This document shows positions 1 to 64,000 of a stretch of 64,000 bases of DNA, in pieces. Under the pieces are notes generated by a model, which did not search any database, was not told the DNA's origin, and was given only the letters and a program-made list of their open reading frames with translations. Made by a program: the position numbers and the translations under genes. This DNA comes from Cognatundibacterium aquatile (GTDB lineage Bacteria > Pseudomonadota > Gammaproteobacteria > Burkholderiales > Burkholderiaceae_D): assembly GCF_014699135.1 (NCBI RefSeq), contig NZ_JACOFT010000001.1, positions 558,001 to 622,000 of the forward strand, written 5' to 3'. Every line of letters begins with the position of its first letter. Position 1 is the first letter of the stretch.

Positions 1-2
1 CT

Positions 3-716
3 GAGCCGGAATGGGGTCATCTGGCGGCACAGCTTTTCCCTGAAGGATATGACATCGCCGAAGAAAACTCAGTGTTATCAGGCACTGCGCAAATGAATAG
101 CGCAACCGTCAGAGTTATGGGTACGACAAATCACACCGAAATCGGAGTGGAAATCGCTCTGAAGCAGGCACAACTGGTGTTGATGACGATGCGTGATTAT
201 CCAGAGCGACCGATTTTGTTGCTGGTCGATACGACGGGGCAGCGTTTGCGTCGCAGGGATGAAATGCTGGGCATCCAACGATATATGGCGCATCTGGGAA
301 AATGTATAGAATCAGCGCGGCGAAACGGACATAAGATCGTCGCTTTGGTCTATGGGCAGGCCTTATCCGGAGGTTTTGTCAGTAGCGGCATGATGGCAGA
401 TGCTTGCTACGCACTACCTTCGTCAATAATCAGAGTCATGGATTTATCTGCCATGGCGCGCATTATGAAAATTCCACCGGAAACGCTTGCCGGGTTGGCG
501 CAATCTCATCCGGTTTTTGCGCCCGGCCCTGAAAACTATCAACGCATGGGTGGCATGCAGGAAATTTGGAAAAATAATCTGGCATCTTGTCTGATGACCG
601 CATTCGCAGATATTTCCAATGAAGATTTACGTATGTCGCACGGCGCCGCACGAGGTGGGCGTGTTATGGCACAAAAAGTCGTTGATGCCGTATTATTTGC
701 AGATATTAAACGTTAA
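3..716 (+). CDS. mdcE: Malonate decarboxylase gamma subunit MdcE (5' end cut by window)
   Basis: The frame is open from base 3, so the gene begins outside the window; 237 residues are visible, close to the usual full length of about 240. MdcE pairs with the beta subunit MdcD to form the carboxyltransferase-like part of cytoplasmic malonate decarboxylase, which releases CO2 from malonyl-S-ACP. The fold is crotonase/carboxyltransferase-like; the segment GQALSGGF near the middle is the expected glycine-rich oxyanion-hole region. A GTG at 72 also opens this frame, but the protein is clearly homologous upstream of it. mdcG follows after 12 bases, which supports an mdc operon for malonate breakdown to acetate or acetyl-CoA. 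Identification is from protein character and the neighbouring mdcG. Confidence 0.88.
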   Translation, partial: EPEWGHLAAQLFPEGYDIAEENSVLSGTAQMNSATVRVMGTTNHTEIGVEIALKQAQLVLMTMRDYPERPILLLVDTTGQRLRRRDEMLGIQRYMAHLGKCIESARRNGHKIVALVYGQALSGGFVSSGMMADACYALPSSIIRVMDLSAMARIMKIPPETLAGLAQSHPVFAPGPENYQRMGGMQEIWKNNLASCLMTAFADISNEDLRMSHGAARGGRVMAQKVVDAVLFADIKR

Positions 717-728
717 GGCAGTATTCAA

Positions 729-1412
729 TTGGATCAGATTGAACAATTTCAGCGTCACGATCTGGTGTGGTTATCTGATCAGGCATGGAGCGACATTTTT
801 TCCAGGCAAACGCAAAATAGCGAGGGTTTGCAACGCTGGCAACATGAGGAGTGGCCTGCTGTGGTGTTGCGCCGGGATGCGGACGCCGCCGATGATGAAG
901 TCTGTATAGGATTTGATCTGTCGCTGACGGATGGACGTAAGCCATACATATTTGCCAGAACCAGAGTCGAGTACATCATAGAGCATCAGTCGAGCTTATC
1001 GCTGAGCACGGTCATTCCGGTAGCACCTGTTGCCTGGCAAACCGCTTTACGAGAGCTGAATCTGGAGGCAACGGCTGCCGGTGTGCGCTTACGCGTGTAT
1101 GGTGCACTCGCGTTGCAGTTTTTGACGGGATTAAATTATCTCGATACGAATTCCAGAATTGACATCCTGTTTCGTCCGCAGGACCACAAACATCTTGTTG
1201 CCGGACTGACTTTATTGCAGCGTTATCGTGAACAGATGCCGCTGGATGGTGAAGTCATCTTTCCACGTGGGCAGGCGGTCAGTTGGAAGGAGTGGTTATT
1301 ATCCGATTCGGTGCCGGACGCTGCGCAGGATCAGCTTGTTCTGGTGAAAGACATGTATCAGGCACGGCTACTTCCTAAACATGTGCTGACAGAAAGTCTG
1401 CATGAAACTTAG
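729..1412 (+). CDS. mdcG: Phosphoribosyl-dephospho-CoA transferase MdcG (malonate decarboxylase holo-ACP synthase)
   Basis: This 227-residue cytoplasmic protein is expected to attach the 2'-(5''-triphosphoribosyl)-3'-dephospho-CoA group to the acyl carrier protein MdcC of malonate decarboxylase. Residues about 181-195 (DGEVIFPRGQAVSWKEW) match the conserved C-terminal block of the family, and RHDLVWL near the N terminus is also typical. The start is a TTG at 729, the only plausible one that retains the RHDLVWL block, 12 bases after mdcE. The gene closes the operon: no mdcH (malonyl transferase) follows within the window; it may lie upstream or elsewhere. A weak 5-bp hairpin (TTGCC/GGCAA) follows the stop codon without a T-tract. 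Confidence 0.88.
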   Translation: MDQIEQFQRHDLVWLSDQAWSDIFSRQTQNSEGLQRWQHEEWPAVVLRRDADAADDEVCIGFDLSLTDGRKPYIFARTRVEYIIEHQSSLSLSTVIPVAPVAWQTALRELNLEATAAGVRLRVYGALALQFLTGLNYLDTNSRIDILFRPQDHKHLVAGLTLLQRYREQMPLDGEVIFPRGQAVSWKEWLLSDSVPDAAQDQLVLVKDMYQARLLPKHVLTESLHET

Positions 1413-1538
1413 CCTTGCCGGAATGGCAAAATACAGGCATGTTCAAAGCGAAGACTGATTCGGTTTCAAATGCCCTCATCACTTGACGAGTTGATTACCT
1501 GGATCAGTCCGGACAGCTTATTTCAACGCACCTGCAGT

Positions 1539-1802
1539 TTAGTAACGACGGCGTGGCTGAGCAGAACCTGAGCCGCTGTGTTTTTCAATATGGCGGAAAG
1601 TGATGCGGCCTTTAGTCAAATCATAAGGCGACATTTCCAGTGTCACTTTATCTCCCGCAAGAATGCGGATGTGATGCTGACGCATTTTGCCTGATGTGTA
1701 GGCGATCAGTTGATGTCCATTTTCCAGATTCACTCTGAAGCGGGAGTCCGGTAAAACTTCTTCAACCAGGCCGCTCATTTCTAACAGTTCTTCTTTTGCC
1801 AT
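1539..1802 (-). CDS. infA: Translation initiation factor IF-1, second copy (87 residues)
   Basis: This is a single OB-fold S1-like protein that binds the 30S A site during initiation. The block [23 protein letters not shown] and [10 protein letters not shown] are IF-1 hallmarks. It is longer than the 72-residue IF-1 encoded at 36644-36862, with a divergent Ser/Gly/Arg-rich C-terminal tail ending RRRY. Two IF-1 genes are common in betaproteobacteria; this one stands alone and faces away from the Gtr operon, outside the ribosomal clusters. It is likely expressed under other conditions than the secY-linked copy, but nothing in the sequence proves this. Confidence 0.93.
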
Positions 1803-2277
1803 TGTGGGTTCACATTCATATTAATGATTAGGTACTGTCGCTGTTGCGGCAGTTGATATAGTCCTGCAATGACATTTATTGCAGGAGCTGGTTTTACTTA
1901 TTGTTCGTACAGCGTATCCGCTGCATTAAAGAGAAAAAGATCGTTATGCGGGCCATACTTGTATGGCATTTACGTCAGAGCGTAAAGACATATCCGGAAA
2001 ATCAGCACAGGCAAGAGCCACCAATTGACGCAAAGTACTAAGCTGACGGAAGAGGATAACGGATGCCGGAAAATTTGTTTGATAATTGGACTAACTCACT
2101 TTAATGGAAGATTATACCCTGATTAGGTGGTCGTAGTCGCTTCTCAGATTTTCCTTTTCTAATCACTATTGCATTGTCTTTTACAGACAGGGCTGAGGGC
2201 GATCATAAATTTTCACACCTAAATAGACAATGCGAGGGATCGTTCTCCATTAACTGAGAGCTGGAGCATTCAGGCAG
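1803..2277. other. 475-bp intergenic region with three hairpins
   Basis: This gap lies between the divergent infA copy and the Gtr operon and has no convincing ORF. It holds a perfect 9-bp inverted repeat (TCCTGCAAT at 1862-1870, ATTGCAGGA at 1878-1886), a 6-bp hairpin (GCCATA 1952-1957, TATGGC 1962-1967) and an adjacent 6-bp hairpin (TTTACG 1969-1974, CGTAAA 1981-1986). None is followed by a proper T-tract. The region must contain promoters for both flanking genes, but I could not place them with confidence. The rest (1990-2277) shows nothing further. Confidence 0.5.
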
Positions 2278-4881
2278 GTGCCAAGTCCAATAATGTCGGT
2301 GTATGATTCTGTCATTATAAATAATGTAATCTTTATGGGTAATTTCTCATCTTTTTCTGCAGAAGTAGAAGTAAAACAGAATAACAGGCTGTGGCATCGT
2401 TGGAACAGGATTGCCACCGTAGTTTTTTTACTGACAGCAATATTGTATGTCGCCAACACTTGGTCTCCATCTTCTTACGGTATAGCGCTGGAACACTTTT
2501 TTGGTTATTCCGCAAGTGGTCCCGACCTTGGAAAACCACGTCCTATTCGCAGCGACGAATGGATAGTGGCGACGCCGCTGACACAAGCAACGGTGAATAA
2601 TCATTTCCAACGCTTTAACCAGACTTCGTTATACAAAGAAGATTTGCGCATTAATTACGGTTTGCCAGTAATGGATTGGGGCATTATTTTTAAGCCCACG
2701 ATGTGGTTGTACAAATTTGTGAATCCTGCCTATGCATACTCATTTCACTGGTATGCCATATTTAGTTTATTTATTTTTGGTTATGCATTTTTATTTCGGC
2801 AGTTGGGAGCAAGTCCGGTAATCGCCTACGGTTTGTCTTTCGGTTTGTATTTCACTGGTTTTGCACAATTTTGGTGGAGCGAGAAAGGGCCGATATTTGC
2901 CTTCTTTCCATGGGTGATTCTACCTTTGTTCTCGCGCATTTCCATCTGGGCGAAAGCATTGCTGCTCTACTGGCTGGCGGTTTGCTGGCTGCTAGTCGAT
3001 TTTTATCCGCCCATACAAATCTCTCTGGCGTTTACCGGAGCGGTACTTTTATTGGCGTACAGGCCAGAATTATTCAAATTTAAAACCTGCGTGATTCTGA
3101 TTTTAGTTGCAGGTCTCGCTTCCTTAACCACGGCAGCATATCTTTGGGATTATTTGCAGGCAACAGCACAAACAGTGTATCCAGGTGGTCGCAGTGTAGG
3201 GGGCAATCATACGTTTGATCGTTTTTTTCTTTCATGGTTTTTCCCTGCATTGAATTTTCACTGGGGATATGAGCCAACTATCGCCGCCAATATTTCTGAG
3301 TTGGGCACGGTTGGGATGTATTACTACTTGCTGATCGCTTGCTTTCTGGATTTCAGTAACTGGCGAACTCCATGGAGTGATCAAAAAACTCGTTTGCGTT
3401 TATTGATACTGGGGGCCGGCTTTTTAATGATGGCAGCATGGATGTTATTGCCTCTGCCTGATTGGGTTGGTAAACCGTTGCTGTGGAATCATGTGCAGGC
3501 TGCACGGATGCAGTTCGCAGGAGGGGTATTGCTGACTTGCCTGATGTTTGTTGCCGCGAACAGTTTTGGCTTGAAATTGTCGCTTCTCAGAGGCGTGATT
3601 CTGAGTGCGATTGTTCTGTCTACCTGGTACTGCATCAAACGTCCTGAAGACAGGAGTATTGCTGAAGAACTCGTATTTTTGTTCCTGCTAGTGATGGCCT
3701 ATGTCGGTGTTCGCAGACAATGGTTTAAGCCTCACCACGGATTAGTTACTATTTCTCTGATACTTGCTGCACTGCTATTTGGACGTTTCAATCCGTTGCA
3801 GCCAGCATGGCCGATTTTTAATCACGAAAAAAATGAAATAATCCGGAATTATGATGCATTAGCGTCAGCAAATAATGGCGTGCTTGCCGTTCAGGATTTA
3901 CCCGGTGCCACGGCAAATGGAATGGGTTTTCTATCGGTAAGTCACGTTACACCGGTTCCTCATTTGGAATTCTGGCGCAAGCAATTTCCAGAGCTATTGG
4001 CCGCGGAGCTAAATCAGGTATTCAATCGGTATTCTCACATTCATCTCACTGGTGAAATTGAAAAACCTGACTCCCCTCAACTGGACGTTATAAGAGTGCC
4101 ATTCAATCACTTCAGTAGAGCCGGTCATTTACCGGCTCACTACGTTAATTTCAGTTCTTTGCCCGATAAGAAAGATGGCGAATTTAAAGTTGAAATTAAG
4201 GATGATAAGCAACTTGTGTTGAAAGGATGGGCACCTTGGCAGGGGCCGCTGTTAGAGCATGCTCTGGAGATCATGATCCCCCCCGTAACCATTGGCGAAC
4301 CAAAAAATGAAATGATGATGCGCCCGGATCTGCCGATGAATACCAATCACCAGGTCTCCGCATTAAATGGGTTTACGCTGCGCATTCCAGTGAATGGTAA
4401 CGTCTCTTCGCTGTGCCTCGTATCACTGGACATCTCGACTGGTCGTCGAATCTTGTTGAATAATCCAGAAGGTTTGCCTTATTGCGACTTGAACAAAAAA
4501 AAACGCAGCTTGCCGGCTGACTATGTCAAATTCAATTCCTTGCCAAACGAAAAAGATGGTTATTTCAACGTCGAAACAACGAAGGGCAAGCAACTGATAT
4601 TGACAGGATGGGCTGCCTGGAAAGCGCCACTGCAAGAGCACGCACTCGAAATCATGGTTAGTCCGGGGGCAAATGGTGCGCCTGTGCACGAAATGATGAT
4701 GCGCTCAGATTTACCGATTAACACGAATAATCAGGTTCCGGCAATGAATGGATTTACTCTGTCCATTCCTGTGACTGGCAAAATCTCCTCACTTTGTCTT
4801 GTATCACATGACGTCGGCACAGGCCGTCGGGTATTGTTGAATAACCCAGTAGATTTACCTTATTGCGAATTAAAAAAATGA
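2278..4881 (+). CDS. Large polytopic membrane protein of a Gtr-type glycosylation operon (GT-C-like)
   Basis: This 867-residue protein has an N-terminal cytoplasmic stretch, then roughly a dozen hydrophobic segments up to about residue 520, then a soluble C-terminal part. The early block KPRPIRSDEW in the first periplasmic loop contains an acidic pair, as expected for GT-C glycosyltransferases that use polyprenyl-linked sugars. Residues about 622-741 and 749-867 are two copies of one module, about 65% identical by my count, period 381 bp (127 residues); shared blocks include EHALEIM, EMMMR.DLP.NTN and SSLCLVS. I do not recognise the module. The stop overlaps the next start as ATGA, so it is translationally coupled to the GtrB-like gene. 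By analogy with gtr clusters it is the specific transferase; the sugar and acceptor are unknown. The GTG at 2278 is the longest start; ATG at 2293 or 2335 is possible. Confidence 0.75.
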   Translation: MPSPIMSVYDSVIINNVIFMGNFSSFSAEVEVKQNNRLWHRWNRIATVVFLLTAILYVANTWSPSSYGIALEHFFGYSASGPDLGKPRPIRSDEWIVATPLTQATVNNHFQRFNQTSLYKEDLRINYGLPVMDWGIIFKPTMWLYKFVNPAYAYSFHWYAIFSLFIFGYAFLFRQLGASPVIAYGLSFGLYFTGFAQFWWSEKGPIFAFFPWVILPLFSRISIWAKALLLYWLAVCWLLVDFYPPIQISLAFTGAVLLLAYRPELFKFKTCVILILVAGLASLTTAAYLWDYLQATAQTVYPGGRSVGGNHTFDRFFLSWFFPALNFHWGYEPTIAANISELGTVGMYYYLLIACFLDFSNWRTPWSDQKTRLRLLILGAGFLMMAAWMLLPLPDWVGKPLLWNHVQAARMQFAGGVLLTCLMFVAANSFGLKLSLLRGVILSAIVLSTWYCIKRPEDRSIAEELVFLFLLVMAYVGVRRQWFKPHHGLVTISLILAALLFGRFNPLQPAWPIFNHEKNEIIRNYDALASANNGVLAVQDLPGATANGMGFLSVSHVTPVPHLEFWRKQFPELLAAELNQVFNRYSHIHLTGEIEKPDSPQLDVIRVPFNHFSRAGHLPAHYVNFSSLPDKKDGEFKVEIKDDKQLVLKGWAPWQGPLLEHALEIMIPPVTIGEPKNEMMMRPDLPMNTNHQVSALNGFTLRIPVNGNVSSLCLVSLDISTGRRILLNNPEGLPYCDLNKKKRSLPADYVKFNSLPNEKDGYFNVETTKGKQLILTGWAAWKAPLQEHALEIMVSPGANGAPVHEMMMRSDLPINTNNQVPAMNGFTLSIPVTGKISSLCLVSHDVGTGRRVLLNNPVDLPYCELKK
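4135..4878 (+). repeat. Tandem in-gene duplication, 381-bp period
   Basis: Two adjacent copies of a 127-codon unit (starting near 4138 and 4519) encode the C-terminal modules of the large membrane protein. The proteins are about 65% identical over 120 positions by hand count, so the duplication is old enough to have diverged but still in register, with no frameshift. Confidence 0.85.
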
Positions 4882-5825
4882 CCAAATTGTTACCCCGGAT
4901 AGCGATTCTGATACCGTGCTATAACGAAGAATTAACGGTGCCAAAAGTAATCCGCGATTTTCAGGCTGCGGTTCCTGCAGCGAGTATTTACGTGTTTGAT
5001 AATAACTCCCGTGATAAAACAAAAGAGGTGGCTGCTGCCGCAGGTGCAATCGTGGTGGATACACCCTTGCAAGGGAAAGGTAATGTCGTGCGCCGCATGT
5101 TTGCCGACGTCGAAGCAGATGTTTATCTGATGGTCGATGGAGATGCAACTTACGATGCCAGTTGCGCCAACAAATTAATAGCGAAGCTGTTAAATGAGCA
5201 TCTGGATATGGTTGTTGGTTGCCGCGTCGATCAGGGGCAGGCAGAAAACTATCGCCCAGGGCATCGTTGGGGTAATCAGTTGTTAACAGGCGCTGTCAGG
5301 AGTGTTTTTGGCGGCAAATTCACCGATATGTTATCCGGATACCGTGCATTCTCCCGACGCTACGTGAAGTCGTTTCCCGCATTGACTAAGGGCTTTGAAA
5401 TTGAAACCGAGCTGACAATACACGCGCTGGAATTGCGTATGCCGTATGGCGAGGTCACGACTCCCTACGGTGCACGTCCGGAAGGCTCGGAGAGCAAACT
5501 CTCTACTTACCGCGATGGCTTTCGTATTCTGAAATCCATTATTCGTTTTTATATGATGGAGCGACCATTTGCTTTTTTCGGCATCATCAGTCTGCTGTTG
5601 ACATTGCTGTCGCTAGGCTTAATTGGTCCGGTGGTTCTGGAATTTTATGAAACCGGGTTGGTGCGCCGATTGCCGACAGCGGTTTTGAGCGTAGGTGTGA
5701 TGTTGTCCGGCTTATTGTCGCTTCTTTGCGGTTTATTACTCGACAATGTCACCCGCGGACGGCATGAAATGAAACGCCTTGCTTATTTGTCGGTTGCCCG
5801 TTTTGCTGAGCGGTACGACGCGTAA
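4878..5825 (+). CDS. GtrB-like family 2 glycosyltransferase (polyprenyl-phosphate sugar synthase)
   Basis: The 315-residue protein has an N-terminal GT-A domain (ILIPCYNEE at about 8-16, DNNSRDKT, and the metal-binding VDGDATY at about 88-94) followed by two C-terminal membrane segments separated by a short loop. This is the layout of GtrB/DPM1-like enzymes that transfer a sugar from a nucleotide sugar to undecaprenyl or dolichyl phosphate on the cytoplasmic face. The conserved MLSGYRAFSRRYVKSFP and GFEIETEL blocks fit. The ATG at 4878 overlaps the preceding stop; a TTG at 4863 is an alternative but lies inside the upstream gene. It should charge the lipid carrier for the large transferase upstream, while the gene downstream encodes the putative flippase. 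Confidence 0.88.
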   Translation: MTKLLPRIAILIPCYNEELTVPKVIRDFQAAVPAASIYVFDNNSRDKTKEVAAAAGAIVVDTPLQGKGNVVRRMFADVEADVYLMVDGDATYDASCANKLIAKLLNEHLDMVVGCRVDQGQAENYRPGHRWGNQLLTGAVRSVFGGKFTDMLSGYRAFSRRYVKSFPALTKGFEIETELTIHALELRMPYGEVTTPYGARPEGSESKLSTYRDGFRILKSIIRFYMMERPFAFFGIISLLLTLLSLGLIGPVVLEFYETGLVRRLPTAVLSVGVMLSGLLSLLCGLLLDNVTRGRHEMKRLAYLSVARFAERYDA

Positions 5826-6226
5826 TGGTGAAAAAAGAATTACTGCGTTTTGCGATTGCCGGCACCGTTGGCTTCGTCGTCGATGCTGGTGTTTTATATC
5901 TGGTAAAAGACAGCCTTGGCTATTATTTGGGACGTGCACTGTCATTTTTTCTGGCAGTGTTTTGTACCTGGTTACTGAACCGGCAGTTCACGTTTCATGG
6001 AAAAGCCTCAGGCGTTTCCCCGGTTCTTGAGTTCATCCGTTATTTTTGGCTGATGCTGGGTGGCGGAGCAATCAATTATCTGACGTATGCAGCGTTGATT
6101 CACTGGTTTTCCTATATGCAGAAATACCCGGTGTGGGCGGTAGCTGCGGGCAGTGTTGCCAGTATGACGATTAACTTTCTCTCCCTGAAATATGTGCTGT
6201 ACTCGAAACAAAAAAAACACATATAA
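5825..6226 (+). CDS. GtrA-like family membrane protein
   Basis: This 133-residue protein has four hydrophobic segments and the family signatures RFAIAGTVGFVVDAGVLYL at the N terminus and LNRQFTFHG between helices 2 and 3. GtrA-like proteins are thought to flip polyprenyl-phosphate sugars across the inner membrane. The ATG at 5825 overlaps the stop of the GtrB-like gene (TAATG), making a tightly coupled three-gene operon. The protein ends in a basic tail (KQKKHI). Function is inferred from family and context. Confidence 0.88.
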   Translation: MVKKELLRFAIAGTVGFVVDAGVLYLVKDSLGYYLGRALSFFLAVFCTWLLNRQFTFHGKASGVSPVLEFIRYFWLMLGGGAINYLTYAALIHWFSYMQKYPVWAVAAGSVASMTINFLSLKYVLYSKQKKHI

Positions 6227-6334
6227 ATTCAACACGGGAGATCAAACAAGCGTTCCGTGATTGCAATTGGGGAACCGGATCGGTTGACGGTGTAACCTGG
6301 GCGGTACTATCACCGATGACGGAAGGCTGAGTTG

Positions 6335-6384
6335 GGTGTATTGACTGGTTTGGAAAAACATTGTTCCGAACCAGTCAATACACC
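6335..6384. terminator. 21-bp inverted repeat between convergent gtrA-like gene and lipA
   Basis: Arms at 6335-6355 and 6364-6384 pair over 21 bases with only one G-U pair, around an 8-base loop. It lies about 110 bp after the GtrA-like gene and 110 bp from the lipA stop, where a bidirectional terminator would be expected. The 3' flank is T-rich (ATATTTCTTC) but lacks a clean T-tract, and the stem is far longer than normal for an intrinsic terminator. Confidence 0.55.
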
Positions 6385-6493
6385 ATATTTCTTCATCCTT
6401 CGGGAAGACTGAAATTATGAGAGTTAGCGTTCAAATCAGTGCTTGTTAAAGGATTGATTCTTCTCACTAACTGCTCAATTTTCTCTTTACTGA

Positions 6494-7489
6494 TTAACTT
6501 TTTGCATCCGTTCCAACACCATGCGCTTGCTGATCTGCGTGGTATGACGAGCGCACCATTGCGCCGACGGCGGCGTGGGCGAAGCCCATTTTGTAGGCTT
6601 CTTCTTCATACATTTTGAAGACGTCAGGATGCACATAACGGCGCACAGGCAGATGATGCCCGCTTGGTGCCAGATATTGGCCTATGGTCAGCATATCGAC
6701 ATTGTGGGCGCGCATATCGCGCATCACTTGCAGCACTTCTTCATCGGTTTCACCGAGGCCAACCATGATGCCGGATTTGGTCGGCGTGTCCGGATGTTGT
6801 TCCTTGAAACGCTTGAGTAAGCTCAGTGAATATTCGTAATCTGAACCGGGGCGCGCTTCTTTGTAGAGGCGTGGCGCAGTTTCCAGATTGTGGTTCATCA
6901 CATCAGGTGGTGCCCGGTTCAGAATTTCCAGTGCGCGATCCATGCGGCCACGGAAATCCGGCGTCAGAATTTCTATGCGCGTTGCTGGCGACAATTCGCG
7001 GATTTTACTAATGCATTCGGCAAAGTGGGCCGCGCCGCCGTCGCGCAGATCGTCACGATCAACCGAGGTAATGACAACATAACTGAGTTTGAGATCGGCA
7101 ATGGTTTTTGCCAGATTCAATGGTTCATTGACGTCAAGCGGATCCGGGCGGCCATGACCGACATCGCAGAACGGGCAACGGCGTGTGCACTTGTCGCCCA
7201 TGATCATGAAGGTTGCCGTGCCTTTGCCGAAGCATTCGCCAATATTCGGGCAGGAAGCTTCTTCGCAGACCGTGACCAGTTTGCTGGCGCGCAGAATATC
7301 TTTGATTTCGTAGAAGCGGGTTGTCGGCGAACCCGCTTTCACGCGTATCCAGTCGGGCTTAGGCAAGCGTTCCATCGGCACAATCTTGATAGGAATGCGC
7401 GCAGTTTTGCTGGCACCTTTCTGTTTTTCAGTCGGATCGTAAGCAGCAGTCGTGGTGGCGGGGGATGCGGGTGTGTTGTCGGTTGTCAT
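6494..7489 (-). CDS. lipA: Lipoyl synthase LipA
   Basis: LipA is a cytoplasmic radical SAM enzyme that inserts two sulfur atoms into protein-bound octanoyl groups. The 331-residue protein has both iron-sulfur motifs: the auxiliary cluster C75-x4-C80-x5-C86 ([12 protein letters not shown]) and the SAM cluster C101-x3-C105-x2-C108 (CTRRCPFC). The C-terminal RSSYHAD carries the conserved serine that ligates the auxiliary cluster. It lies 32 bases downstream of lipB on the same strand, so the two steps of lipoate assembly are probably cotranscribed. Length matches the family with a slightly longer N terminus. Confidence 0.98.
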
Positions 7490-7521
7490 GATACGGATCG
7501 GTTCAGAAAATCAGAAAGCGT

Positions 7522-8190
7522 TTATTGAGTAACAGTCAAAAGGTGCTGCAAATGTTGTGCGAGTGTCGTCTGTACATCGGCCAGCGGAACGCTGACTCCC
7601 AGCGTCTTCATATCTACCGTTGCCAGTCCAGCATAGCCGCAGGGATTGATCCATGAAAATGGCGCCAGATCCATAGCCACATTCAGCGAAACCCCGTGAT
7701 AAGTGCAGCCATTGCCGCGCACTTTGAGTCCCAGCGCGGCGATTTTTGCGCCTTTGTACTGACCATCGCTGACATAAATGCCAGGCGCGCCGGCTTTGCG
7801 TTCGCCGGCGAGATTATACGCTGCCAGCGTATCGATAACGGCCTGTTCTATCTTGTGCACAAATTCACGCGCAAACAAGCGCGCTTTCGGGTGGCTGCGG
7901 CGCAGATCCATCATCAGATAAATCACAACCTGGCCCGGACCATGATAAGTGACTTCGCCGCCACGATCGGTCTGCACAACCGGAATATCATGCGCCGCCA
8001 ATACATGCGACTGATCTGCGCCGAGGCCGAGTGTGAATACAGGAGGATGTTCAACGATCCAGAACTCATCCGGCGTCTGCGCATAGCGCGCATCGGTGAA
8101 CGCACGCATCGCATCAAAAGTGAGCTGATAAGATTCAACGCCGCGATGGATGACGCGAGGGGAGATGGAATTAGACTGAGCTGCTTGCAT
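7522..8190 (-). CDS. lipB: Octanoyl-[acyl-carrier-protein]:protein N-octanoyltransferase LipB
   Basis: LipB transfers octanoate from ACP to lipoyl domains of 2-oxoacid dehydrogenases and GcvH through a cysteine thioester. The 222-residue protein shows [12 protein letters not shown] (about 77-88), lysine 149 in KGAKIAALG and the catalytic cysteine 184 in INPCGYAG, the expected Cys/Lys dyad. It precedes lipA in the same direction. The usual partner ybeD lies further upstream at 9891-10172, separated by a DUF2917 gene, a LysR gene and a dispersed repeat. Confidence 0.97.
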
Positions 8191-8320
8191 AGAACGCTAG
8201 TGTAACATCGCTGCGCGACGAATTCTGCTTTTAGCGCCGCCAGCAATTGTGGCATGTATTGCGTGGCGCCGCTTGCCGAGGAGTCTCAGTGAGCGCGTTT
8301 CGACAAGTTAATGCGTTCCC

Positions 8321-8360
8321 AAAAAAATAAAGATCACGCGGACATCCCGGTGATCTTTAT
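8321..8360 (-). terminator. Intrinsic terminator after the DUF2917 gene
   Basis: Inverted repeat arms at 8327-8337 and 8350-8360 form an 11-bp stem (ATAAAGATCAC with GTGATCTTTAT). Read on the minus strand the stem is followed by a run of T residues (complement of A 8321-8327). It lies just below the stop of the minus-strand DUF2917 gene. Confidence 0.85.
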
Positions 8361-8382
8361 GCTGAAACACTGGCTACGTTGA

Positions 8383-8706
8383 TCAGGCAAAAACGTGGCT
8401 GATTTTTTGCGTCAGTTTTTGCCATTGGAACGGGAATCCTGCATTTTTTGCTGACGCTTGTTGTGGCTGGGTTGCTGCCACGGATGCGATGCTGCTATTT
8501 TGCTGATCGGCTTCAATCACCACCAGACGGTGAGCAGGTACTGTTACGGATTCGCCAGCGCTCAGCCAGAAATCTTCGTCTTCACCTGCAATCGTCAGCC
8601 AGACACGGCCAGCTGTAACGGTGAATGTTTGCGCTTGTTCACTTTGGCCTGAAACGGTGTCGCCCGCAGTGATAGTGAATGATGGTTTTGCGAAATTAAT
8701 TGTCAT
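8383..8706 (-). CDS. DUF2917 domain protein, small cupin-like
   Basis: This 107-residue protein of unknown function has a compact beta-rich N-terminal part (residues about 8-70, including GRVWLTIAGEDEDFWLSAGESVTVP) typical of DUF2917, then a Ser/Ala/Gln-rich linker and a basic aromatic tail. There is no signal peptide. It is divergent from a GcvA-type LysR regulator 188 bp away, a common arrangement in Burkholderiales that suggests regulation by that protein, and it has its own terminator. No catalytic residues are recognisable. Confidence 0.8.
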   Translation of the reverse strand: MTINFAKPSFTITAGDTVSGQSEQAQTFTVTAGRVWLTIAGEDEDFWLSAGESVTVPAHRLVVIEADQQNSSIASVAATQPQQASAKNAGFPFQWQKLTQKISHVFA

Positions 8707-8894
8707 TTCCAGACTCCTTGCGATATCTGCATAAAGTTAAATATGCAGCAATTTATCTCTGAAAAGACCAATCCTGCATTACGATGTCAGAATTGTAGTC
8801 GTTGGAAAGTAAGATGCAAAACGAGTAATTTTGTCTTTCCTTGCTAATTAAATTCACAGTAATATGCGTTATCGAAATAGGAGATATAAGCCAA

Positions 8895-9785
8895 ATGGAT
8901 TTCCGCCGTCTGCCGAATCTTGCTGCTTTGCGTGCGTTTGAAGCGGCTTCCCGTCATGAAAATTTCTCGCGTGCTGCTGACGAAATTCACCTGACCCACG
9001 GCGCGATCAGCCATCAGGTCAGGGCGCTGGAAGAAGAGCTCGGCGTGGAGTTATTCGTCAGAAATGGCAAGCGCATCCGCATTACGCCGGACGGTGAACG
9101 TTTTGCCAGTGCGATCCGGCGTTCCTTGCAGGAATTGGCGGATGCGGCGGATTTGCTGCGTGACCGTAATAAGCAAAAACGGTTGGGGATCACATCGCTG
9201 CCTTCATTTGCTGCCCGCTGGTTGTCGCCGCGTCTGGGGCGTTTCATCGAACACCACCCCGACCTGGAAGTCAGCCTGCAATCGAGTTCATCGCTGGTCG
9301 ATTTCACCCGCGAGCAGGTGGATATTGCGATACGTTTTGGCCTCGGACATTATCCGGGACTCGTCAGCGAATTGCTGATGGGCGATGAATATTATCCTGT
9401 CATCAGCCCCACTTATCAGGCTGATAAAGTGCCGCAGACGCCAGCCGAGCTGGTGGGCGCACATTTGTTGCGTTGTGACGAAGAGCCCTGGTTGCCGTGG
9501 TTCCGGGCGGCCGGGCTGGATGCGGATGAACCCAGTGGCGGCCTGATTTTTCAGGATTCTTCCATGCTCGCCAGAGCGGCGGTCGATGGTCAGGGAATCG
9601 CGCTCGGCAGGCATGCGATCGTTGAATCGGATATTCAATCCGGCCTGCTGCGACGCTTGTTTGACATCAGTATTCCTTGCCCTGTGTCGTATTACCTCGT
9701 GTATCCGGCGAGTTCTATGGATAAGCCACAGGTCAGGGCATTCAGGGAGTGGTTGCTGGCAGAAGTGCGCTCGGCCAGAACCTGA
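8895..9785 (+). CDS. LysR-family transcriptional regulator (GcvA-like)
   Basis: The 296-residue protein has an N-terminal winged helix-turn-helix (about 4-65; LRAFEAASRHENFSRAADE, THGAISHQVRALEEELG) and a periplasmic-binding-protein-like effector domain (about 90-290). The pattern RLPNLAALRAFEAA and the later DVAIRFG-like DIAIRFGLG are typical of the GcvA branch. The ATG at 8895 has AGGAG 11 bases upstream; an in-frame GTG/TTG further 5' would only add non-homologous residues. It is transcribed divergently from the DUF2917 gene, its likely target. Effector unknown. Confidence 0.92.
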   Translation: MDFRRLPNLAALRAFEAASRHENFSRAADEIHLTHGAISHQVRALEEELGVELFVRNGKRIRITPDGERFASAIRRSLQELADAADLLRDRNKQKRLGITSLPSFAARWLSPRLGRFIEHHPDLEVSLQSSSSLVDFTREQVDIAIRFGLGHYPGLVSELLMGDEYYPVISPTYQADKVPQTPAELVGAHLLRCDEEPWLPWFRAAGLDADEPSGGLIFQDSSMLARAAVDGQGIALGRHAIVESDIQSGLLRRLFDISIPCPVSYYLVYPASSMDKPQVRAFREWLLAEVRSART

Positions 9786-9793
9786 TTTCTTGC

Positions 9794-9875
9794 ATACTCC
9801 CCCTCGTTTTAATGAAAAAGCCCTTTATGTCCGCAGAAATAAAGGGCTTTAAAATATACTGGGGGGAGTATATTC
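9794..9875 (+). repeat. Dispersed intergenic element, copy A
   Basis: Outer arms ATACTCCCCC (9794-9803) and GGGGGAGTAT (9862-9871) are perfect 10-bp inverted repeats. Inside, AAAGCCCTTTA (9817-9827) and TAAAGGGCTTT (9840-9850) form a perfect 11-bp hairpin. The right end is itself a palindrome, ATATACT-N6-AGTATAT. The copy fills the space between the convergent LysR gene and ybeD, where it could act as a two-way terminator. Three relatives occur near 18.5, 45.5 and 57.4 kb. Confidence 0.8.
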
Positions 9876-9890
9876 AGTACTAAATATTGC

Positions 9891-10172
9891 TTACAACACG
9901 ACTTTGACCATAGGATGACCAGACAACTCTCGGTACAGATTGTCGAGTTGTTCACGGCTGGTGGCCCAGACCGTGACCGTTAATGACAGATAGGTGCCTT
10001 TGCTGGAAGGGCGCATATCCATTTTCCCGGCGTGAAACGTCGGGTCGTGCAGTGTCACCACTTCCACGATGGTTTGCGCAAAGGCGTCGTGCGTTGCGCC
10101 CATGATCTTGATCGGAAAATCACTCGGATATTCGATCAGGCTCTCTTCTGGCGGGATAGGTTTCATTTCCAT
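9891..10172 (-). CDS. ybeD: DUF493 family protein YbeD
   Basis: This is a 93-residue ACT-like alpha/beta protein of unknown biochemical function. The blocks EYPSDFPIKIMG, SSKGTYLSLTVTV and YRELSGHPMVKVVL are diagnostic of DUF493/YbeD. In betaproteobacteria it usually sits directly upstream of lipB; here about 1.7 kb of other genes intervenes. It follows the transaminase gene in the same orientation with a 76-bp gap. An alternative start two codons downstream (ATG at 10166) is possible. Confidence 0.92.
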   Translation of the reverse strand: MEMKPIPPEESLIEYPSDFPIKIMGATHDAFAQTIVEVVTLHDPTFHAGKMDMRPSSKGTYLSLTVTVWATSREQLDNLYRELSGHPMVKVVL

Positions 10173-10248
10173 GATAATTCCATTTCTTCATCTTGCCGGA
10201 CGGCGCTTTGCATTCCTGAGTTCATGAAGAAATGGAAATACGCTGCGC

Positions 10249-11094
10249 TTACGCCGCTTTGGCTAATTGATATGCGGCATACAGTTGCTGGTAGATGGGG
10301 CCTGGCAGGCCATTTCCAATAGTCTGATCGTCAAGTTTGACGACGGCAAGCACTTCTTTAGTCGCCGATGACAACATGACTTCATCTGCCGCAAACACTT
10401 CATCACGGGTGATACGGCAGGCTTTGAATGGGATATGGTTGGCGGCACAGATTTCTTCGATCAGTGCATAACGTATGCCTTCCAGAATCTGATTGTCTTT
10501 CGGCGGGCCCATCAGCACGCCGTCTTTCACGATCCAGACATTCGATGACGAGGCTTCGGTCAGATAGCCGTTACGGAATTGTATAGTTTCCGTGACGCCG
10601 TTTTCAGCCGCGTTCTGCGCCGCAAAAACATTGCCGAGTAAAGAAATCGATTTGATTTCGCAGTGCAGCCAGCGCAGGTCTTCCATAGAGACGCAGGCGA
10701 CGCCATGTTCACGCGCTTCGGCGGATGGCATCACGATAGGATTGGTCATGATGAACACGGTCGGTGTCACATCTTTTGGGTAAGCGTGGGCACGTTTGGC
10801 AACACCGCGTGTGATTTGCAGATAGACCATCTGATCATCGGCTTCATGCGCATCCATGACCTTGGCGATCAGCGCCAGCCATTCTTCCTTGCTGTGCGGA
10901 TTGTTGATGCCGATCGCGTCGAGGCTGCGGAACAGGCGTGCCAGATGCTGGTCTGCGCGGAACATCTTGCGACCATAAACGGGAATGACTTCGTAAATAC
11001 CATCGCCAAAAATAAAGCCGCGATCCAGCACGGAAATTTTAGCTTCGGAGAGGAGCGTCATTACGCCGTTCAGATAAACCAGAGGATCATTCAT
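10249..11094 (-). CDS. D-amino acid aminotransferase (D-alanine transaminase), PLP fold type IV
   Basis: This 281-residue enzyme interconverts D-alanine and 2-oxoglutarate with pyruvate and D-glutamate, feeding peptidoglycan synthesis. The PLP lysine is K148 in CEIKSISLLGNVFA; RGFIFGDGIYEV near residue 25 is the family N-terminal motif and TEASSSNVW carries the phosphate-binding region. A longer frame starts with GTG at 11136, but the ATG at 11094 gives the normal length and starts directly at conserved sequence. It lies between the PBP5-type carboxypeptidase and ybeD on the same strand, the common betaproteobacterial dacA-dat-ybeD-lipB-lipA order. Branched-chain transaminase is the main alternative, less likely because of the lysine context. 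Confidence 0.9.
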   Translation of the reverse strand: MNDPLVYLNGVMTLLSEAKISVLDRGFIFGDGIYEVIPVYGRKMFRADQHLARLFRSLDAIGINNPHSKEEWLALIAKVMDAHEADDQMVYLQITRGVAKRAHAYPKDVTPTVFIMTNPIVMPSAEAREHGVACVSMEDLRWLHCEIKSISLLGNVFAAQNAAENGVTETIQFRNGYLTEASSSNVWIVKDGVLMGPPKDNQILEGIRYALIEEICAANHIPFKACRITRDEVFAADEVMLSSATKEVLAVVKLDDQTIGNGLPGPIYQQLYAAYQLAKAA

Positions 11095-11233
11095 GATGTG
11101 AGTGCCAGTGAGAAGAAAGAACTTATTCTCACACAAATAATGCTGCCAGATTATGCAAATATCGCATACAAGGATGCCCCCGGGTTATTTGTCTGGTGCT
11201 GTATTTGCTTGAAATCAGCCTTGCTGAAGACGT

Positions 11234-11272
11234 AAAAAAGCCACGCAAACCGTGCGGCGAGCGTGGCTTTTT
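11234..11272 (-). terminator. Terminator after the D,D-carboxypeptidase gene
   Basis: Arms 11235-11246 (AAAAAGCCACGC) and 11261-11272 pair over 12 bp. On the minus strand the stem is followed by T residues complementary to A 11234-11239. It is also T-flanked on the plus strand, so it may work in both directions. Placed 40 bp below the carboxypeptidase stop, it suggests that dat is transcribed separately. Confidence 0.85.
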
Positions 11273-11312
11273 GTGGGCATGACGCGTTACGCTGGCATGC
11301 GTGTCTTCTGAC

Positions 11313-12461
11313 TTATTTGAACATCAGGCGAATTGAATCCCAGGCGCGGCCAAAGATGTTGGCCTGATCGACTTTTTCTAAAGCAAGTACCGGGAATTCA
11401 GCAATCGCTTTGCCATCGAGCATCATTTTCACGGTGCCGACCTTACTGTTCTGGGCAATCGGTGCCACCAGCGGATCTTTGCGTTCCAGCGCTGGTTTCA
11501 GTTTAGCTGCCGAGCCTTTTGGCAGCGTCACGTACAGGTCGCGGTCGAAACCGATCTTGATCTGTGCCTGCGAACCTTTCCAGATCACCGGCGTGTCGAT
11601 GGCCTGGCCTTTAGCATACAGTTTGACCGTATCGAAATTCAGGAAGCCCCAGTTCAGCAATTTCAGGCTTTCCTGTGCCCGTACCTGGTCGCTGGCGGTG
11701 CCGGTGACAACGGAAATCAGGCGGCGCTGACCCGTGCCATTCGGACGATTCGCCGAAGAGACCAGGCAATAGCCAGCCGCTTCGGTATGGCCGGTTTTCA
11801 TGCCATCGACCGTTGGGTCCAGCCACAATAAACGGTTGCGGTTAGGCTGGGTGATTTTGTTATAGGTGTAGCTCTTGGTGCTGTAATAGGTTTTGTAATA
11901 TTCTGGGTAATCACTAATCAGACGTGCTGCTACCGTGGAAAGATCACGTGCGGTCGCATAGTTTTCCGGGCTGGGCAAACCATGCGGATTAGCGAAGTGG
12001 CTGGATTTCATGCCTATGCGTTCTGCTTCGCGGTTCATCTGCACGACGAAGGCTTCTTCGCTGCCTGCGACGGCCTCTGCCAATGCGACGGCAGCATCGT
12101 TACCGGATTGCACGATCAGACCGTACAGCAATTCATTGATGGTGACAGGCTTGTTTGGCTCGATGAACATCTTCGAGCTGCTGGCATCCACTTTCCAGGC
12201 GCGGGTAGAGACATTCACGCTCTGATTCAGATCGAGCTTTTTCTCTTTGAGCGCAGAAAAGACCATGTAGGCTGTCATGATTTTCGTCAGCGACGCTGGT
12301 TCTATGCGCAGATCCGGGTCTTGGGCTGCGATCACCTGATTGCTGGTGGCATCCACCAGTATCCAGGATTTCGCAGCAACTGTCGGTGCTGGCAGAGTTT
12401 GTGCCATCGCCACTGACATCGTCAGCAGTGAGGCGGCAATAGTGGCAAGGAATTTTTTCAT
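11313..12461 (-). CDS. dacC: D-alanyl-D-alanine carboxypeptidase, PBP5/6 type
   Basis: This 382-residue periplasmic penicillin-binding protein trims the terminal D-Ala of peptidoglycan stem peptides. A signal peptide occupies residues 1-20 (cleavage after AMA). The active-site motifs are S57-L-T-K60, S119-G-N121 and K222-T-G224, and a C-terminal PBP5 beta domain plus an amphipathic end (AWDSIRLMFK) fits peripheral membrane anchoring. I chose the ATG at 12461, where the signal peptide begins; a longer frame reaches 12512. It could equally be named dacA. It heads the group with dat and ybeD, and the hydrolase gene ends 57 bp upstream. Confidence 0.94.
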   Translation of the reverse strand: MKKFLATIAASLLTMSVAMAQTLPAPTVAAKSWILVDATSNQVIAAQDPDLRIEPASLTKIMTAYMVFSALKEKKLDLNQSVNVSTRAWKVDASSSKMFIEPNKPVTINELLYGLIVQSGNDAAVALAEAVAGSEEAFVVQMNREAERIGMKSSHFANPHGLPSPENYATARDLSTVAARLISDYPEYYKTYYSTKSYTYNKITQPNRNRLLWLDPTVDGMKTGHTEAAGYCLVSSANRPNGTGQRRLISVVTGTASDQVRAQESLKLLNWGFLNFDTVKLYAKGQAIDTPVIWKGSQAQIKIGFDRDLYVTLPKGSAAKLKPALERKDPLVAPIAQNSKVGTVKMMLDGKAIAEFPVLALEKVDQANIFGRAWDSIRLMFK

Positions 12462-12518
12462 TGGATGAGACTTAAAAAAACAAAAAATAAAAGCAAAAGG
12501 GGATAAAAGCAAAAGGCT

Positions 12519-13166
12519 TCAACGCTCAGCAGGTTTATCCCACATGCTGGTGACCAGCTGTTTGATATGGTGCAGGCGACGATGGAAAAAATGATCGGCA
12601 CCGGGAATCACGGTGACCGGAATATCTTGCGGGCGCAGCCAGTCGAGCACGGCGGACAACGGTATCGTATCGTCCTGTTCGCCGTGGATCAGTATGGTGT
12701 TCGCCGGAATCTCAGGCATCGCCCATTTACCCGCGGCAGCACCGACTAACACCAGACGTTCGGCTGGCATACCTGCCTGTATAAGCCTTTGCTGCAGGCA
12801 AGCCTGCACGAAGGTGCCGAAAGAAAATCCCGCCAGCGCTACTGGTAACGCGGGATAACGTGCGCGCATGTGGGCCAGCAATAATGCCATGTCATCGGTT
12901 TCACCGATGCCTGCATCATGTGTTCCGGCAGACTGGCCGACGCCGCGGAAATTCATACGCACGGCGGCGTAGCCCAAGCCAGTGAAGGTGCGTGCCAGTG
13001 TTTGCGCGACTTTGTTATCCATCGTGCCGCCGTACAGCGGATGCGGATGCGCGACCAGTGCCAGACCGAGCGGCGCGGCGAAAATTTCAGGATCAGGTAA
13101 ATCGAGCGCGCATTGCAAGGGGCCGATGGCGCCGGGCACCAGAAAATGTTCAGTTTGTGCGTTCAT
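12519..13166 (-). CDS. Alpha/beta hydrolase
   Basis: This 215-residue cytoplasmic hydrolase has HPHP at 40-43 (oxyanion region), GGTMDNKV, the nucleophile elbow GFSFG with Ser115, and a late IPGADHFF histidine, giving a full Ser-Asp-His set. The fold and these blocks match the widespread family of small alpha/beta hydrolases related to dienelactone hydrolases. The substrate is unknown. It lies 9 bp downstream of the ferredoxin gene on the same strand, probably in one transcript. There is no signal peptide. Confidence 0.88.
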   Translation of the reverse strand: MNAQTEHFLVPGAIGPLQCALDLPDPEIFAAPLGLALVAHPHPLYGGTMDNKVAQTLARTFTGLGYAAVRMNFRGVGQSAGTHDAGIGETDDMALLLAHMRARYPALPVALAGFSFGTFVQACLQQRLIQAGMPAERLVLVGAAAGKWAMPEIPANTILIHGEQDDTIPLSAVLDWLRPQDIPVTVIPGADHFFHRRLHHIKQLVTSMWDKPAER

Positions 13167-13175
13167 GCGGAAAAA

Positions 13176-13502
13176 TCAGGTATTCGGTAATTGCAGGCGT
13201 TTAACGATGCCGCCGCCGACCAGATCAACGTCGATGATTTCATCAATATCTGTCTGATCGACGAAGGTGTACCAGGTGCCTTGCGGATAGACCACCATCA
13301 CCGGGCCTTCGTCGCAGCGATCGAGGCAACCCGCTTTATTAATGCGGATTTTGCCCTGACCATTCATATCCATTTGTTTGATGCGCCGTTTGGCGTGTTC
13401 CTGTGCGGCTTGCGCGCCGTGATCGGTGCAGCAGGGGCGACCATCGTCGCGTTGATTCATGCAGAAAAACACATGTTTTTGAAAATAGAGAGGTTCAGAC
13501 AT
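13176..13502 (-). CDS. Thioredoxin-like [2Fe-2S] ferredoxin
   Basis: This 108-residue cytoplasmic protein has cysteines at 14, 24/25, 60 and 64 (FFCMNQRDDGRPCC and AGCLDRCDEGP), the spacing of thioredoxin-fold 2Fe-2S ferredoxins. The ATG at 13502 starts with MSEPLYFQKHVFFC, normal for the family; a frame extension to 13511 adds three residues. The electron partner is unknown. It precedes the alpha/beta hydrolase by 9 bp, a pairing often seen in Burkholderiales. Confidence 0.9.
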   Translation of the reverse strand: MSEPLYFQKHVFFCMNQRDDGRPCCTDHGAQAAQEHAKRRIKQMDMNGQGKIRINKAGCLDRCDEGPVMVVYPQGTWYTFVDQTDIDEIIDVDLVGGGIVKRLQLPNT

Positions 13503-13600
13503 GATGAGCAATTCTTTAGCTTCAGGCAGTTAATCTGACTCCGGATGGCTATCCGGTGAGAGCGGTCAGGCGAAGGGCGAACGGCTGTGCCGTCAAGCCG

Positions 13601-14797
13601 CTATGATACTGCAACTTGCGCAGCTGCCGGTTTGGGCTTTCGTAACAAAGTCCACAATGCCATCCAAGGCCAGCATAGTGATAAGAACTGCGCAGCACCG
13701 TTAAAGTTCAAAAATTTTCCCTGCACCCAGGTTTGCATCGTCGCGGCGAAGTAGGGATTGTCCGGTAACAGATTCAGCACCACGAGCGAAATCAGCAGCA
13801 GTAAAAATGCCAGCCGCTTTTGCGCCCGCACAGGCGCAAATGAAAAACCGTACAACATGATGGCGCTGATCAGCAAACCACCGATCGCGCCGGGCGTCAG
13901 CCAGGCATACGCATATTCGGGCTTGAACAGCAAAGCGCTGGCGAGTGTTTTGGCGATCAGGGTCATACTCAGCAACAGCATGCCAAGCGGGAATTTTGGT
14001 GCATGGCGGTTAAATAAACTCAGGCAGATCAGGATGGCACCGGTACAACCGCTGGCTGTGATGAAGGTTTCTGCCAGCAGATATTCATCGGCACTGAATT
14101 CCATGCCTTGCAGAACAAATGCGCCGATGTCGATATCCATGTCGAACAAGTCGCTCAGGTGTTGCGACAATATCGGCAGCAATTGCCCCAGCCCGAACAG
14201 ATAGGCCTGTGGATACAGTTGCGCCATCGGCCATAAACCCAGCAAGACGATTTCCCAGCTCGAATCCTGATACGTCCATTGTTTGCGCAATAATTGCAGA
14301 CGTCCTTTTTCAAGTATCAGCGGCGTCAGCAGCGCACCTAAGATCGCCCCCAGTACCGCGCCGCTGGTGTTGGTCAGAAAATCCAGCAGCGAAGTGACGC
14401 GGCTCGGCAGAAAATATTGCACCAGTTCGGCCACCGCAGAGATCAGCGCACCGCCAAAACAGGCGATCAGCGCCGCCCACCAGCGATTCACCAGCGGGTA
14501 CAGCGCAAAGACGATCAGGGTGCCAAACGGGATATAGCCAACAATATTGATGCCGGCATCAAATTTGGTCCAGTAACGTGGCCATTGCCGGATCACATCA
14601 GGCAGCGCAGATAAATTATTTGCCTGCCAGCCGGTAAATGGATACCAGCTCGCATACAGAATCAGTACGGTATAGGCGAGCAGGCAGACACGTGCGAAAG
14701 GGGAGCTGTGTAAGTGGCTGACGACGTGACTGACTAAGTGACTGTCCGCACCTGCGTCTGGCGACGGAGCGTGGTTGTCCGGCAGGTGTTCGCTCAT
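13601..14797 (-). CDS. VanZ-like membrane protein
   Basis: This 398-residue inner membrane protein has about nine hydrophobic segments. The N-terminal half carries VanZ-like features (FDAGINIVGYIPFGTLIV, AELVQYFLPSRVTSLLDFLTNTSGA). A His/Ser-rich cytoplasmic N terminus of about 30 residues precedes the first helix. The C-terminal half looks like an added membrane domain. Function is unknown; VanZ itself is associated with teicoplanin resistance. The stop of the VanZ gene lies about 100 bp from the ferredoxin gene, and its start is 8 bp below the lipoprotein stop, so it may end the MCE transporter operon. Confidence 0.8.
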   Translation of the reverse strand: MSEHLPDNHAPSPDAGADSHLVSHVVSHLHSSPFARVCLLAYTVLILYASWYPFTGWQANNLSALPDVIRQWPRYWTKFDAGINIVGYIPFGTLIVFALYPLVNRWWAALIACFGGALISAVAELVQYFLPSRVTSLLDFLTNTSGAVLGAILGALLTPLILEKGRLQLLRKQWTYQDSSWEIVLLGLWPMAQLYPQAYLFGLGQLLPILSQHLSDLFDMDIDIGAFVLQGMEFSADEYLLAETFITASGCTGAILICLSLFNRHAPKFPLGMLLLSMTLIAKTLASALLFKPEYAYAWLTPGAIGGLLISAIMLYGFSFAPVRAQKRLAFLLLLISLVVLNLLPDNPYFAATMQTWVQGKFLNFNGAAQFLSLCWPWMALWTLLRKPKPAAAQVAVS

Positions 14798-14805
14798 GGC
14801 GGGAG

Positions 14806-15420
14806 TTAATTCAGAGCCAGGCTATTGAGCCATTTCTGCATGTCGTTGATCATGGTGTCGACTGCGGTTTGCATGGCCTTTGCACCGCTCGCAGCATCAG
14901 CGCTGGCAGCCGGTATCTGCAACAGAAAATTCCGCGTGCCGACGATGTTGCGTCCTTTAAGCACGATGCCGCGCGCATAAATGTGTGCATGGCTGGCGCT
15001 TGGCGTGGTGAATATCTGAGAAAATTCATCGAGCTCCAGGCGTAAGACCGGCAAACTTCCCGCGCTATCAGCGGTGTTGGTGACCACAGCGCCGCGCGAG
15101 TTCAGCACCAGCTTGATTCTTTGCGCGACTAACTGTGCGGGCGGCATACTCCAGCGCGCCTGCGCATACGGCTTCAACTGCTGTGCGTTATCGTATTGCA
15201 GGCGATACAGCATGGCATTGCTGTCGAGCGCGGCGGGTACCTGAATCTCGGCGAGCGCAATTTGCATTTTGGTATTCGGCAGCGAGACCGTATTGAACGG
15301 GCCGAAATCGTATTGCTGGCGTTGTGCCGGAGCCGTGCTGCTGCAGGCGCTCAGCAGGCTGCAGCAGATCAGCAGTACGGGCAGAAAACGATAGTGAGTA
15401 AGGCGATAGAGTCGTTGCAT
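14806..15420 (-). CDS. ABC-type transport auxiliary lipoprotein (PqiC-like)
   Basis: This 204-residue lipoprotein has a signal ending in the lipobox LLSAC, with Cys26 as the acylation site and Ser-Ser at +2/+3, which predicts outer membrane sorting. The body fits the ABC_trans_aux/PqiC-like fold. It follows the MCE subunit gene by 30 bp and is expected to be the outer membrane partner of the MCE transporter. No catalytic residues are expected. Confidence 0.82.
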   Translation of the reverse strand: MQRLYRLTHYRFLPVLLICCSLLSACSSTAPAQRQQYDFGPFNTVSLPNTKMQIALAEIQVPAALDSNAMLYRLQYDNAQQLKPYAQARWSMPPAQLVAQRIKLVLNSRGAVVTNTADSAGSLPVLRLELDEFSQIFTTPSASHAHIYARGIVLKGRNIVGTRNFLLQIPAASADAASGAKAMQTAVDTMINDMQKWLNSLALN

Positions 15421-15450
15421 ACGATGTCCTCAGGTAGTCTTCTCTGTTAT

Positions 15451-16389
15451 TTATTTGGGTGCGACAAAACCGGCTTCGCCGGGGCCGGGCGCGGCTGGCG
15501 GATTGCCAAACAGGATGCTTTGCGGCCTGTCGTTCAGATTTTCCGTGGTGCGGTTGAGAGAACGCAGGCTGCTGCGGGCTTCGCCGGTCAGACTCTGGAT
15601 ACGTGGCAGTGTTTCCATCGTTACGCCGTTACTCAGTTGGTCTAATGCCAGATTAAAGCGGGCGATCGGGCCATCGGCAGACTGCAATTGCGTACTCAGC
15701 TGGTTCAGATTATTGGTGAAGCGCGATGCGTCTTTGGATAACACACTGACGGTGTTTAATGTGTTCTGCGTCTGATCGATCAGCCCGGGCAATTTATCCA
15801 GACTGGGGTTGAGTTTGTTCGGTAATGTCTGCCACGCTTCCGCAGCTTTGTTGATATTGTCGACGGCGCTGATCATGGTTTGACGATTTTTCGGGTCGAG
15901 CAGGCTATTGATACGGCGGGTCAGTTCTTCGGTTTGCGTCAGAATTGCGAGCCCGCGCTCTTCCAGATTTTGCATGACGCCGGGACGCAGCGGAATCCGT
16001 TGCGTTGTACCATCCTGCGCTAAAGGGACAGAAGCGCCCGCTGTTTTGTCTTCATCCAGCTGCACAAATGCAATGCCCGTCACACCCTGATAGGCGAGAG
16101 TGGCGAAGGTGGCGTTGGTGACGGGCGTATCCGGAATCACTTCCAGACGCAGTATCAGTTGTCCCGGATTTTTATCATCAAAATCGATGTCGGTCACATT
16201 GCCGACTTTAATCCCTTTGTAGCGGACAGCCGCTTGCACGTTGAGGCCGGAGACCGCTGATTTGGTCACGATCTCATACGGCGTGCGCTGAATTTTGTCG
16301 CGCCCCAGCCAGATCGCGATAAAAATAGCGAGTATCAATAAGGCGATGGTGAAGAATCCAGCGATTAAGGCGTGCGATCGGTTTTCCAT
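15451..16389 (-). CDS. MCE/MlaD family substrate-binding protein
   Basis: This 312-residue protein has one N-terminal membrane anchor (about residues 9-29, followed by WLGRD) and one MCE domain at about 38-120 (YEIVTKSAVSGLNVQAAVRYKGIKVGNV is the diagnostic start). A long helical region follows, with regularly spaced Leu and Gln (NTLNTVSVLSKDASRFTNN). MCE rings of this kind form a lipid channel in the periplasm. It lies 7 bp after the ATPase gene. It is longer than E. coli MlaD and closer in layout to single-domain MCE proteins of Mkl-type systems. Confidence 0.9.
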   Translation of the reverse strand: MENRSHALIAGFFTIALLILAIFIAIWLGRDKIQRTPYEIVTKSAVSGLNVQAAVRYKGIKVGNVTDIDFDDKNPGQLILRLEVIPDTPVTNATFATLAYQGVTGIAFVQLDEDKTAGASVPLAQDGTTQRIPLRPGVMQNLEERGLAILTQTEELTRRINSLLDPKNRQTMISAVDNINKAAEAWQTLPNKLNPSLDKLPGLIDQTQNTLNTVSVLSKDASRFTNNLNQLSTQLQSADGPIARFNLALDQLSNGVTMETLPRIQSLTGEARSSLRSLNRTTENLNDRPQSILFGNPPAAPGPGEAGFVAPK

Positions 16390-16396
16390 GGCTTTC

Positions 16397-17179
16397 CTAT
16401 GGTGTAGCGGGTGTCAGCACTTCCATGGCGCGTTTGCCGCGACCACCGAGGAAGAAGCTGCTGATGAACGGATGTTGGAAGCGTACGACTTCTTGCGGTG
16501 TGCCGACGACGATGACTTTTTTTTCAGCCAGCACCGCAATACGATTCGACAGTGCAAACAGGCTGTCGAGATCATGCGTGACCATGATGACTGTCAGGCA
16601 GAGTTGCCGGTGCAGTGACTGTATCAGTTCGACGAAACTGTCGGAACGATCCGGATCAAGTCCGGCGGTTGGTTCGTCAAGGAACAATAATTCAGGGTCG
16701 AGTGCTAAAGCGCGAGCAAGCGCGATCCGTTTGATCATGCCGCCGGATAAATCTGCCGGCATTTTCGGTGCATGTTCAAAGGCGATATTCACCATCTGCA
16801 ATTTCAGATACACCAGATCGGTGATCAGCGATTCCGGCAATTTTTTGAGTTCGCGCATCGGCTGGGCGATATTATCGAACACGCTCAGCGCCGAATACAA
16901 AGCGCCATGTTGGAACAACATGCCCGAACGTTTGCGCAGATAATCGAGATGACGACTGTCGGACACCTGCAAGTCTTCACCGAAGACTTTGATGCTGCCG
17001 CGACGTGGTGTTTCCAGCCCCAGCATCTGGCGCACGAGTACGGTTTTACCGGTGCCGGAACCACCGACGATAGACAAAATCTCACCGCGCCTGACCGATA
17101 ATTCCAGATTATCGTGGACGACGGCACGCCCGAACTGCGTGCGTAAACCCTGAATTTCGATCACGTTATCGGTCGTCAT
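16397..17179 (-). CDS. MlaF-like ATP-binding subunit of the MCE lipid transporter
   Basis: This 260-residue ABC ATPase has Walker A GGSGTGKT at 39-46, signature LSGGM near residue 142, Walker B LLFLDEPTAGLDP and a switch histidine in MVTHDLDS. It powers phospholipid movement through the MCE assembly at the inner membrane. The ATG at 17179 overlaps the permease stop (TGATG), showing translational coupling; a TTG one codon upstream is less likely. A C-terminal extension of the MlaF type is visible (PFISSFFLGGRGKRAM). Confidence 0.93.
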   Translation of the reverse strand: MTTDNVIEIQGLRTQFGRAVVHDNLELSVRRGEILSIVGGSGTGKTVLVRQMLGLETPRRGSIKVFGEDLQVSDSRHLDYLRKRSGMLFQHGALYSALSVFDNIAQPMRELKKLPESLITDLVYLKLQMVNIAFEHAPKMPADLSGGMIKRIALARALALDPELLFLDEPTAGLDPDRSDSFVELIQSLHRQLCLTVIMVTHDLDSLFALSNRIAVLAEKKVIVVGTPQEVVRFQHPFISSFFLGGRGKRAMEVLTPATP

Positions 17180-18303
17180 CAATAGCCCACTTTGCTGAAA
17201 ATAATCGCAAAAATTGCATCGGCAATGATCACGACGGTAATCGCAATCACCACGGAATTGGTGGTGCCGTGCCCCAGACTTTCCGTATTCGGTTTGATGC
17301 GCAAACCATAATGGCAGGCAATCAACGCAATCAGGATACCGAAGGCAACACCTTTACCCAAGCCTATCCAGTAATTCAACAGCGGCACGGCATCCGGCAA
17401 TTTATAGACAAAAAATTCCGGGCTCATACCGAGTAGCGCTTGTGCCGAAATCATCCCGCCTATCAGTGCCATCACATCCGTCCAGATCACCAGCAGTGGC
17501 ATGGCGATCGCCAGTGCCAGCACCTTGGGCAGGATCAGGCGCGAACCATGCGGTATGCCCATCACCAGCATTGCATCGAGCTCTTCGGTGACCCGCATGA
17601 CGCCGAGCTGCGCCGTGATGGCCGAGCCCGAACGACCAGCAACCAGAATCGCCGCCAGCAAAGGGCCGAGTTCGCGGATGATGCTCATGCCAAGAATATT
17701 GACGATAAATAAATCGCCGCCGAACGTCAGTAATTGTTGTGCCGACAGATAAGAAAGCACGATCCCTATCAGGATGCCGACCAGCGCGGTAATGCCCAGC
17801 GCCTGCGCACCCATGCGATAAAGGTTGGCTGACAATTCTTTCCATGGGCCTCGCAGCGGGTGGCGTATAAACCCAGCCAGATCGATCATCAGTTGACCGA
17901 GCAAGATGCTGAAGCCGTACAAGTGCTCAAAGAAGCCAAGCACGATCTCGCCCAACTGCATGATGCCGTAAAAGAGCGGGCGTTTTGCGCTGACCAGATT
18001 GACCTGACTGGCTTCTGCGACACGCTGAAACAAACCTTCATGTACCGGCTGCAGTAACAGATGTTGTGGCTTTTTCTTGCCCCAGGCGCGCCACAATATC
18101 TGCGCACCGACATGATCGAGCGCACTGATCTGGCTTAAATCCCAGTGAATATCGTCGCGCTTTCCCTGGTTGGTCAGCTCCTTCTGCAAATCATGCAAGC
18201 GGTGACCTTCGGACAAAGCGTGCACCAGCCACGCGCCAGCGACGCTAATCGTGGTCTGATCTGCATGATTGACGGTCAGGGTGGGAGGGCTAACTGAGGG
18301 CAT
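17179..18303 (-). CDS. MlaE-like permease with N-terminal STAS domain
   Basis: This 374-residue protein joins an N-terminal STAS-like domain (about 1-95; WDLSQISALDHVGAQILWRAWG) to a MlaE/DUF140 permease (about 115-370) with about five membrane helices; MRVTEELDAMLVMGIPHG is the conserved coupling region. In E. coli the STAS protein MlaB is separate, so the fusion supplies both parts. I chose the ATG at 18303; a TTG at 18339 would add 12 residues. It is the first gene of permease-ATPase-MCE-lipoprotein, a complete MCE transporter, though no periplasmic MlaC is present. Confidence 0.9.
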   Translation of the reverse strand: MPSVSPPTLTVNHADQTTISVAGAWLVHALSEGHRLHDLQKELTNQGKRDDIHWDLSQISALDHVGAQILWRAWGKKKPQHLLLQPVHEGLFQRVAEASQVNLVSAKRPLFYGIMQLGEIVLGFFEHLYGFSILLGQLMIDLAGFIRHPLRGPWKELSANLYRMGAQALGITALVGILIGIVLSYLSAQQLLTFGGDLFIVNILGMSIIRELGPLLAAILVAGRSGSAITAQLGVMRVTEELDAMLVMGIPHGSRLILPKVLALAIAMPLLVIWTDVMALIGGMISAQALLGMSPEFFVYKLPDAVPLLNYWIGLGKGVAFGILIALIACHYGLRIKPNTESLGHGTTNSVVIAITVVIIADAIFAIIFSKVGY

Positions 18304-18626
18304 GTCGTCAGTGTAAACGAGATAACTGTTTTGCTGCAATGAAGCAAAGCATACATTGACTGAGGTTGATCTTCATTAAAAGAAATACGCCATCGGCGTC
18401 TGAGCTCGACCGCTAGCGATGACGTAAGTCAGATGCTTTGCTGGCAAAACTGGTTTTATTCTGCTGTGAAAATGAGCTTTAAGGGGGAGTATATTCAAAA
18501 ATCGGGCTATTCTCAGCATAAACATTGGGCTTTTAAATATACTCCACCCAGTATATTTAGTGCTCAACAGGCGCGCATGGGCACGTAACGGGGATGCTGC
18601 ATCGGTGTTGTCACTTGGTGTAACGC
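18304..18626. other. 323-bp intergenic region holding repeat copy B
   Basis: Between the minus-strand permease start and the minus-strand phosphoethanolamine transferase stop there is no coding sequence I can support. The only structured content is the dispersed element at 18483-18558. The permease promoter should lie at its lower end, but I could not place it. Confidence 0.6.
18483..18558 (+). repeat. Dispersed intergenic element, copy B
   Basis: It starts with GGGGGAGTATATT and ends with the palindrome ATATACT-CCACCC-AGTATAT (18537-18556). The interior ATAAACATTGGGCTTTTAA closely matches copy C read on the opposite strand. It lies between two minus-strand genes. Confidence 0.78.
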
Positions 18627-20501
18627 TTATTTCTCTTGCCGTACCGGCGTTTTTTTATCAATCACTTCGCGACAATCTCCCTTCAGCGTCGCATTATCGT
18701 AATCAGACCATCCGTAACTATCGACATAGCGCGTGTGCGCAACCAGTTGCGGGCTGAGGATGCTCCAGTTCAGCCTTTCGTCGGGATAGCGGATATTGCC
18801 CATGTCGAGCAAGGTGTGAAACACGTTTTCTGTTGACAGACGGAATTTCTGATGGCGTTTGAGCTGGCGGATTTTTTCTGGAAACAGTTGCTGATAGTCA
18901 TCCGAATACCAGATGAAGGCAGGGATGTGAAATTCGTATTGCGTATTGTGACCATGAAACGCCAGACCGCAAGTGCCGTCATACAAGGTTTGCCCATGAT
19001 CGGAGATATACATCATCGAGGTGACTTGCTGGCTGGCCTTCAGGCGCTGTATGACTTCCGACAATATCCAGTCAGTGTACAGAATTGAATTGTCATAGCT
19101 GTTGTTGAGTGCCGGTTTATTCTTCAGGTCAGTATAGGCCGGGTTATCGACCCCGAACAGCGATGGTTTCCAGTGGTCGTATTCTTTCGGGTGGCGATGG
19201 CTGTAATTCCAGTGGTTGCCCAAGGTATGTAAGACGATCAGTTTTTTCGGTGTGGCATCGTTCAGCGCGCGGCTCATGGGGTCGAGCAGGATGTCATCGA
19301 AACTGGAATTATTGGTAAAGCCCCCGAGATTCAGAAATTGCGTGACATCGGCTTCTTTCGCGAACACTGAGATCGGCGTGTCGAACTGACCAAAGCTCAT
19401 CTGGTTCGATATCCAGAAGGTTTTGAATCCCGCTTCTTTAAACGCAGACAGAAAGGATTTTTCAGAGAAACCGGCCTTCAGGCTTTGTGCCGCCGGTTTG
19501 CGCGACACAATAACAGGCACCGACAGGCGAGTTGCAGCAACGGCGGTAATCATGTCGCTGAAGCTGACCAGATTGTCTTCCAGTGATAACAAGGGATTCG
19601 TTTCACGTTCGTAGCCATTCAGGCTCCAGCGGTCGTAGCGCGATGACTCTCCAAGCACTACGACGATAGTTTGCGCTAACTTTGGATCGCCTTCGAGGGC
19701 GGCGTTGAAGCGGAAGTTGCGGCTTTTTTCAGACAGCTTCGATAAATATCCACGTTCGCTCCAGAAGTCAGCAATACGCACTGCGAGGCCGAATGGCCAG
19801 GTACTTGTGAAGACATCCTCGTCGTAACGTATTTGAGCCCAGGACGGCAGCGGGCCAAGGGCGTGGCTTAATTTCTGTCGTTGATGCTCCAGCCAAACCA
19901 GTGGAATCACTTTGCCCATCGGCTTGGCACTGGCGACCGAAACGGGCTCACCGTCGCTGTCGTCGTCGCTATGGCTACTTGCCGCTGACGCTGATGCTGG
20001 TGGTGCAGTGACGCCAACATATTCGCCGTAACCCCAGATGCAGAACCCCATCGCCACCATACTGATCAACGCCCAGCGGCTTGGATGTTGCCAGTGCAGC
20101 GCCGGCGTGTTCAGCGCAATTTTCAGCAGGCTCCACCACCACGCTGTAATCATCAGCGTCAGAAACAGCAGCAGCCAGATTTTTTGCCCCAGAAATTCAA
20201 TCGCTTCTTTGGGGCTGGTCTCTAGCAGTATGCCCAGGTGATGAGTCGAAATGCTCTGTCCGAAATACAGGCGCAGATAAATCTCTATGGGTATCGCCAG
20301 CATTGCCGGCAGTAACAGGAAATGAAACCAGCGCGGATGCTTGAAGACCGCCCACAGTATCGGCCAGCAGATGACCTCCATCGCCAGCAGCTGCCAGCCT
20401 TTTTCTACCGGTTTGCCCAGCATCAGCGAAAAAAATGGAATCGCTGAGAGCAGCAGGTAACTCAATAACAGAAAGAGAGGGCTTGGGCGTAATAAAGAGC
20501 G
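18627..20501 (-). CDS. Phosphoethanolamine transferase, sulfatase-fold (EptA/CptA-like)
   Basis: This 624-residue inner membrane protein has about five N-terminal helices (to about residue 170), a low-complexity Ser/Asp linker (near 175-200) and a periplasmic alkaline-phosphatase-fold domain. VVLGESSRYDRWSLNGYERETNP carries the metal-ligand glutamate; the expected nucleophile is in the TAVAATRLSVP segment. Further metal-binding residues are in TLGNHWNYSHRHP and SDHGQTLY.G. The family transfers phosphoethanolamine to lipid A or LPS core and can raise polymyxin resistance; the precise acceptor is unknown. The ATG at 20501 fits the start of the membrane domain; a GTG at 20582 gives a longer basic N terminus. 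The Ser-Asp linker is unusual. Confidence 0.85.
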   Translation of the reverse strand, partial: RSLLRPSPLFLLLSYLLLSAIPFFSLMLGKPVEKGWQLLAMEVICWPILWAVFKHPRWFHFLLLPAMLAIPIEIYLRLYFGQSISTHHLGILLETSPKEAIEFLGQKIWLLLFLTLMITAWWWSLLKIALNTPALHWQHPSRWALISMVAMGFCIWGYGEYVGVTAPPASASAASSHSDDDSDGEPVSVASAKPMGKVIPLVWLEHQRQKLSHALGPLPSWAQIRYDEDVFTSTWPFGLAVRIADFWSERGYLSKLSEKSRNFRFNAALEGDPKLAQTIVVVLGESSRYDRWSLNGYERETNPLLSLEDNLVSFSDMITAVAATRLSVPVIVSRKPAAQSLKAGFSEKSFLSAFKEAGFKTFWISNQMSFGQFDTPISVFAKEADVTQFLNLGGFTNNSSFDDILLDPMSRALNDATPKKLIVLHTLGNHWNYSHRHPKEYDHWKPSLFGVDNPAYTDLKNKPALNNSYDNSILYTDWILSEVIQRLKASQQVTSMMYISDHGQTLYDGTCGLAFHGHNTQYEFHIPAFIWYSDDYQQLFPEKIRQLKRHQKFRLSTENVFHTLLDMGNIRYPDERLNWSILSPQLVAHTRYVDSYGWSDYDNATLKGDCREVIDKKTPVRQEK

Positions 20502-21008
20502 CATCAGGATAGTGGCAGGCTGGCTTGCGGTTGTTGCGGTGTGACGGATACGTCGCCGTTTACCGCAACATAGGATGGTCACTAAAAGAGTTCAGGTCGA
20601 CAATATAAATGATTTGCAAAAATACGGGGCGCTGCTGGTGGAGGCCATTAGCGAAATCACTTCAACATACTGCATTAATTTAAACAAAATTAAATAAAAA
20701 GCATGGGAATGCTTGATTTTTCAAGGAAATTTCCTACCCTGACTTGCCATATTGAAGTAGTCGGAGCAGTCTGCTTCGCAACGAAAAACGTTGACATAGC
20801 TGGATCAGGCGACATAAAATTGCGAGTTCTCGATTTTGGGTTTGCAGTTTTCAACATGTTTCTAGCTGTTTTTTGCGAAAAAATATGCTTAAAAAGCAGG
20901 CAGATATTGGGCTCGTCTGAATAATTCGGACGTAAAAAATGATTTTTAGTTCCCGGGCAACCGTTTCCGGGTTTGTGTTTAACGTTGTATTTTGTTGGAT
21001 TAAAAACG
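20502..21008. other. Intergenic region upstream of the str operon
   Basis: This region contains the probable rpsL promoter (20791-20820) and a leader of about 180 bases with a small hairpin (CCCGG 20952-20956, CCGGG 20967-20971) before the rpsL start. The rpoB/rpoC genes that often precede rpsL are not here. A short plus-strand ORF (20703-20924) overlaps the promoter and is not supported. Confidence 0.6.
20791..20820 (+). promoter_or_regulatory. Sigma-70 type promoter for rpsL / str operon
   Basis: TTGACA (20791-20796), an 18-base spacer and TAAAAT (20815-20820) match the consensus at 11 of 12 positions. It points at rpsL 190 bp downstream. The strength of the match fits a ribosomal operon. 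Confidence 0.75.
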
Positions 21009-21392
21009 ATGCCAACCATCAATCAACTGATTCGCCAACCACGTGTTTCTGCAGTGGTTAAGAGCAAATCGCCGGCGCTGGAAAACAGCCCGCAGAAACG
21101 TGGCGTTTGCACCCGCGTTTATACTACAACTCCAAAAAAGCCTAACTCGGCTTTGCGTAAAGTTGCCAAAGTTCGCCTGACTAATGGTTTCGAAGTTATT
21201 TCGTACATTGGCGGTGAAGGCCATAACTTGCAAGAACATAGCGTAGTCCTGCTGCGCGGTGGTCGTGTAAAGGATTTGCCAGGTGTTCGTTACCATATGG
21301 TTCGCGGTGCTTTGGATACACAAGGCGTTAAAGACCGTAAGCAAGCTCGTTCCAAATATGGTTCTAAGCGCGCTAAGGCAGTGAAGAAGTAA
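21009..21392 (+). CDS. rpsL: 30S ribosomal protein S12
   Basis: S12 lies at the decoding centre and controls tRNA selection accuracy. The 127-residue protein begins MPTINQLIR and has [19 protein letters not shown] and [12 protein letters not shown], the segments where streptomycin-resistance changes occur; both key lysines (in PKKPNS and RVKDLP) are wild type. The frame extends upstream, but the ATG at 21009 is the universal start. It is the first gene of the str operon. Confidence 0.98.
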
Positions 21393-21410
21393 TTATCTCG
21401 TAATTTAATC

Positions 21411-21453
21411 TCCGTAAAGTATTACGGATCAGTGTCGGTTCGGAATGAGCCGA
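21411..21453 (+). promoter_or_regulatory. Two-hairpin leader between rpsL and rpsG
   Basis: TCCGTAA (21411-21417) pairs with TTACGGA (21422-21428), and TCGGTTC (21435-21441) pairs with GAGCCGA (21447-21453). In E. coli, S7 represses its own operon by binding the rpsL-rpsG intercistronic RNA, so this is a plausible S7 target. The equivalence is inferred from position only. Confidence 0.45.
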
Positions 21454-21536
21454 GTAAGTGACTGGTTATGATGGCCTGTCGCGAGTGTCAGGTGAATTGT
21501 TGCCCGATGCTCAACTGAAGATTGAAAGGAATTGAA

Positions 21537-22007
21537 ATGCCACGTCGTCGTGAGGTCCCGAAACGGGACGTATTGCCAGATCCAAAATTTGGTAATGTTG
21601 AAGTAGCAAAATTTGTTAACGTATTGATGTTGTCCGGCAAGAAGTCTGTTGCTGAAGGCATCATCTACGGTGCGTTTGATCACATCCAGCAAAAATCTGG
21701 TAAAGATCCTCTGGAAGTGTTTGCATTGGCAATTAACAACGCCAAGCCACTGGTTGAAGTAAAATCCCGCCGTGTTGGTGGCGCGAACTATCAGGTGCCT
21801 GTTGAAGTGCGTCCAGTTCGTCGTCTGGCTTTGTCTATGCGTTGGTTGCGTGAAGCTGCAAACAAGCGTAGTGAAAAATCCATGCCACAACGTTTGGGTG
21901 GTGAGTTGTTAGAAGCCGCAGAAGGCCGCGGCGGTGCAATGAAGAAGCGTGACGAAGTTCATCGTATGGCTGAAGCCAACAAGGCCTTCTCTCACTTCCG
22001 CTTCTAA
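21537..22007 (+). CDS. rpsG: 30S ribosomal protein S7
   Basis: S7 nucleates assembly of the 30S head and contacts E-site tRNA. The protein is 156 residues, as usual, starting [19 protein letters not shown] with the core [11 protein letters not shown]. The ATG at 21537 has AAGGA about 8 bases upstream; a frame extension to 21522 is not needed. It lies 144 bp after rpsL across a structured gap. Confidence 0.98.
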
Positions 22008-22072
22008 GAGTAAGAGTAAGGAGCCTTTGTATGATGATTATGCAATGGTTCTGGCAAGTATTTTGAATCAGG

Positions 22073-22109
22073 CCGGGCGCGATTTTCACAAAAAATTGCG
22101 CTCGGTTTT
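22073..22109 (+). terminator. Terminator-like hairpin between rpsG and fusA
   Basis: Arms 22073-22086 and 22092-22105 form a 14-bp stem including two G-U pairs, loop CACAA, followed by TTTT. Only 26 bases separate it from the fusA start, leaving no room for a new promoter, so it may act as a partial terminator or attenuator. Confidence 0.6.
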
Positions 22110-22135
22110 GTCCATTAAAAGATTTAGGATTATCT

Positions 22136-24241
22136 ATGGCCCGTAAGACCCCCATTGAGCGCTACCGCAATATCGGTATCTCGGCTCACATTGATGCAGG
22201 TAAAACGACGACGACAGAACGTGTTCTGTTCTACACCGGTGTCAACCACAAAATCGGTGAAGTGCATGATGGCGCTGCTACCATGGACTGGATGGAACAA
22301 GAGCAAGAGCGCGGTATTACTATTACTTCTGCAGCGACAACTTGCTTCTGGAGCGGTATGGCGAATAATTTCGCGCCGCACCATATCAATATTATCGATA
22401 CACCAGGTCACGTTGACTTCACTATTGAAGTTGAACGTTCTATGCGTGTTCTCGATGGCGCCTGCATGGTTTACTGTGCGGTAGGTGGCGTTCAGCCTCA
22501 GTCTGAAACTGTATGGCGTCAGGCTAATAAGTACAAAGTTCCTCGTCTGGCATTCGTCAACAAGATGGACCGTACTGGCGCGAACTTCTTCAAAGTGTAT
22601 GAGCAAATGCGCACACGCCTGAAGGCAAACCCAATTCCTATGCAAGTGCCTATCGGTGCTGAGGACTTGTTCGAAGGCGTTATCGATCTGGTCAAAATGA
22701 AAGCGATTATCTGGGATACAGCATCCCAAGGTATGAAGTTTGAATACGGCGAGATCCCTGCGAATTTGTTGGCTGATGCTAAGAAATGGCGCGAAAACAT
22801 GGTGGAAGCAGCTGCTGAAGCCTCTGAAGAATTGATGAACAAATACCTTGAAGAAGGTGATTTGTCTGAAGCCGAAATCAAAGCGGCGATTCGTCAGCGT
22901 ACTATCGCGAGTGAAATCGTTCCGATGATGTGCGGTACTGCCTTTAAAAACAAAGGCGTGCAGGCGATGTTGGATGCGGTTGTTGAATTCCTGCCATCTC
23001 CAGTGGATATTCCACCGGTACCAGGTACAAACGAAGATGAAGAGCCAGTGGTTCGTCAGGCAAAAGATGATGAAAAATTCTCTGCTTTGGCGTTCAAAAT
23101 CGCAACGGATCCATTCGTTGGTCAATTGTGCTTTATCCGCTGCTACTCCGGTACTTTGAATTCTGGCGACACAGTTTATAACTCTGTCAAAGGTAAAAAA
23201 GAACGTATCGGACGTATTGTTCAGATGCATGCGAATCAGCGCGAAGAAATCAAAGAAATGCTTGCCGGTGACATCGCTGCGGTTGTTGGTCTGAAAGACA
23301 CAACAACTGGTGATACATTGTGTGATGATAAAGCGATTGTCGTTCTGGAACGCATGGTTTTCCCTGAGCCAGTTATTTCTCAGGCTGTTGAGCCAAAAAC
23401 AAAGGCTGACCAAGAGAAAATGGGCTTGGCGCTGAACCGTCTGGCTGCTGAAGATCCATCTTTCCGTGTACGTACTGACGAAGAATCAGGTCAGACAATT
23501 ATTGCCGGTATGGGTGAGTTGCATCTGGATATTATCGTTGATCGTATGAAGCGTGAATTCAACGTTGAAGCGACAGTTGGTAAACCGCAGGTTGCTTACC
23601 GCGAAACTATTCGCAAAACTTGCGAAGAAATCGAAGGTAAATTCGTTAAGCAATCCGGTGGTCGCGGTCAGTATGGTCACGTTGTTCTGAAAATTGAACC
23701 ACAAGAACCAGGTAAAGGCTTTGAATTCGTTGACGCGATCAAAGGCGGTACCGTTCCGCGCGAATACATCCCTGCAGTTGAAAAAGGTGTTCGTGAAACA
23801 CTGACATCCGGTGTATTGGCTGGCTACCCAGTGGTTGACGTTAAAGTAACTCTGTTCTTCGGTTCTTACCATGACGTTGACTCCAACGAAAACGCGTTCC
23901 GTATGGCGGGTTCGATGGCGTTTAAAGATGGCTGCCGCAAAGCAAGTCCAGTTATTCTGGAACCAATGATGGCAGTTGAAGTTGAAACGCCAGAAGATTA
24001 TGCTGGTACGGTCATGGGCGATTTGTCCTCCCGTCGTGGTATGGTTCAGGGTATGGATGAAGTTGCTGGTGGTGGCGGTAAGATCATTAAGGCTGAAGTT
24101 CCTTTGTCTGAAATGTTTGGTTATTCCACTTCATTGCGTTCCGCAACACAAGGTCGCGCAACGTACTCTATGGAATTCAAGCATTACTCCGAAGCGCCGA
24201 AAAATGTTATCGACGCAATCGTGACATCCAAAGCTAAGTAA
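22136..24241 (+). CDS. fusA: Elongation factor G
   Basis: EF-G is the ribosomal translocase GTPase. The 701-residue protein has G1 AHIDAGKTT (about 17-25), G2 region [12 protein letters not shown]3 DTPGHVDF and G4 NKMDR, followed by domains II-V (domain [10 protein letters not shown]). Length and motifs match bacterial EF-G1. Codon use is strongly biased, as expected for a highly expressed gene, and this creates a long antisense open frame that should be ignored. Confidence 0.99.
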
Positions 24242-24256
24242 TTCGTAATCTGAAAA

Positions 24257-24280
24257 GCCTGCTCCTTGCCTGGAGCAGGC
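24257..24280 (+). terminator. Hairpin between fusA and tuf
   Basis: GCCTGCTCC (24257-24265) and GGAGCAGGC (24272-24280) form a perfect 9-bp stem with a 6-base loop. The following ATCTTATTG is only weakly T-rich. It may be an attenuator or a 3' stabilising hairpin rather than a full terminator. Confidence 0.5.
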
Positions 24281-24319
24281 ATCTTATTGATAAATCGTTC
24301 TTTTTGAAGGAAGAATAAA

Positions 24320-25510
24320 ATGGCAAAAGGTAAGTTCGAACGCACCAAGCCGCACGTCAACGTAGGTACAATTGGTCACGTTGATCACGGTAAAACAACA
24401 TTGACAGCAGCGATTGCAACAGTATTGTCTGCAAAATTCGGTGGCGAAGCGAAGAAATACGACGAAATCGACGCAGCACCAGAAGAAAAAGCACGCGGTA
24501 TTACAATTAATACTGCCCACGTTGAATACGAAACAGCAACACGCCACTACGCTCACGTTGACTGCCCAGGCCATGCTGACTATGTTAAAAACATGATCAC
24601 TGGTGCGGCTCAGATGGACGGCGCGATTCTGGTTTGCTCCGCAGCAGACGGCCCAATGCCACAAACACGTGAGCACATCCTGTTGGCTCGCCAGGTTGGC
24701 GTTCCATACATCATCGTTTTCCTGAACAAATGCGACATGGTTGATGACGCTGAATTGCTGGAACTCGTTGAAATGGAAGTACGTGAATTACTGTCCAAAT
24801 ATGAATTCCCAGGCGACGATCTGCCTATCATCCAAGGTTCCGCAAAACTGGCGCTCGAAGGCGACAAAGGTCCATTGGGTGAAGAAGCAATCCTGAAACT
24901 GGCTGATGCACTCGACACCTACATCCCAACACCAGAACGTGCTGTTGACGGCGCTTTCCTGTTGCCAGTAGAAGACGTATTCTCCATCTCTGGTCGCGGT
25001 ACAGTGGTGACTGGTCGTATCGAACGCGGTATCATCAAAGTTGGCGAAGAGATCGAAATCGTCGGTATTAAAGACACAGTTAAAACAACATGTACTGGCG
25101 TTGAAATGTTCCGCAAATTGCTGGATCAAGGTCAAGCCGGTGACAACGTCGGTGTTTTGTTGCGCGGTACAAAACGCGAAGACATCCAACGTGGTCAAGT
25201 GTTGGCAAAACCAGGTTCAATCAAGCCACACAGCCACTTCACAGGCGAGATCTACGTTTTGTCGAAAGATGAAGGTGGTCGTCATACACCATTCTTCAAC
25301 AACTACCGTCCACAGTTCTACTTCCGTACAACGGACGTAACTGGTTCGATCGAGTTGCCAGCAGACAAAGAAATGGTCATGCCAGGTGATAACGTCTCTA
25401 TCACAGTCAAACTGATCAACCCGATCGCGATGGAAGAAGGTCTCCGTTTCGCTATCCGTGAAGGTGGTCGTACTGTTGGTGCGGGTGTTGTTGCTAAAAT
25501 TATCGAGTAA
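24320..25510 (+). CDS. tuf: Elongation factor Tu
   Basis: EF-Tu delivers aminoacyl-tRNA to the ribosome. The 396-residue protein has GHVDHGKTT (G1), [12 protein letters not shown] (G2), DCPGHADY (G3) and NKCDM (G4), then beta-barrel domains II and III. AAGGA at 24308-24312 precedes the ATG. A strong terminator follows, separating it from rpsJ. Betaproteobacteria usually have a second tuf copy near the tRNA/rpoB region; it is not in this window. Confidence 0.99.
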
Positions 25511-25535
25511 TTTCGTAATTTTGTAGTACACTAGT

Positions 25536-25575
25536 CGGCTGTCGCTGTTTTTTTAAGCGACAGCCGCTTTTTTTT
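25536..25575 (+). terminator. Strong intrinsic terminator after tuf
   Basis: CGGCTGTCGCT (25536-25546) and AGCGACAGCCG (25556-25566) form a perfect 11-bp stem with a 9-base loop, followed by C and eight T residues. This ends the str operon. Confidence 0.93.
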
Positions 25576-25640
25576 AGTATTCGCTCTTTGTTAAAAATGC
25601 CACTCTCACTGAGTTTGTGGCTCGTTCTTTAGGAAATGTT

Positions 25641-25958
25641 ATGTCTACACAGAATCAAAAGATCCGCATTCGTTTGAAAGCATTCGATTATAAATTGATC
25701 GACCAATCCGCTTTGGAAATCGTTGAAACAGCAAAGCGCACTGGCGCTGTTGTAAAAGGCCCTGTACCTTTGCCGACTCGCATTCAACGCTTTGACGTTC
25801 TGCGCTCACCACACGTGAACAAAACTTCCCGTGATCAGTTTGAAATTCGTACACACCAACGTCTGATGGACATCGTTGATCCAACAGATAAGACAGTTGA
25901 TGCTTTGATGAAGCTCGATTTGCCTGCTGGTGTTGATGTTGAAATCAAATTGCAGTAA
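25641..25958 (+). CDS. rpsJ: 30S ribosomal protein S10
   Basis: S10 is a 30S head protein and the NusE partner of NusB in antitermination. The 105-residue protein contains [20 protein letters not shown] and [22 protein letters not shown]. The ATG at 25641 has AGGA 8 bases upstream; the frame extends 8 codons further 5' without homology. It stands between the tuf terminator and a 216-bp gap carrying a promoter for rplC, so it may be transcribed on its own. Confidence 0.98.
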
Positions 25959-26050
25959 TCAGATTTTTATCAATATCTGATTTGATTAAAAATCAGATAA
26001 TTGAAGAAATTTGACATACCACAATTCTTCGAATTTTCAAATAATTTGCC

Positions 26051-26079
26051 TTGTAAATAAAAAATTTGCGGGCTATAAT
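26051..26079 (+). promoter_or_regulatory. Promoter for the rplC part of the S10 operon
   Basis: TTGTAA (26051-26056), a 17-base spacer and the perfect -10 TATAAT (26074-26079) lie about 95 bp before rplC. An AT-rich hairpin (AATCAGAT...ATCTGATT) directly after rpsJ could end the rpsJ transcript. Confidence 0.65.
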
Positions 26080-26174
26080 CGAAGGCTTAAATGTGGGTCG
26101 GCTTTTGCTGACCTTTTCGTTTAAGTTTTTTAAACATCAGCCTCACCCAATCGTAGGTGAGAATGGAGAAAATA

Positions 26175-26831
26175 ATGAGCTTGGGCCTAGTTGGTCGCAA
26201 GGTTGGCATGATGCGCATCTTTACAGATGACGGGGATTCAATTCCTGTTACTGTTCTGGATGTGTCCAACAACCGCGTGACGCAAGTCAAAACTCCTGAA
26301 ACAGACGGTTACTCTGCTGTTCAGGTTACTTTCGGTCAGCGCCGTGCATCCCGCGTAACTAAAGCGGCTGCCGGTCACCTCGCAAAAGCAGGTGTTGAAG
26401 CTGGTACTGTATTAAAAGAATTCCGTGTTGATGCTGCTAAAGCTTCTGAACTGAAGGCTGGTGATGTTGTGCCTGTCGGTTTGTTCGAAGCTGGTCAGAA
26501 AGTTGACGTGCAAGGTGTGACGATTGGTAAAGGCTATGCCGGTACTATCAAGCGCCATCACTTCGCTTCTGGTCGCGCCACTCACGGTAACTCCCGTTCC
26601 CATAATGTTCCAGGTTCTATCGGTATGGCGCAGGATCCAGGTCGTGTTTTCCCTGGTAAGCGCATGACTGGTCATCTGGGTGACGTTAACCGCACTGTGC
26701 AAAATCTGGAAATCGCTCGCGTTGATGCAGAGCGTCAGTTGTTGCTGGTGAAGGGTGCTGTGCCGGGTGCAAAAAATGGTCAGGTGATTGTATCTCCTGC
26801 TGTTAAAGTTAAAGCTAAGAAGGGAGCCTAA
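26175..26831 (+). CDS. rplC: 50S ribosomal protein L3
   Basis: L3 is an early 50S assembly protein that reaches towards the peptidyl transferase centre. It has 218 residues starting [20 protein letters not shown], with [21 protein letters not shown] in the extended arm. The ATG at 26175 follows GGAG; an upstream ATG at 26163 in the frame is not needed. It is the first of a run of closely spaced S10 operon genes. Confidence 0.98.
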
Positions 26832-26834
26832 TCC

Positions 26835-27458
26835 ATGGAACTGAAGCTCCTAAACGAACAAGGTCAAGCTGCTGCGAATGTTGCTGCTCCTGACACTATT
26901 TTCGGTCGTGATTACAACGAAGCTCTGATTCATCAGGTTGTTGTTGCATATCAGGCAAATGCTCGTAGCGGTAACCGCAAGCAAAAAGATCGTGAAGAAG
27001 TCCATCACACAACCAAGAAACCTTGGCGTCAAAAAGGTACTGGTCGTGCACGTGCTGGTATGTCTTCTTCTCCTTTGTGGCGTGGCGGTGGTCGTATATT
27101 CCCGAATAGCCCGGATGAGAATTTCTCTCACAAAGTTAACAAGAAAATGTATCGCGCAGGTATCTGCTCTATCCTTTCTCAGTTGGCTCGTGAAGATCGT
27201 TTGAGCGTGGTTGATGCTGTAACGGTTGATGCTCCAAAGACTAAGTTGTTGACTGAAAAGCTCAAAGCATTGGGTTGCCTGGATTCTGTTCTGATTATCA
27301 CTGACGAATTCAATGAAAATCTGATGTTGGCAGCACGTAATCTGGTAAATGTTTTGGTTGTTGAGCCACGTTACGCTGATCCAGTTTCTTTGGTGTTCTA
27401 CAAGAAAGTGTTGATCACCAAGCCAGCACTGGCAAAGATTGAGGAGATGCTGGCATGA
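26835..27458 (+). CDS. rplD: 50S ribosomal protein L4
   Basis: L4 lines the exit tunnel; in E. coli it also represses the S10 operon. The 207-residue protein has [12 protein letters not shown] and [12 protein letters not shown] in the long loop and a C-terminal globular end ([15 protein letters not shown]). It starts 3 bases after rplC and overlaps rplW by 4 bases. Confidence 0.98.
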
Positions 27459-27769
27459 GTGCATTAATCAAACATAGTGAAGAGCGCCTGATGAAGGTGT
27501 TGCTGGCTCCTGTGATTTCTGAAAAAGCAACGATGGTTGCTGAAAAGAATGAGCAAGTGGTTTTCCTGGTTACTCCAGATGCAACCAAGCCAGAAATTAA
27601 AGCTGCCGTCGAATTGCTGTTTAAGGTTCAGGTTGAATCTGTACAAGTGGCAAATCGTCAAGGTAAACAAAAACGTACCGGTAGATTTACTGGCCGCCGC
27701 AACCATACAAAACGTGCTTTTGTCTGCTTGAAGCCAGGTCAGGAAATCAACTTCACTGAGGGGGCATAA
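27455..27769 (+). CDS. rplW: 50S ribosomal protein L23
   Basis: L23 sits at the tunnel exit and docks trigger factor and SRP. The protein is 104 residues, with [10 protein letters not shown] near the start and [23 protein letters not shown] at the end. The ATG overlaps the rplD stop (ATGA), which implies translational coupling. Confidence 0.97.
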
Positions 27770-27771
27770 TA

Positions 27772-28599
27772 ATGGCACTCGTTAAGATGAAGCCAACCTC
27801 ACCAGGTCGTCGTGGTATGGTGAAAGTGGTAACTGAAGGCCTGTTCAAAGGTCGTCCGTTCGCTGCTTTGTTGGAAAAGAAATCCAAAACTGCTGGCCGT
27901 AATAACAACGGTCACATCACTACCCGCCACATCGGTGGTGGTCATAAGCAGCATTACCGTGTTGTTGACTTTAAACGCAACAAAGATGGTATTCCTGCAA
28001 AAGTTGAACGTATTGAATACGATCCTAACCGTACAGCACACATCGCTTTGTTGTGTTACGCGGATGGTGAACGTGCATACATCATCGCTCCTAAAGGTGT
28101 TGCAGTAGGCGATCAATTGATCAGTGGCTCACAAGCCCCGATCAAATCTGGTAACTGCTTGCCTATCCGCAACATTCCAGTCGGTACAACTATGCATTGC
28201 GTAGAGATGCTGCCAGGAAAAGGCGCGCAGATTGCACGTACAGCTGGTGCTGGTGTCGTTCTGATGGCGCGCGAAGGTACTTACGCTCAAGTTCGTCTGC
28301 GTTCTGGCGAAGTTCGTCGTATTCATATCGAATGCCGCGCAACCGTCGGTGAAGTTGGTAACGGCGAACACAATCTGCGTAAGATTGGTAAAGCTGGTGC
28401 GATGCGTTGGCGTGGTATTCGTCCTACCGTTCGCGGTGTGGTAATGAATCCGGTTGACCATCCTCACGGTGGTGGTGAAGGTAAAACTGCAGCAGGCCGT
28501 CATCCAGTTTCTCCATGGGGTCAACAGACCAAGGGTAAGAAGACACGTCGCAACAAGCGTACTACTTCGATGATCGTCTCACGCCGTGGTAAGAAATAA
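27772..28599 (+). CDS. rplB: 50S ribosomal protein L2
   Basis: L2 is needed for subunit association and peptidyl transferase activity. The 275-residue protein has the conserved [11 protein letters not shown] start and the catalytic-loop segment [14 protein letters not shown] with the universally conserved histidine. It follows rplW by 2 bases. Confidence 0.98.
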
Positions 28600-28609
28600 G
28601 GGATAAAAC

Positions 28610-28885
28610 ATGACACGTTCATTGAAAAAAGGGCCGTTTTGCGACGCTCATCTGGTGAAGAAAGTCGAAGCTGCTCAGGCAAATAAAGACAAGAAACCAA
28701 TCAAGACTTGGTCCCGTCGTTCGACAATTATGCCGGACTTCATCGGTTTGACCATTGCGGTTCATAACGGTAAGCAACACGTACCAGTTTATGTTTCCGA
28801 AAACATGGTTGGTCACAAGCTCGGCGAATTCGCGCTGACCCGTACGTTCAAGGGTCACGCTGCCGACAAAAAGGCTAAGAAATAA
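28610..28885 (+). CDS. rpsS: 30S ribosomal protein S19
   Basis: S19 is a 91-residue head protein that contacts S13 and 23S helix 38. [20 protein letters not shown] and the [16 protein letters not shown] block identify it. It is 10 bp after rplB and just before rplV. Confidence 0.98.
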
Positions 28886-28894
28886 GGACCGATG

Positions 28895-29224
28895 ATGGAA
28901 ACTAAAGCTAATCTTCGCGGTGTGCGTCTGTCCGAGCAAAAAGGTCGCCTCGTGGCAGACCTGATCCGTGGTAAAAAAGTTGATCAGGCATTGAATATCC
29001 TGGCCTTCAGCCCTAAAAAAGGTGCTGCAATCATCAAGAAAGTGTTGGAGTCTGCAATTGCAAACGCTGAACACAATGATGGCGCAGATATCGATGAGTT
29101 GAAAGTAAAGAGTATCTATGTCGAAAAAGGTGCGATCCTGAAGCGCTTCACAGCACGCGCTAAAGGTCGTGGTGATCGTATCTCTAAACAATCCTGTCAC
29201 ATCTACGTGACTGTTGGTAACTAA
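28895..29224 (+). CDS. rplV: 50S ribosomal protein L22
   Basis: L22 lines the exit tunnel; its beta hairpin is a site of macrolide resistance. It has 109 residues from [26 protein letters not shown]. Two ATG codons are adjacent (28892, 28895); the second has the better distance from AAGGA (28885-28889) and matches homologue starts. Confidence 0.97.
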
Positions 29225-29233
29225 GGAGTCACG

Positions 29234-30058
29234 ATGGGACAGAAGATACATCCAACCGGTTTTCGTCTGGCGGTAACGCGTAACTGGTCTTCCCGTTGGT
29301 ATGCAGGCAATGGTAACTTTGCTTCTATGCTCGGTGAAGATCTGAAGGTACGTGAATACCTGAAGAAAAAACTGAAAAACGCGTCTGTAGGCCGCATCGT
29401 TATTGAGCGTCCTGCGAAAAACGCACGTATTACCATTTACAGCTCCCGTCCAGGTGTTGTGATCGGTAAAAAAGGCGAAGACATTGAAGTATTGAAAGCT
29501 GACTTGTCGAAAATGATGGGCGTGCCAGTTCACGTCAACATCGAAGAAATTCGCAAGCCAGAAATCGATGCGCAATTGATCGCTGACTCTATTGCTCAGC
29601 AGCTCGAAAAACGTATTATGTTCCGCCGCGCGATGAAACGTGCGATGCAGAATGCAATGCGTCTCGGCGCTCAAGGTATCAAGATCATGTCCGGTGGTCG
29701 TTTGAACGGTATCGAAATCGCTCGTAAAGAATGGTATCGCGAAGGCCGCGTGCCTCTGCATACTTTGCGTGCTGATATCGACTACGGTTTTGGCGAAGCA
29801 TCCACAACTTACGGCATTATTGGCGTAAAAGTGTGGGTCTACAAAGGTGACCGTTTAGCAAATGGCGATGCGCCTGTGATCGAATCGACTCCGGAAGACG
29901 ACAAAAAACGTCGTGGCCCACGTCGTGACGATGGCAAGCCGAGCAGCCGTCCACGTGCTAAACGTCCTGAAGGGCAAAATACATCTGGCGCAGCAGCTCC
30001 AGCTAAGCGTGTACGCGCAAAAGCTGATGCTGCACCAGCTGAGAAAGCAGGAGAATAA
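29234..30058 (+). CDS. rpsC: 30S ribosomal protein S3
   Basis: S3 forms part of the mRNA entry tunnel and helicase. It is 274 residues with the KH domain motif [13 protein letters not shown]. Compared with E. coli (233 residues) it carries a longer C-terminal tail of about 50 residues rich in Arg, Lys, Pro and Ala, which is common in betaproteobacteria. Upstream GGAGTCACG supplies the ribosome binding site. Confidence 0.98.
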
Positions 30059-30060
30059 TC

Positions 30061-30480
30061 ATGCTGCAACCAGCACGCAGAAAATATCGTAAGGAGCAAA
30101 AAGGCCGTAACAAGGGTATTTCGCATACTCGTGGTACAGCTGTTTCCTTCGGTGAGTTTGGCTTGAAAGCGGTTGGCCGTGGTCGTATCACAGCGCGTCA
30201 GATTGAAGCGGCGCGTCGTGCAATGACTCGTCATATCAAGCGCGGTGGTCGTATCTGGATCCGCGTTTTCCCGGACAAGCCAATTTCCCAGAAGCCTGCA
30301 GAGGTTCGTATGGGTAATGGTAAAGGTAATCCTGAGTACTACGTTGCCGAGATTCAACCAGGCAAAATGTTGTACGAAATGGATGGCGTTGATGAAGCGC
30401 TGGCGCGTGAAGCGTTCCGCTTGGCAGCTGCCAAATTACCATTGTTGACAACGTTTGTCGTACGTCAAGTCGGCACTTAA
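30061..30480 (+). CDS. rplP: 50S ribosomal protein L16
   Basis: L16 organises the A-site and P-site tRNA region of the 50S. The 139-residue protein starts [19 protein letters not shown] and contains [12 protein letters not shown] and the RMGNGKG segment near the hydroxylated-arginine site. It begins 2 bases after rpsC. Confidence 0.98.
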
Positions 30481-30493
30481 TAGGGAGTTGTAA

Positions 30494-30685
30494 ATGAAAG
30501 TATCTGAACTCCAAGGCAAAGACTCTGCAGCTTTGACGAAAGAACTGAATGATCTGTTGAAGGCACAATTCAGCCTGCGTATGCAAATCGCTACACAGCA
30601 ACTGACTAATACTTCACAGTTGAAAAAAGTTCGTCGCGACATCGCACGCGTTAAAACCGTCATGAATCAGAAGGATGCCAAATAA
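30494..30685 (+). CDS. rpmC: 50S ribosomal protein L29
   Basis: L29 is a 63-residue helical hairpin at the tunnel exit next to L23. [10 protein letters not shown] and [28 protein letters not shown] are characteristic. It overlaps the rpsQ start by one base (TAATG). Confidence 0.97.
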
Positions 30686-30957
30686 TGAACGATCAAGTTA
30701 AAGTGGCTCTGAAGCGCACATTGATTGGCAAGGTTGTGTCTGACAAGATGGACAAAACAGTCACAGTACTGGTTGAACGTCACGTTAAACATCCTTTGTA
30801 TGGCAAGATCATCGTACGTACTGCAAAGTACCATGCACACGATGAAGCTAACCAGGCAAAAGCTGGCGACACAGTTGAAATCCAAGAGGGTCGCCCAATT
30901 TCCAAGACTAAAGCTTGGACATTGACTCGTGTGGTTCAAGTAGCACAAGTCGTATAA
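30685..30957 (+). CDS. rpsQ: 30S ribosomal protein S17
   Basis: S17 is an OB-fold 16S rRNA-binding assembly protein. It has 90 residues with [30 protein letters not shown]. It is the last gene before a 239-bp structured gap that separates the S10 cluster from the spc cluster. Confidence 0.97.
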
Positions 30958-30962
30958 AGTTA

Positions 30963-31028
30963 TTGCACAAAAAATTTTTTGATGTAATAATGATGGGCTG
31001 TCATTTGCGTAGTAAGTAAATGACAGCC
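30963..31028 (+). promoter_or_regulatory. Possible promoter and hairpin between rpsQ and rplN
   Basis: A -10-like AATAAT (30986-30991) has a weak -35 TTGCAC 17 bases upstream. A perfect 11-bp hairpin follows (GGCTGTCATTT 30996-31006, AAATGACAGCC 31018-31028), and a second imperfect one around 31036-31063. This could be an S10-operon end plus an spc-operon start, or an autoregulatory leader. The promoter part is uncertain. Confidence 0.4.
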
Positions 31029-31196
31029 TAAATGTCTTTCGCAACACCCTCTCGTTGTGAAAGTGGTTAAAAAATCGTCCACCTAATCAGTTGGCTCGTG
31101 CATTGCAGGTTATGTAGGGGTTGGCTGGCAGGACCAAGACTGACTACAAGCTTGCATTGTGTAAGTTGTGTGGATTAAGTTGGGAAAGAGAACATT

Positions 31197-31565
31197 ATGA
31201 TTCAAACAGAAAGCCGGCTGGAAGTGGCTGACAATACTGGTGCGCGTGAAGTTCTGTGCATTAAAGTGTTGGGCGGTTCCAAGCGTCGTTATGCGGGTAT
31301 CGGTGATGTAATTAAAGTCACTGTGAAATCTGCTGCTCCGCGCGGTCGTGTAAAAAAAGGTGAAATTTACAACGCCGTGGTTGTGAGAACAGCTAAGGGT
31401 GTTCGTCGTCAAGATGGCTCGTTGGTCAAATTTGATGGCAATGCTGCAGTATTGTTGAATGCAAAGCTTGAGCCTATCGGCACTCGTATTTTCGGCCCAG
31501 TGACACGCGAACTGCGTACTGAGCGCTTTATGAAAATCGTGTCTTTGGCTCCAGAAGTGCTGTAA
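31197..31565 (+). CDS. rplN: 50S ribosomal protein L14
   Basis: L14 sits at the subunit interface near the binding site of the silencing factor RsfS. The 122-residue protein starts [28 protein letters not shown] and matches the family throughout. It is the first gene of the spc cluster. Confidence 0.98.
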
Positions 31566-31574
31566 GGAGTCGTG

Positions 31575-31889
31575 ATGAATAAAATTCGTAAAAACGACGA
31601 AGTCATCGTCTTGACGGGTAAAGACAAAGGTAAGCGCGGTCAGGTGCAATCATGCATCGATAGTGATTACGTTGTTGTTGCTGGTATTAATGTCGCTAAA
31701 AAAGCGGTTAAGCCAAACCCAATGACTGGCGCAGTTGGTGGCATCGTTGATAAATTGATGCCGATTCATGTTTCCAATGTGGCGTTGTTCAATGCTGCAT
31801 CTGGCAAAGCAGACCGTGTAGGCTTCAAGGTAGTGGATGGTAAGAAAGTCCGTATCTACAAGTCGACTGGCGAAGTTGTGAAGGCATAA
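31575..31889 (+). CDS. rplX: 50S ribosomal protein L24
   Basis: L24 is a KOW-domain assembly initiator of the 50S. It has 104 residues from [24 protein letters not shown]. The ATG at 31575 is 5 bases after TAAGGAG; a GTG one codon earlier is poorly placed. Confidence 0.97.
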
Positions 31890-31893
31890 CATC

Positions 31894-32433
31894 ATGGCCC
31901 GTCTACAAGCATTATATAAAGAAAAAATCGTCGGTGAATTGACTGAAAAGTACGCTTACAAGTCAAGCATGGAAGTTCCACGTATCTTGAAAATCACCCT
32001 GAACATGGGTTTGTCTGAAGCAGTTGCAGATAAAAAGATTATCGAGCATGCAGTTGGTGACTTGACGAAAATCGCAGGCCAGAAGCCAGTTGTGACCAAA
32101 GCTCGTAAAGCGATCGCAGGTTTTAAAATCCGTGAAGGTTATCCAATCGGCTGTATGGTTACTTTGCGTGGCGCTCAGATGTATGAATTCCTGGATCGTT
32201 TCATTACCGTGGCTTTGCCTCGCGTACGTGACTTCCGTGGTGTTTCTGGTCGTGCGTTTGATGGTCGTGGTAACTACAATATCGGTGTCAAGGAACAAAT
32301 CATTTTCCCTGAAATCGAGTACGACAAGATCGACGCATTGCGTGGTATGAATATCAGTATCACGACAACCGCAAAGACCGACGAAGAAGCGAAAGCACTC
32401 CTCGCCGCATTTAAATTTCCGTTCAGAAACTGA
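31894..32433 (+). CDS. rplE: 50S ribosomal protein L5
   Basis: L5 binds 5S rRNA and contacts P-site tRNA. The 179-residue protein has [21 protein letters not shown] and [28 protein letters not shown], both conserved. It lies 4 bp after rplX. Confidence 0.98.
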
Positions 32434-32440
32434 GGTCGCC

Positions 32441-32746
32441 ATGGCAAAACTGGCACTGATTAATCGTGAGCAAAAGCGTGCAGACTTGGTGAAGAAATTC
32501 GCTGGTAAGCGCGCCGAATTGAAGGCCATCGTTGATGACCAATCAAAGACTGAAGAAGAGCGTTATGTTGCTCGTCTGAAGTTGCAGGCTTTGCCACGTA
32601 ATTCTAATCCGACACGTCAGCGTAATCGTTGCGCTTTGACAGGTCGTCCGCGTGGCACATTCCGTAAATTCGGTTTGGGCCGTATTAAACTCCGTGAAGT
32701 CGCCATGCGTGGTGAAATCCCGGGTATGACTAAAGCCAGCTGGTAA
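32441..32746 (+). CDS. rpsN: 30S ribosomal protein S14 (zinc-independent form)
   Basis: S14 is a 30S head protein. This is the long 101-residue form without the zinc-ribbon Cys pairs; only one cysteine is present ([13 protein letters not shown]). [27 protein letters not shown] is the conserved C terminus. It lies 7 bp after rplE. Confidence 0.97.
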
Positions 32747-32760
32747 TAGGAGAATAAGCA

Positions 32761-33156
32761 ATGAGTATGAGCGATCCTATCGCCGATATGCTGACCCGCA
32801 TTCGTAACGCACAAGTTGTTCAAAAAACTGTTGTTGCGATGCCGTCCTCTAAAGTAAAGATTGCAATTGCAAACGTACTTAAAGACGAAGGTTACATTGA
32901 AGATTTCGCAGTTTTAGAAACTGCAGGGAAGTCCGAATTAAAAATCGGCTTGAAATATTATGCAGGACGTCCAGTTATTGAACGTTTGGAACGTGTTTCA
33001 CGTCCAGGTCTTCGTATTTACAAAGGTAAAGACGAGATTCCAAATGTGATGAACGGTTTGGGTGTAGCGATTGTTTCTACACCAAAAGGCGTCATGACTG
33101 ACCGCAAAGCGCGCGCAACCGGTGTCGGTGGCGAAGTAATTTGCTACGTCGCCTAA
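32761..33156 (+). CDS. rpsH: 30S ribosomal protein S8
   Basis: S8 binds 16S helix 21 and, in E. coli, represses the spc operon. The 131-residue protein has [16 protein letters not shown] and the C-terminal [17 protein letters not shown] 32761 has AGGAG 8 bases upstream; ATG 32767 is an alternative that matches some homologues. Confidence 0.97.
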
Positions 33157-33166
33157 GGAGTGAAAG

Positions 33167-33700
33167 ATGTCTCGAGTAGGTAAGATGCCAATCGCTTTGC
33201 CGGCCGGTGCAGAAGTTGCAATTTCAGCAGAGCAGATTACAGTAAAAGGTCCTATGGGCGTGCAGACACAAAGCCTCAATGGCTTAGTGAAAGTTGCGAA
33301 CGATAACGGCACTTTGAGTTTTTCACCAGCCAATGATGGCCGTGAAGCTAATGCAATGACTGGTACTTTACGTGCCTTGGTCAATAACATGGTTACCGGT
33401 GTTACTAAAGGCTTTGAAAGAAAACTCACTTTGGTCGGCGTTGGTTACAAAGCGCAAGCTCAGGGTGATAAGTTGAATTTGTCTTTAGGTTTTTCACATC
33501 CAGTCGTACATCAAATGCCAGAAGGTATTTCTTGTGCTACGCCAACTCCTACTGAAATCCTGATTAAAGGTGTTAATAAACAGGTAGTAGGTCAGGTGGC
33601 AGCTGAAGTCCGTGCATACCGCAGCCCAGAGCCTTATAAAGGCAAGGGTGTCCGTTATGCGGACGAAGTGGTTGTGATTAAAGAAACCAAGAAGAAGTAA
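33167..33700 (+). CDS. rplF: 50S ribosomal protein L6
   Basis: L6 supports the factor-binding region near the sarcin-ricin loop. The 177-residue protein has two similar domains and the signature [17 protein letters not shown] near the C terminus. It starts 10 bp after rpsH. Confidence 0.98.
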
Positions 33701-33712
33701 TAGGGGTTGACG

Positions 33713-34075
33713 ATGGACAAGAAACAATCACGTCTGCGCCGCGCACGTCAAACCCGTGCCAAGATCGCAGAACTCAAAGTGAACCGCCTGGCCGTGCATC
33801 GCACCAACCTGCACATCTACGCAAACATTATTGGCCCAGACGCCAAAGTGTTGGCGTCGGCTTCCACCGTAGAGGCGGAAGTACGTGCAGAATTGGCTGG
33901 CAAGTCCGGAGCTGGTGGCAACACCACAGCCGCGACTTTGATCGGCAAGCGTGTAGCAGAGAAGGCAATCAAAGCAGGGGTTACCGAAGTTGCGTTTGAC
34001 CGCTCCGGTTTCCGTTACCATGGCCGCATCAAGGCGCTTGCAGAAGCTGCCCGTGAAGCTGGCTTGAAGTTCTAA
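33713..34075 (+). CDS. rplR: 50S ribosomal protein L18
   Basis: L18 binds 5S rRNA in the central protuberance. The 120-residue protein runs from [18 protein letters not shown] to the end [29 protein letters not shown] 33713 is supported by AGGGG upstream; a TTG at 33707 is not needed. Confidence 0.97.
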
Positions 34076-34087
34076 GGAAAATTTGTC

Positions 34088-34606
34088 ATGGCAAAAATGC
34101 AAGCAAAAACAGCAGCCGACAAGCCGGATGATGGCATGCGCGAAAAAATGATCGCGATCAACCGTGTAACCAAGGTGGTTAAGGGTGGTCGTATCATGGG
34201 CTTCGCTGCATTGACAGTTGTAGGCGACGGCGATGGCCGTATCGGTATGGGCAAAGGTAAGTCGAAAGAAGTTCCTGTTGCCGTACAAAAAGCGATGGAA
34301 GAAGCACGTCGTAAGATGATCAAAGTGACTTTGAAAAACGGTACTTTGCAACACACCGTTACTGGTAAGCACGGCGCGTCTTCCGTCATGATTTCTCCTG
34401 CAAAAGAAGGTACTGGCGTTATCGCTGGTGGTCCAATGCGCGCGATTTTTGAAGTAATGGGTATTGTTAATGTTGTTGCTAAATCCAACGGCTCAACAAA
34501 TCCTTACAACATGGTTCGTGCAACTTTGAATGGTCTGGCTAAGATGAGTACTCCATCTGAAATCGCTGCAAAGCGTGGCAAGACCGTTGAAGAAATCCTC
34601 GGTTAA
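34088..34606 (+). CDS. rpsE: 30S ribosomal protein S5
   Basis: S5 affects decoding fidelity and mRNA entry; changes in its N-terminal loop give spectinomycin resistance. The 172-residue protein has [37 protein letters not shown], the S5 signature. It starts 12 bp after rplR. Confidence 0.98.
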
Positions 34607-34616
34607 GGAGAGCGCG

Positions 34617-34796
34617 ATGACTAAGACAGTAAAAGTGCAATTGGTCAAAGGTCTGATCGGCACACGCCAGGATCACCGTGCTACCGTGCGTGGTCTGGGT
34701 CTGCGTCGTGTTAATTCAGTTTCTGAATTGCAAGACACGCCAGCAGTACGCGGCATGATCAATAAAGTCTCGTATCTTGTGAAGGTTGTAGCGTAA
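34617..34796 (+). CDS. rpmD: 50S ribosomal protein L30
   Basis: L30 is 59 residues, [33 protein letters not shown], the short bacterial form. ATG 34617 has GGAGAG upstream; the frame runs further back inside rpsE and that part is not real. It lies between rpsE and rplO as in all spc operons. Confidence 0.97.
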
Positions 34797-34824
34797 GTCG
34801 TCAGACTTATGTTCGGAGCAAATT

Positions 34825-35256
34825 ATGGAATTGAATAACATACAACCTGCTGATGGCGCTAAACACTACAAACGTCGTGTTGGTCGTGGTATCGGCTCAG
34901 GTTTGGGTAAGACAGCGGGTCGCGGCCATAAAGGTCAAAAATCTCGTTCCGGCGGCTTTCATAAAGTCGGTTTCGAAGGCGGTCAGATGCCTTTGCAACG
35001 TCGCTTGCCAAAACGTGGTTTTAAATCACTGGCAACACCGTACAAAGCAGAAGTTCGTCTGACAGACTTGGAAAATTTGCCAGTCACTGAAATTGACATC
35101 CTTGCTTTAAAACAAGCTGGTGTTGTTTCTGAGCTCGCACGTGTAGTTCGTGTGATCTTGTCTGGTGCGATTACTAAGAAAGTAACTTTGAACGGCTTGA
35201 TCGTCACAAAAGGCGCTAAAGCTGCAATCGAAGCTGCTGGCGGTACGATCGCTTAA
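34825..35256 (+). CDS. rplO: 50S ribosomal protein L15
   Basis: L15 is a late assembly protein of the 50S. It is 143 residues with the Gly/Arg-rich N-terminal extension [25 protein letters not shown] and the [18 protein letters not shown] block. It directly precedes secY. Confidence 0.98.
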
Positions 35257-35281
35257 TTCACTGCAGACACCGGAGCAATAA

Positions 35282-36619
35282 TTGGCAACATCTCCACAAC
35301 AAGCTAAAAGTGCAGCAAGCGGATTTCCCTGGGGGCGACTCTGGTTCCTGCTTGCAGCATTGGTTGTCTATCGGATTGGTGCTCATGTACCTGTTCCAGG
35401 TATAGATCCAACTGCATTGGCAGATCTGTTTAAGCAAAACCAAGGTGGTATCTTGGGGATGTTTAATATGTTCTCCGGTGGTGCATTGTCACGGTTCACC
35501 GTGTTTGCACTCGGCATCATGCCGTATATCTCGGCATCGATCATCATGCAACTGATGTCTATCGTTTCTCCGCAACTGGAAGCACTGAAAAAAGAAGGTG
35601 AATCCGGTCGCAGAAAAATTACTCAGTACACACGTTATGGAACTTTGTTACTGGCGACAGTGCAGGCATATTTCATTGCGTTTGGTCTGGAGGCGCAGCC
35701 AGGGCTCGTTATTGATCCCGGCCTCGCTTTCAGATTCACTACTGTAGTGTCATTGGTGACTGGTACGATGTTTTTGATGTGGCTGGGCGAACAAATCACT
35801 GAGCGCGGTTTAGGTAACGGTATTTCTATCATTATCTTCGCCGGTATTGCTGCTGGTTTGCCAGGTGCCTTGGTAAGTTTGTTTGAGTTGGTTCGTACTG
35901 GTTCTATGCATCCTGCGTCAGTATTGTTGATCTGTGTTATTGCGGTAGCTGTGACGTTTCTGGTGGTATTTGTGGAACGTGGCCAACGTAAGATTCTGGT
36001 TAATTATGCGAAGCGTCAGGTCGGAAATAAAGTGTATGGCGGGCAAAGCAGTCATTTGCCGCTGAAGTTGAATATGGCTGGTGTAATTCCTCCGATTTTT
36101 GCTTCATCGATCATTTTATTCCCAGCGACGATTACCAGCTGGTTCACCAAGGGTGCAGATTCTTCAACGAGCGGGTTTATTACGTTCTTGAAAGATCTGG
36201 CTGCATCAATGGCGCCAGGCGAGCCTATTCATGCGTTGTTGTACGCTGCTGCGATTATTTTCTTTTGCTTCTTTTATACCGCTTTGGTATTCAACAGCAA
36301 AGAAACAGCTGATAATTTGAAGAAGAGTGGAGCGTTTGTCCCTGGAATACGTCCAGGCGATCAGACTGCCCGCTATATCGACAAAATTTTGATGCGATTG
36401 ACGTTGGCTGGTGCGGTTTATATCACGCTAGTCTGTTTGTTACCTGAATTTTTGATTGCCAAATGGAAAGTTCCTTTCTACTTCGGTGGTACATCCCTGC
36501 TGATTATCGTAGTGGTGACCATGGATTTTATGGCTCAGGTGCAAAACTATGTCATGTCGCAGCAATACGAGTCGCTGCTTCGTAAAGCAAATTTCAAGGG
36601 CGGGATTCCTTCGCGGTAA
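35282..36619 (+). CDS. secY: Protein translocase subunit SecY
   Basis: SecY is the channel of the SecYEG translocon in the inner membrane. The 445-residue protein has ten predicted helices, the plug-region segment [28 protein letters not shown] and cytoplasmic loop residues [25 protein letters not shown]. The start is a TTG at 35282 with GGAG 7-10 bases upstream, since no suitable ATG lies before the conserved [25 protein letters not shown] segment. Confidence 0.98.
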
Positions 36620-36643
36620 TTTGCTGAAGGGACAGCAGATCGA

Positions 36644-36862
36644 ATGGCAAAAGACGACGTTATACAGATGCAGGGCGAGATTCTGGAGAATCTTCCGAAT
36701 GCAACATTTAGAGTTAAGTTGGAAAACGGGCATGTTGTACTAGGCCATATTTCCGGGAAGATGCGGATGAACTATATCCGTATTCTTCCAGGTGATAAGG
36801 TGACAGTGGAATTGACGCCTTATGATTTGAGCCGGGCGCGAATAGTGTTCCGAACCAAGTAA
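36644..36862 (+). CDS. infA: Translation initiation factor IF-1 (canonical copy)
   Basis: This is the standard 72-residue IF-1 ([60 protein letters not shown]). It is located between secY and rpmJ, the usual betaproteobacterial position. It is clearly distinct from the 87-residue copy at 1539-1802. Confidence 0.98.
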
Positions 36863-36895
36863 ATTAAAAGTGAACAAGAAGGGAAGAGGGCAAAA

Positions 36896-37009
36896 ATGAA
36901 AGTTCTCGCATCAGTTAAGCGGATCTGCCGCAACTGCAAAATCATCAAGCGCAAAGGTGTTGTTCGTGTTATTTGCACAGAACCACGCCATAAACAGCGC
37001 CAAGGTTAA
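36896..37009 (+). CDS. rpmJ: 50S ribosomal protein L36
   Basis: L36 is a 37-residue zinc-binding protein, [20 protein letters not shown] followed by [17 protein letters not shown]. The zinc ligands C11, C14, C27 and H32 are all present, so this is the zinc-containing form. GGAAGAGGG precedes the ATG. It lies between infA and rpsM as expected. Confidence 0.96.
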
Positions 37010-37037
37010 TTTAACGTTATTGAACGAGGAATAACGA

Positions 37038-37403
37038 ATGGCACGTATCGCAGGGGTTAATATCCCAAATCATCAGCATACCGTAATCGGCTTAACTGCT
37101 ATCTATGGTATTGGCCGTCCACGCTCACAGAAAATCTGTGAAGCAACAGGTGTTTTGACCAATAAAAAGGTTAAAGATCTGGATGACAACGAACTCGAGA
37201 AGCTTCGCGACGAAATCGGTAAATTTATCGTCGAAGGTGACTTGCGTCGTGAATTGTCCATGAACATCAAGCGCTTGATGGACTTGGGTTGCTATCGCGG
37301 CTTGCGTCATCGTAAAGGCTTGCCTTGCCGTGGCCAACGTACACGTACTAACGCACGTACACGTAAAGGTCCACGTAAAGCAGCTCAATCTTTGAAGAAA
37401 TAA
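37038..37403 (+). CDS. rpsM: 30S ribosomal protein S13
   Basis: S13 forms the head-to-50S bridges and contacts P-site tRNA. The 121-residue protein has [26 protein letters not shown] and the C-terminal [16 protein letters not shown]. It is the first gene of the alpha cluster, with GAGGA before the ATG. Confidence 0.98.
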
Positions 37404-37434
37404 TCCAGGCTAGCCCGGATCCAAGGAAATCATT

Positions 37435-37839
37435 ATGGCAAAAGCACAAAACAACGCAGCAGCAGCACGTGCTCGTAAGAAAGTTAAAAAGAACGTTGCT
37501 GAAGGTATCGCACACGTTCACGCTTCTTTCAATAACACCATCATCACGATCACTGATCGTCAAGGCAATGCTCTCTCTTGGGCAACTGCTGGCGGTGCTG
37601 GTTTTAAAGGCTCACGTAAATCTACTCCGTTCGCAGCTCAGGTTGCAGCGGAAGCAGCAGGTAAAGTTGCTGTTGAATGCGGTATCAAAAATCTGGAAGT
37701 TCGCATCAAAGGCCCAGGCCCAGGTCGTGAATCTTCAGTACGCGCACTGAACAATCTCGGCATCAAGATTTCTTTGATCCAAGACGTAACTCCAGTACCA
37801 CACAACGGCTGCCGCCCTCCAAAGCGTCGTCGTATCTAA
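37435..37839 (+). CDS. rpsK: 30S ribosomal protein S11
   Basis: S11 is a platform protein near the E-site mRNA. The 134-residue protein has [43 protein letters not shown] and the C-terminal [18 protein letters not shown]. It is followed by a hairpin with a T-rich tail rather than directly by rpsD. Confidence 0.98.
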
Positions 37840-37890
37840 GCGGTAGCATTTGCTGCTGGCGTTCTGACGGTATTTCCGTTAGAATGCAAG

Positions 37891-37914
37891 CCCGCCATTT
37901 TGTTGGCGGGTTTT
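37891..37914 (+). terminator. Terminator-like hairpin between rpsK and rpsD
   Basis: CCCGCCA (37891-37897) and TGGCGGG (37904-37910) form a 7-bp GC-rich stem, followed by TTTTGTG. A second near-perfect hairpin (about 37862-37884) lies just upstream. About 125 bases remain before rpsD, enough for a promoter or an S4-binding leader. Confidence 0.65.
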
Positions 37915-38035
37915 GTGTTGGGAATTTTATTTCAGGCATTAAGCGATTCGCTTTCGCCTTTAAGACCACTGTCTGATAGCAAGCAGATCAGACTAGCGCA
38001 GCCAAGTTCTGCGTCATTTATAAAAGGAAAATATT

Positions 38036-38659
38036 GTGGCACGTTATATCGGACCAAAAGCTAAGTTATCCCGTCGTGAAGGCACGGATCTGTTTCTGAA
38101 AAGCGCACGCCGCTCTTTGGATTCAAAATGCAAATTAGATGTAAAACCAGGTCAACACGGTGCTAAATCTGGCGCACGTACTTCTGACTTCGGTAATCAA
38201 TTACGCGAAAAGCAAAAAGTTAAACGTATGTACGGCGTTCTGGAACGTCAATTCCGCCGCTACTTCGCTGAAGCTGATCGCCAAAAAGGCAACACAGGCG
38301 AAACACTGTTGAAATTGCTGGAATCCCGTCTCGACAACGTTGCATACCGCATGGGCTTCGGCTCTACACGTGCTGAAGCACGTCAGTTGGTAAGCCACAA
38401 AGCTTTCACAGTCAACGGTATCGTTGTTAACATCGCTTCTTACCAAGTTAAAGCTGGTGACGTTGTTGCTGTTCGTGAAAAAGCGAAAAAACAAGTTCGT
38501 ATCGTTGAAGCTCTGTCCCTGGCTGAGCAATCCGGCATGCCTTCATGGGTAGCTGTTGATGCGAAGAAAATGGAAGGCACTTACAAGTCCATGCCAGATC
38601 GTAGCGATATCGCTCACGATGTCAACGAATCCCTGATCGTTGAATTGTATTCTCGTTAA
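38036..38659 (+). CDS. rpsD: 30S ribosomal protein S4
   Basis: S4 is a primary 16S-binding protein and, in E. coli, represses the alpha operon. The 207-residue protein has the S4 RNA-binding domain [34 protein letters not shown]. Its start is GTG at 38036, preceded by AAAAGGAAAATATT. It is isolated by hairpins on both sides. Confidence 0.98.
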
Positions 38660-38672
38660 TTTTAGTTTCATC

Positions 38673-38704
38673 GCCTGCCTGTTTTACGACAGGCAGGCTT
38701 TTTC
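38673..38704 (+). terminator. Intrinsic terminator between rpsD and rpoA
   Basis: GCCTGCCTGT (38673-38682) and ACAGGCAGGC (38689-38698) form a perfect 10-bp stem with a 6-base loop, followed by TTTTT C TTT. It lies only 63 bases before the rpoA start, inside what is normally a cotranscribed operon. Confidence 0.85.
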
Positions 38705-38761
38705 TTTAATGCCGTCAGCCTTATCGGTGTAACGAGCCGAGGGTATTGAAAAGGACATTTC

Positions 38762-39739
38762 ATGCAAAACAATCTGTTGAAGCCACGTATTATCGATGTG
38801 GAAATGCTGGGTGCCGGTCACGCTAAAGTCGTGATGGAACCGTTTGAACGTGGCTATGGCCACACACTGGGCAATGCGCTGCGTCGCGTATTGTTGTCGA
38901 CGATGGTTGGTTATGCGCCAACTGAAGTAGTGATTGCTGGTGTTGTTCATGAGTATTCATCCCTCGATGGCGTTCAAGAAGACGTCGTTGATATTCTGTT
39001 GAACTTGAAGGGTGTTGTATTCAAGTTGCACAATCGTGAAGAAGTGACACTGACATTGAAAAAAGATGGCGAAGGCGCAGTGTTGGCGTCCGACATCGAG
39101 TTGCCACATGATGTGGAACTGATCAATCCAGATCACGTCATCGCGAATCTGACCGCCGGCGGTAAGCTGGACATGCAGATCAAAGTTGAAAAAGGCCGTG
39201 GCTATGTGCCTGGTAACGTTCGTCGTTTGTCTGAAGATGCAAACAAAACGATAGGCCGCATGATTCTGGATGCGTCTTTCTCTCCAGTGCGTCGTGTTTC
39301 TTACTCCGTTGAGTCCGCTCGTGTTGAACAGCGTACCGATCTGGATAAATTGATCATCAATATTGAAACCAATGGCGTGATCACACCAGAAGAAGCAATT
39401 CGTCAATCTGCCCGCGTGCTGGTTGATCAATTGAATGTCTTCGCTGCTCTGGAAGGTACAGAAGCAGCCGCTGAAGCACCATCCCGTGCACCAGCCGTTG
39501 ATCCAGTTCTGTTGCGTCCAGTGGATGATCTGGAATTGACAGTACGTTCAGCAAACTGCCTGAAAGCAGAAAACATTTACTACATTGGTGATCTGATCCA
39601 ACGTAGCGAAAATGAACTGTTAAAGACACCAAACCTGGGTCGCAAATCTTTGAACGAAATCAAAGAAGTGTTGGCTTCCCGTGGCTTGTCTTTGGGCATG
39701 AAGCTGGAAAACTGGCCACCTGCAGGCTTGGAAAAATAA
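38762..39739 (+). CDS. rpoA: DNA-directed RNA polymerase alpha subunit
   Basis: RpoA starts RNA polymerase assembly and binds UP elements and activators. The 325-residue protein has the N-terminal assembly domain ([23 protein letters not shown]) and the C-terminal domain (about 245-325; [44 protein letters not shown]). AAAAGGA precedes the ATG. It is flanked on both sides by terminator-like hairpins. Confidence 0.98.
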
Positions 39740-39747
39740 TTTGTCGG

Positions 39748-39782
39748 AATGAACGGTTTTAAATAAAGCCGTTCATTTTTTT
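39748..39782 (+). terminator. Intrinsic terminator between rpoA and rplQ
   Basis: Arms 39748-39760 and 39765-39777 pair over 13 bases with one G-U pair and a 4-base loop, followed by TTTTT (39778-39782). It lies 8 bp after the rpoA stop. Confidence 0.82.
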
Positions 39783-39860
39783 ATCGTAGTAAAAATAATT
39801 ACCGGCCCGCGACAATGTTGTCGATAGAAGAGCTGGCAATGAAATCTGAAAGGAAATACC

Positions 39861-40256
39861 ATGCGTCACCGTCACGGCTTACGTAAGCTGAATCGTACTT
39901 CATCCCACCGTTTGGCTATGTTGCGCAACATGACAGTATCCCTGTTGCGTCACGAAGCGATCAAAACAACATTGCCAAAAGCAAAAGAACTGCGCCGCGT
40001 TATCGAGCCGATTCTGACTTTGGGTAAAGTTGATACATTGGCTAACAAACGTCTGGCGTTTTCCCGTCTGCGCGATCGCGAAATGGTTTTGAAACTGTTT
40101 GCGGAACTCGGCCCACGTTACGCAAATCGTAATGGCGGCTACCTGCGTATTCTGAAAATGGGCTTCCGCGTTGGCGACAATGCACCGATGGCTTACGTTG
40201 AGTTGCTGGATCGTCCAGAAGTCACTGATGTAGAAAATGCTCCAGTAGCAGAATAA
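39861..40256 (+). CDS. rplQ: 50S ribosomal protein L17
   Basis: L17 is a 50S exit-region protein. The 131-residue protein has [24 protein letters not shown] and [32 protein letters not shown] precedes the ATG. It is the last gene of the ribosomal block and is followed by a strong terminator. Confidence 0.98.
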
Positions 40257-40284
40257 TTTAAGACGATATTTCTTAAATAAAAAG

Positions 40285-40309
40285 GCCCGGTTTATCCGGG
40301 CTTTTTTTT
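40285..40309 (+). terminator. Intrinsic terminator after rplQ
   Basis: GCCCGG (40285-40290) and CCGGGC (40296-40301) flank a 5-base loop and are followed by eight T residues. It marks the end of the alpha cluster. Confidence 0.9.
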
Positions 40310-40393
40310 CTTCATTTGTGTGCCTGTTATCAACGCGTTTATATTTAGCTCTATTCAGTTTGGGTTGCTCGTGATCATCAGACTCTTGCTAAA

Positions 40394-40738
40394 ATGAGCG
40401 CTATGAAGACAAACGACGATAAAGTTTTACTGGTAATGACGAATTGTCCGGATAAGACCGTTGCGCTCACGATCGCCCAAAATATATTAGAAAATAATTT
40501 GGCCGCATGCGTGAACGTCATGCCCGAAATAATGTCTCTGTACACGTGGGATGGTCAGCAGGAAGTCACTACTGAAGTGCCATTGCACATCAAGACAACA
40601 ACTCAAGCCTATCCAGATCTGCAGGCATTGATTTGCTCGCTGCACCCTTACCAAGTACCGGAAATTATTGCTATTCCCGTGGTCGATGGCTTACCTGCCT
40701 ATCTGCAATGGGTACAAGAACAAACAGGACTTAAATGA
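40394..40738 (+). CDS. cutA: Divalent cation tolerance protein CutA
   Basis: CutA is a small trimeric ferredoxin-like protein linked to copper tolerance and to DsbD genes. The 114-residue protein has MTNCPDKTVALTIAQNILENNLAACVNVMPEIMSLYTWDG and LHPYQVPEIIAIPVVDGLPAYLQWV. Its stop overlaps the dsbD start by 4 bases (ATGA), so the two are coupled. The ATG at 40403 is an alternative start. Confidence 0.95.
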   Translation: MSAMKTNDDKVLLVMTNCPDKTVALTIAQNILENNLAACVNVMPEIMSLYTWDGQQEVTTEVPLHIKTTTQAYPDLQALICSLHPYQVPEIIAIPVVDGLPAYLQWVQEQTGLK

Positions 40739-42531
40739 ACACGCATCGCATCGCAACGCTCTCGCCGCAAAACGGTTTCATTCATGTATTACAGATGCTG
40801 TTAATGAGCGCATTTCTGATTCTCAGTAGCCTGGCGCATGCCGATGAGTTTCTCGATCCGGAAGTCGCTTTCAAAGCATCAGCCAGAATGGCTGAACCCG
40901 GCGTTGCCGAGGTGACGCTGACCATTGCTGATGGTTATTATTTGTACCGTGAAAAGTTGAAATTCACTTCGGCCGACGCAAAAATTGGCGATGTCGTGCT
41001 GCCAGCCGGTAAGGTCAAGTTTGACGAAACTTTTCAGAAAGACGTTGAGACGTACCGCAAGTCTGTATTGATCAGGATTCCGGTACAGGCTGCTAATGAC
41101 TTCACATTGAAAGTCGGCAGACAAGGATGTGCTGATCAGGGCTTGTGCTATCCGCCGTTGGAAAGTGAATTCAGACTGAGCATCGCAGCGGGTAACGCTG
41201 CCACTTCGTCACAGTCGGGCGGCGCAGACCTCAGCAAGACCGATGCCGCGCCAGATGCAGAAAGCAGCAGCATCAGTGCAGCACTAAAGAGCGGTAAGTT
41301 ATCCGTCATCCTGCCTTTGTTCTTCATTCTTGGTCTGGGCTTATCGCTGACACCGTGTGTGCTGCCGATGGTGCCTATTTTGTCTTTTATCATCGTTGGT
41401 GAAGGCGCGGGTGTCAGTCGTACGCGTGGATTTATGTTATCGCTTGCGTATGTCCTGGGGATGTCACTGGTGTACACAGGAATGGGTGTTGCTGCCGGTC
41501 TCGCCGGTGAGGGCTTGGCGGCGACCCTGCAAAATCCTTGGGTATTGGGTGCATTTTCCTTATTGATGGTGTTCTTCGCGTTGTCGATGTTTAACGTCTA
41601 TCAATTGCAAATGCCGGCGGCATTACAAACTAAGTTAACCGAAATTTCCGAAGGTCAGCGCGATAGTAAATTAGGAAAATTAATTGGTGTATTCCTGATG
41701 GGAGCGATTTCTGCGTTGATCGTTGGACCATGTGTCACGGGCCCATTGCTTGGCGCGCTGGTCTATATCAGTCAGACGCGCGATGTGATCGTTGGTGGTG
41801 CCGCAATGTTCGCTATTGCGATCGGTATGGGCGTGCCTTTGTTGTTACTCGGTATATCTGCAGGCAGCTTGTTACCACGCGCTGGAATCTGGATGGAAAA
41901 CATCAAACGTTTCTTTGGTGTGCTGATGCTGGCGATGGCGTTATGGATGATTTCGCCAGTCATTCCGGTCTGGTTACAGATGCTCGGGTGGGCAACGCTA
42001 TTGATTGCATACGCTGGCTATCAGTTATTTTTTCATCGATCAGGTTTGCCAGGGAAGCTGATTGCCGCTGCGTTCGGCGTACTGGGTTTATTGCAGCTCG
42101 TTGGTGTCGCTACCGGCGGTCGCGATATCTATGCTCCGGTCGCTCATTTGTTCGGCACGCAGACGCATGGTGCAGTGTTTGTCCGTGTACGTAATGTTGC
42201 AGAGCTGGACGCGGCATTGGCGCAGAGCAAAGGAAAAACCGCGATGCTCGATTTCTATGCCGACTGGTGCGTCTCTTGTAAAGAGATGGAGAAACTGACG
42301 TTTACAGATCCTAAAGTAAAAGTAAAAATGGATGCAATGTTGCTGCTGCAAGTCGACGTTACCGCGAATAATGACGACGATAAAGAAATGCTGAAGCGCT
42401 TTAAATTATTCGGCCCTCCGGGCATCATTTTCTTCAATAATCAAGGTGCAGAAATTCCAGACAGTCGCGTCGTCGGCTTCCAGAATGCTGAAAAATTCTT
42501 GCAGTCCCTATCAAGAATTGAAGGTAAGTAA
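40735..42531 (+). CDS. dsbD: Thiol:disulfide interchange protein DsbD
   Basis: DsbD carries electrons from cytoplasmic thioredoxin across the inner membrane to periplasmic DsbC, DsbG and cytochrome c maturation proteins. The 598-residue protein has a signal peptide (cleavage near 36), an N-terminal alpha domain with C132 and C138 (GCADQGLC), eight membrane helices with the cysteines of LTPCVLP and VGPCVTGP, and a C-terminal thioredoxin domain with ADWCVSCKE. All six catalytic cysteines are present. It can supply reductant to the ResB/CcsB system at 50.8 kb, an inference from pathway knowledge. Confidence 0.97.
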   Translation: MNTHRIATLSPQNGFIHVLQMLLMSAFLILSSLAHADEFLDPEVAFKASARMAEPGVAEVTLTIADGYYLYREKLKFTSADAKIGDVVLPAGKVKFDETFQKDVETYRKSVLIRIPVQAANDFTLKVGRQGCADQGLCYPPLESEFRLSIAAGNAATSSQSGGADLSKTDAAPDAESSSISAALKSGKLSVILPLFFILGLGLSLTPCVLPMVPILSFIIVGEGAGVSRTRGFMLSLAYVLGMSLVYTGMGVAAGLAGEGLAATLQNPWVLGAFSLLMVFFALSMFNVYQLQMPAALQTKLTEISEGQRDSKLGKLIGVFLMGAISALIVGPCVTGPLLGALVYISQTRDVIVGGAAMFAIAIGMGVPLLLLGISAGSLLPRAGIWMENIKRFFGVLMLAMALWMISPVIPVWLQMLGWATLLIAYAGYQLFFHRSGLPGKLIAAAFGVLGLLQLVGVATGGRDIYAPVAHLFGTQTHGAVFVRVRNVAELDAALAQSKGKTAMLDFYADWCVSCKEMEKLTFTDPKVKVKMDAMLLLQVDVTANNDDDKEMLKRFKLFGPPGIIFFNNQGAEIPDSRVVGFQNAEKFLQSLSRIEGK

Positions 42532-42538
42532 TTAACCG

Positions 42539-42570
42539 GGATCAGCGCCGTACTTTTGCAGCGCTGATCC
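42539..42570 (+). terminator. Hairpin after dsbD lacking a T-tract
   Basis: GGATCAGCGC (42539-42548) and GCGCTGATCC (42561-42570) are a perfect 10-bp inverted repeat beginning 7 bp after the dsbD stop. The next bases (AGCGTCCCTC) contain no T run, so this may be an RNA-stabilising or Rho-related 3' end. Confidence 0.45.
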
Positions 42571-42617
42571 AGCGTCCCTCCTAATCGCACTTATATAACT
42601 AAGCCGATATAAGCTTG

Positions 42618-42660
42618 CAACTTCTCTGTTCTTGAGAAGTTGAAAGAGGCGACTTATAGT
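42618..42660 (+). promoter_or_regulatory. Promoter with overlapping dyad upstream of the peroxiredoxin
   Basis: TTGAGA (42632-42637), a 17-base spacer and TATAGT (42655-42660) form a good sigma-70 promoter 28 bp before the start codon. A perfect dyad CAACTTCTC (42618-42626) N7 GAGAAGTTG (42634-42642) covers the -35, as a repressor or activator site would. The pattern does not match the OxyR consensus as I know it. Confidence 0.65.
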
Positions 42661-42687
42661 CAGACTCTACATTTTTGGGAGAGTAAG

Positions 42688-43326
42688 ATGACTTTACGTT
42701 TAGGCGATATTGCACCGGATTTCGAGCAGGATTCCTCCATAGGAAAACTGAAATTCCACGAATGGGCTGGCAATTCCTGGGTGGTGCTATTTTCCCATCC
42801 GGCGGATTTCACACCGGTCTGCACCACAGAACTCGGCTTGACCGCGAAGCTGAAGCCAGAGTTTGACAAGCGCAATGTCAAAGCGATTGCCTTGTCGGTT
42901 GACGGCGCGGATTCACATCTGCAATGGATTAAAGATATTGAGGAAACGCAGCATACCGTGGTTGGTTTCCCTATCATCGCTGATGCTGATCGTAAGGTTG
43001 CCGCGTTGTACGACATGATTCACCCGAATCAATCGGAAACCGTCACAGTGCGCTCGCTATTCATCATTGATCCGAATAAAAAAGTTCGCCTGATCATTAC
43101 TTATCCGTTGACCACTGGCCGCAATTTTGATGAAGTGCTGCGTGTGATCGATGCCCTGCAACTGACCGATGGCTATACGGTCGCCACACCAGGCAACTGG
43201 CGTGATGGTGACGATGTGATTATTCCTTTGTCGATCAAAGATGAAGAAGTGATCAAGCAGAAATACCCGAAAGGTTACAAAGCACCGAAGCCGTATCTGC
43301 GCATTACACCGCAACCAAATAAGTAA
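42688..43326 (+). CDS. 1-Cys peroxiredoxin (Prx6 type)
   Basis: This 212-residue peroxidase reduces hydrogen and organic peroxides. The peroxidatic cysteine lies in HPADFTPVCTTELG (about residue 46); no other cysteine is present, so it is a 1-Cys enzyme needing an outside reductant. The C-terminal part (DGDDVIIPLSIKDEEVIKQKYPKGYK) matches the Prx6 dimer region. ATG 42688 follows GGGAGAGTAAG; an upstream frame to 42640 would include the promoter and is wrong. It follows dsbD but has its own promoter and terminator. Confidence 0.95.
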   Translation: MTLRLGDIAPDFEQDSSIGKLKFHEWAGNSWVVLFSHPADFTPVCTTELGLTAKLKPEFDKRNVKAIALSVDGADSHLQWIKDIEETQHTVVGFPIIADADRKVAALYDMIHPNQSETVTVRSLFIIDPNKKVRLIITYPLTTGRNFDEVLRVIDALQLTDGYTVATPGNWRDGDDVIIPLSIKDEEVIKQKYPKGYKAPKPYLRITPQPNK

Positions 43327-43340
43327 CTGACGTTTCAATG

Positions 43341-43376
43341 AAAAATCCCCAGTGCGAAAGCGATCGGGGATTTTTT
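43341..43376 (+). terminator. Intrinsic terminator after the peroxiredoxin gene
   Basis: AAAAATCCCC (43341-43350) and GGGGATTTTT (43366-43375) form a 10-bp stem, with an inner GCGAAAGC tetraloop hairpin, followed by further T residues. Confidence 0.9.
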
Positions 43377-43475
43377 ATTTGCGTGGCCCAACGTTCCTAA
43401 GCTGGCAGATATCCTTGTTGTTCGTGCATTGACGCATCATTGCTTTTGCAGACAAGCGGATGCGTATGCGTTCTC

Positions 43476-43877
43476 TCACCAGGGAAGCTGGCTAATCGTC
43501 TTCGTAGTGAGCTTTTTATTGCCTTCCGAGGTTACTGAGACAGTGTACTTATCTAGCATGCTGACGAGCACTGGTATTGCCTGTTTGCGTTTTTCTTCTG
43601 ATATTGGATTGACGAATTCTGCAACATAAGAATCAGTCTGCTGACCATCCTGATAAATGATTTTTTTCGTCAGTTGATAACTTCCGATGGTACGAAGTTG
43701 TTGATCGAGTTGCGGATCTATCGTAGGTGCTTCGCGATTGACATCCATCGTGACTTTTTGAGGCGGCAGCTCCCAGCGTACCGTGAGCTTGCCAGGTGCA
43801 ATTTGAGTGCTTTCACGGGTGCAAGCAGTTTGAGCGATCATTCCGATCAAGATCGCAATACGGAAAAATGTTTTCAT
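43476..43877 (-). CDS. Hypothetical exported protein, possible lipoprotein
   Basis: This 133-residue protein has a hydrophobic signal (residues 5-17) ending MIAQTAC, an imperfect lipobox with Cys19. The mature part is hydrophilic with no motif I recognise; it contains KLTVRWELPPQKVTMDVN and a Lys-rich middle. The ATG at 43877 is taken because the signal begins there; the frame reaches 43934. It stands alone, convergent with the peroxiredoxin and downstream of exonuclease I on the same strand. Function unknown. Confidence 0.6.
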   Translation of the reverse strand: MKTFFRIAILIGMIAQTACTRESTQIAPGKLTVRWELPPQKVTMDVNREAPTIDPQLDQQLRTIGSYQLTKKIIYQDGQQTDSYVAEFVNPISEEKRKQAIPVLVSMLDKYTVSVTSEGNKKLTTKTISQLPW

Positions 43878-43952
43878 TAGAACTTGCTCCCATTGTAAGA
43901 ATGCCATTTTGGCATCGAGAGTATTGGGAGGCAAGTTCTATCTTTTTTCTGT

Positions 43953-45395
43953 TCAACGCATAGGCGTGATGTGCTCAGCGTAATCATACAAAGCACCGAG
44001 TATCTCTTCGGCGCGTTCATCGGCTTCTTCCGATAACTGATCGATGCGCTCAAAAAACTGTTCTACCGTCATTGCATTGCCCAGCCCGTCATGCAGGCGG
44101 GCGGCGCGGTGTTGTTCCCATACTTCTGCTTCTTCCGCACTCAGCGTTGCGGGGAAATTTCTGGCGCGATAGCGGAACAGCAGTTCGTCCAGTCGTGCAT
44201 CTTGAAAATGGGTCGAGGCTTGCGCCAGTTGTTCTGCTGGCAGCGCCCGCAGCTCGTTCAGTAAGCGCCGGTCAGCATTGCCGATGAAGCCGTTGTACAA
44301 ATCTTCGTCAACATCATTGTTCGTTGATGAGCCGTTTGCGGCAGAGCGGTCAAACACCACTTCCCATATCTGAGCCATGTCCGGCGCATGGGCTGCGATG
44401 GCAGCGTGCGCCATCACTGCATTCATATCGATGCCCCAATGCGCGGCGCGTTCGGCGGATAGTGTTTTCAGATTGCTGATGACTATTGGTGATTTATTGA
44501 TGTGGATGGTTTTGATCGGCAGACGGGTCACACCCTCAGGTAAATCGCTGCTCTTGCTGAACATACGCAGCTGAATTTCTTCGCTGCTGAGCGAAAATAA
44601 TTCAGCCGGATCGGCGCTCAAATCCCAGACGATGATTTCGTTTTTGTTGGTCGGATGCATCGCCAGCGGCCACATCACGCTGATGCATCCGCGTTCTGCC
44701 GGAATCATGCCCGTGATGTGCAGAAACGGCTTTGGCACAGGCCAGCCTATCTCTTCCATCACGCGATCTTTCTTGCGCAGACTCAGGCAGAAATCAAACA
44801 GCCGCGGATTTTTTTCTTTCAGCAAACGCGCCATCGCAATCGTCGCGCGCACATCGGATAAAGCATCATGCGCGGCTTCGTGGCTGAGGCCGTTGGCGGC
44901 CGTCAGATGTTCGAGGCGGAAGCTGACTTTACCTTCTTCGTTACGCGGCCACTGTATGCCGTCGGGGCGCAGCGCATACGCGGTACGCACGACATCGAGA
45001 ATATCCCAGCGGCTGCAATTGTTTTGCCATTCGCGGGCATACGGGTCGATCAGATTGCGCCAGAATAAAAAACGGGTGACTTCATCATCGAAGCGTATGG
45101 TGTTGTAGCCGACGCCGACGGTGCCGGGTTGCGCGAATGCGGCTTCGATTTGCCGCGCGAATTCGTGTTCCGGAACGCCGCTTTGCAGGCAAGTTTGCGG
45201 CGTGATTCCGGTGATCAGGCAGGCTTGTGGATCGGGCAGAAAATCGGGTGCGGGCTGGCAATACAGCATCAGTTCGTCGCCGATTTCATTGAGTTCCGCA
45301 TCGGTGCGGATGGCGGCAAATTGCGCCGGGCGATCGCGGCGTGGCACGGCGCCGAAAGTTTCATAGTCGTGCCACAGATAGGTCAGTGCTTGCAT
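43953..45395 (-). CDS. sbcB: Exodeoxyribonuclease I
   Basis: This is a 480-residue DEDDh-family 3'-5' single-strand DNA exonuclease of recombination and mismatch repair. Exo I motif: WHDYETFG at 8-15; later GYNTIRFDDEV and the HEAAHDALSDVRATIAMARLL block with the catalytic His and Asp. The SH3-like and C-terminal helical regions match E. coli ExoI. It is transcribed towards a possible lipoprotein gene, with a 75-bp gap. Confidence 0.95.
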   Translation of the reverse strand: MQALTYLWHDYETFGAVPRRDRPAQFAAIRTDAELNEIGDELMLYCQPAPDFLPDPQACLITGITPQTCLQSGVPEHEFARQIEAAFAQPGTVGVGYNTIRFDDEVTRFLFWRNLIDPYAREWQNNCSRWDILDVVRTAYALRPDGIQWPRNEEGKVSFRLEHLTAANGLSHEAAHDALSDVRATIAMARLLKEKNPRLFDFCLSLRKKDRVMEEIGWPVPKPFLHITGMIPAERGCISVMWPLAMHPTNKNEIIVWDLSADPAELFSLSSEEIQLRMFSKSSDLPEGVTRLPIKTIHINKSPIVISNLKTLSAERAAHWGIDMNAVMAHAAIAAHAPDMAQIWEVVFDRSAANGSSTNNDVDEDLYNGFIGNADRRLLNELRALPAEQLAQASTHFQDARLDELLFRYRARNFPATLSAEEAEVWEQHRAARLHDGLGNAMTVEQFFERIDQLSEEADERAEEILGALYDYAEHITPMR

Positions 45396-45448
45396 GGAAT
45401 CGTCAGGAATGGCTGCAAAAGTAAAAGAAATAAGTGCAAAAACAGGTG

Positions 45449-45524
45449 AAATATACTGGGGGGAGTATTTTTAAATGCTCAATGTTTATAAGGAAATGAA
45501 GGGTATTTAACCACATACTCCCCC
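45449..45524 (-). repeat. Dispersed intergenic element, copy C
   Basis: GGGGGAGTAT (45459-45468) and ATACTCCCCC (45515-45524) are the outer arms. The left end is the palindrome ATATACT-GGGGGG-AGTAT. Read on the minus strand its interior ATAAACATTGAGCATTTAA matches copy B. It lies between the CorA-like gene's stop and the sbcB start, both on the minus strand, and could be the terminator of the former. Confidence 0.78.
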
Positions 45525-45533
45525 AAAAACGTA

Positions 45534-46628
45534 TTATCGACGCGAATTGCGCAGGCGATCTTCGAGGTAGCGCTGGCTGCGGAAATATATCAACAGCAGC
45601 ACGACGATGAAGCCCATCGCACCCATCGTGATCCAGAAACCGGAGGCGTTTTTGAGCAGCGGCATGACTTCAAAATTCATACCGAAAATCCCGGTAATCA
45701 GTGTCAGTGGCATGAACAAGGCCGTGATGACTGTCAGGGTGCGCATGATTTCGCTGGTGCGGTGCGCCATCGCAGAAAAGTGTATCTGCACCGCCGATTC
45801 CAGCGATGCTTCGAGGCGGCGCGCATGATTCAGTACGCGGCTGATGTGTTCCATCACATCAGTCGTGCGAACCAATAACAAATCTTTCGCACGGCTTTGC
45901 GCATCGTCATTGCCGTCATGCGTATCGACGATATGATCGCGCAATTCCTGCAATGCATCGCGTTGTTCTTCGCACAGATTATCGAGTTTGCGTAATTCCA
46001 GACGCGAATCGAGCAAGGCCATCCAATTATTGAACGGGCGGCGCGGGTCCAGCAGCGCGTGCTGCCAGCGATCGAGTTGTTGTGTCAGTGGCTGGCGCAA
46101 TTCCAGATACTGATCCACCATCGCATTGAGTAAGCGCAGCATCAGATCTTCGGGTGACGCTGGCAAGCGACCATGACTGCCGCCATCGGCTTTGGCCTTG
46201 TAATTCAGCAAGCGGGCGCGGGCGTTGTCGATGGTTTTGCTGTTCGCCGCACGGACGGTGACAAGCGCATGACTGAAGACAAAAAAGGAGACCGGAACGG
46301 TCAATAATTTATTCAGCGCAGCCGGAATTTTCCGTTTTTCTGTGGTGTCGGTTGCGACAGCTTCACCGTTTAACGCGAGCTTGCGAAAGACCACCAACTC
46401 GTAATCATGGGTGTTATCGAAATACGAAGGATGGCTCAGATTGACGGCATCGCTCAGATGCAGATCGTAAATATGAATGCCGGTAATGCGTTCTACTTCT
46501 GCCCGCCATGCCTCTGCATTGTTGCTGACTTCATCGTGGGTTGCATCCAGCCACAGAAAGCCTTGCGGTGTGACGGCGGAATCCGGATTGAGTAATACCT
46601 GATTGTCGTTAATATGAAAGATATCCAT
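45534..46628 (-). CDS. CorA-like magnesium/metal ion transporter
   Basis: This 364-residue inner membrane protein has a long cytoplasmic alpha/beta domain and two C-terminal helices joined by the periplasmic GMNFE loop (TGIFGMNFEVMPLLK). The GMN motif defines the CorA family; ZntB-like members share it, so magnesium, zinc or another divalent ion is possible. It ends KNASGFWITMGAMGFIVVLLLIYFRSQRYLEDRL. The start overlaps the 3' end of the sterol desaturase-like gene by 20 bases. Confidence 0.88.
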   Translation of the reverse strand: MDIFHINDNQVLLNPDSAVTPQGFLWLDATHDEVSNNAEAWRAEVERITGIHIYDLHLSDAVNLSHPSYFDNTHDYELVVFRKLALNGEAVATDTTEKRKIPAALNKLLTVPVSFFVFSHALVTVRAANSKTIDNARARLLNYKAKADGGSHGRLPASPEDLMLRLLNAMVDQYLELRQPLTQQLDRWQHALLDPRRPFNNWMALLDSRLELRKLDNLCEEQRDALQELRDHIVDTHDGNDDAQSRAKDLLLVRTTDVMEHISRVLNHARRLEASLESAVQIHFSAMAHRTSEIMRTLTVITALFMPLTLITGIFGMNFEVMPLLKNASGFWITMGAMGFIVVLLLIYFRSQRYLEDRLRNSRR

Positions 46629-47856
46629 GCGGTTTCGTTTTAAAAATCAGTAAGAGCGTCAGTAAGCAAGCCGCGCAGGCGGTAAGGATGCAGGCCTGCG
46701 CCGTACTGGTGAGTGTGCTGATGCCAAACCAGCTTGATGTCGTCAGCACCATCGCAGCACAGATTGCAATTCTGAATGCTTCGAACAGCGCAAAGAATTT
46801 TTGCTGTTGCATCAGACCGCCGATGATCCAGAAACCGGCCAGCAGCCACATTGCATAGAGCATCAGCGAAACGCCACCGGCGTTATTTGCGCTGAGTAAA
46901 AAATGCGTTGTGATATTCAGTCCCAGCGCGAACTGCGCGAGACAGTACCACATCAGCGCGCCTTGCAATGGCGGATTATATTCTGGCCGTTGCAGATCGA
47001 ATGTGACGGGCGCAGAGCGTGCCGCCAGATCGGCAGGTTGCCATCCCGGCGGCATCAGCCAGATCTTGAATTTATCCACCCAGCGCCGGGTACTCAGCAT
47101 GTCTTTCAGCACGGCAGCATAGACTTCCGCATTGGCCCAGAATGGATTCCAGCTACGCAAGGGTTTGCGTGTGCCAAACACGACAGGATGCGCATCCTGC
47201 TCTTCGATGAAGGTGCCGAACAAGCGATCCCATAGGATCAGGATGCCGCCGAAATTTTTATCCAGATAGATGTCATTGACCGCATGATGCACGCGATGAT
47301 TTGACGGCGATGCAAACACGCGGTCAAACCAGCCCAGCTTGTCGATTTGCTGCGTGTGTATCCAGAATTGATACAGCAAATCGATCAGTCCCACGACGAT
47401 GAATACTTCCGGCGGATAACCGAGCAATGCCATCGGTAAATAAAATATCCAGCCGAATAAATGGCCGCTGCTGGTTTGCCGCAACGCGGTACTCAGATTG
47501 TAATGTTCACTTTGATGATGGACGACATGCGCTGCCCACAGCAGGTTCGTCATATGACCCATGCGGTGCAGCCAGTAATATAAAAAGTCATACAGCAACA
47601 GACCGCTGAGCCAGACCCAGGGTTGATCTGCTGGCAGCGTGGCGATGGCAAAATGTTGCGCAACCCAGACGTAAATACCGATAGATAATAACTTCAGAAA
47701 GACGTTAATAATCTGGCTCATCACGCCCAGGCTGAGGCTGTTGATCGCATCATTAACGCGGTATTCATGGCGATGCCGGCGCATAGCGACGTAGGCTTCA
47801 AGCGCGATCAGCAGAAAAAATATCGGGCTGGCAAAAGTGATGACTTTTTCTTGCAT
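46609..47856 (-). CDS. Sterol desaturase / fatty acid hydroxylase family protein
   Basis: This 415-residue integral membrane oxidoreductase has a diiron histidine cluster: HRMGH, HVVHHQSEH and HRVHHAVND, in the order of the fatty acid hydroxylase superfamily. About eight hydrophobic segments are present, the last four beyond the catalytic domain. The substrate is unknown; such proteins act on sterols, hopanoids, ether lipids or carotenoids. The ATG at 47856 is chosen; a TTG at 47871 is possible. The CorA-like gene is coupled downstream by a 20-base overlap. Confidence 0.87.
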   Translation of the reverse strand: MQEKVITFASPIFFLLIALEAYVAMRRHRHEYRVNDAINSLSLGVMSQIINVFLKLLSIGIYVWVAQHFAIATLPADQPWVWLSGLLLYDFLYYWLHRMGHMTNLLWAAHVVHHQSEHYNLSTALRQTSSGHLFGWIFYLPMALLGYPPEVFIVVGLIDLLYQFWIHTQQIDKLGWFDRVFASPSNHRVHHAVNDIYLDKNFGGILILWDRLFGTFIEEQDAHPVVFGTRKPLRSWNPFWANAEVYAAVLKDMLSTRRWVDKFKIWLMPPGWQPADLAARSAPVTFDLQRPEYNPPLQGALMWYCLAQFALGLNITTHFLLSANNAGGVSLMLYAMWLLAGFWIIGGLMQQQKFFALFEAFRIAICAAMVLTTSSWFGISTLTSTAQACILTACAACLLTLLLIFKTKPHGYLSY

Positions 47857-47895
47857 GCGCTTCACCGTCAAAAGAGAAAGGAAGCAGTGATGCTA

Positions 47896-48004
47896 CACGG
47901 CTACAGACATCTTGGGAATGCCTGTAGCCGTGACGCAGAATGCTGTCGCGCAGCATCGCTGGCGGCAGTTATCTGCGTAGGTAGAACACCGGCGCAGCCG
48001 GTGT
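47896..48004. repeat. Three consecutive hairpins between hemB and the desaturase gene
   Basis: Perfect stems are CACGGCTACAG (47896-47906)/CTGTAGCCGTG (47922-47932), ATGCTG (47940-47945)/CAGCAT (47951-47956) and ACACCGGC (47986-47993)/GCCGGTGT (47997-48004). They fill the space between the hemB stop and the desaturase start on the minus strand. None has a clear T-tract; they could form an RNA 3'-end structure for hemB. Confidence 0.6.
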
Positions 48005-48010
48005 GGTGGT

Positions 48011-49027
<1,017 letters not shown>

Positions 49028-49084
49028 TTAAAAAATATTTGTCAGGTAAATGAAACTTTTTGGGTTCAGCCATATCTTAACGCA

Positions 49085-49196
49085 CAGGTTAGGAATCATG
49101 ATCTCCAAGCCTACCGCTTCTCCTCCCTGAGCGGGCACCGTTCGTCCCTATTCGTATCGGTGTTATTTCGCCCCGGCCAAAGCCGGGGTTTTTTTT
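49085..49196 (+). ncRNA. Candidate small RNA between hemB and engB, C-rich loops
   Basis: A plus-strand transcript is predicted from three successive hairpins ending in a strong terminator while no plus-strand gene lies upstream. Hairpin 1 (CCGCT 49114-49118, AGCGG 49130-49134) exposes CTCCTCCCT, which contains CCTCC and is complementary to Shine-Dalgarno sequences. Hairpin 2 (CACCG 49136-49140, CGGTG 49158-49162) exposes TCCCT. Hairpin 3 is the terminator. A weak -10 TATCTT lies at 49073-49078 with no good -35, so the 5' end is approximate. It converges with engB, the position held by Spot 42 in E. coli and ErsA in Pseudomonas; homology is not shown. Confidence 0.5.
49171..49196 (+). terminator. 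Plus-strand terminator of the candidate small RNA
   Basis: CCCCGGC (49171-49177) and GCCGGGG (49182-49188) form a 7-bp stem with a CAAA loop, followed by eight T residues (49189-49196). The minus-strand flank has no T run, so it works only on the plus strand. Its T-tract overlaps the engB stop codon (49195-49197). Confidence 0.88.
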
Positions 49197-49902
49197 ATTC
49201 GCTTTCTGGTGGAACTTCTGTCTCCATCTGTTCAGGCGGGCGATCCAGACCAAGTAAACGCTGTATCGTTGCATCGGCTTCTTCTATGCCGGTGCGTTTC
49301 AAGGCTGAAAATAATTGCACGCTGTATGGAAATAAAGGACCTTCATCATCCGCGTAGCTGGCGAGTATGTCTTTGGCCTGGCGCAAAGCATTGGCAGATT
49401 CATTTTTGTTTAATTTATCTGCTTTGGTGAGTATGCAATGGATAGGCCGTCCACTTGGCGCAAACCATTCAAGCATCTGGATGTCCAGATCGGTAAACGG
49501 GCGGCGTGCATCCATAATCAGCACCAATGCCGCGAGCTGCGTTCGGCGTTGTATGTAGGAGCCGAGTAACTGGTTCCAGTGATTTTTCGCCGCGCCGGGC
49601 ACTTCAGCGTAGCCATAGCCGGGTAAATCGACCAGTAGCGCACGGATCTCATCAACCCGGGTTTCATCTTTGCGATGCATCGCGACGTGGGCTCCGCCGA
49701 TAGAAAAATAGTTGATATGTTGAGTGCGACCAGGAGTCTTTGATGCAAAACAAAGCTTTTTCTGGTTGCATAGGGTATTAATGGCAGTTGATTTGCCTGC
49801 ATTGGAGCGACCGGCGAATGCGATTTCCGGTACATGGGTACGCGGCAGATCACGTAAGTGATTTACCGTAGTAAAGAAGCGGGCTTGCCAGAGGATAGAC
49901 AT
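49195..49902 (-). CDS. engB: Ribosome biogenesis GTP-binding protein EngB (YihA/YsxC)
   Basis: EngB is an essential GTPase of 50S assembly. The 235-residue protein has G1 [10 protein letters not shown]3 DLPGYGYA and G4 TKADKL, with a typical EngB start [22 protein letters not shown]-terminal acidic tail of about 20 residues ([14 protein letters not shown]) is added. It is divergent from the cytochrome c4 gene. Confidence 0.96.
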
Positions 49903-50113
49903 AGAGGAAAGGAAAAATTGAAAAATGCAACAGTCAGCAGTAAAAACGCCTGAAAGCTATTGTACAATAAGGGGTTCGGTAACGGGCGGTAGCAGCATCG
50001 TACTGACCCCTTCTGGTTGTTTCCAGGGTTTGATTCAACTGAATTCAGATCAAGCCAGTAGCTACGTGTCGCCATCAGGGCAGATTTCTATTATTTAGTC
50101 TCAGGGTGTTTGA

Positions 50114-50779
50114 ATGAACCGTGCTTTCTTACCATTTTTGAAGTCCATCAGCATCGCTATTCTGGCGTTGTCCTCGATTGCTTCCGCGTATGCCAATGAA
50201 CCAGCCAAGGCTGTTAAAGCAGATCCGGCTAAAGGCGAGGCGCTGTTCACTAACGGCGACCCGGCGCGCGGCATCGTTGCCTGCGCATCCTGTCATGGTG
50301 CCGGCGGCAATTCCACGATTACCGTCAATCCTAAGTTGTCTGCACAGCACGACGCGTATATCGTGAAGCAGTTGCAGGATTTCACCGGCGCTGATCGTAA
50401 CAATCCGGTCATGACGACTTTTGCAAAAGTGATGACGGCAGACGATATGAAAAACGTCGCTGCTTATCTGGCGAAACAAAAATCTCAGCCGGGTGCTGCA
50501 AAAAATAAAGACATCGTTGAACTGGGCAAACAAATCTATCGCGGCGGTATTGCTGAGAAAAATGTACCTGCCTGCGCGGGTTGCCATAGCCCTAACGGTG
50601 CCGGTATTCCTGCTCAGTTCCCACGTATCGCTGGCCAGCATCAGGATTACACGATTGCTCAGTTGACCAATTTCCGCACTGGTGCACGTAAAAACAGCGC
50701 ACAAATGGTGACCATCGCCAAAAAAATGTCGGACGATGAAATGAAGGCAGTTGCAGATTACGTAGCCGGTTTGAAATAA
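50114..50779 (+). CDS. Dihaem cytochrome c4
   Basis: This 221-residue periplasmic cytochrome has a signal peptide (cleavage near ASAYA, residue 27) and two haem c sites, C57-A-S-C60-H61 and C154-A-G-C157-H158, each in one of two similar domains. Cytochrome c4 passes electrons to terminal oxidases such as cbb3. It is followed by a terminator and then resB and ccsB, which attach haem to c-type cytochromes, so substrate and maturation genes are together. Confidence 0.95.
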   Translation: MNRAFLPFLKSISIAILALSSIASAYANEPAKAVKADPAKGEALFTNGDPARGIVACASCHGAGGNSTITVNPKLSAQHDAYIVKQLQDFTGADRNNPVMTTFAKVMTADDMKNVAAYLAKQKSQPGAAKNKDIVELGKQIYRGGIAEKNVPACAGCHSPNGAGIPAQFPRIAGQHQDYTIAQLTNFRTGARKNSAQMVTIAKKMSDDEMKAVADYVAGLK

Positions 50780-50808
50780 CTGATTACTACAAGCTAAAGA
50801 CAACAGGA

Positions 50809-50839
50809 GGGGGTGGCGCAAAGCCATCCCCTTTTTTTT
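50809..50839 (+). terminator. Intrinsic terminator after cytochrome c4
   Basis: GGGGGTGGC (50809-50817) and GCCATCCCC (50823-50831) pair over 9 bases with one G-U, loop GCAAA, followed by eight T residues. It may limit read-through from the abundant cytochrome into resB. Confidence 0.88.
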
Positions 50840-50859
50840 CAGGTTTTTCTCGGAGCAGT

Positions 50860-53016
50860 ATGGAAAACAAAACAGAAACCGGCATCGCGGATGATCCGGT
50901 GGCCGACACCGGCGGTATACAGATTGCGACCCGCAAGTTGTGGCTGGCCGACGCGATAGAGTTAATATCGTCTATGCGTTTTGCGATTAGTTTGCTGACG
51001 CTGATTTCGATTGCATCGGTGATCGGCACCGTGCTCAAGCAAAATGAGCCTATGCCGAATTACGTCAATCAGTTCGGGCCATTCTGGTTTGAGGTCTTCG
51101 GTAAATTCAGTTTGTATTCTGTGTATTCTGCCTGGTGGTTTCTGCTGATCATGGCGTTTCTGGTCTTGTCGACCAGTCTGTGCCTGATTCGCAATGCCCC
51201 CAAAATGCTGAAAGACATGCGTAGCTGGCGCGACAACGTGCGCGAGCAATCATTGCGCAATTTCCGTCATAAAGCAGAATGGACGTCAACGCATCAGCGT
51301 TCGCAACTGCTGGCTGATATGACGCAACACCTTGCGCGTATTGGTTATAAATTCAAAGTCGTAGAAAAAGAAGGTGCAACCCTGATCGCCGCCAAGCAAG
51401 GAGCGGGGAATAAATGGGGCTATATTTTTGCGCATGCCGCGATCGTGATTATCTGTATCGGCGGCATGCTGGACTCCGAGTTGCCAATCCGCTTTCAGCA
51501 ATGGTTCATGGGTAAAGTGCCGTTTGATGGTAACGGCATTATTGCCAATATTCCGCAGCAACATCGCTTGTCGCTGGCGAATCCCACTTTCCGTGGCAAT
51601 ACTATGATTCCTGAAGGTGCCAGCAGCAATACTGCAATTATTCCGCAGCAAACCGGTGTCCTGATTCAGGATTTGCCGTTCACGATTAAACTGAATAAAT
51701 TCACGATCGATTTTTACAGCAGTGGCATGCCTAAGTTGTTTGCCAGCGATGTTGAGGTGACCGATCATGAAACCGGTAAAAAATTCAACTCTACGATTAA
51801 GGTGAATCAGCCTTTGATATACAAAGGCGTGGCGGTCTATCAATCGAGTTTTGAAGATGGCGGCAGTCGTTTGAAGTTAGCCGCATTTCCTATGTCCGGG
51901 GCATCGGCGACCAGTTTTGAAGTCGCAGGTGAAGTCGGCGGAAATACGCCGCTGAGCGGGCAGGGCGGCAATGCTTACACCATAGAATGGTCAGGGTTCC
52001 GCCCGTTCAACGTCGAAAACATGACGCGGAATGGCGCTGACGTACGCGCGGTCAATACCGGTAAATCTTTTAACGAAAAATTCAGTGCCGATCTCGACAA
52101 ACATCTTGGTTCTGCTGCGAAGAATGCGAACAACAAGGATTTGAAAAACGTCGGCCCCAGTGTGCAGTACAAATTGCGCGACAAAACCGGGCAAGCGCGG
52201 GAGTTTCATAATTACATGCAGCCATTGCTGGTCGATGGCGATTACATGTTTCTTGCCGGTACCAGAGATAGTCCGGCTGATGCCTTCCGGTATTTACGTA
52301 TTCCTGCCGATGATAATGACAGCGTGAATGAATGGATGCGTCTGCGCGCAGCGGTCGCCAATCCGGCTCTGCGTGAGGCTGCCGCACAGCGTTATGCAGC
52401 CAGAGCTTTGCCCGCCAAAATGAACAATGCGTCGCAGATGCAGACGCAACTGGCAGAATCTGCGAAAAAAAGTCTGGGCATTTTTGCAGGCGACGGAAAA
52501 CAAGCTGGTTTCGTGGCTATTTCGACATTCTTAGAACAGATTCCCGCCGCAGATCAGGGCAAGGCGGCGGATGTATTCATGAAAATTCTGAATGGCAGCC
52601 TGTGGGATCTGTGGATGCTGGCGCGTGAGAAAGACGGGTTGCCTGCGCTGGAACTGACTGAGAAACATGGACGTTTCCTGCAATTATCTATCGGTGCGAT
52701 GTCAGATGCTTATTTCTATGGTGCGCCTGTGTATCTGCAACTCAGAGGCTTTGACGAGGTCAAGGCATCGGTATTGCAAGTCACTCGCTCACCGGGGAAA
52801 AATATCGTTTATCTCGGCTGCTTATTTTTAGTCATAGGCGTGTTTGCGATGTTTTACATCCGTGAGCGACGTTGTTGGATCTGGCTCAAAGACGACGGAC
52901 AGGGGACGAATACACTGATGGCTCTGAGTTCACAACGCAAAACCCTGGATTTTGAAAAAGAGTTCGGCGAACTGAAGGCGCAGCTGGGGCAGGTGATCAG
53001 TAACGGTCAGGCGTAA
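50860..53016 (+). CDS. resB: Cytochrome c biogenesis protein ResB (Ccs1), system II
   Basis: ResB works with CcsB to carry and attach haem to apocytochromes c on the outer face of the inner membrane. The 718-residue protein has membrane segments near residues 40, 90, 190 and 650 with a large periplasmic domain between the third and fourth. FAISLLTLISIASVIGTVLKQNEP and YVNQFGPFWFEVF are typical Ccs1 N-terminal blocks. Its length is in the family range for betaproteobacteria. Confidence 0.95.
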   Translation: MENKTETGIADDPVADTGGIQIATRKLWLADAIELISSMRFAISLLTLISIASVIGTVLKQNEPMPNYVNQFGPFWFEVFGKFSLYSVYSAWWFLLIMAFLVLSTSLCLIRNAPKMLKDMRSWRDNVREQSLRNFRHKAEWTSTHQRSQLLADMTQHLARIGYKFKVVEKEGATLIAAKQGAGNKWGYIFAHAAIVIICIGGMLDSELPIRFQQWFMGKVPFDGNGIIANIPQQHRLSLANPTFRGNTMIPEGASSNTAIIPQQTGVLIQDLPFTIKLNKFTIDFYSSGMPKLFASDVEVTDHETGKKFNSTIKVNQPLIYKGVAVYQSSFEDGGSRLKLAAFPMSGASATSFEVAGEVGGNTPLSGQGGNAYTIEWSGFRPFNVENMTRNGADVRAVNTGKSFNEKFSADLDKHLGSAAKNANNKDLKNVGPSVQYKLRDKTGQAREFHNYMQPLLVDGDYMFLAGTRDSPADAFRYLRIPADDNDSVNEWMRLRAAVANPALREAAAQRYAARALPAKMNNASQMQTQLAESAKKSLGIFAGDGKQAGFVAISTFLEQIPAADQGKAADVFMKILNGSLWDLWMLAREKDGLPALELTEKHGRFLQLSIGAMSDAYFYGAPVYLQLRGFDEVKASVLQVTRSPGKNIVYLGCLFLVIGVFAMFYIRERRCWIWLKDDGQGTNTLMALSSQRKTLDFEKEFGELKAQLGQVISNGQA

Positions 53017-53097
53017 GAATGTAATCAGAACAAAGATGCAACGAATAGACTACACTGACGACCAGGATATTTTCCTATTCTGGTTCGGGGAGAAATG

Positions 53098-54243
53098 ATG
53101 GAAATGACACAAAATTACACGCCCTATCAAGGCTTTTTTAAGCGACTGGGTGTGCTCGACTGGCTGTATGCCGTTGCTCTGTGCATGGCGTCGCTGTTTG
53201 CATTGAACCGTTTCGGTGCTTACATGGATGTCTATGAAAAAGGCATTTTGTTGTTAGCTGCCCCGACATTTGCATGGTTGGGCTGGCATTGGAAGCCGGT
53301 GCGTCCGCTGATCGTACTGCTGGCCTTACTGAGTTTCTTTGCCATTCATTTGTACGCCGGTTCACTGGAAATGGCGAACCAGAAATTCTTTCTGAAATAT
53401 CTGCTGTCGAGCCAGTCCGCGATTCTGTGGATGAGCACGCTGTTCTTTTTATCGACTTTATTTTACTGGGGCGGTTTGATTGCCCGGTCTGATTTCGGTG
53501 CCTCGGTCGGCTCTGTGCTGTGCTGGGCGGCGGTTGTGATGGGCTTTACCGGTATGCTGGTGCGCTGGTATGAGTCGTATCTGGTTGGTGCCGACATCGG
53601 TCATATTCCGGTCTCAAATCTGTATGAAGTCTTTATTCTGTTTTCGCTGATTACGGCACTGTTTTATCTGTACTACGAACAGGAATACAAAACCCGGCAA
53701 TTAGGGGCATTTGTGTTGCTCGTGATTTCCGCTGCGGTTGGCTTTTTGCTGTGGTACACAGTCACTCGCGATGCGGCAGAAATTCAGCCGCTGGTGCCGG
53801 CGCTGCAAAGCTGGTGGATGAAAATTCATGTACCTGCAAACTTCATCGGTTACGGCACGTTTGCGCTGGCGGCGATGGTGGCAATGGCGTATCTGCTGAA
53901 ATCGAAAGGCTATCTGGAGGATCGCCTGCCTGCACTGGAGGTGCTGGACGATGTGATGTACAAAGCGATTGCGGTGGGTTTTGCCTTCTTCACGATCGCC
54001 ACGATACTTGGTGCGCTGTGGGCTGCGGAAGCCTGGGGCGGTTACTGGTCGTGGGACCCGAAAGAAACCTGGGCGCTGATCGTCTGGCTGAATTACGCTG
54101 CATGGCTGCACATGCGCCTGATGAAGGGCTTGCGGGGGCAGGTTGCCGCCTGGTGGGCGCTGGTGGGTTTGCTCGTGACGACATTTGCTTTCCTTGGCGT
54201 CAATATGTTCCTGTCCGGCCTGCATTCCTACGGCACGCTGTAA
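53098..54243 (+). CDS. ccsB: Cytochrome c biogenesis protein CcsB (ResC/CcsA-like)
   Basis: This 381-residue haem-handling membrane protein has about eight helices and the tryptophan-rich motif WAAEAWGGYWSWDPKETWALIVWL that binds haem on the periplasmic side. Conserved histidines in KIHVPANFIGYG and WLHMRL flank it. Two ATG codons exist (53095, 53098); the second is better spaced from GGGGAG. It forms the system II complex with ResB, 81 bp upstream. Confidence 0.95.
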   Translation: MEMTQNYTPYQGFFKRLGVLDWLYAVALCMASLFALNRFGAYMDVYEKGILLLAAPTFAWLGWHWKPVRPLIVLLALLSFFAIHLYAGSLEMANQKFFLKYLLSSQSAILWMSTLFFLSTLFYWGGLIARSDFGASVGSVLCWAAVVMGFTGMLVRWYESYLVGADIGHIPVSNLYEVFILFSLITALFYLYYEQEYKTRQLGAFVLLVISAAVGFLLWYTVTRDAAEIQPLVPALQSWWMKIHVPANFIGYGTFALAAMVAMAYLLKSKGYLEDRLPALEVLDDVMYKAIAVGFAFFTIATILGALWAAEAWGGYWSWDPKETWALIVWLNYAAWLHMRLMKGLRGQVAAWWALVGLLVTTFAFLGVNMFLSGLHSYGTL

Positions 54244-54360
54244 TCAGTTAAATTTTCCTCGCTCAGCAGACTTTTGCGACTCGTGAGAAACTAAGCGGCA
54301 AAACAGGGTGAGTGTTTCATTCATTCTGTTTTGTCTGGCGTTTCAACCCTGGAGTCTGTC

Positions 54361-55341
54361 ATGCTGATCAAATCTCATCCCAGTGGCAAGCATTTGCCGC
54401 TTTCATCTGAAATTACCCCAAAAGAGGTGTTTGAATCGCGTCGCGATTTCATACGCCAGTTGGCCGTCGGAACGATTGCCGGTGGTAGCTTGCTGGAAAT
54501 GGCCAATCGTGAAGCGTTTGCGCAAACACCGGCGGCGCAGAAACTGGCGGCGAATCTTAATCCGGCATACGCGCTGGTAGAGAAAAAGACCGCTTACAAA
54601 GACGCCACGACCTACAATAATTTCTATGAATTCGGCACCGATAAAGCAGATCCGGCCGTGATGGCTGGTAGCCTGAAAACACGGCCGTGGACAGTGGTGA
54701 TCGAAGGCGAAGTCAAAAAGCCTGTCACACTCGACCTCGATAGTTTGCTCAGGCTGGCGCCGCTGGAAGAACGCATTTATCGTCTGCGTTGCGTCGAAGG
54801 CTGGTCGATGGTTATTCCGTGGGTAGGCTATTCTTTATCGCATCTGCTGAAAAAAGTAGAGCCGACGGGCAACGCCAAATACGTAGAATTCATCACGCTC
54901 GACGATAAGAAGCAGATGCCGGGTTTGCGCAGCCCTGTGCTCGACTGGCCGTATGTCGAAGGTCTGCGGATAGATGAAGCGATGCATCCGTTGGCGCTGC
55001 TGACATTCGGCATGTACGGTGAAATTTTACCGAATCAGAATGGCGCACCGGTACGCATGTCTGTCCCTTGGAAATACGGTTTTAAGTCGGCCAAGTCTAT
55101 CGTTAAAATCCGTCTGACTAAAGAGCAGCCGCGCACGGCGTGGAATCAATCTGCGCCAAACGAGTACGGTTTTTATTCGAATGTGAACCCGCAAGTCGAT
55201 CACCCGCGCTGGTCGCAGGCAACGGAACGACGTATCGGTGAAGATGGCTTATTTACCCGCAAGCGCAAGACCCTGATGTTTAATGGTTATCCTGAAGTCG
55301 CTTCCATGTACGCGGGCATGGATCTGAAAAAATTCTTTTGA
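54361..55341 (+). CDS. msrP: Protein-methionine-sulfoxide reductase catalytic subunit MsrP
   Basis: MsrP is a periplasmic molybdopterin enzyme that repairs oxidised methionine in envelope proteins. The 326-residue precursor has a twin-arginine signal [13 protein letters not shown], the Mo-binding cysteine in [14 protein letters not shown] and the conserved C-terminal [18 protein letters not shown]. The ATG at 54361 is preferred; the frame opens with TTG at 54331. It is followed by msrQ 1 bp later. Confidence 0.95.
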
Positions 55342-55342
55342 T

Positions 55343-55960
55343 ATGGCGATGTCTCAGCGGCAGATAACGGTGATCAAAACCGTCGTCTTTATTCTTTGTT
55401 TATTGCCCTTGGCGAGGCTTATAGGCTTCGCTGTGTTGGATCAACTGGGTGCCAATCCTCTGGAATTTATTACCCGCAACACTGGTGACTGGACCTTGTA
55501 TTTTTTATGCGCCACCCTCGCAGTGACGCCCATACGTAAAATTTCTGGCTGGAGCTGGTTACTGCGCTTGCGGCGCATGCTGGGCTTGTATGCATTCTTT
55601 TATGCCAGCCTGCATTTTCTGACTTTCCTTTGGTTCGATCACTTTTTTGATCTGGCGGAAATGTGGGCTGACGTACTGAAACGTCCGTTCATCACGGTTG
55701 GGTTTCTCGGCTTTGCCGGATTGTTACCGCTGGCGCTGACCAGCACGAATGGCATGATCAAGCGCCTCGGCGGCAAGCGCTGGCAACTTTTGCATCGCCT
55801 GATTTATCTGATTGTGCCTGCCGGTGTCTTGCATTATTACTGGATGAAAGCCGGTAAGCATGATTTGTCGCAACCACTGATGTTTGCTGTACTGGTCGGC
55901 GTGTTGTTGTTGATGCGCATGTGGTGGCGCTGGTCTGCCAGCCGCAGCGAGCTGTCGTAG
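55343..55960 (+). CDS. msrQ: MsrQ haem-binding membrane subunit
   Basis: MsrQ passes electrons from the quinone pool or flavin reductase to MsrP. The 205-residue protein has about six helices and haem-ligand histidines in FYASLHFLTFL, LLHRLIYLIVPAGVLHYYW. It starts 1 bp after the msrP stop, so both subunits are made together. Confidence 0.94.
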   Translation: MAMSQRQITVIKTVVFILCLLPLARLIGFAVLDQLGANPLEFITRNTGDWTLYFLCATLAVTPIRKISGWSWLLRLRRMLGLYAFFYASLHFLTFLWFDHFFDLAEMWADVLKRPFITVGFLGFAGLLPLALTSTNGMIKRLGGKRWQLLHRLIYLIVPAGVLHYYWMKAGKHDLSQPLMFAVLVGVLLLMRMWWRWSASRSELS

Positions 55961-55987
55961 GGACGCTGAAAACGCCAGACAAATCGC

Positions 55988-56722
55988 TTAAAAACGCCAG
56001 GCCATACCTATGCCGATTTGCCGTTCTGTGAACAGCGTTTTCTTCTGATATTTGAAACCGATATCCAGATCGAGATTGCTCGCTGGCGAATAAATGACGC
56101 CAGCGACCAGATAAGGTTGCCAGTAGCCATCATTTTTTTGATCGGCTTGCGCTATGCCCATATCAGCAAGCAACTGTGTTTGTGGCGTGATCGCACGCAA
56201 TACTGCGACCGACGTGCGCCATAGTTGATCGCGTTGCTGTGCATCTGCCAGCGCCTGTCGGTGCTGACGTATATTCAGACTGAGATTGCTGTGTATCACC
56301 CACGGCCCGGCGTTTTCCGTACGGACCAAAGTCAGGGCGAGATCATAACGGTCGCTACCGAATGTCTTTGCGCCAGTCGGGAAAAAGACTTCGGTTTTCC
56401 AGGCCCAGTTGGTGTTTTCCCGGGACGAGAACACATACTTGCTACCGACCGACAAATCGCCGAGCGCACCGGGAGAAGACCAGCGTATGGGACTGGAAAA
56501 AAACAGATCGAGCTGATCGCTGGCACCGTAGGTGTAAGTCAGATTGCCGATCTGACTGTGTGCTCTCGATGTTGACCAGTGATCACTATTAAATTCAATT
56601 TGCTGTTTGCCAGTGGTTTGCAGATTGGCGTCTTCTGTCACCAGCGGATGGGCGGCATGTGCTGCGTTCTGTGTCATCAGTGCGCAGGCGATGAGCAACA
56701 TGGTTTTACGTAATTTTTGCAT
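55988..56722 (-). CDS. Predicted outer membrane beta-barrel protein
   Basis: This 244-residue protein has a signal peptide (about 1-24, cleavage near AHA), alternating polar/hydrophobic strands and a C-terminal aromatic residue (GIGMAWRF) as in beta-barrels. Segments such as IGNLTYTYGASDQLDLFFSSPIRW resemble MetA-pathway/phenol-degradation or transporter-type OMP families. Its substrate is unknown. The ATG at 56722 is chosen; a GTG lies 15 bases upstream. It is convergent with msrQ. Confidence 0.65.
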   Translation of the reverse strand: MQKLRKTMLLIACALMTQNAAHAAHPLVTEDANLQTTGKQQIEFNSDHWSTSRAHSQIGNLTYTYGASDQLDLFFSSPIRWSSPGALGDLSVGSKYVFSSRENTNWAWKTEVFFPTGAKTFGSDRYDLALTLVRTENAGPWVIHSNLSLNIRQHRQALADAQQRDQLWRTSVAVLRAITPQTQLLADMGIAQADQKNDGYWQPYLVAGVIYSPASNLDLDIGFKYQKKTLFTERQIGIGMAWRF

Positions 56723-56812
56723 CTCTATTTTTTCCACGGCATAATGCTCGGCACAATTTTCAGCACATCGTACCGTTGAATTATGACAAGCTATCTACTT
56801 AAAAAGGACCAG

Positions 56813-57406
56813 ATGCAAACGCTGACGCAGCGCGTGGCGTTGCGACTGTTAAGTTGCATCGGATGGAAGGTGCATTTCCGTCCCTTGCCCGGTCCCCGGG
56901 GCATCATCATCGTTTATCCGCATACGTCAAACTGGGATTTTCCTATCGGTGTTCTGGGAAAGCTGGCGATCGGTATGCCATTTTATTTCATCGCAAAGTC
57001 TTCTCTGTTCGAAGGCTTCACTGGCGCGACGATAGGCCGCATTATCCGCGCTTTGGGCGGCGAACCTGTGGAGCGCGGTGTCTCGACTGGTGCGATTTCC
57101 CGGTTGGCGGAAAAAGTCAATCAGTCTGACTGGTACTGGATGGTGATCGCACCTGAAGGCACCCGTAGTCGTAAACCTTACTGGCGCAGCGGGTTTTATC
57201 ACATCACTTGCGCTGCCAGGGTTCCTTTGGGCTGCGCCTATTTTGATTTTCGTCGCAAAGAAGTCAGTCTGGTCGACTATCTTGAGTTAAGTGGCGACAT
57301 CGATGGCGATCTGGCGAAGATACGCGGCATTTACGATGGCGTGCAGGGGTGTCGTCCGCAACTCGCCAGCCCGATACAGTTTCGCCCCGATAACGCTAAA
57401 AAATAG
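56813..57406 (+). CDS. Lysophospholipid acyltransferase family protein
   Basis: This 197-residue PlsC-like acyltransferase has a variant catalytic block HTSNWDFP (H-x4-D) near residue 40 and the acceptor block PEGTRSRKPYWRSGFYH near 125. It is about 50 residues shorter than typical PlsC and has no strong membrane helix, so it may act on lipid A-like or phospholipid precursors rather than being the main PlsC. ATG 56813 follows AAGGA; ATG 56783 has no such site. The TAG stop abuts dispersed element copy D. Confidence 0.82.
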   Translation: MQTLTQRVALRLLSCIGWKVHFRPLPGPRGIIIVYPHTSNWDFPIGVLGKLAIGMPFYFIAKSSLFEGFTGATIGRIIRALGGEPVERGVSTGAISRLAEKVNQSDWYWMVIAPEGTRSRKPYWRSGFYHITCAARVPLGCAYFDFRRKEVSLVDYLELSGDIDGDLAKIRGIYDGVQGCRPQLASPIQFRPDNAKK

Positions 57407-57476
57407 GGAGTATATGCCAAAAATGCTTGAATCTCTACGAATATAAAGGGGCTTTAAATATACTCCCGGGGAGTAT
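57407..57476 (+). repeat. Dispersed intergenic element, copy D
   Basis: It starts GGGAGTATAT immediately after the acyltransferase stop and ends in ATACTCCC-G-GGGAGTAT, whose last bases lead straight into the lptM stop codon. The interior ATAAAGGGGCTTTAAATATACT matches copy A. It fills exactly the 69-bp space between two convergent genes. Confidence 0.78.
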
Positions 57477-57592
57477 TATTTTGCCGTAGAGAGCGTCTGG
57501 GCACTCGGTTTATTCGGCAAATACAAAGGAGCTTTTTGTCCGCAGGCGGAAAGCAGGCTGAGGAGTAACAGGGAAGAAATCAGGGTACGCAT
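57476..57592 (-). CDS. lptM: LPS translocon maturation lipoprotein LptM (YifL-like)
   Basis: This 38-residue lipoprotein, MRTLISSLLLLSLLSACGQK then APLYLPNKPSAQTLSTAK, has a perfect lipobox LSAC with Cys17 and the signature GQKAPLYLP. LptM assists LptD oxidation and assembly in E. coli. It is divergent from cyaY, the standard proteobacterial arrangement; lysA, which often follows it, is absent here. Its TAA stop lies at the edge of dispersed element copy D. It is below the usual length cut-off for automatic calling. Confidence 0.88.
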   Translation of the reverse strand: MRTLISSLLLLSLLSACGQKAPLYLPNKPSAQTLSTAK

Positions 57593-57655
57593 CTTGAATT
57601 GTCTGACACCGTATAAAATGGCGTTTTAAGTGTGAATCAATGCGAGGAGTGTAGC

Positions 57656-57967
57656 ATGACTGAATCTGATTTCCTGACTCTGGCGGAATCTTGCCTTGGC
57701 CAAGTGGAAGAGATGTTTGAAAAAGCGTTCGACAATGATGAGCTGGATGTTGAATGCAGCCGTACCGGGAATGTATTGACGATAGAGTTTGTGAACAACG
57801 GCTCAAAAATGATCGTCAACAGTCAGGCGCCGATGCAAGAAATGTGGCTGGCGGCGCGCGCCGGAGGTTACCACTATAAATATGATGGACAGCAATGGCG
57901 CAACACGCGCGATGGCTCGGAATTATTTACGACCTTGTCCTCGCTGGCGCAAGAACAAGGTCGCTGA
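57656..57967 (+). CDS. cyaY: Frataxin-like iron donor CyaY
   Basis: CyaY is a small cytoplasmic iron-binding protein that modulates iron-sulfur cluster assembly by IscS. The 103-residue protein has an acidic first helix (TESDFLTLAESCLGQVEEMFEKAFDNDELDVEC) and the conserved sheet segment MIVNSQAPMQEMWLAARAGGYHYKY.G..W. ATG 57656 has GAGGAG upstream; the frame starts earlier at 57632 without need. It is divergent from lptM and convergent with mrcA. Confidence 0.96.
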   Translation: MTESDFLTLAESCLGQVEEMFEKAFDNDELDVECSRTGNVLTIEFVNNGSKMIVNSQAPMQEMWLAARAGGYHYKYDGQQWRNTRDGSELFTTLSSLAQEQGR

Positions 57968-57987
57968 ATTTACCGAATTTACTGAAG

Positions 57988-60306
57988 TTACTCTTTCGGT
58001 TCTTCAATCACCGGCGGTGTACTCAGATCGCTGATCCCGGTTCCGGGCGGATTCTCTGCATAATAGAAATCGCCATTCACAGAAATGATGCCATTAGGAA
58101 CCGGACGCTCTTCGATAGGAATATCTTTTAACGCTTTTTGCATAAAGCCTATCCAGATAGGTAATGCCAGACCACCGCCCGTTTCACGATTGCCGAGATT
58201 CTTCGGCTGATCAAAACCTATCCATGCAATCCCCACGATCTTGGCCTGGTAACCAGCGAACCAAGCGTCGAAAGAGTCATTCGTTGTTCCTGTTTTACCT
58301 GCCAGATCCGGACGCTTCAGCACCATGGCTTTGGCGGCAGTACCATAGCGCACCACGTCTTTCAACATGCTATCGATCAGGAATGCATTGCGTTCATCGA
58401 TAACGCGGTTACTTTCATCGCCCGCTTTATCCGGTTTTGCAGTGACCAGCACATTGCCGTTGCTGTCGGTAATTTTGCTGATCAGATACGGGTTGATTTT
58501 ATAGCCGCCATTCGCAAACACCGCGTATGCGCCTGCCATCTGCAATGGTGTCACTGCGCCAGCGCCGAGGGCGAGTGTCAGGTAAGGTGGATTTTTTTCC
58601 GGGAGAAAGCCAAAGCGGCTGGTGTATTCCTGCCCATATTTCGCCCCTATCCGGTTAAGGATACGAATCGAAATCATATTTTTCGATTTCGTCAGGCCCT
58701 TACGCATGGTCATCGGACCTTCGTATTTACCATCATAGTTTTTTGGTTCCCACGCCTGACCGCCGGTCTGACCTGCGTCAAAACTGATGGGTTCGTCATT
58801 GATGATGGTGGCCGGAGATAAACCTTTTTCCAGCGAAGCGGAGTAAATAAACGGCTTGAAACTGGAGCCCGGCTGACGCCATGCCTGTGTCACATGGTTG
58901 AATTTATTCAGGTCAAAATCAAAACCGCCGACCAGCGCTTTTATTGCGCCATCGGTGGTGCTGGCGGCCACGAACGCCGACTGCACTTCAGGCATCTGCG
59001 TGATGACCCAGTTTTTCCCTTCCTGCATCACGCGGATGACAGCACCGCGCTGTATACGTTTGTTGGCCGGCGCTTTTGCAGACAAGCCTGAAGCCGCAAA
59101 GTTGATGCCGGCTTCATCCATGCGAATTTCTTCACCCGAAGCCAGAATGGCGCGTACCGATTTTGGCGTGGCGTCGAGTACCATTGCCACCTGCAAGTCA
59201 TCGCTATTCGAGTGCTCTGCGAGTGCTTTTTCAATCGCATCTTCCGCCGCTTCTTTTCCTTCCGGTATGCTGATAATTGCTTCCGGCCCGCGATAGCCAT
59301 GGCGTTTTTCGTACTCCATCACCCCGCGGCGCAACGATAAATAAGCCGCATCCTGATCTGGCTTAGTGATCGTTGTGTAGACGTTCAGCCCGCGTGTATA
59401 GGTATCTTCTTTAAACTGCTCATACACCAGTTGGCGCGCCATTTCGGCGACGTATTCTGCGTGCACACCGAATTCGCTGCTGTCTGTTTTTGTGACCAGT
59501 TCTTCGGCCTTGGCTTGTTCATACTGATCATTGGTGATGTAGCCAAGTTGTCGCATCCGTTGCAGGATATATTGCTGACGTGCTGTCGCCCGTTTCGGAT
59601 TAACGACTGGGTTGTAAGCAGAAGGAGCCTTCGGCAAGCCGGCCAACATCGCTGCTTCGGCAATCGTGAGGTCTTTCAGGTTTTTGCCAAAATAAATCTG
59701 CGCTGCCGACGAGAAGCCGTAAGCGCGTTGCCCCAGATAAATCTGGTTCATGTAAATTTCGAGAATCTGATCTTTGCTCAGATTTTGTTCTATCTTCCAG
59801 GCAAGCAGGATTTCGTAAATTTTTCGTTTAAAGGTTTGCTCGCTCGATAAAAAGAAATTACGCGCGACTTGTTGCGTAATCGTTGATGCACCTTGCTTGG
59901 CACCGCCAGTCAGATTGTGCAGAGCTGCACGTGTGATACCCAGATAATCAACACCGCCGTGTTCGTAGAAGCGATCATCTTCGATCGCGAGAACCGCTTT
60001 TTTCATGATGTCAGGGATCTGATCGAAACGAACGACATTCCTTCGCTCTTCACCAAACTCGCCAATTAATACATTGTCAGCAGAAAAAATGCGCAGAGGC
60101 ATTTTCGGTTTGTAGCTGGTGATTGAATCAAGTTCGGGCAAATTCGGATAGGCCATGGTTAAGGCAAAACCAATGACAAGTGCCAGGGCGACACCTAAAC
60201 CCAATAGTGTGCCTAAGGTAACAATGACGATACGACTGGCGAGGCTGCGTTTTGCACCTGCCTTATGGGTGTTCTTTTGAGAAAGTTCTTTTTCGTTATC
60301 CGTCAT
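57988..60306 (-). CDS. mrcA: Penicillin-binding protein 1A (bifunctional transglycosylase/transpeptidase)
   Basis: This class A PBP builds and crosslinks peptidoglycan. The 772-residue protein has a cytoplasmic basic tail, one membrane helix (about 25-50), a GT51 domain with EDDRFYEHGGVD and STITQQVARNFFLS, an OB-like insert and a transpeptidase domain with SSFK (in PGSSFKPF), SKN (in TKSKNMIS) and KTGTT. ATG 60306 gives the normal start (MTDNEKELS). It is divergent from the pil operon, as in many beta- and gammaproteobacteria. Confidence 0.96.
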   Translation of the reverse strand: MTDNEKELSQKNTHKAGAKRSLASRIVIVTLGTLLGLGVALALVIGFALTMAYPNLPELDSITSYKPKMPLRIFSADNVLIGEFGEERRNVVRFDQIPDIMKKAVLAIEDDRFYEHGGVDYLGITRAALHNLTGGAKQGASTITQQVARNFFLSSEQTFKRKIYEILLAWKIEQNLSKDQILEIYMNQIYLGQRAYGFSSAAQIYFGKNLKDLTIAEAAMLAGLPKAPSAYNPVVNPKRATARQQYILQRMRQLGYITNDQYEQAKAEELVTKTDSSEFGVHAEYVAEMARQLVYEQFKEDTYTRGLNVYTTITKPDQDAAYLSLRRGVMEYEKRHGYRGPEAIISIPEGKEAAEDAIEKALAEHSNSDDLQVAMVLDATPKSVRAILASGEEIRMDEAGINFAASGLSAKAPANKRIQRGAVIRVMQEGKNWVITQMPEVQSAFVAASTTDGAIKALVGGFDFDLNKFNHVTQAWRQPGSSFKPFIYSASLEKGLSPATIINDEPISFDAGQTGGQAWEPKNYDGKYEGPMTMRKGLTKSKNMISIRILNRIGAKYGQEYTSRFGFLPEKNPPYLTLALGAGAVTPLQMAGAYAVFANGGYKINPYLISKITDSNGNVLVTAKPDKAGDESNRVIDERNAFLIDSMLKDVVRYGTAAKAMVLKRPDLAGKTGTTNDSFDAWFAGYQAKIVGIAWIGFDQPKNLGNRETGGGLALPIWIGFMQKALKDIPIEERPVPNGIISVNGDFYYAENPPGTGISDLSTPPVIEEPKE

Positions 60307-60649
60307 GTGTTTACTCAGTAACAATCGCGGCAGACATTATAACGGTTGTCACCTCGACAGCTGTTGAAACCTGATTCCCGGTTTGCGCCCGGACATGAAA
60401 TTTGACCGAGCGTGGGGATTTGGCAACGGATTCTGAATATGCCCTTAGGAAAGTTCTTTACCAATACTGGCGATGTTGCTAGCATTTCACGTAGGCTTTT
60501 ATAAGTGTCTCCTAAATAGCGGTTTTTAAAGAGATTTTTCGGTTTTCATTGATGGGTTTGTTTCAATTTGTAAAAAACGAACACTGAAGTGTTTAAAAAA
60601 CGAACACTGTCGTGTTTAAAAAAACGGATGTGTTCATGAGGGGGTATTC
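60307..60649. promoter_or_regulatory. 343-bp divergent intergenic region between mrcA and pilM
   Basis: This region must hold the promoters for mrcA and pilMNOPQ. Its striking feature is a tandem repeat at 60572-60640 (described separately). I could not assign -35/-10 elements with confidence; TTATAAG at about 60499-60505 is one possible -10. Confidence 0.5.
60572..60640 (+). repeat. Tandem 23-bp dyad repeats before pilM
   Basis: Two units at 60572-60594 and 60595-60617 match at 21 of 23 bases (A-tract, CGAACACTG, GTGTTT), and a degenerate third follows from 60618. Each unit contains an AACACT/AGTGTT-type palindrome after an A-tract. The array ends about 10-30 bp before the pilM start, where a regulator or leader structure would act. 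Confidence 0.7.
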
Positions 60650-61726
60650 TTGGCTTTAGATCTTGCTTCACTGCTCGGCAGAAAAAATCCGCCTCTTATC
60701 GGGTTGGATATCAGTTCGTTTGATATCAAACTGGTCGAACTTTCTGAGGGTAGCGATAAAGAATACCGGCTGGAACGCTATGCTTCCGAGCCTTTGCCTA
60801 AGGGCGCGATTCTGGACGGCAATATTGAAAACATCGAGCAGGTTTCTGACACGATTCGAAAATTGTTGAAGAAAAGCGGGTCCGGTTCAAAGAATGCTGC
60901 GGTTGCCATGCCTGCTGCAGCGGTCATTACAAAGAAAATATTTTTACCTGCAACGTTGAGTGATCAGGCCTTGGAAGTCCAGGTTGAATCTGAAGCAAGC
61001 CAATATATTCCGTTTTCTATGGATGAAGTCAGCCTTGATTTTTGTGTGATCGGCCCGGCTGCAAATCAGGAAGATGTCGAAGTGATGCTGGCGGCCTCAC
61101 GTAAAGAAAAAATTGAAGATCGGGTTGCTGTTGTTCAGGCAGCGGGATTGCAGGCAAAAGTAATGGACATTGAGTCCTATGCGGCTCGCGCTGCAATGCA
61201 GCGTCTGATTGAAAAACAGGCCAACGAGGGACGTGATCAGGTTTTTGCTATTTTCCAGATTGGTACCAAACGAACTTATATCTACATCATGTTCAATGGT
61301 GAAGTGGTTTATGAACGTGAGCAGCAATTCGGCGGTGGGCAACTGACTCAGGATATCGTCAGGAATTACGGACTTTCTCAGGAAGAAGCCGAAATTAAAA
61401 AGAAAAACGGTGATCTACCTGATAGTTATGAAATGGAGCTGCTTGAGCCATTTTTAGAGAATGCTGCGTTAGAAGTAACCCGCGCAATTCAGTTTTTCTT
61501 TACATCCACTCCTTATACAAGAGTTGATCAGATTTTTCTGACTGGTGGTTGTGCTGTTGTTGCAGGACTTGTTGATATTGTCGCTGAGCGTACGAAGATT
61601 TCGACCGCGGTTATCAGTCCGTTTAAGGGGATGGAATTGGGTACAGGAGTAAATGAAAAAGCTTTGCGCAGTGAAGCACCTGCTTACACCGTTGCTTGCG
61701 GTCTCGCGCTGCGGAGATTTGACTAA
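60650..61726 (+). CDS. pilM: Type IV pilus assembly protein PilM
   Basis: PilM is an actin-like cytoplasmic protein that binds the N-terminal tail of PilN. The 358-residue protein starts with TTG at 60650 (ALDLASLLGRKNPPLIGLDISS), with GAGGGGG upstream. The ATPase-like phosphate loops GLDISSFDIKLVEL and FLTGGCAVVAGL are visible. It overlaps pilN by one base (TAATG). Confidence 0.96.
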   Translation: MALDLASLLGRKNPPLIGLDISSFDIKLVELSEGSDKEYRLERYASEPLPKGAILDGNIENIEQVSDTIRKLLKKSGSGSKNAAVAMPAAAVITKKIFLPATLSDQALEVQVESEASQYIPFSMDEVSLDFCVIGPAANQEDVEVMLAASRKEKIEDRVAVVQAAGLQAKVMDIESYAARAAMQRLIEKQANEGRDQVFAIFQIGTKRTYIYIMFNGEVVYEREQQFGGGQLTQDIVRNYGLSQEEAEIKKKNGDLPDSYEMELLEPFLENAALEVTRAIQFFFTSTPYTRVDQIFLTGGCAVVAGLVDIVAERTKISTAVISPFKGMELGTGVNEKALRSEAPAYTVACGLALRRFD

Positions 61727-62358
61727 TGATAAAAATTAATCTTCTCCCTCATCGAGAGGAAAAGCGCAAACAGCGGGTTAAAGACTTTTATTCCCTCTTG
61801 CTATTGGCAGTGATCGTTGGTGCGTTAATTGTTGTGGTGGTTGGTGTATTTAATGCGCGAGAGCTTGCTATACAAACAGACAGGGTGAATTTCATCAAGA
61901 GCGAAAATGCAAAGCTCGACGAGAAAATTAAAGAAATCGCTACGTTGAAGCAAGAAATCGACTCTTTGAAAGCGCGCCAGCAGGCCGTTGAAGATTTGCA
62001 GAGTGACCGGAATCAGCCAGTGTTTTTATTGAGTGAACTGGTGACGCATACTCCGGAAGGCGTTTATTTGCGTGCGTTGAAACAGGATGGACAGCGTGTG
62101 ACCTTGAATGGGTACGCGCAATCGCAAGAGCGGGTCGCTGAGTTTATTCGTAATCTAAGCAATAACTCTGAATGGATGTTTAAGCCGGAGCTGATTGATA
62201 TCCACACAACAGGAATCGGACAAGGAAGGGACGCTAAAAAAGTTTCAGACTTTACTGTGAATGTTGGCATTAAACGCCCGCGTGAAAAAGAAGAATCGGC
62301 ATCCGGTGTTGTGGCGAACCCGGTAAAAAATACGAGTGCTCCGAGTCCTGCTCGATAA
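61726..62358 (+). CDS. pilN: Type IV pilus inner membrane protein PilN
   Basis: PilN bridges PilM and the periplasmic alignment complex. The 210-residue protein has the PilM-binding motif INLLPHREEKRKQR at residues 3-16, one membrane helix (about 24-44), a coiled coil and a ferredoxin-like domain. A Ser/Pro-rich tail ends it. It is followed by pilO after 21 bases. Confidence 0.95.
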   Translation: MIKINLLPHREEKRKQRVKDFYSLLLLAVIVGALIVVVVGVFNARELAIQTDRVNFIKSENAKLDEKIKEIATLKQEIDSLKARQQAVEDLQSDRNQPVFLLSELVTHTPEGVYLRALKQDGQRVTLNGYAQSQERVAEFIRNLSNNSEWMFKPELIDIHTTGIGQGRDAKKVSDFTVNVGIKRPREKEESASGVVANPVKNTSAPSPAR

Positions 62359-62379
62359 TGTAAAAAGGGAAGATCAGGA

Positions 62380-63030
62380 ATGGCAACAAATGCAAAAGAA
62401 TTTTTTGAAGGAATCAGCGAGCAATTCCGTGACCTGAATGGATTGCATCCTGGTTTGTGGCCGATTGCCCCGAGAATCGCTATGGCTTTTGCCTTGACGG
62501 TAGTGGTTCTGGTACTAGGTTGGTTTTTTTACTGGGATGGACAAACAGAGGAAATAAACCAAAAGCTGCAAGAAGAAGTTAAGTTGAAGCAGGACTACCG
62601 CGACAAAATGCAGCAAGCGATTAATCTGGATGCTTTGAAAGATCAACGCGGGTTGGTGTTGCAATATGTCGCTACGATGGAAAAGCAATTGCCGAGCAAG
62701 GCTGAAATGTATGCGTTGCTGTCGGATATTAATCAGGCGGGAACAGGACGTGGGTTGCAATTTGATTCGTTTAAACCTGGTGTCGTTATTGTCAAAGATT
62801 ATTATGCTGAATTGCCGATTGATATCAAACTTGCTGGCAGTTACCATGATTTAGGCGAATTTGTTGCTGACATCGCAAAATTACCGAGGATCGTAACTTT
62901 GAATAACCTGGCTCTGACAAGCAGCAAAGATGGCGGGTTGACTTTGGATGTCGTCGCTAAAACATTCCGTTATCTGGATAAGGACGAAGTTTTAGCTCAG
63001 GCTAACCTGAAAAAGGCAGCAAAGAAATGA
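62380..63030 (+). CDS. pilO: Type IV pilus inner membrane protein PilO
   Basis: PilO pairs with PilN and connects to PilP. The 216-residue protein has one helix (about 30-50), a coiled coil (QTEEINQKLQEEVKLKQDYRDKMQ) and a periplasmic ferredoxin-like core with RGLQFDSFKPG and DIKLAGSYHDLGEFVADIAKLPRIVTL. Its stop overlaps pilP. Confidence 0.95.
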   Translation: MATNAKEFFEGISEQFRDLNGLHPGLWPIAPRIAMAFALTVVVLVLGWFFYWDGQTEEINQKLQEEVKLKQDYRDKMQQAINLDALKDQRGLVLQYVATMEKQLPSKAEMYALLSDINQAGTGRGLQFDSFKPGVVIVKDYYAELPIDIKLAGSYHDLGEFVADIAKLPRIVTLNNLALTSSKDGGLTLDVVAKTFRYLDKDEVLAQANLKKAAKK

Positions 63031-63563
63031 TGTTTAGATATTTCAAAATACTGATACTGCTGTTGCCAGCAATTTTCCTTGCCGGTTGTGGCGACAATGG
63101 TGTTTCTGAGCTGACCGAGTGGATGAACTCAGTGAAGAAAGAGACCAAATTATCGATTCCTAAGCTGAGTCCACCTAAAGTGTATGTTCCTGTTGCTTAT
63201 TCTGGTGCAGCAGACATTGATCCTTTTAATCCCGCTAAGCTTCTTGTTGTTCTTGCACGAATGAGAGATTCCGGTAATGGTTTTAAACCTGATATGGACA
63301 GGAGGAAAGAAGCTTTAGAGGCATTCCCTCTTGATGCGTTAAAAATGGTTGGTGTGATTGAAAAATCCGGGGTTAAGCAAGCTTTGGTGCAAGCAGATAA
63401 AACTGTTTTTCAGGCGAAAGCTGGTGGTTATATTGGACAAAATTTTGGACTGATGACACGAATTACTGATTCTGAGATTGAAATTAAAGAAACCATTCAA
63501 GATGCATCAGGGGAGTGGGTTGAACGTAACGTTAAGCTTGAGTTGCAGGAGAGTAAGAAATGA
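63027..63563 (+). CDS. pilP: Type IV pilus lipoprotein PilP
   Basis: PilP links the PilNO complex to the secretin PilQ. The 178-residue lipoprotein has the lipobox LAGC with Cys at about 21, a proline-rich linker (SIPKLSPPKVYVPVAY) and a C-terminal beta domain (MVGVIEKSGVKQALVQADKTVFQAKAGGYIGQNFG). ATG 63027 overlaps the pilO stop; ATG 63030 is equally possible. Confidence 0.95.
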   Translation: MMFRYFKILILLLPAIFLAGCGDNGVSELTEWMNSVKKETKLSIPKLSPPKVYVPVAYSGAADIDPFNPAKLLVVLARMRDSGNGFKPDMDRRKEALEAFPLDALKMVGVIEKSGVKQALVQADKTVFQAKAGGYIGQNFGLMTRITDSEIEIKETIQDASGEWVERNVKLELQESKK

Positions 63564-64000
63564 ACGCGTTGATAAATATAAGTAAAAGGGGCGCCATGTT
63601 TTTTAAAGCCTGTATCTTTATGATGCTGGGCATTTGCCAGTTGGCTTTTGCCCAATCGAACAGTATTGAGTCAGTTGTTGCTAATCAACAAGGTTCGAAT
63701 ATTGTTGTGAAAGTTGGTTTGAAAAATCCAATCACAAAATTACCGGCTGGGTTTTCTATCGCGAATCCGGCTCGCATCGCACTTGATTTTGCTGATGTTT
63801 CGAATGCAACGGGCAAGGCAACGGTCGATGTCAATATCGGCGATTTACGTACAGTTACCCTTGTCGAGGCCTCAGGCCGTTCCCGGATGATATTCAATCT
63901 GAATAAGCCGTTGAATTACGCAACCGTGATCGAAGGTAAATTTCTGATTGTTACTATTGATGGTTCTGGCGGAGTTGCAACCGCAGTTAACTCACAAGGG
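63560..64000 (+). CDS. pilQ: Type IV pilus secretin PilQ (3' end outside window)
   Basis: The frame is open from ATG 63560, overlapping the pilP stop (ATGA), to the window end, giving 147 residues. A signal peptide (FFKACIFMMLGICQLAFA, cleavage after AFA) is followed by an AMIN domain (VVANQQGSNIVVKVGLKNP, ALDFADVSNATG, RSRMIFNLNKP), the usual start of PilQ. AMIN domains bind peptidoglycan. An internal ATG at 63596 would give a more standard signal peptide start. The secretin domain must lie downstream. Confidence 0.93.
   Translation, partial: MNALINISKRGAMFFKACIFMMLGICQLAFAQSNSIESVVANQQGSNIVVKVGLKNPITKLPAGFSIANPARIALDFADVSNATGKATVDVNIGDLRTVTLVEASGRSRMIFNLNKPLNYATVIEGKFLIVTIDGSGGVATAVNSQG

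Follow-up and report, generated by a model that had tools for sequence, protein, structure and literature searches.

Dispersed Elements in the Window and the Genome

The locus at 9794–9875 raises the question of what a short palindromic element lying between two convergent genes is, and which host factor, if any, would recognize it and its relatives. Such elements recur in the window, by which we mean the whole analyzed stretch of 64,000 nucleotides (G000:C1:558001-622000), which comes from a genome of 3.9 Mb assembled into 17 contigs. A preliminary description of the window had listed four copies, A to D, and all four are present by both sequence and pattern counts. The pattern GGGGGAGTAT, with up to one mismatch, has 7 sites in the window against 1.27 expected (7 was reached in 1 of 100 shuffles), and TATACTCCCCCCAGTATA, with up to three mismatches, has 3 sites against 0.03 expected. 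The same description expected many more copies elsewhere, which proved correct: TATACT-N6-AGTATA has 49 sites genome-wide, compared to 2 for the reversed control pattern, and 48 of these are accompanied by a second half-site 45–55 bp away (the centre of the remaining site, L026, is unrelated). In a profile search with form 2 of the element (see below), 150 of 150 scored candidates matched, giving at least 144 distinct places once six opposite-strand echoes were removed by eye, a count that is a lower bound for the form 1 and form 2 profiles alike. The strand of the elements along the contigs is mixed, as judged by eye.

The earlier description knew of no named family with this consensus, and none of copies A–D matched Rfam at the gathering threshold in a search of the whole window. 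The sole gathering-level Rfam match in the window was anti-hemB (RF02837; 49110-49196, 51.5 bits). In literature word searches, TATACTCC was absent among the matches listed, a search for any of three site words returned no title on bacterial repeats among the matches listed, and the three words together gave a sole match that is unrelated by title. A word search of PMC12306157 gave no match for Undibacterium, Burkholderi, or RAYT. Going by these searches, we found no earlier description, among the matches listed, of the element family or of its link to the PF02583 protein discussed below.

Anatomy of the Element

The element spans ~80 bp and comprises three dyads: a full one (P), a second with one arm only (H), and, between the two, an inner one (Q). 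P is an 18-bp TATACT-N6-AGTATA dyad with the flanking arms AAATATACT-N6-AGTATATTT; its centre is CCCCCC/GGGGGG in 25 of 48 copies and largely G/C in the remainder, and it is freer, and not G/C-rich, in distant species. H occurs in two forms: form 1, ATACTCCCC, starts 45–46 bp past P (27 of the 48 own copies), and form 2, GGGGAGTAT, has its GGAGTAT start at 54–55 bp (21 of 48). All 90 distinct copies from this genome and the fetched relatives use the four H positions 45, 46, 54, and 55, and in seven other genomes H starts at 45–47 and 54–57. In both forms, the 6-bp C/G centre of H falls at one point, 62–63 bp from the P centre (up to 65 bp in relatives), a distance of about six helical turns. 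Both H arms are intact in none of the 48 copies, and the absent arm matches in 4 of 5 bases in three form-2 copies. The element had been described as bounded by matching repeats; it does have two ends, but they are not equal repeats, one being the full 18-bp dyad and the other a half-site.

Copy A (form 2; 9794..9875, P to H on the minus strand) sits between convergent genes ending at 9785 (plus strand) and 9891 (minus strand). Pattern matching places its P (TATACTGGGGGGAGTATA) at 9855..9872 and its H, with the arm on the outer side, at 9794..9803, while Q (9829..9847, GTCC..GGGC on the plus strand) lies within a longer inner hairpin and was set by cross-species comparison. The perfect inner hairpin noted earlier in copy A is real but not general, being absent from many of the 48 copies. 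Copy B (form 1; 18483..18558, minus strand) is located 3′ of a minus-strand gene ending at 18627, with pattern matches to P (TATACTCCACCCAGTATA) at 18538..18555 and to H, arm on the inner side, at 18483..18492. Copy C (form 1; 45449..45524, plus strand) lies directly 3′ of a minus-strand gene ending at 45534; its P match (45452..45469) has one TATACT arm and one change in the other arm, and its H match (45515..45524) has the arm on the inner side. Copy D (form 1, minus strand), previously given a start of 57407, runs from 57406 to 57476, so that its H (GGGAGTAT, 57406..57413) overlaps the last base of the TAG stop codon of a plus-strand gene ending at 57406; its P (57459..57476) has a 7-bp centre (TATACT-CCCGGGG-AGTAT), both sites being read from the sequence. 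H points inward in the form-1 copies B, C, and D, and outward in copy A.

The arms of Q, read by eye, vary by lineage. They are GCCC..GGAC-like in this genome, GTCCA..TGGAC in 4 of 4 fetched copies from G147, and TGCGCA-like in ~7 of the 13 distinct fetched copies from G127, G129, and G146. At locus A, the site of copy A, the copies in G127 and G146 have a TGCGCA-type Q, which those of this genome and U. rivi do not. Our reading is that Q may have undergone concerted change or have co-evolved with a trans-acting partner. The Q arm reading, like the strict terminator scan and gene caller used below, is a simple method of our own.

Placement at Gene Ends

From 47 loci we obtained 30 distinct copies (10 loci were skipped and 7 were duplicates), 29 of which face the 3′ end of a gene as predicted by a simple hexamer gene caller, with 14 lying between convergent genes and 1 between divergent genes. 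By comparison, the 31 window gaps of 80–600 bp include 3 convergent and 5 divergent gaps. Bidirectional transcription terminators, or structured 3′-UTR RNAs marking mRNA ends, would account for such placement, including the 14 of 30 convergent copies, and a terminator family had been suggested for these elements. Mean folding z-scores are −2.2 to −3.4 for both strands, in keeping with such RNAs, although inverted repeats necessarily give good values. By eye, an ordinary hairpin is present at locus A in several element-free genomes, and the locus A copy of G063 has a perfect G/C hairpin between A and T runs. Canonical terminators, however, were detected by the strict scan inside just 3 of the 48 copies, compared to 12 just outside H and 4 outside P (shuffle means of 0.2, 1.2, and 2.0, respectively), which speaks against a family of intrinsic terminators. 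Given also that the inner hairpin is gone from many copies, and that strict P arms around a free centre look more like a protein dyad than an RNA stem, we regard a terminator or RNA function of the element as unlikely. A paired RNA stem between H and P was rejected as well, the pairing being poor and not maintained in distant species. The canonical terminator of the adjacent gene often abuts H, or has H within its loop, at L003, L042, and their neighbours; at L003, H sits in the loop of a terminator-like hairpin.

Positional Stability and Mobility

The four window copies are all found at matching places in U. rivi (G085), and the corresponding 78 kb of that genome yielded no extra copy. Copy B is almost unchanged there, with strongly diverged flanks. 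For locus A, 30 loci were fetched, 17 of them with both flanking genes. The element adjoins the LysR-type gene in nine (G000, G085, G063, G032 (U. griseum), G126 (U. oligocarboniphilum), G136, G104, G127, and G146), where the flanking protein is that of this genome or is 67–99% identical to it, and another gene now lies beyond the element in G136 and G104. By eye, the element is absent from eight of the 17 (G123, G128, G133, G134, G138, G141, G152, and G153), with a lone GGAGTAT in G128; no empty site was found in close relatives, and these eight element-free regions are too diverged for comparison.

Spacer identity across 23 pairs of copies from this genome and U. rivi is 91.7%, compared to 75.5% and 83.0% in the adjacent 50-bp flanks (p = 1.8e-4), while the flanks 51–200 bp out are 85.3% and 88.7% identical, little below the spacer. 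P and H are 98.4% and 99.0% identical, values that are biased upward since 21 of the 23 pairs were picked by exact P. We propose that the positions of the elements may be held by selection.

The elements had been suggested to be a small mobile family of REP or MITE type. Stable positions, together with spacers more conserved than the adjacent flanks, argue against current mobility. A variant of the idea, in which a REP- or MITE-like non-autonomous family was spread long ago by a transposase recognizing the P and H ends and is now mostly immobile, would explain the fixed internal spacing of at least 144 similar copies, their good folding as DNA strands, and a longer-flank sub-family clustered at C1:64-76 kb. 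It sits less well with the places shared with U. rivi (4 of 4 in the window), with the nine genomes sharing locus A, and with the conservation of the spacer above its adjacent flanks. Nor does a RAYT-type transposase, put forward earlier as a possible partner, carry matching ends in this genome, since its single Y1/RAYT-type gene has no half-site in the surrounding 3.3 kb. Half-sites lie near the Y1 gene in only 1 of 11 genomes inspected, 42 of the 43 genus genomes have a Y1/RAYT-type match whether or not they carry elements, and plasmid and phage records searched with copy B gave no match. We therefore consider an ancient mobile family doubtful as the explanation, while noting that ancient transposition followed by adoption as binding sites is compatible with all the evidence.

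REP/BIME and REPIN sequences, which are associated with RAYT transposases, are short palindromes dispersed between genes, often at gene ends, in >100 copies per genome. The elements share the short, dispersed, palindromic, intergenic, and gene-end character and the copy number, but differ in having no RAYT-flanking copies in this genome, in pairing a full dyad with a half-site at fixed spacing, and in having a repressor-like candidate partner. Correia/NEMIS, RUP, and similar MITEs are ~80–150 bp, dispersed, and non-coding, with inverted ends. Here, the elements are likewise ~80 bp, dispersed, and non-coding, with inverted ends in form 2; however, the ends themselves are different, form 1 (27 of 48 copies) lacks outward inverted ends, and no gain or loss relative to U. 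rivi was seen in the window.

Within 11 kb at L172 (G000:C1:64362-75685), six form-2 copies lie on one strand amid small genes, and five of the six are alike for ~50–100 bp past the P end; these copies are evidently a sub-family that was duplicated separately. This same-strand cluster prompted us to consider integron attC sites, a reading that was provisionally set aside because recombinases inspected beside or near copies look XerC-/XerD-like and the element ends lack what we take to be the attC core boxes. There are nine tyrosine-recombinase matches in the genome, of which three were inspected and two are, by eye, XerC- and XerD-like by sequence and place. The shape of the dyads, arms around a 6-bp centre, would also allow a tyrosine-recombinase core, which we rejected, with no gain, loss, or partner seen.

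Operator Match and Co-Occurrence with a PF02583 Protein

In the available portions of PMC3902906 and PMC5146963, type-1 operators of CsoR/RcnR regulators are described as TACT-G6-N-AGTA, with six to nine bases between the repeats; they have G/C tracts between AT-rich inverted repeats, are read partly via A-like DNA shape, and may be wrapped. P has the features of this class, namely a TACT/AGTA-type inverted repeat around a G/C tract, with 37 G/C-only centres in this genome. An exact P (L089:2056-2073) also precedes a PF02583 gene (80.1 bits) of Bordetella genomosp. 1 by 64 bp. This is a single upstream site, and the PF02583 protein concerned keeps the sensor His and Cys. Other non-Undibacterium matches of the genome-contig scan were mostly chance-like, save those in a groundwater metagenome-assembled genome (MAG) and two soil MAGs.

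PF02583 proteins in the 43 genus genomes comprise an FrmR-type group (76–88 bits, 14 genomes) and a second subfamily (50.5–62.6 bits, 26 genomes). With kinship among these 43 related genomes ignored, the second subfamily is present in 19 of 19 genomes with at least one profile match versus 7 of 24 without (p = 8.8e-7), or 16 of 16 versus 10 of 27 at five or more matches (p = 2.1e-5), whereas FrmR-type genes do not track the elements (9 of 19 versus 5 of 24, p = 0.10). G138 and G141 count as element genomes through one marginal match each (E near 0.009). More widely, a G/C-centred P was found in 5 of 116 family genomes, three from Undibacterium and two from genus g41 (G068 and G090). All five have the PF02583 subfamily, as does G041 (g41) despite having no P match; the protein is 66% identical in G068 and G090, and 71% identical in the groundwater MAG, which has elements. 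The subfamily protein occurs in 57 of 195 family genomes (10 of 44 genera), most of them without such sites. In the two g41 genomes, related modules were seen by eye at L050, L051, and L054, with a TATACTCCGCCCAGTATA-like P and an ATACCC H 43–46 bp apart; the g41 promoter dyad differs and is built on ATACCCGGTAT. A Legionellaceae MAG has TATACTGCGCGCAGTATA palindromes at L066 (5631-5669) and L108, including one tandem pair 3 bp apart, which are probably unrelated.

The Candidate Protein and Its Promoter

The candidate protein (104 a.a.) is encoded on the minus strand at G000:C1:55177-55488, ~500 kb from the window, and scores above the curated PF02583 cut-off (57.8 versus 22.8 bits). Its AlphaFold model is all-helical (mean pLDDT 87.8), and CsoR, CstR, InrS, or FrmR account for all 20 top Foldseek chains, although the best E-value is only 5.8e-3. 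The protein departs from the sensor fingerprint of X (Cys), Y (His), and Z (His/Cys or other): among 26 subfamily proteins, X is Cys in 25 and Z is His in 21, and Y is His in none (Ser in 14, Ala in 12). Given that the X Cys and Z His are mostly kept and the Y His is gone, the sensor site appears altered, not simply lost, a result that bears on sensing and not on DNA binding and that leaves room for a sensing role. Among the best 120 of 1,181 homologs, sources label the proteins as metal-sensitive or FrmR-family regulators and none names a DNA-organizing role. A literature word search joining 'CsoR family' and 'nucleoid-associated' gave no match.

Within 135 bp of the start of the subfamily gene, a TAC[TC]-N6/7-[AG]GTA dyad is present in 26 of 26 genus genomes, compared to 27 of 783 windows of the same loci, a control set that includes the operators themselves. 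The main promoter dyad has a 6-bp centre in 19 genomes and a 7-bp centre in 7. Outside the genus, the protein of genus g42 is 61–67% identical, and 2 of 3 inspected g42 genomes have the dyad at −54 to −62; a further g42 gene also has a promoter dyad, and one does not. No dyad was seen in the Collimonas- and Massilia-type genera with the protein. The coding sequence of the protein, in turn, seems to contain an H-like half-site: codons 3–5 read GAT-ACT-CCC in 18 of 21 genes coding Asp-Thr-Pro there (e.g., the gene at L302:4178-4489), a strong constraint given the 0.8% predicted from codon use in the remainder of these genes. Of the 19 element genomes, 15 have a promoter P–H distance of 72–73.5 bp, G138 has one of 60.5 bp, and three lack H; in four genomes without elements, the distance is 58.5 or 70.5 bp. 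As 72–73.5 bp is one turn longer than the distance in the elements, the two geometries are similar but not identical. Of the 26 proteins, that of G151 has diverged furthest (50% identical to that of this genome) and lacks the Cys; both fetched G151 elements have ATACCCC/GGGGTAT arms, and the promoter dyad there is TACTCCCCCCAGGTA (TACT-N7-GGTA).

From this sequence-level evidence, we infer, with good support, that the PF02583 protein would bind P and H. A different DNA-binding protein could instead dock at the elements, the PF02583 link being a coincidence of ancestry, as might be argued from the relatedness of the genomes, the unlike geometry of the promoter, and the seven genus genomes that have the PF02583 gene without elements. 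We consider such a coincidence improbable: 26 of 26 genomes have the promoter dyad and 18 of 21 genes the H-like codons, P matches a class of operator already described, and the arms are changed in G151. Still less plausible, and in our view highly improbable, is that the elements are operators of the formaldehyde regulator FrmR. Although this genome has an FrmR-type PF02583 gene (82.9 bits) and FrmR sites are of the same broad class, a different site, ATACCCCCCTACCCTAT, lies upstream of that gene, and FrmR-type genes are absent from 10 of the 19 element genomes.

Proposed Role of the Elements

On balance, we favour a reading in which the elements are docking modules for the PF02583 protein, which would regulate its own gene and whose sites were multiplied, kept in position, and probably serve an architectural, insulating, or roadblock function. 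P would be a type-1 operator dyad (TACT-N6-AGTA) and H a one-armed copy of a P-type site, with Q a third dyad between them, and the protein would autoregulate via the like dyad in its own promoter. Within one part of the genus Undibacterium, the site pair may then have been copied to well over 100 places, most of them at the 3′ ends of genes, where selection would have kept it. Tetramers on P and H could hold or wrap the intergenic DNA, and so insulate neighbouring genes or block read-through at gene ends; wrapping by RcnR is reportedly the subject of a paper by Iwig and Chivers. This role in wrapping, insulation, or roadblocking is conjecture on our part. Several points sit awkwardly with docking modules: seven genus genomes have the protein without a profile match, the 3′-end placement is unusual for a repressor, Q has no explanation, and the P centre in distant species is not G/C-rich, unlike classical type-1 sites.

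More tentatively, a CsoR/RcnR-family repressor with an altered sensor site may have turned into a genome-wide architectural or boundary protein, with which at least 144 paired elements at gene ends, stable in position, co-evolve. Compared to CsoR/RcnR/FrmR systems (DUF156, PF02583), such as E. coli RcnR, the shared features are the TACT/AGTA dyad around a 6-bp G/C-rich centre, the small all-helical PF02583 protein (as a predicted model), and a putative autoregulatory dyad upstream. What differs is that the site pairs are dispersed, number at least 144, and lie mostly at the 3′ ends of genes and not in promoters, that the Y His is absent (0 of 26), and that the P centre is free in distant species. 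The matS and Noc sites belong to nucleoid-associated or domain-marking families, with many conserved, dispersed sites for one host protein. The elements resemble them as many conserved, dispersed sites for one candidate host protein, but are 80-bp two-site modules at gene ends, and the candidate protein is of another family.

If the docking reading is correct, a global DNA-organizing protein can evolve from a small local family of repressors, and a REP-like repeat family gains a named candidate partner, which most REP-like repeats, to our knowledge, do not have. The genus and its relatives would also offer a natural series, from one-operator relatives to genomes with well over 100 site pairs, for testing the function of intergenic palindromes at gene ends.

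The spacing of copies along the chromosome offers a hint in the same direction. Using 98 positions on three contigs, gap evenness was unclear on C9 (fraction of simulations as even, 0.243) and C1 (0.141, or 0.015 without five clustered copies, a post hoc exclusion). On C11, the gaps between copies are more even than random (CV 0.55, with 0.0005 of simulations as low), which hints at an architectural role.
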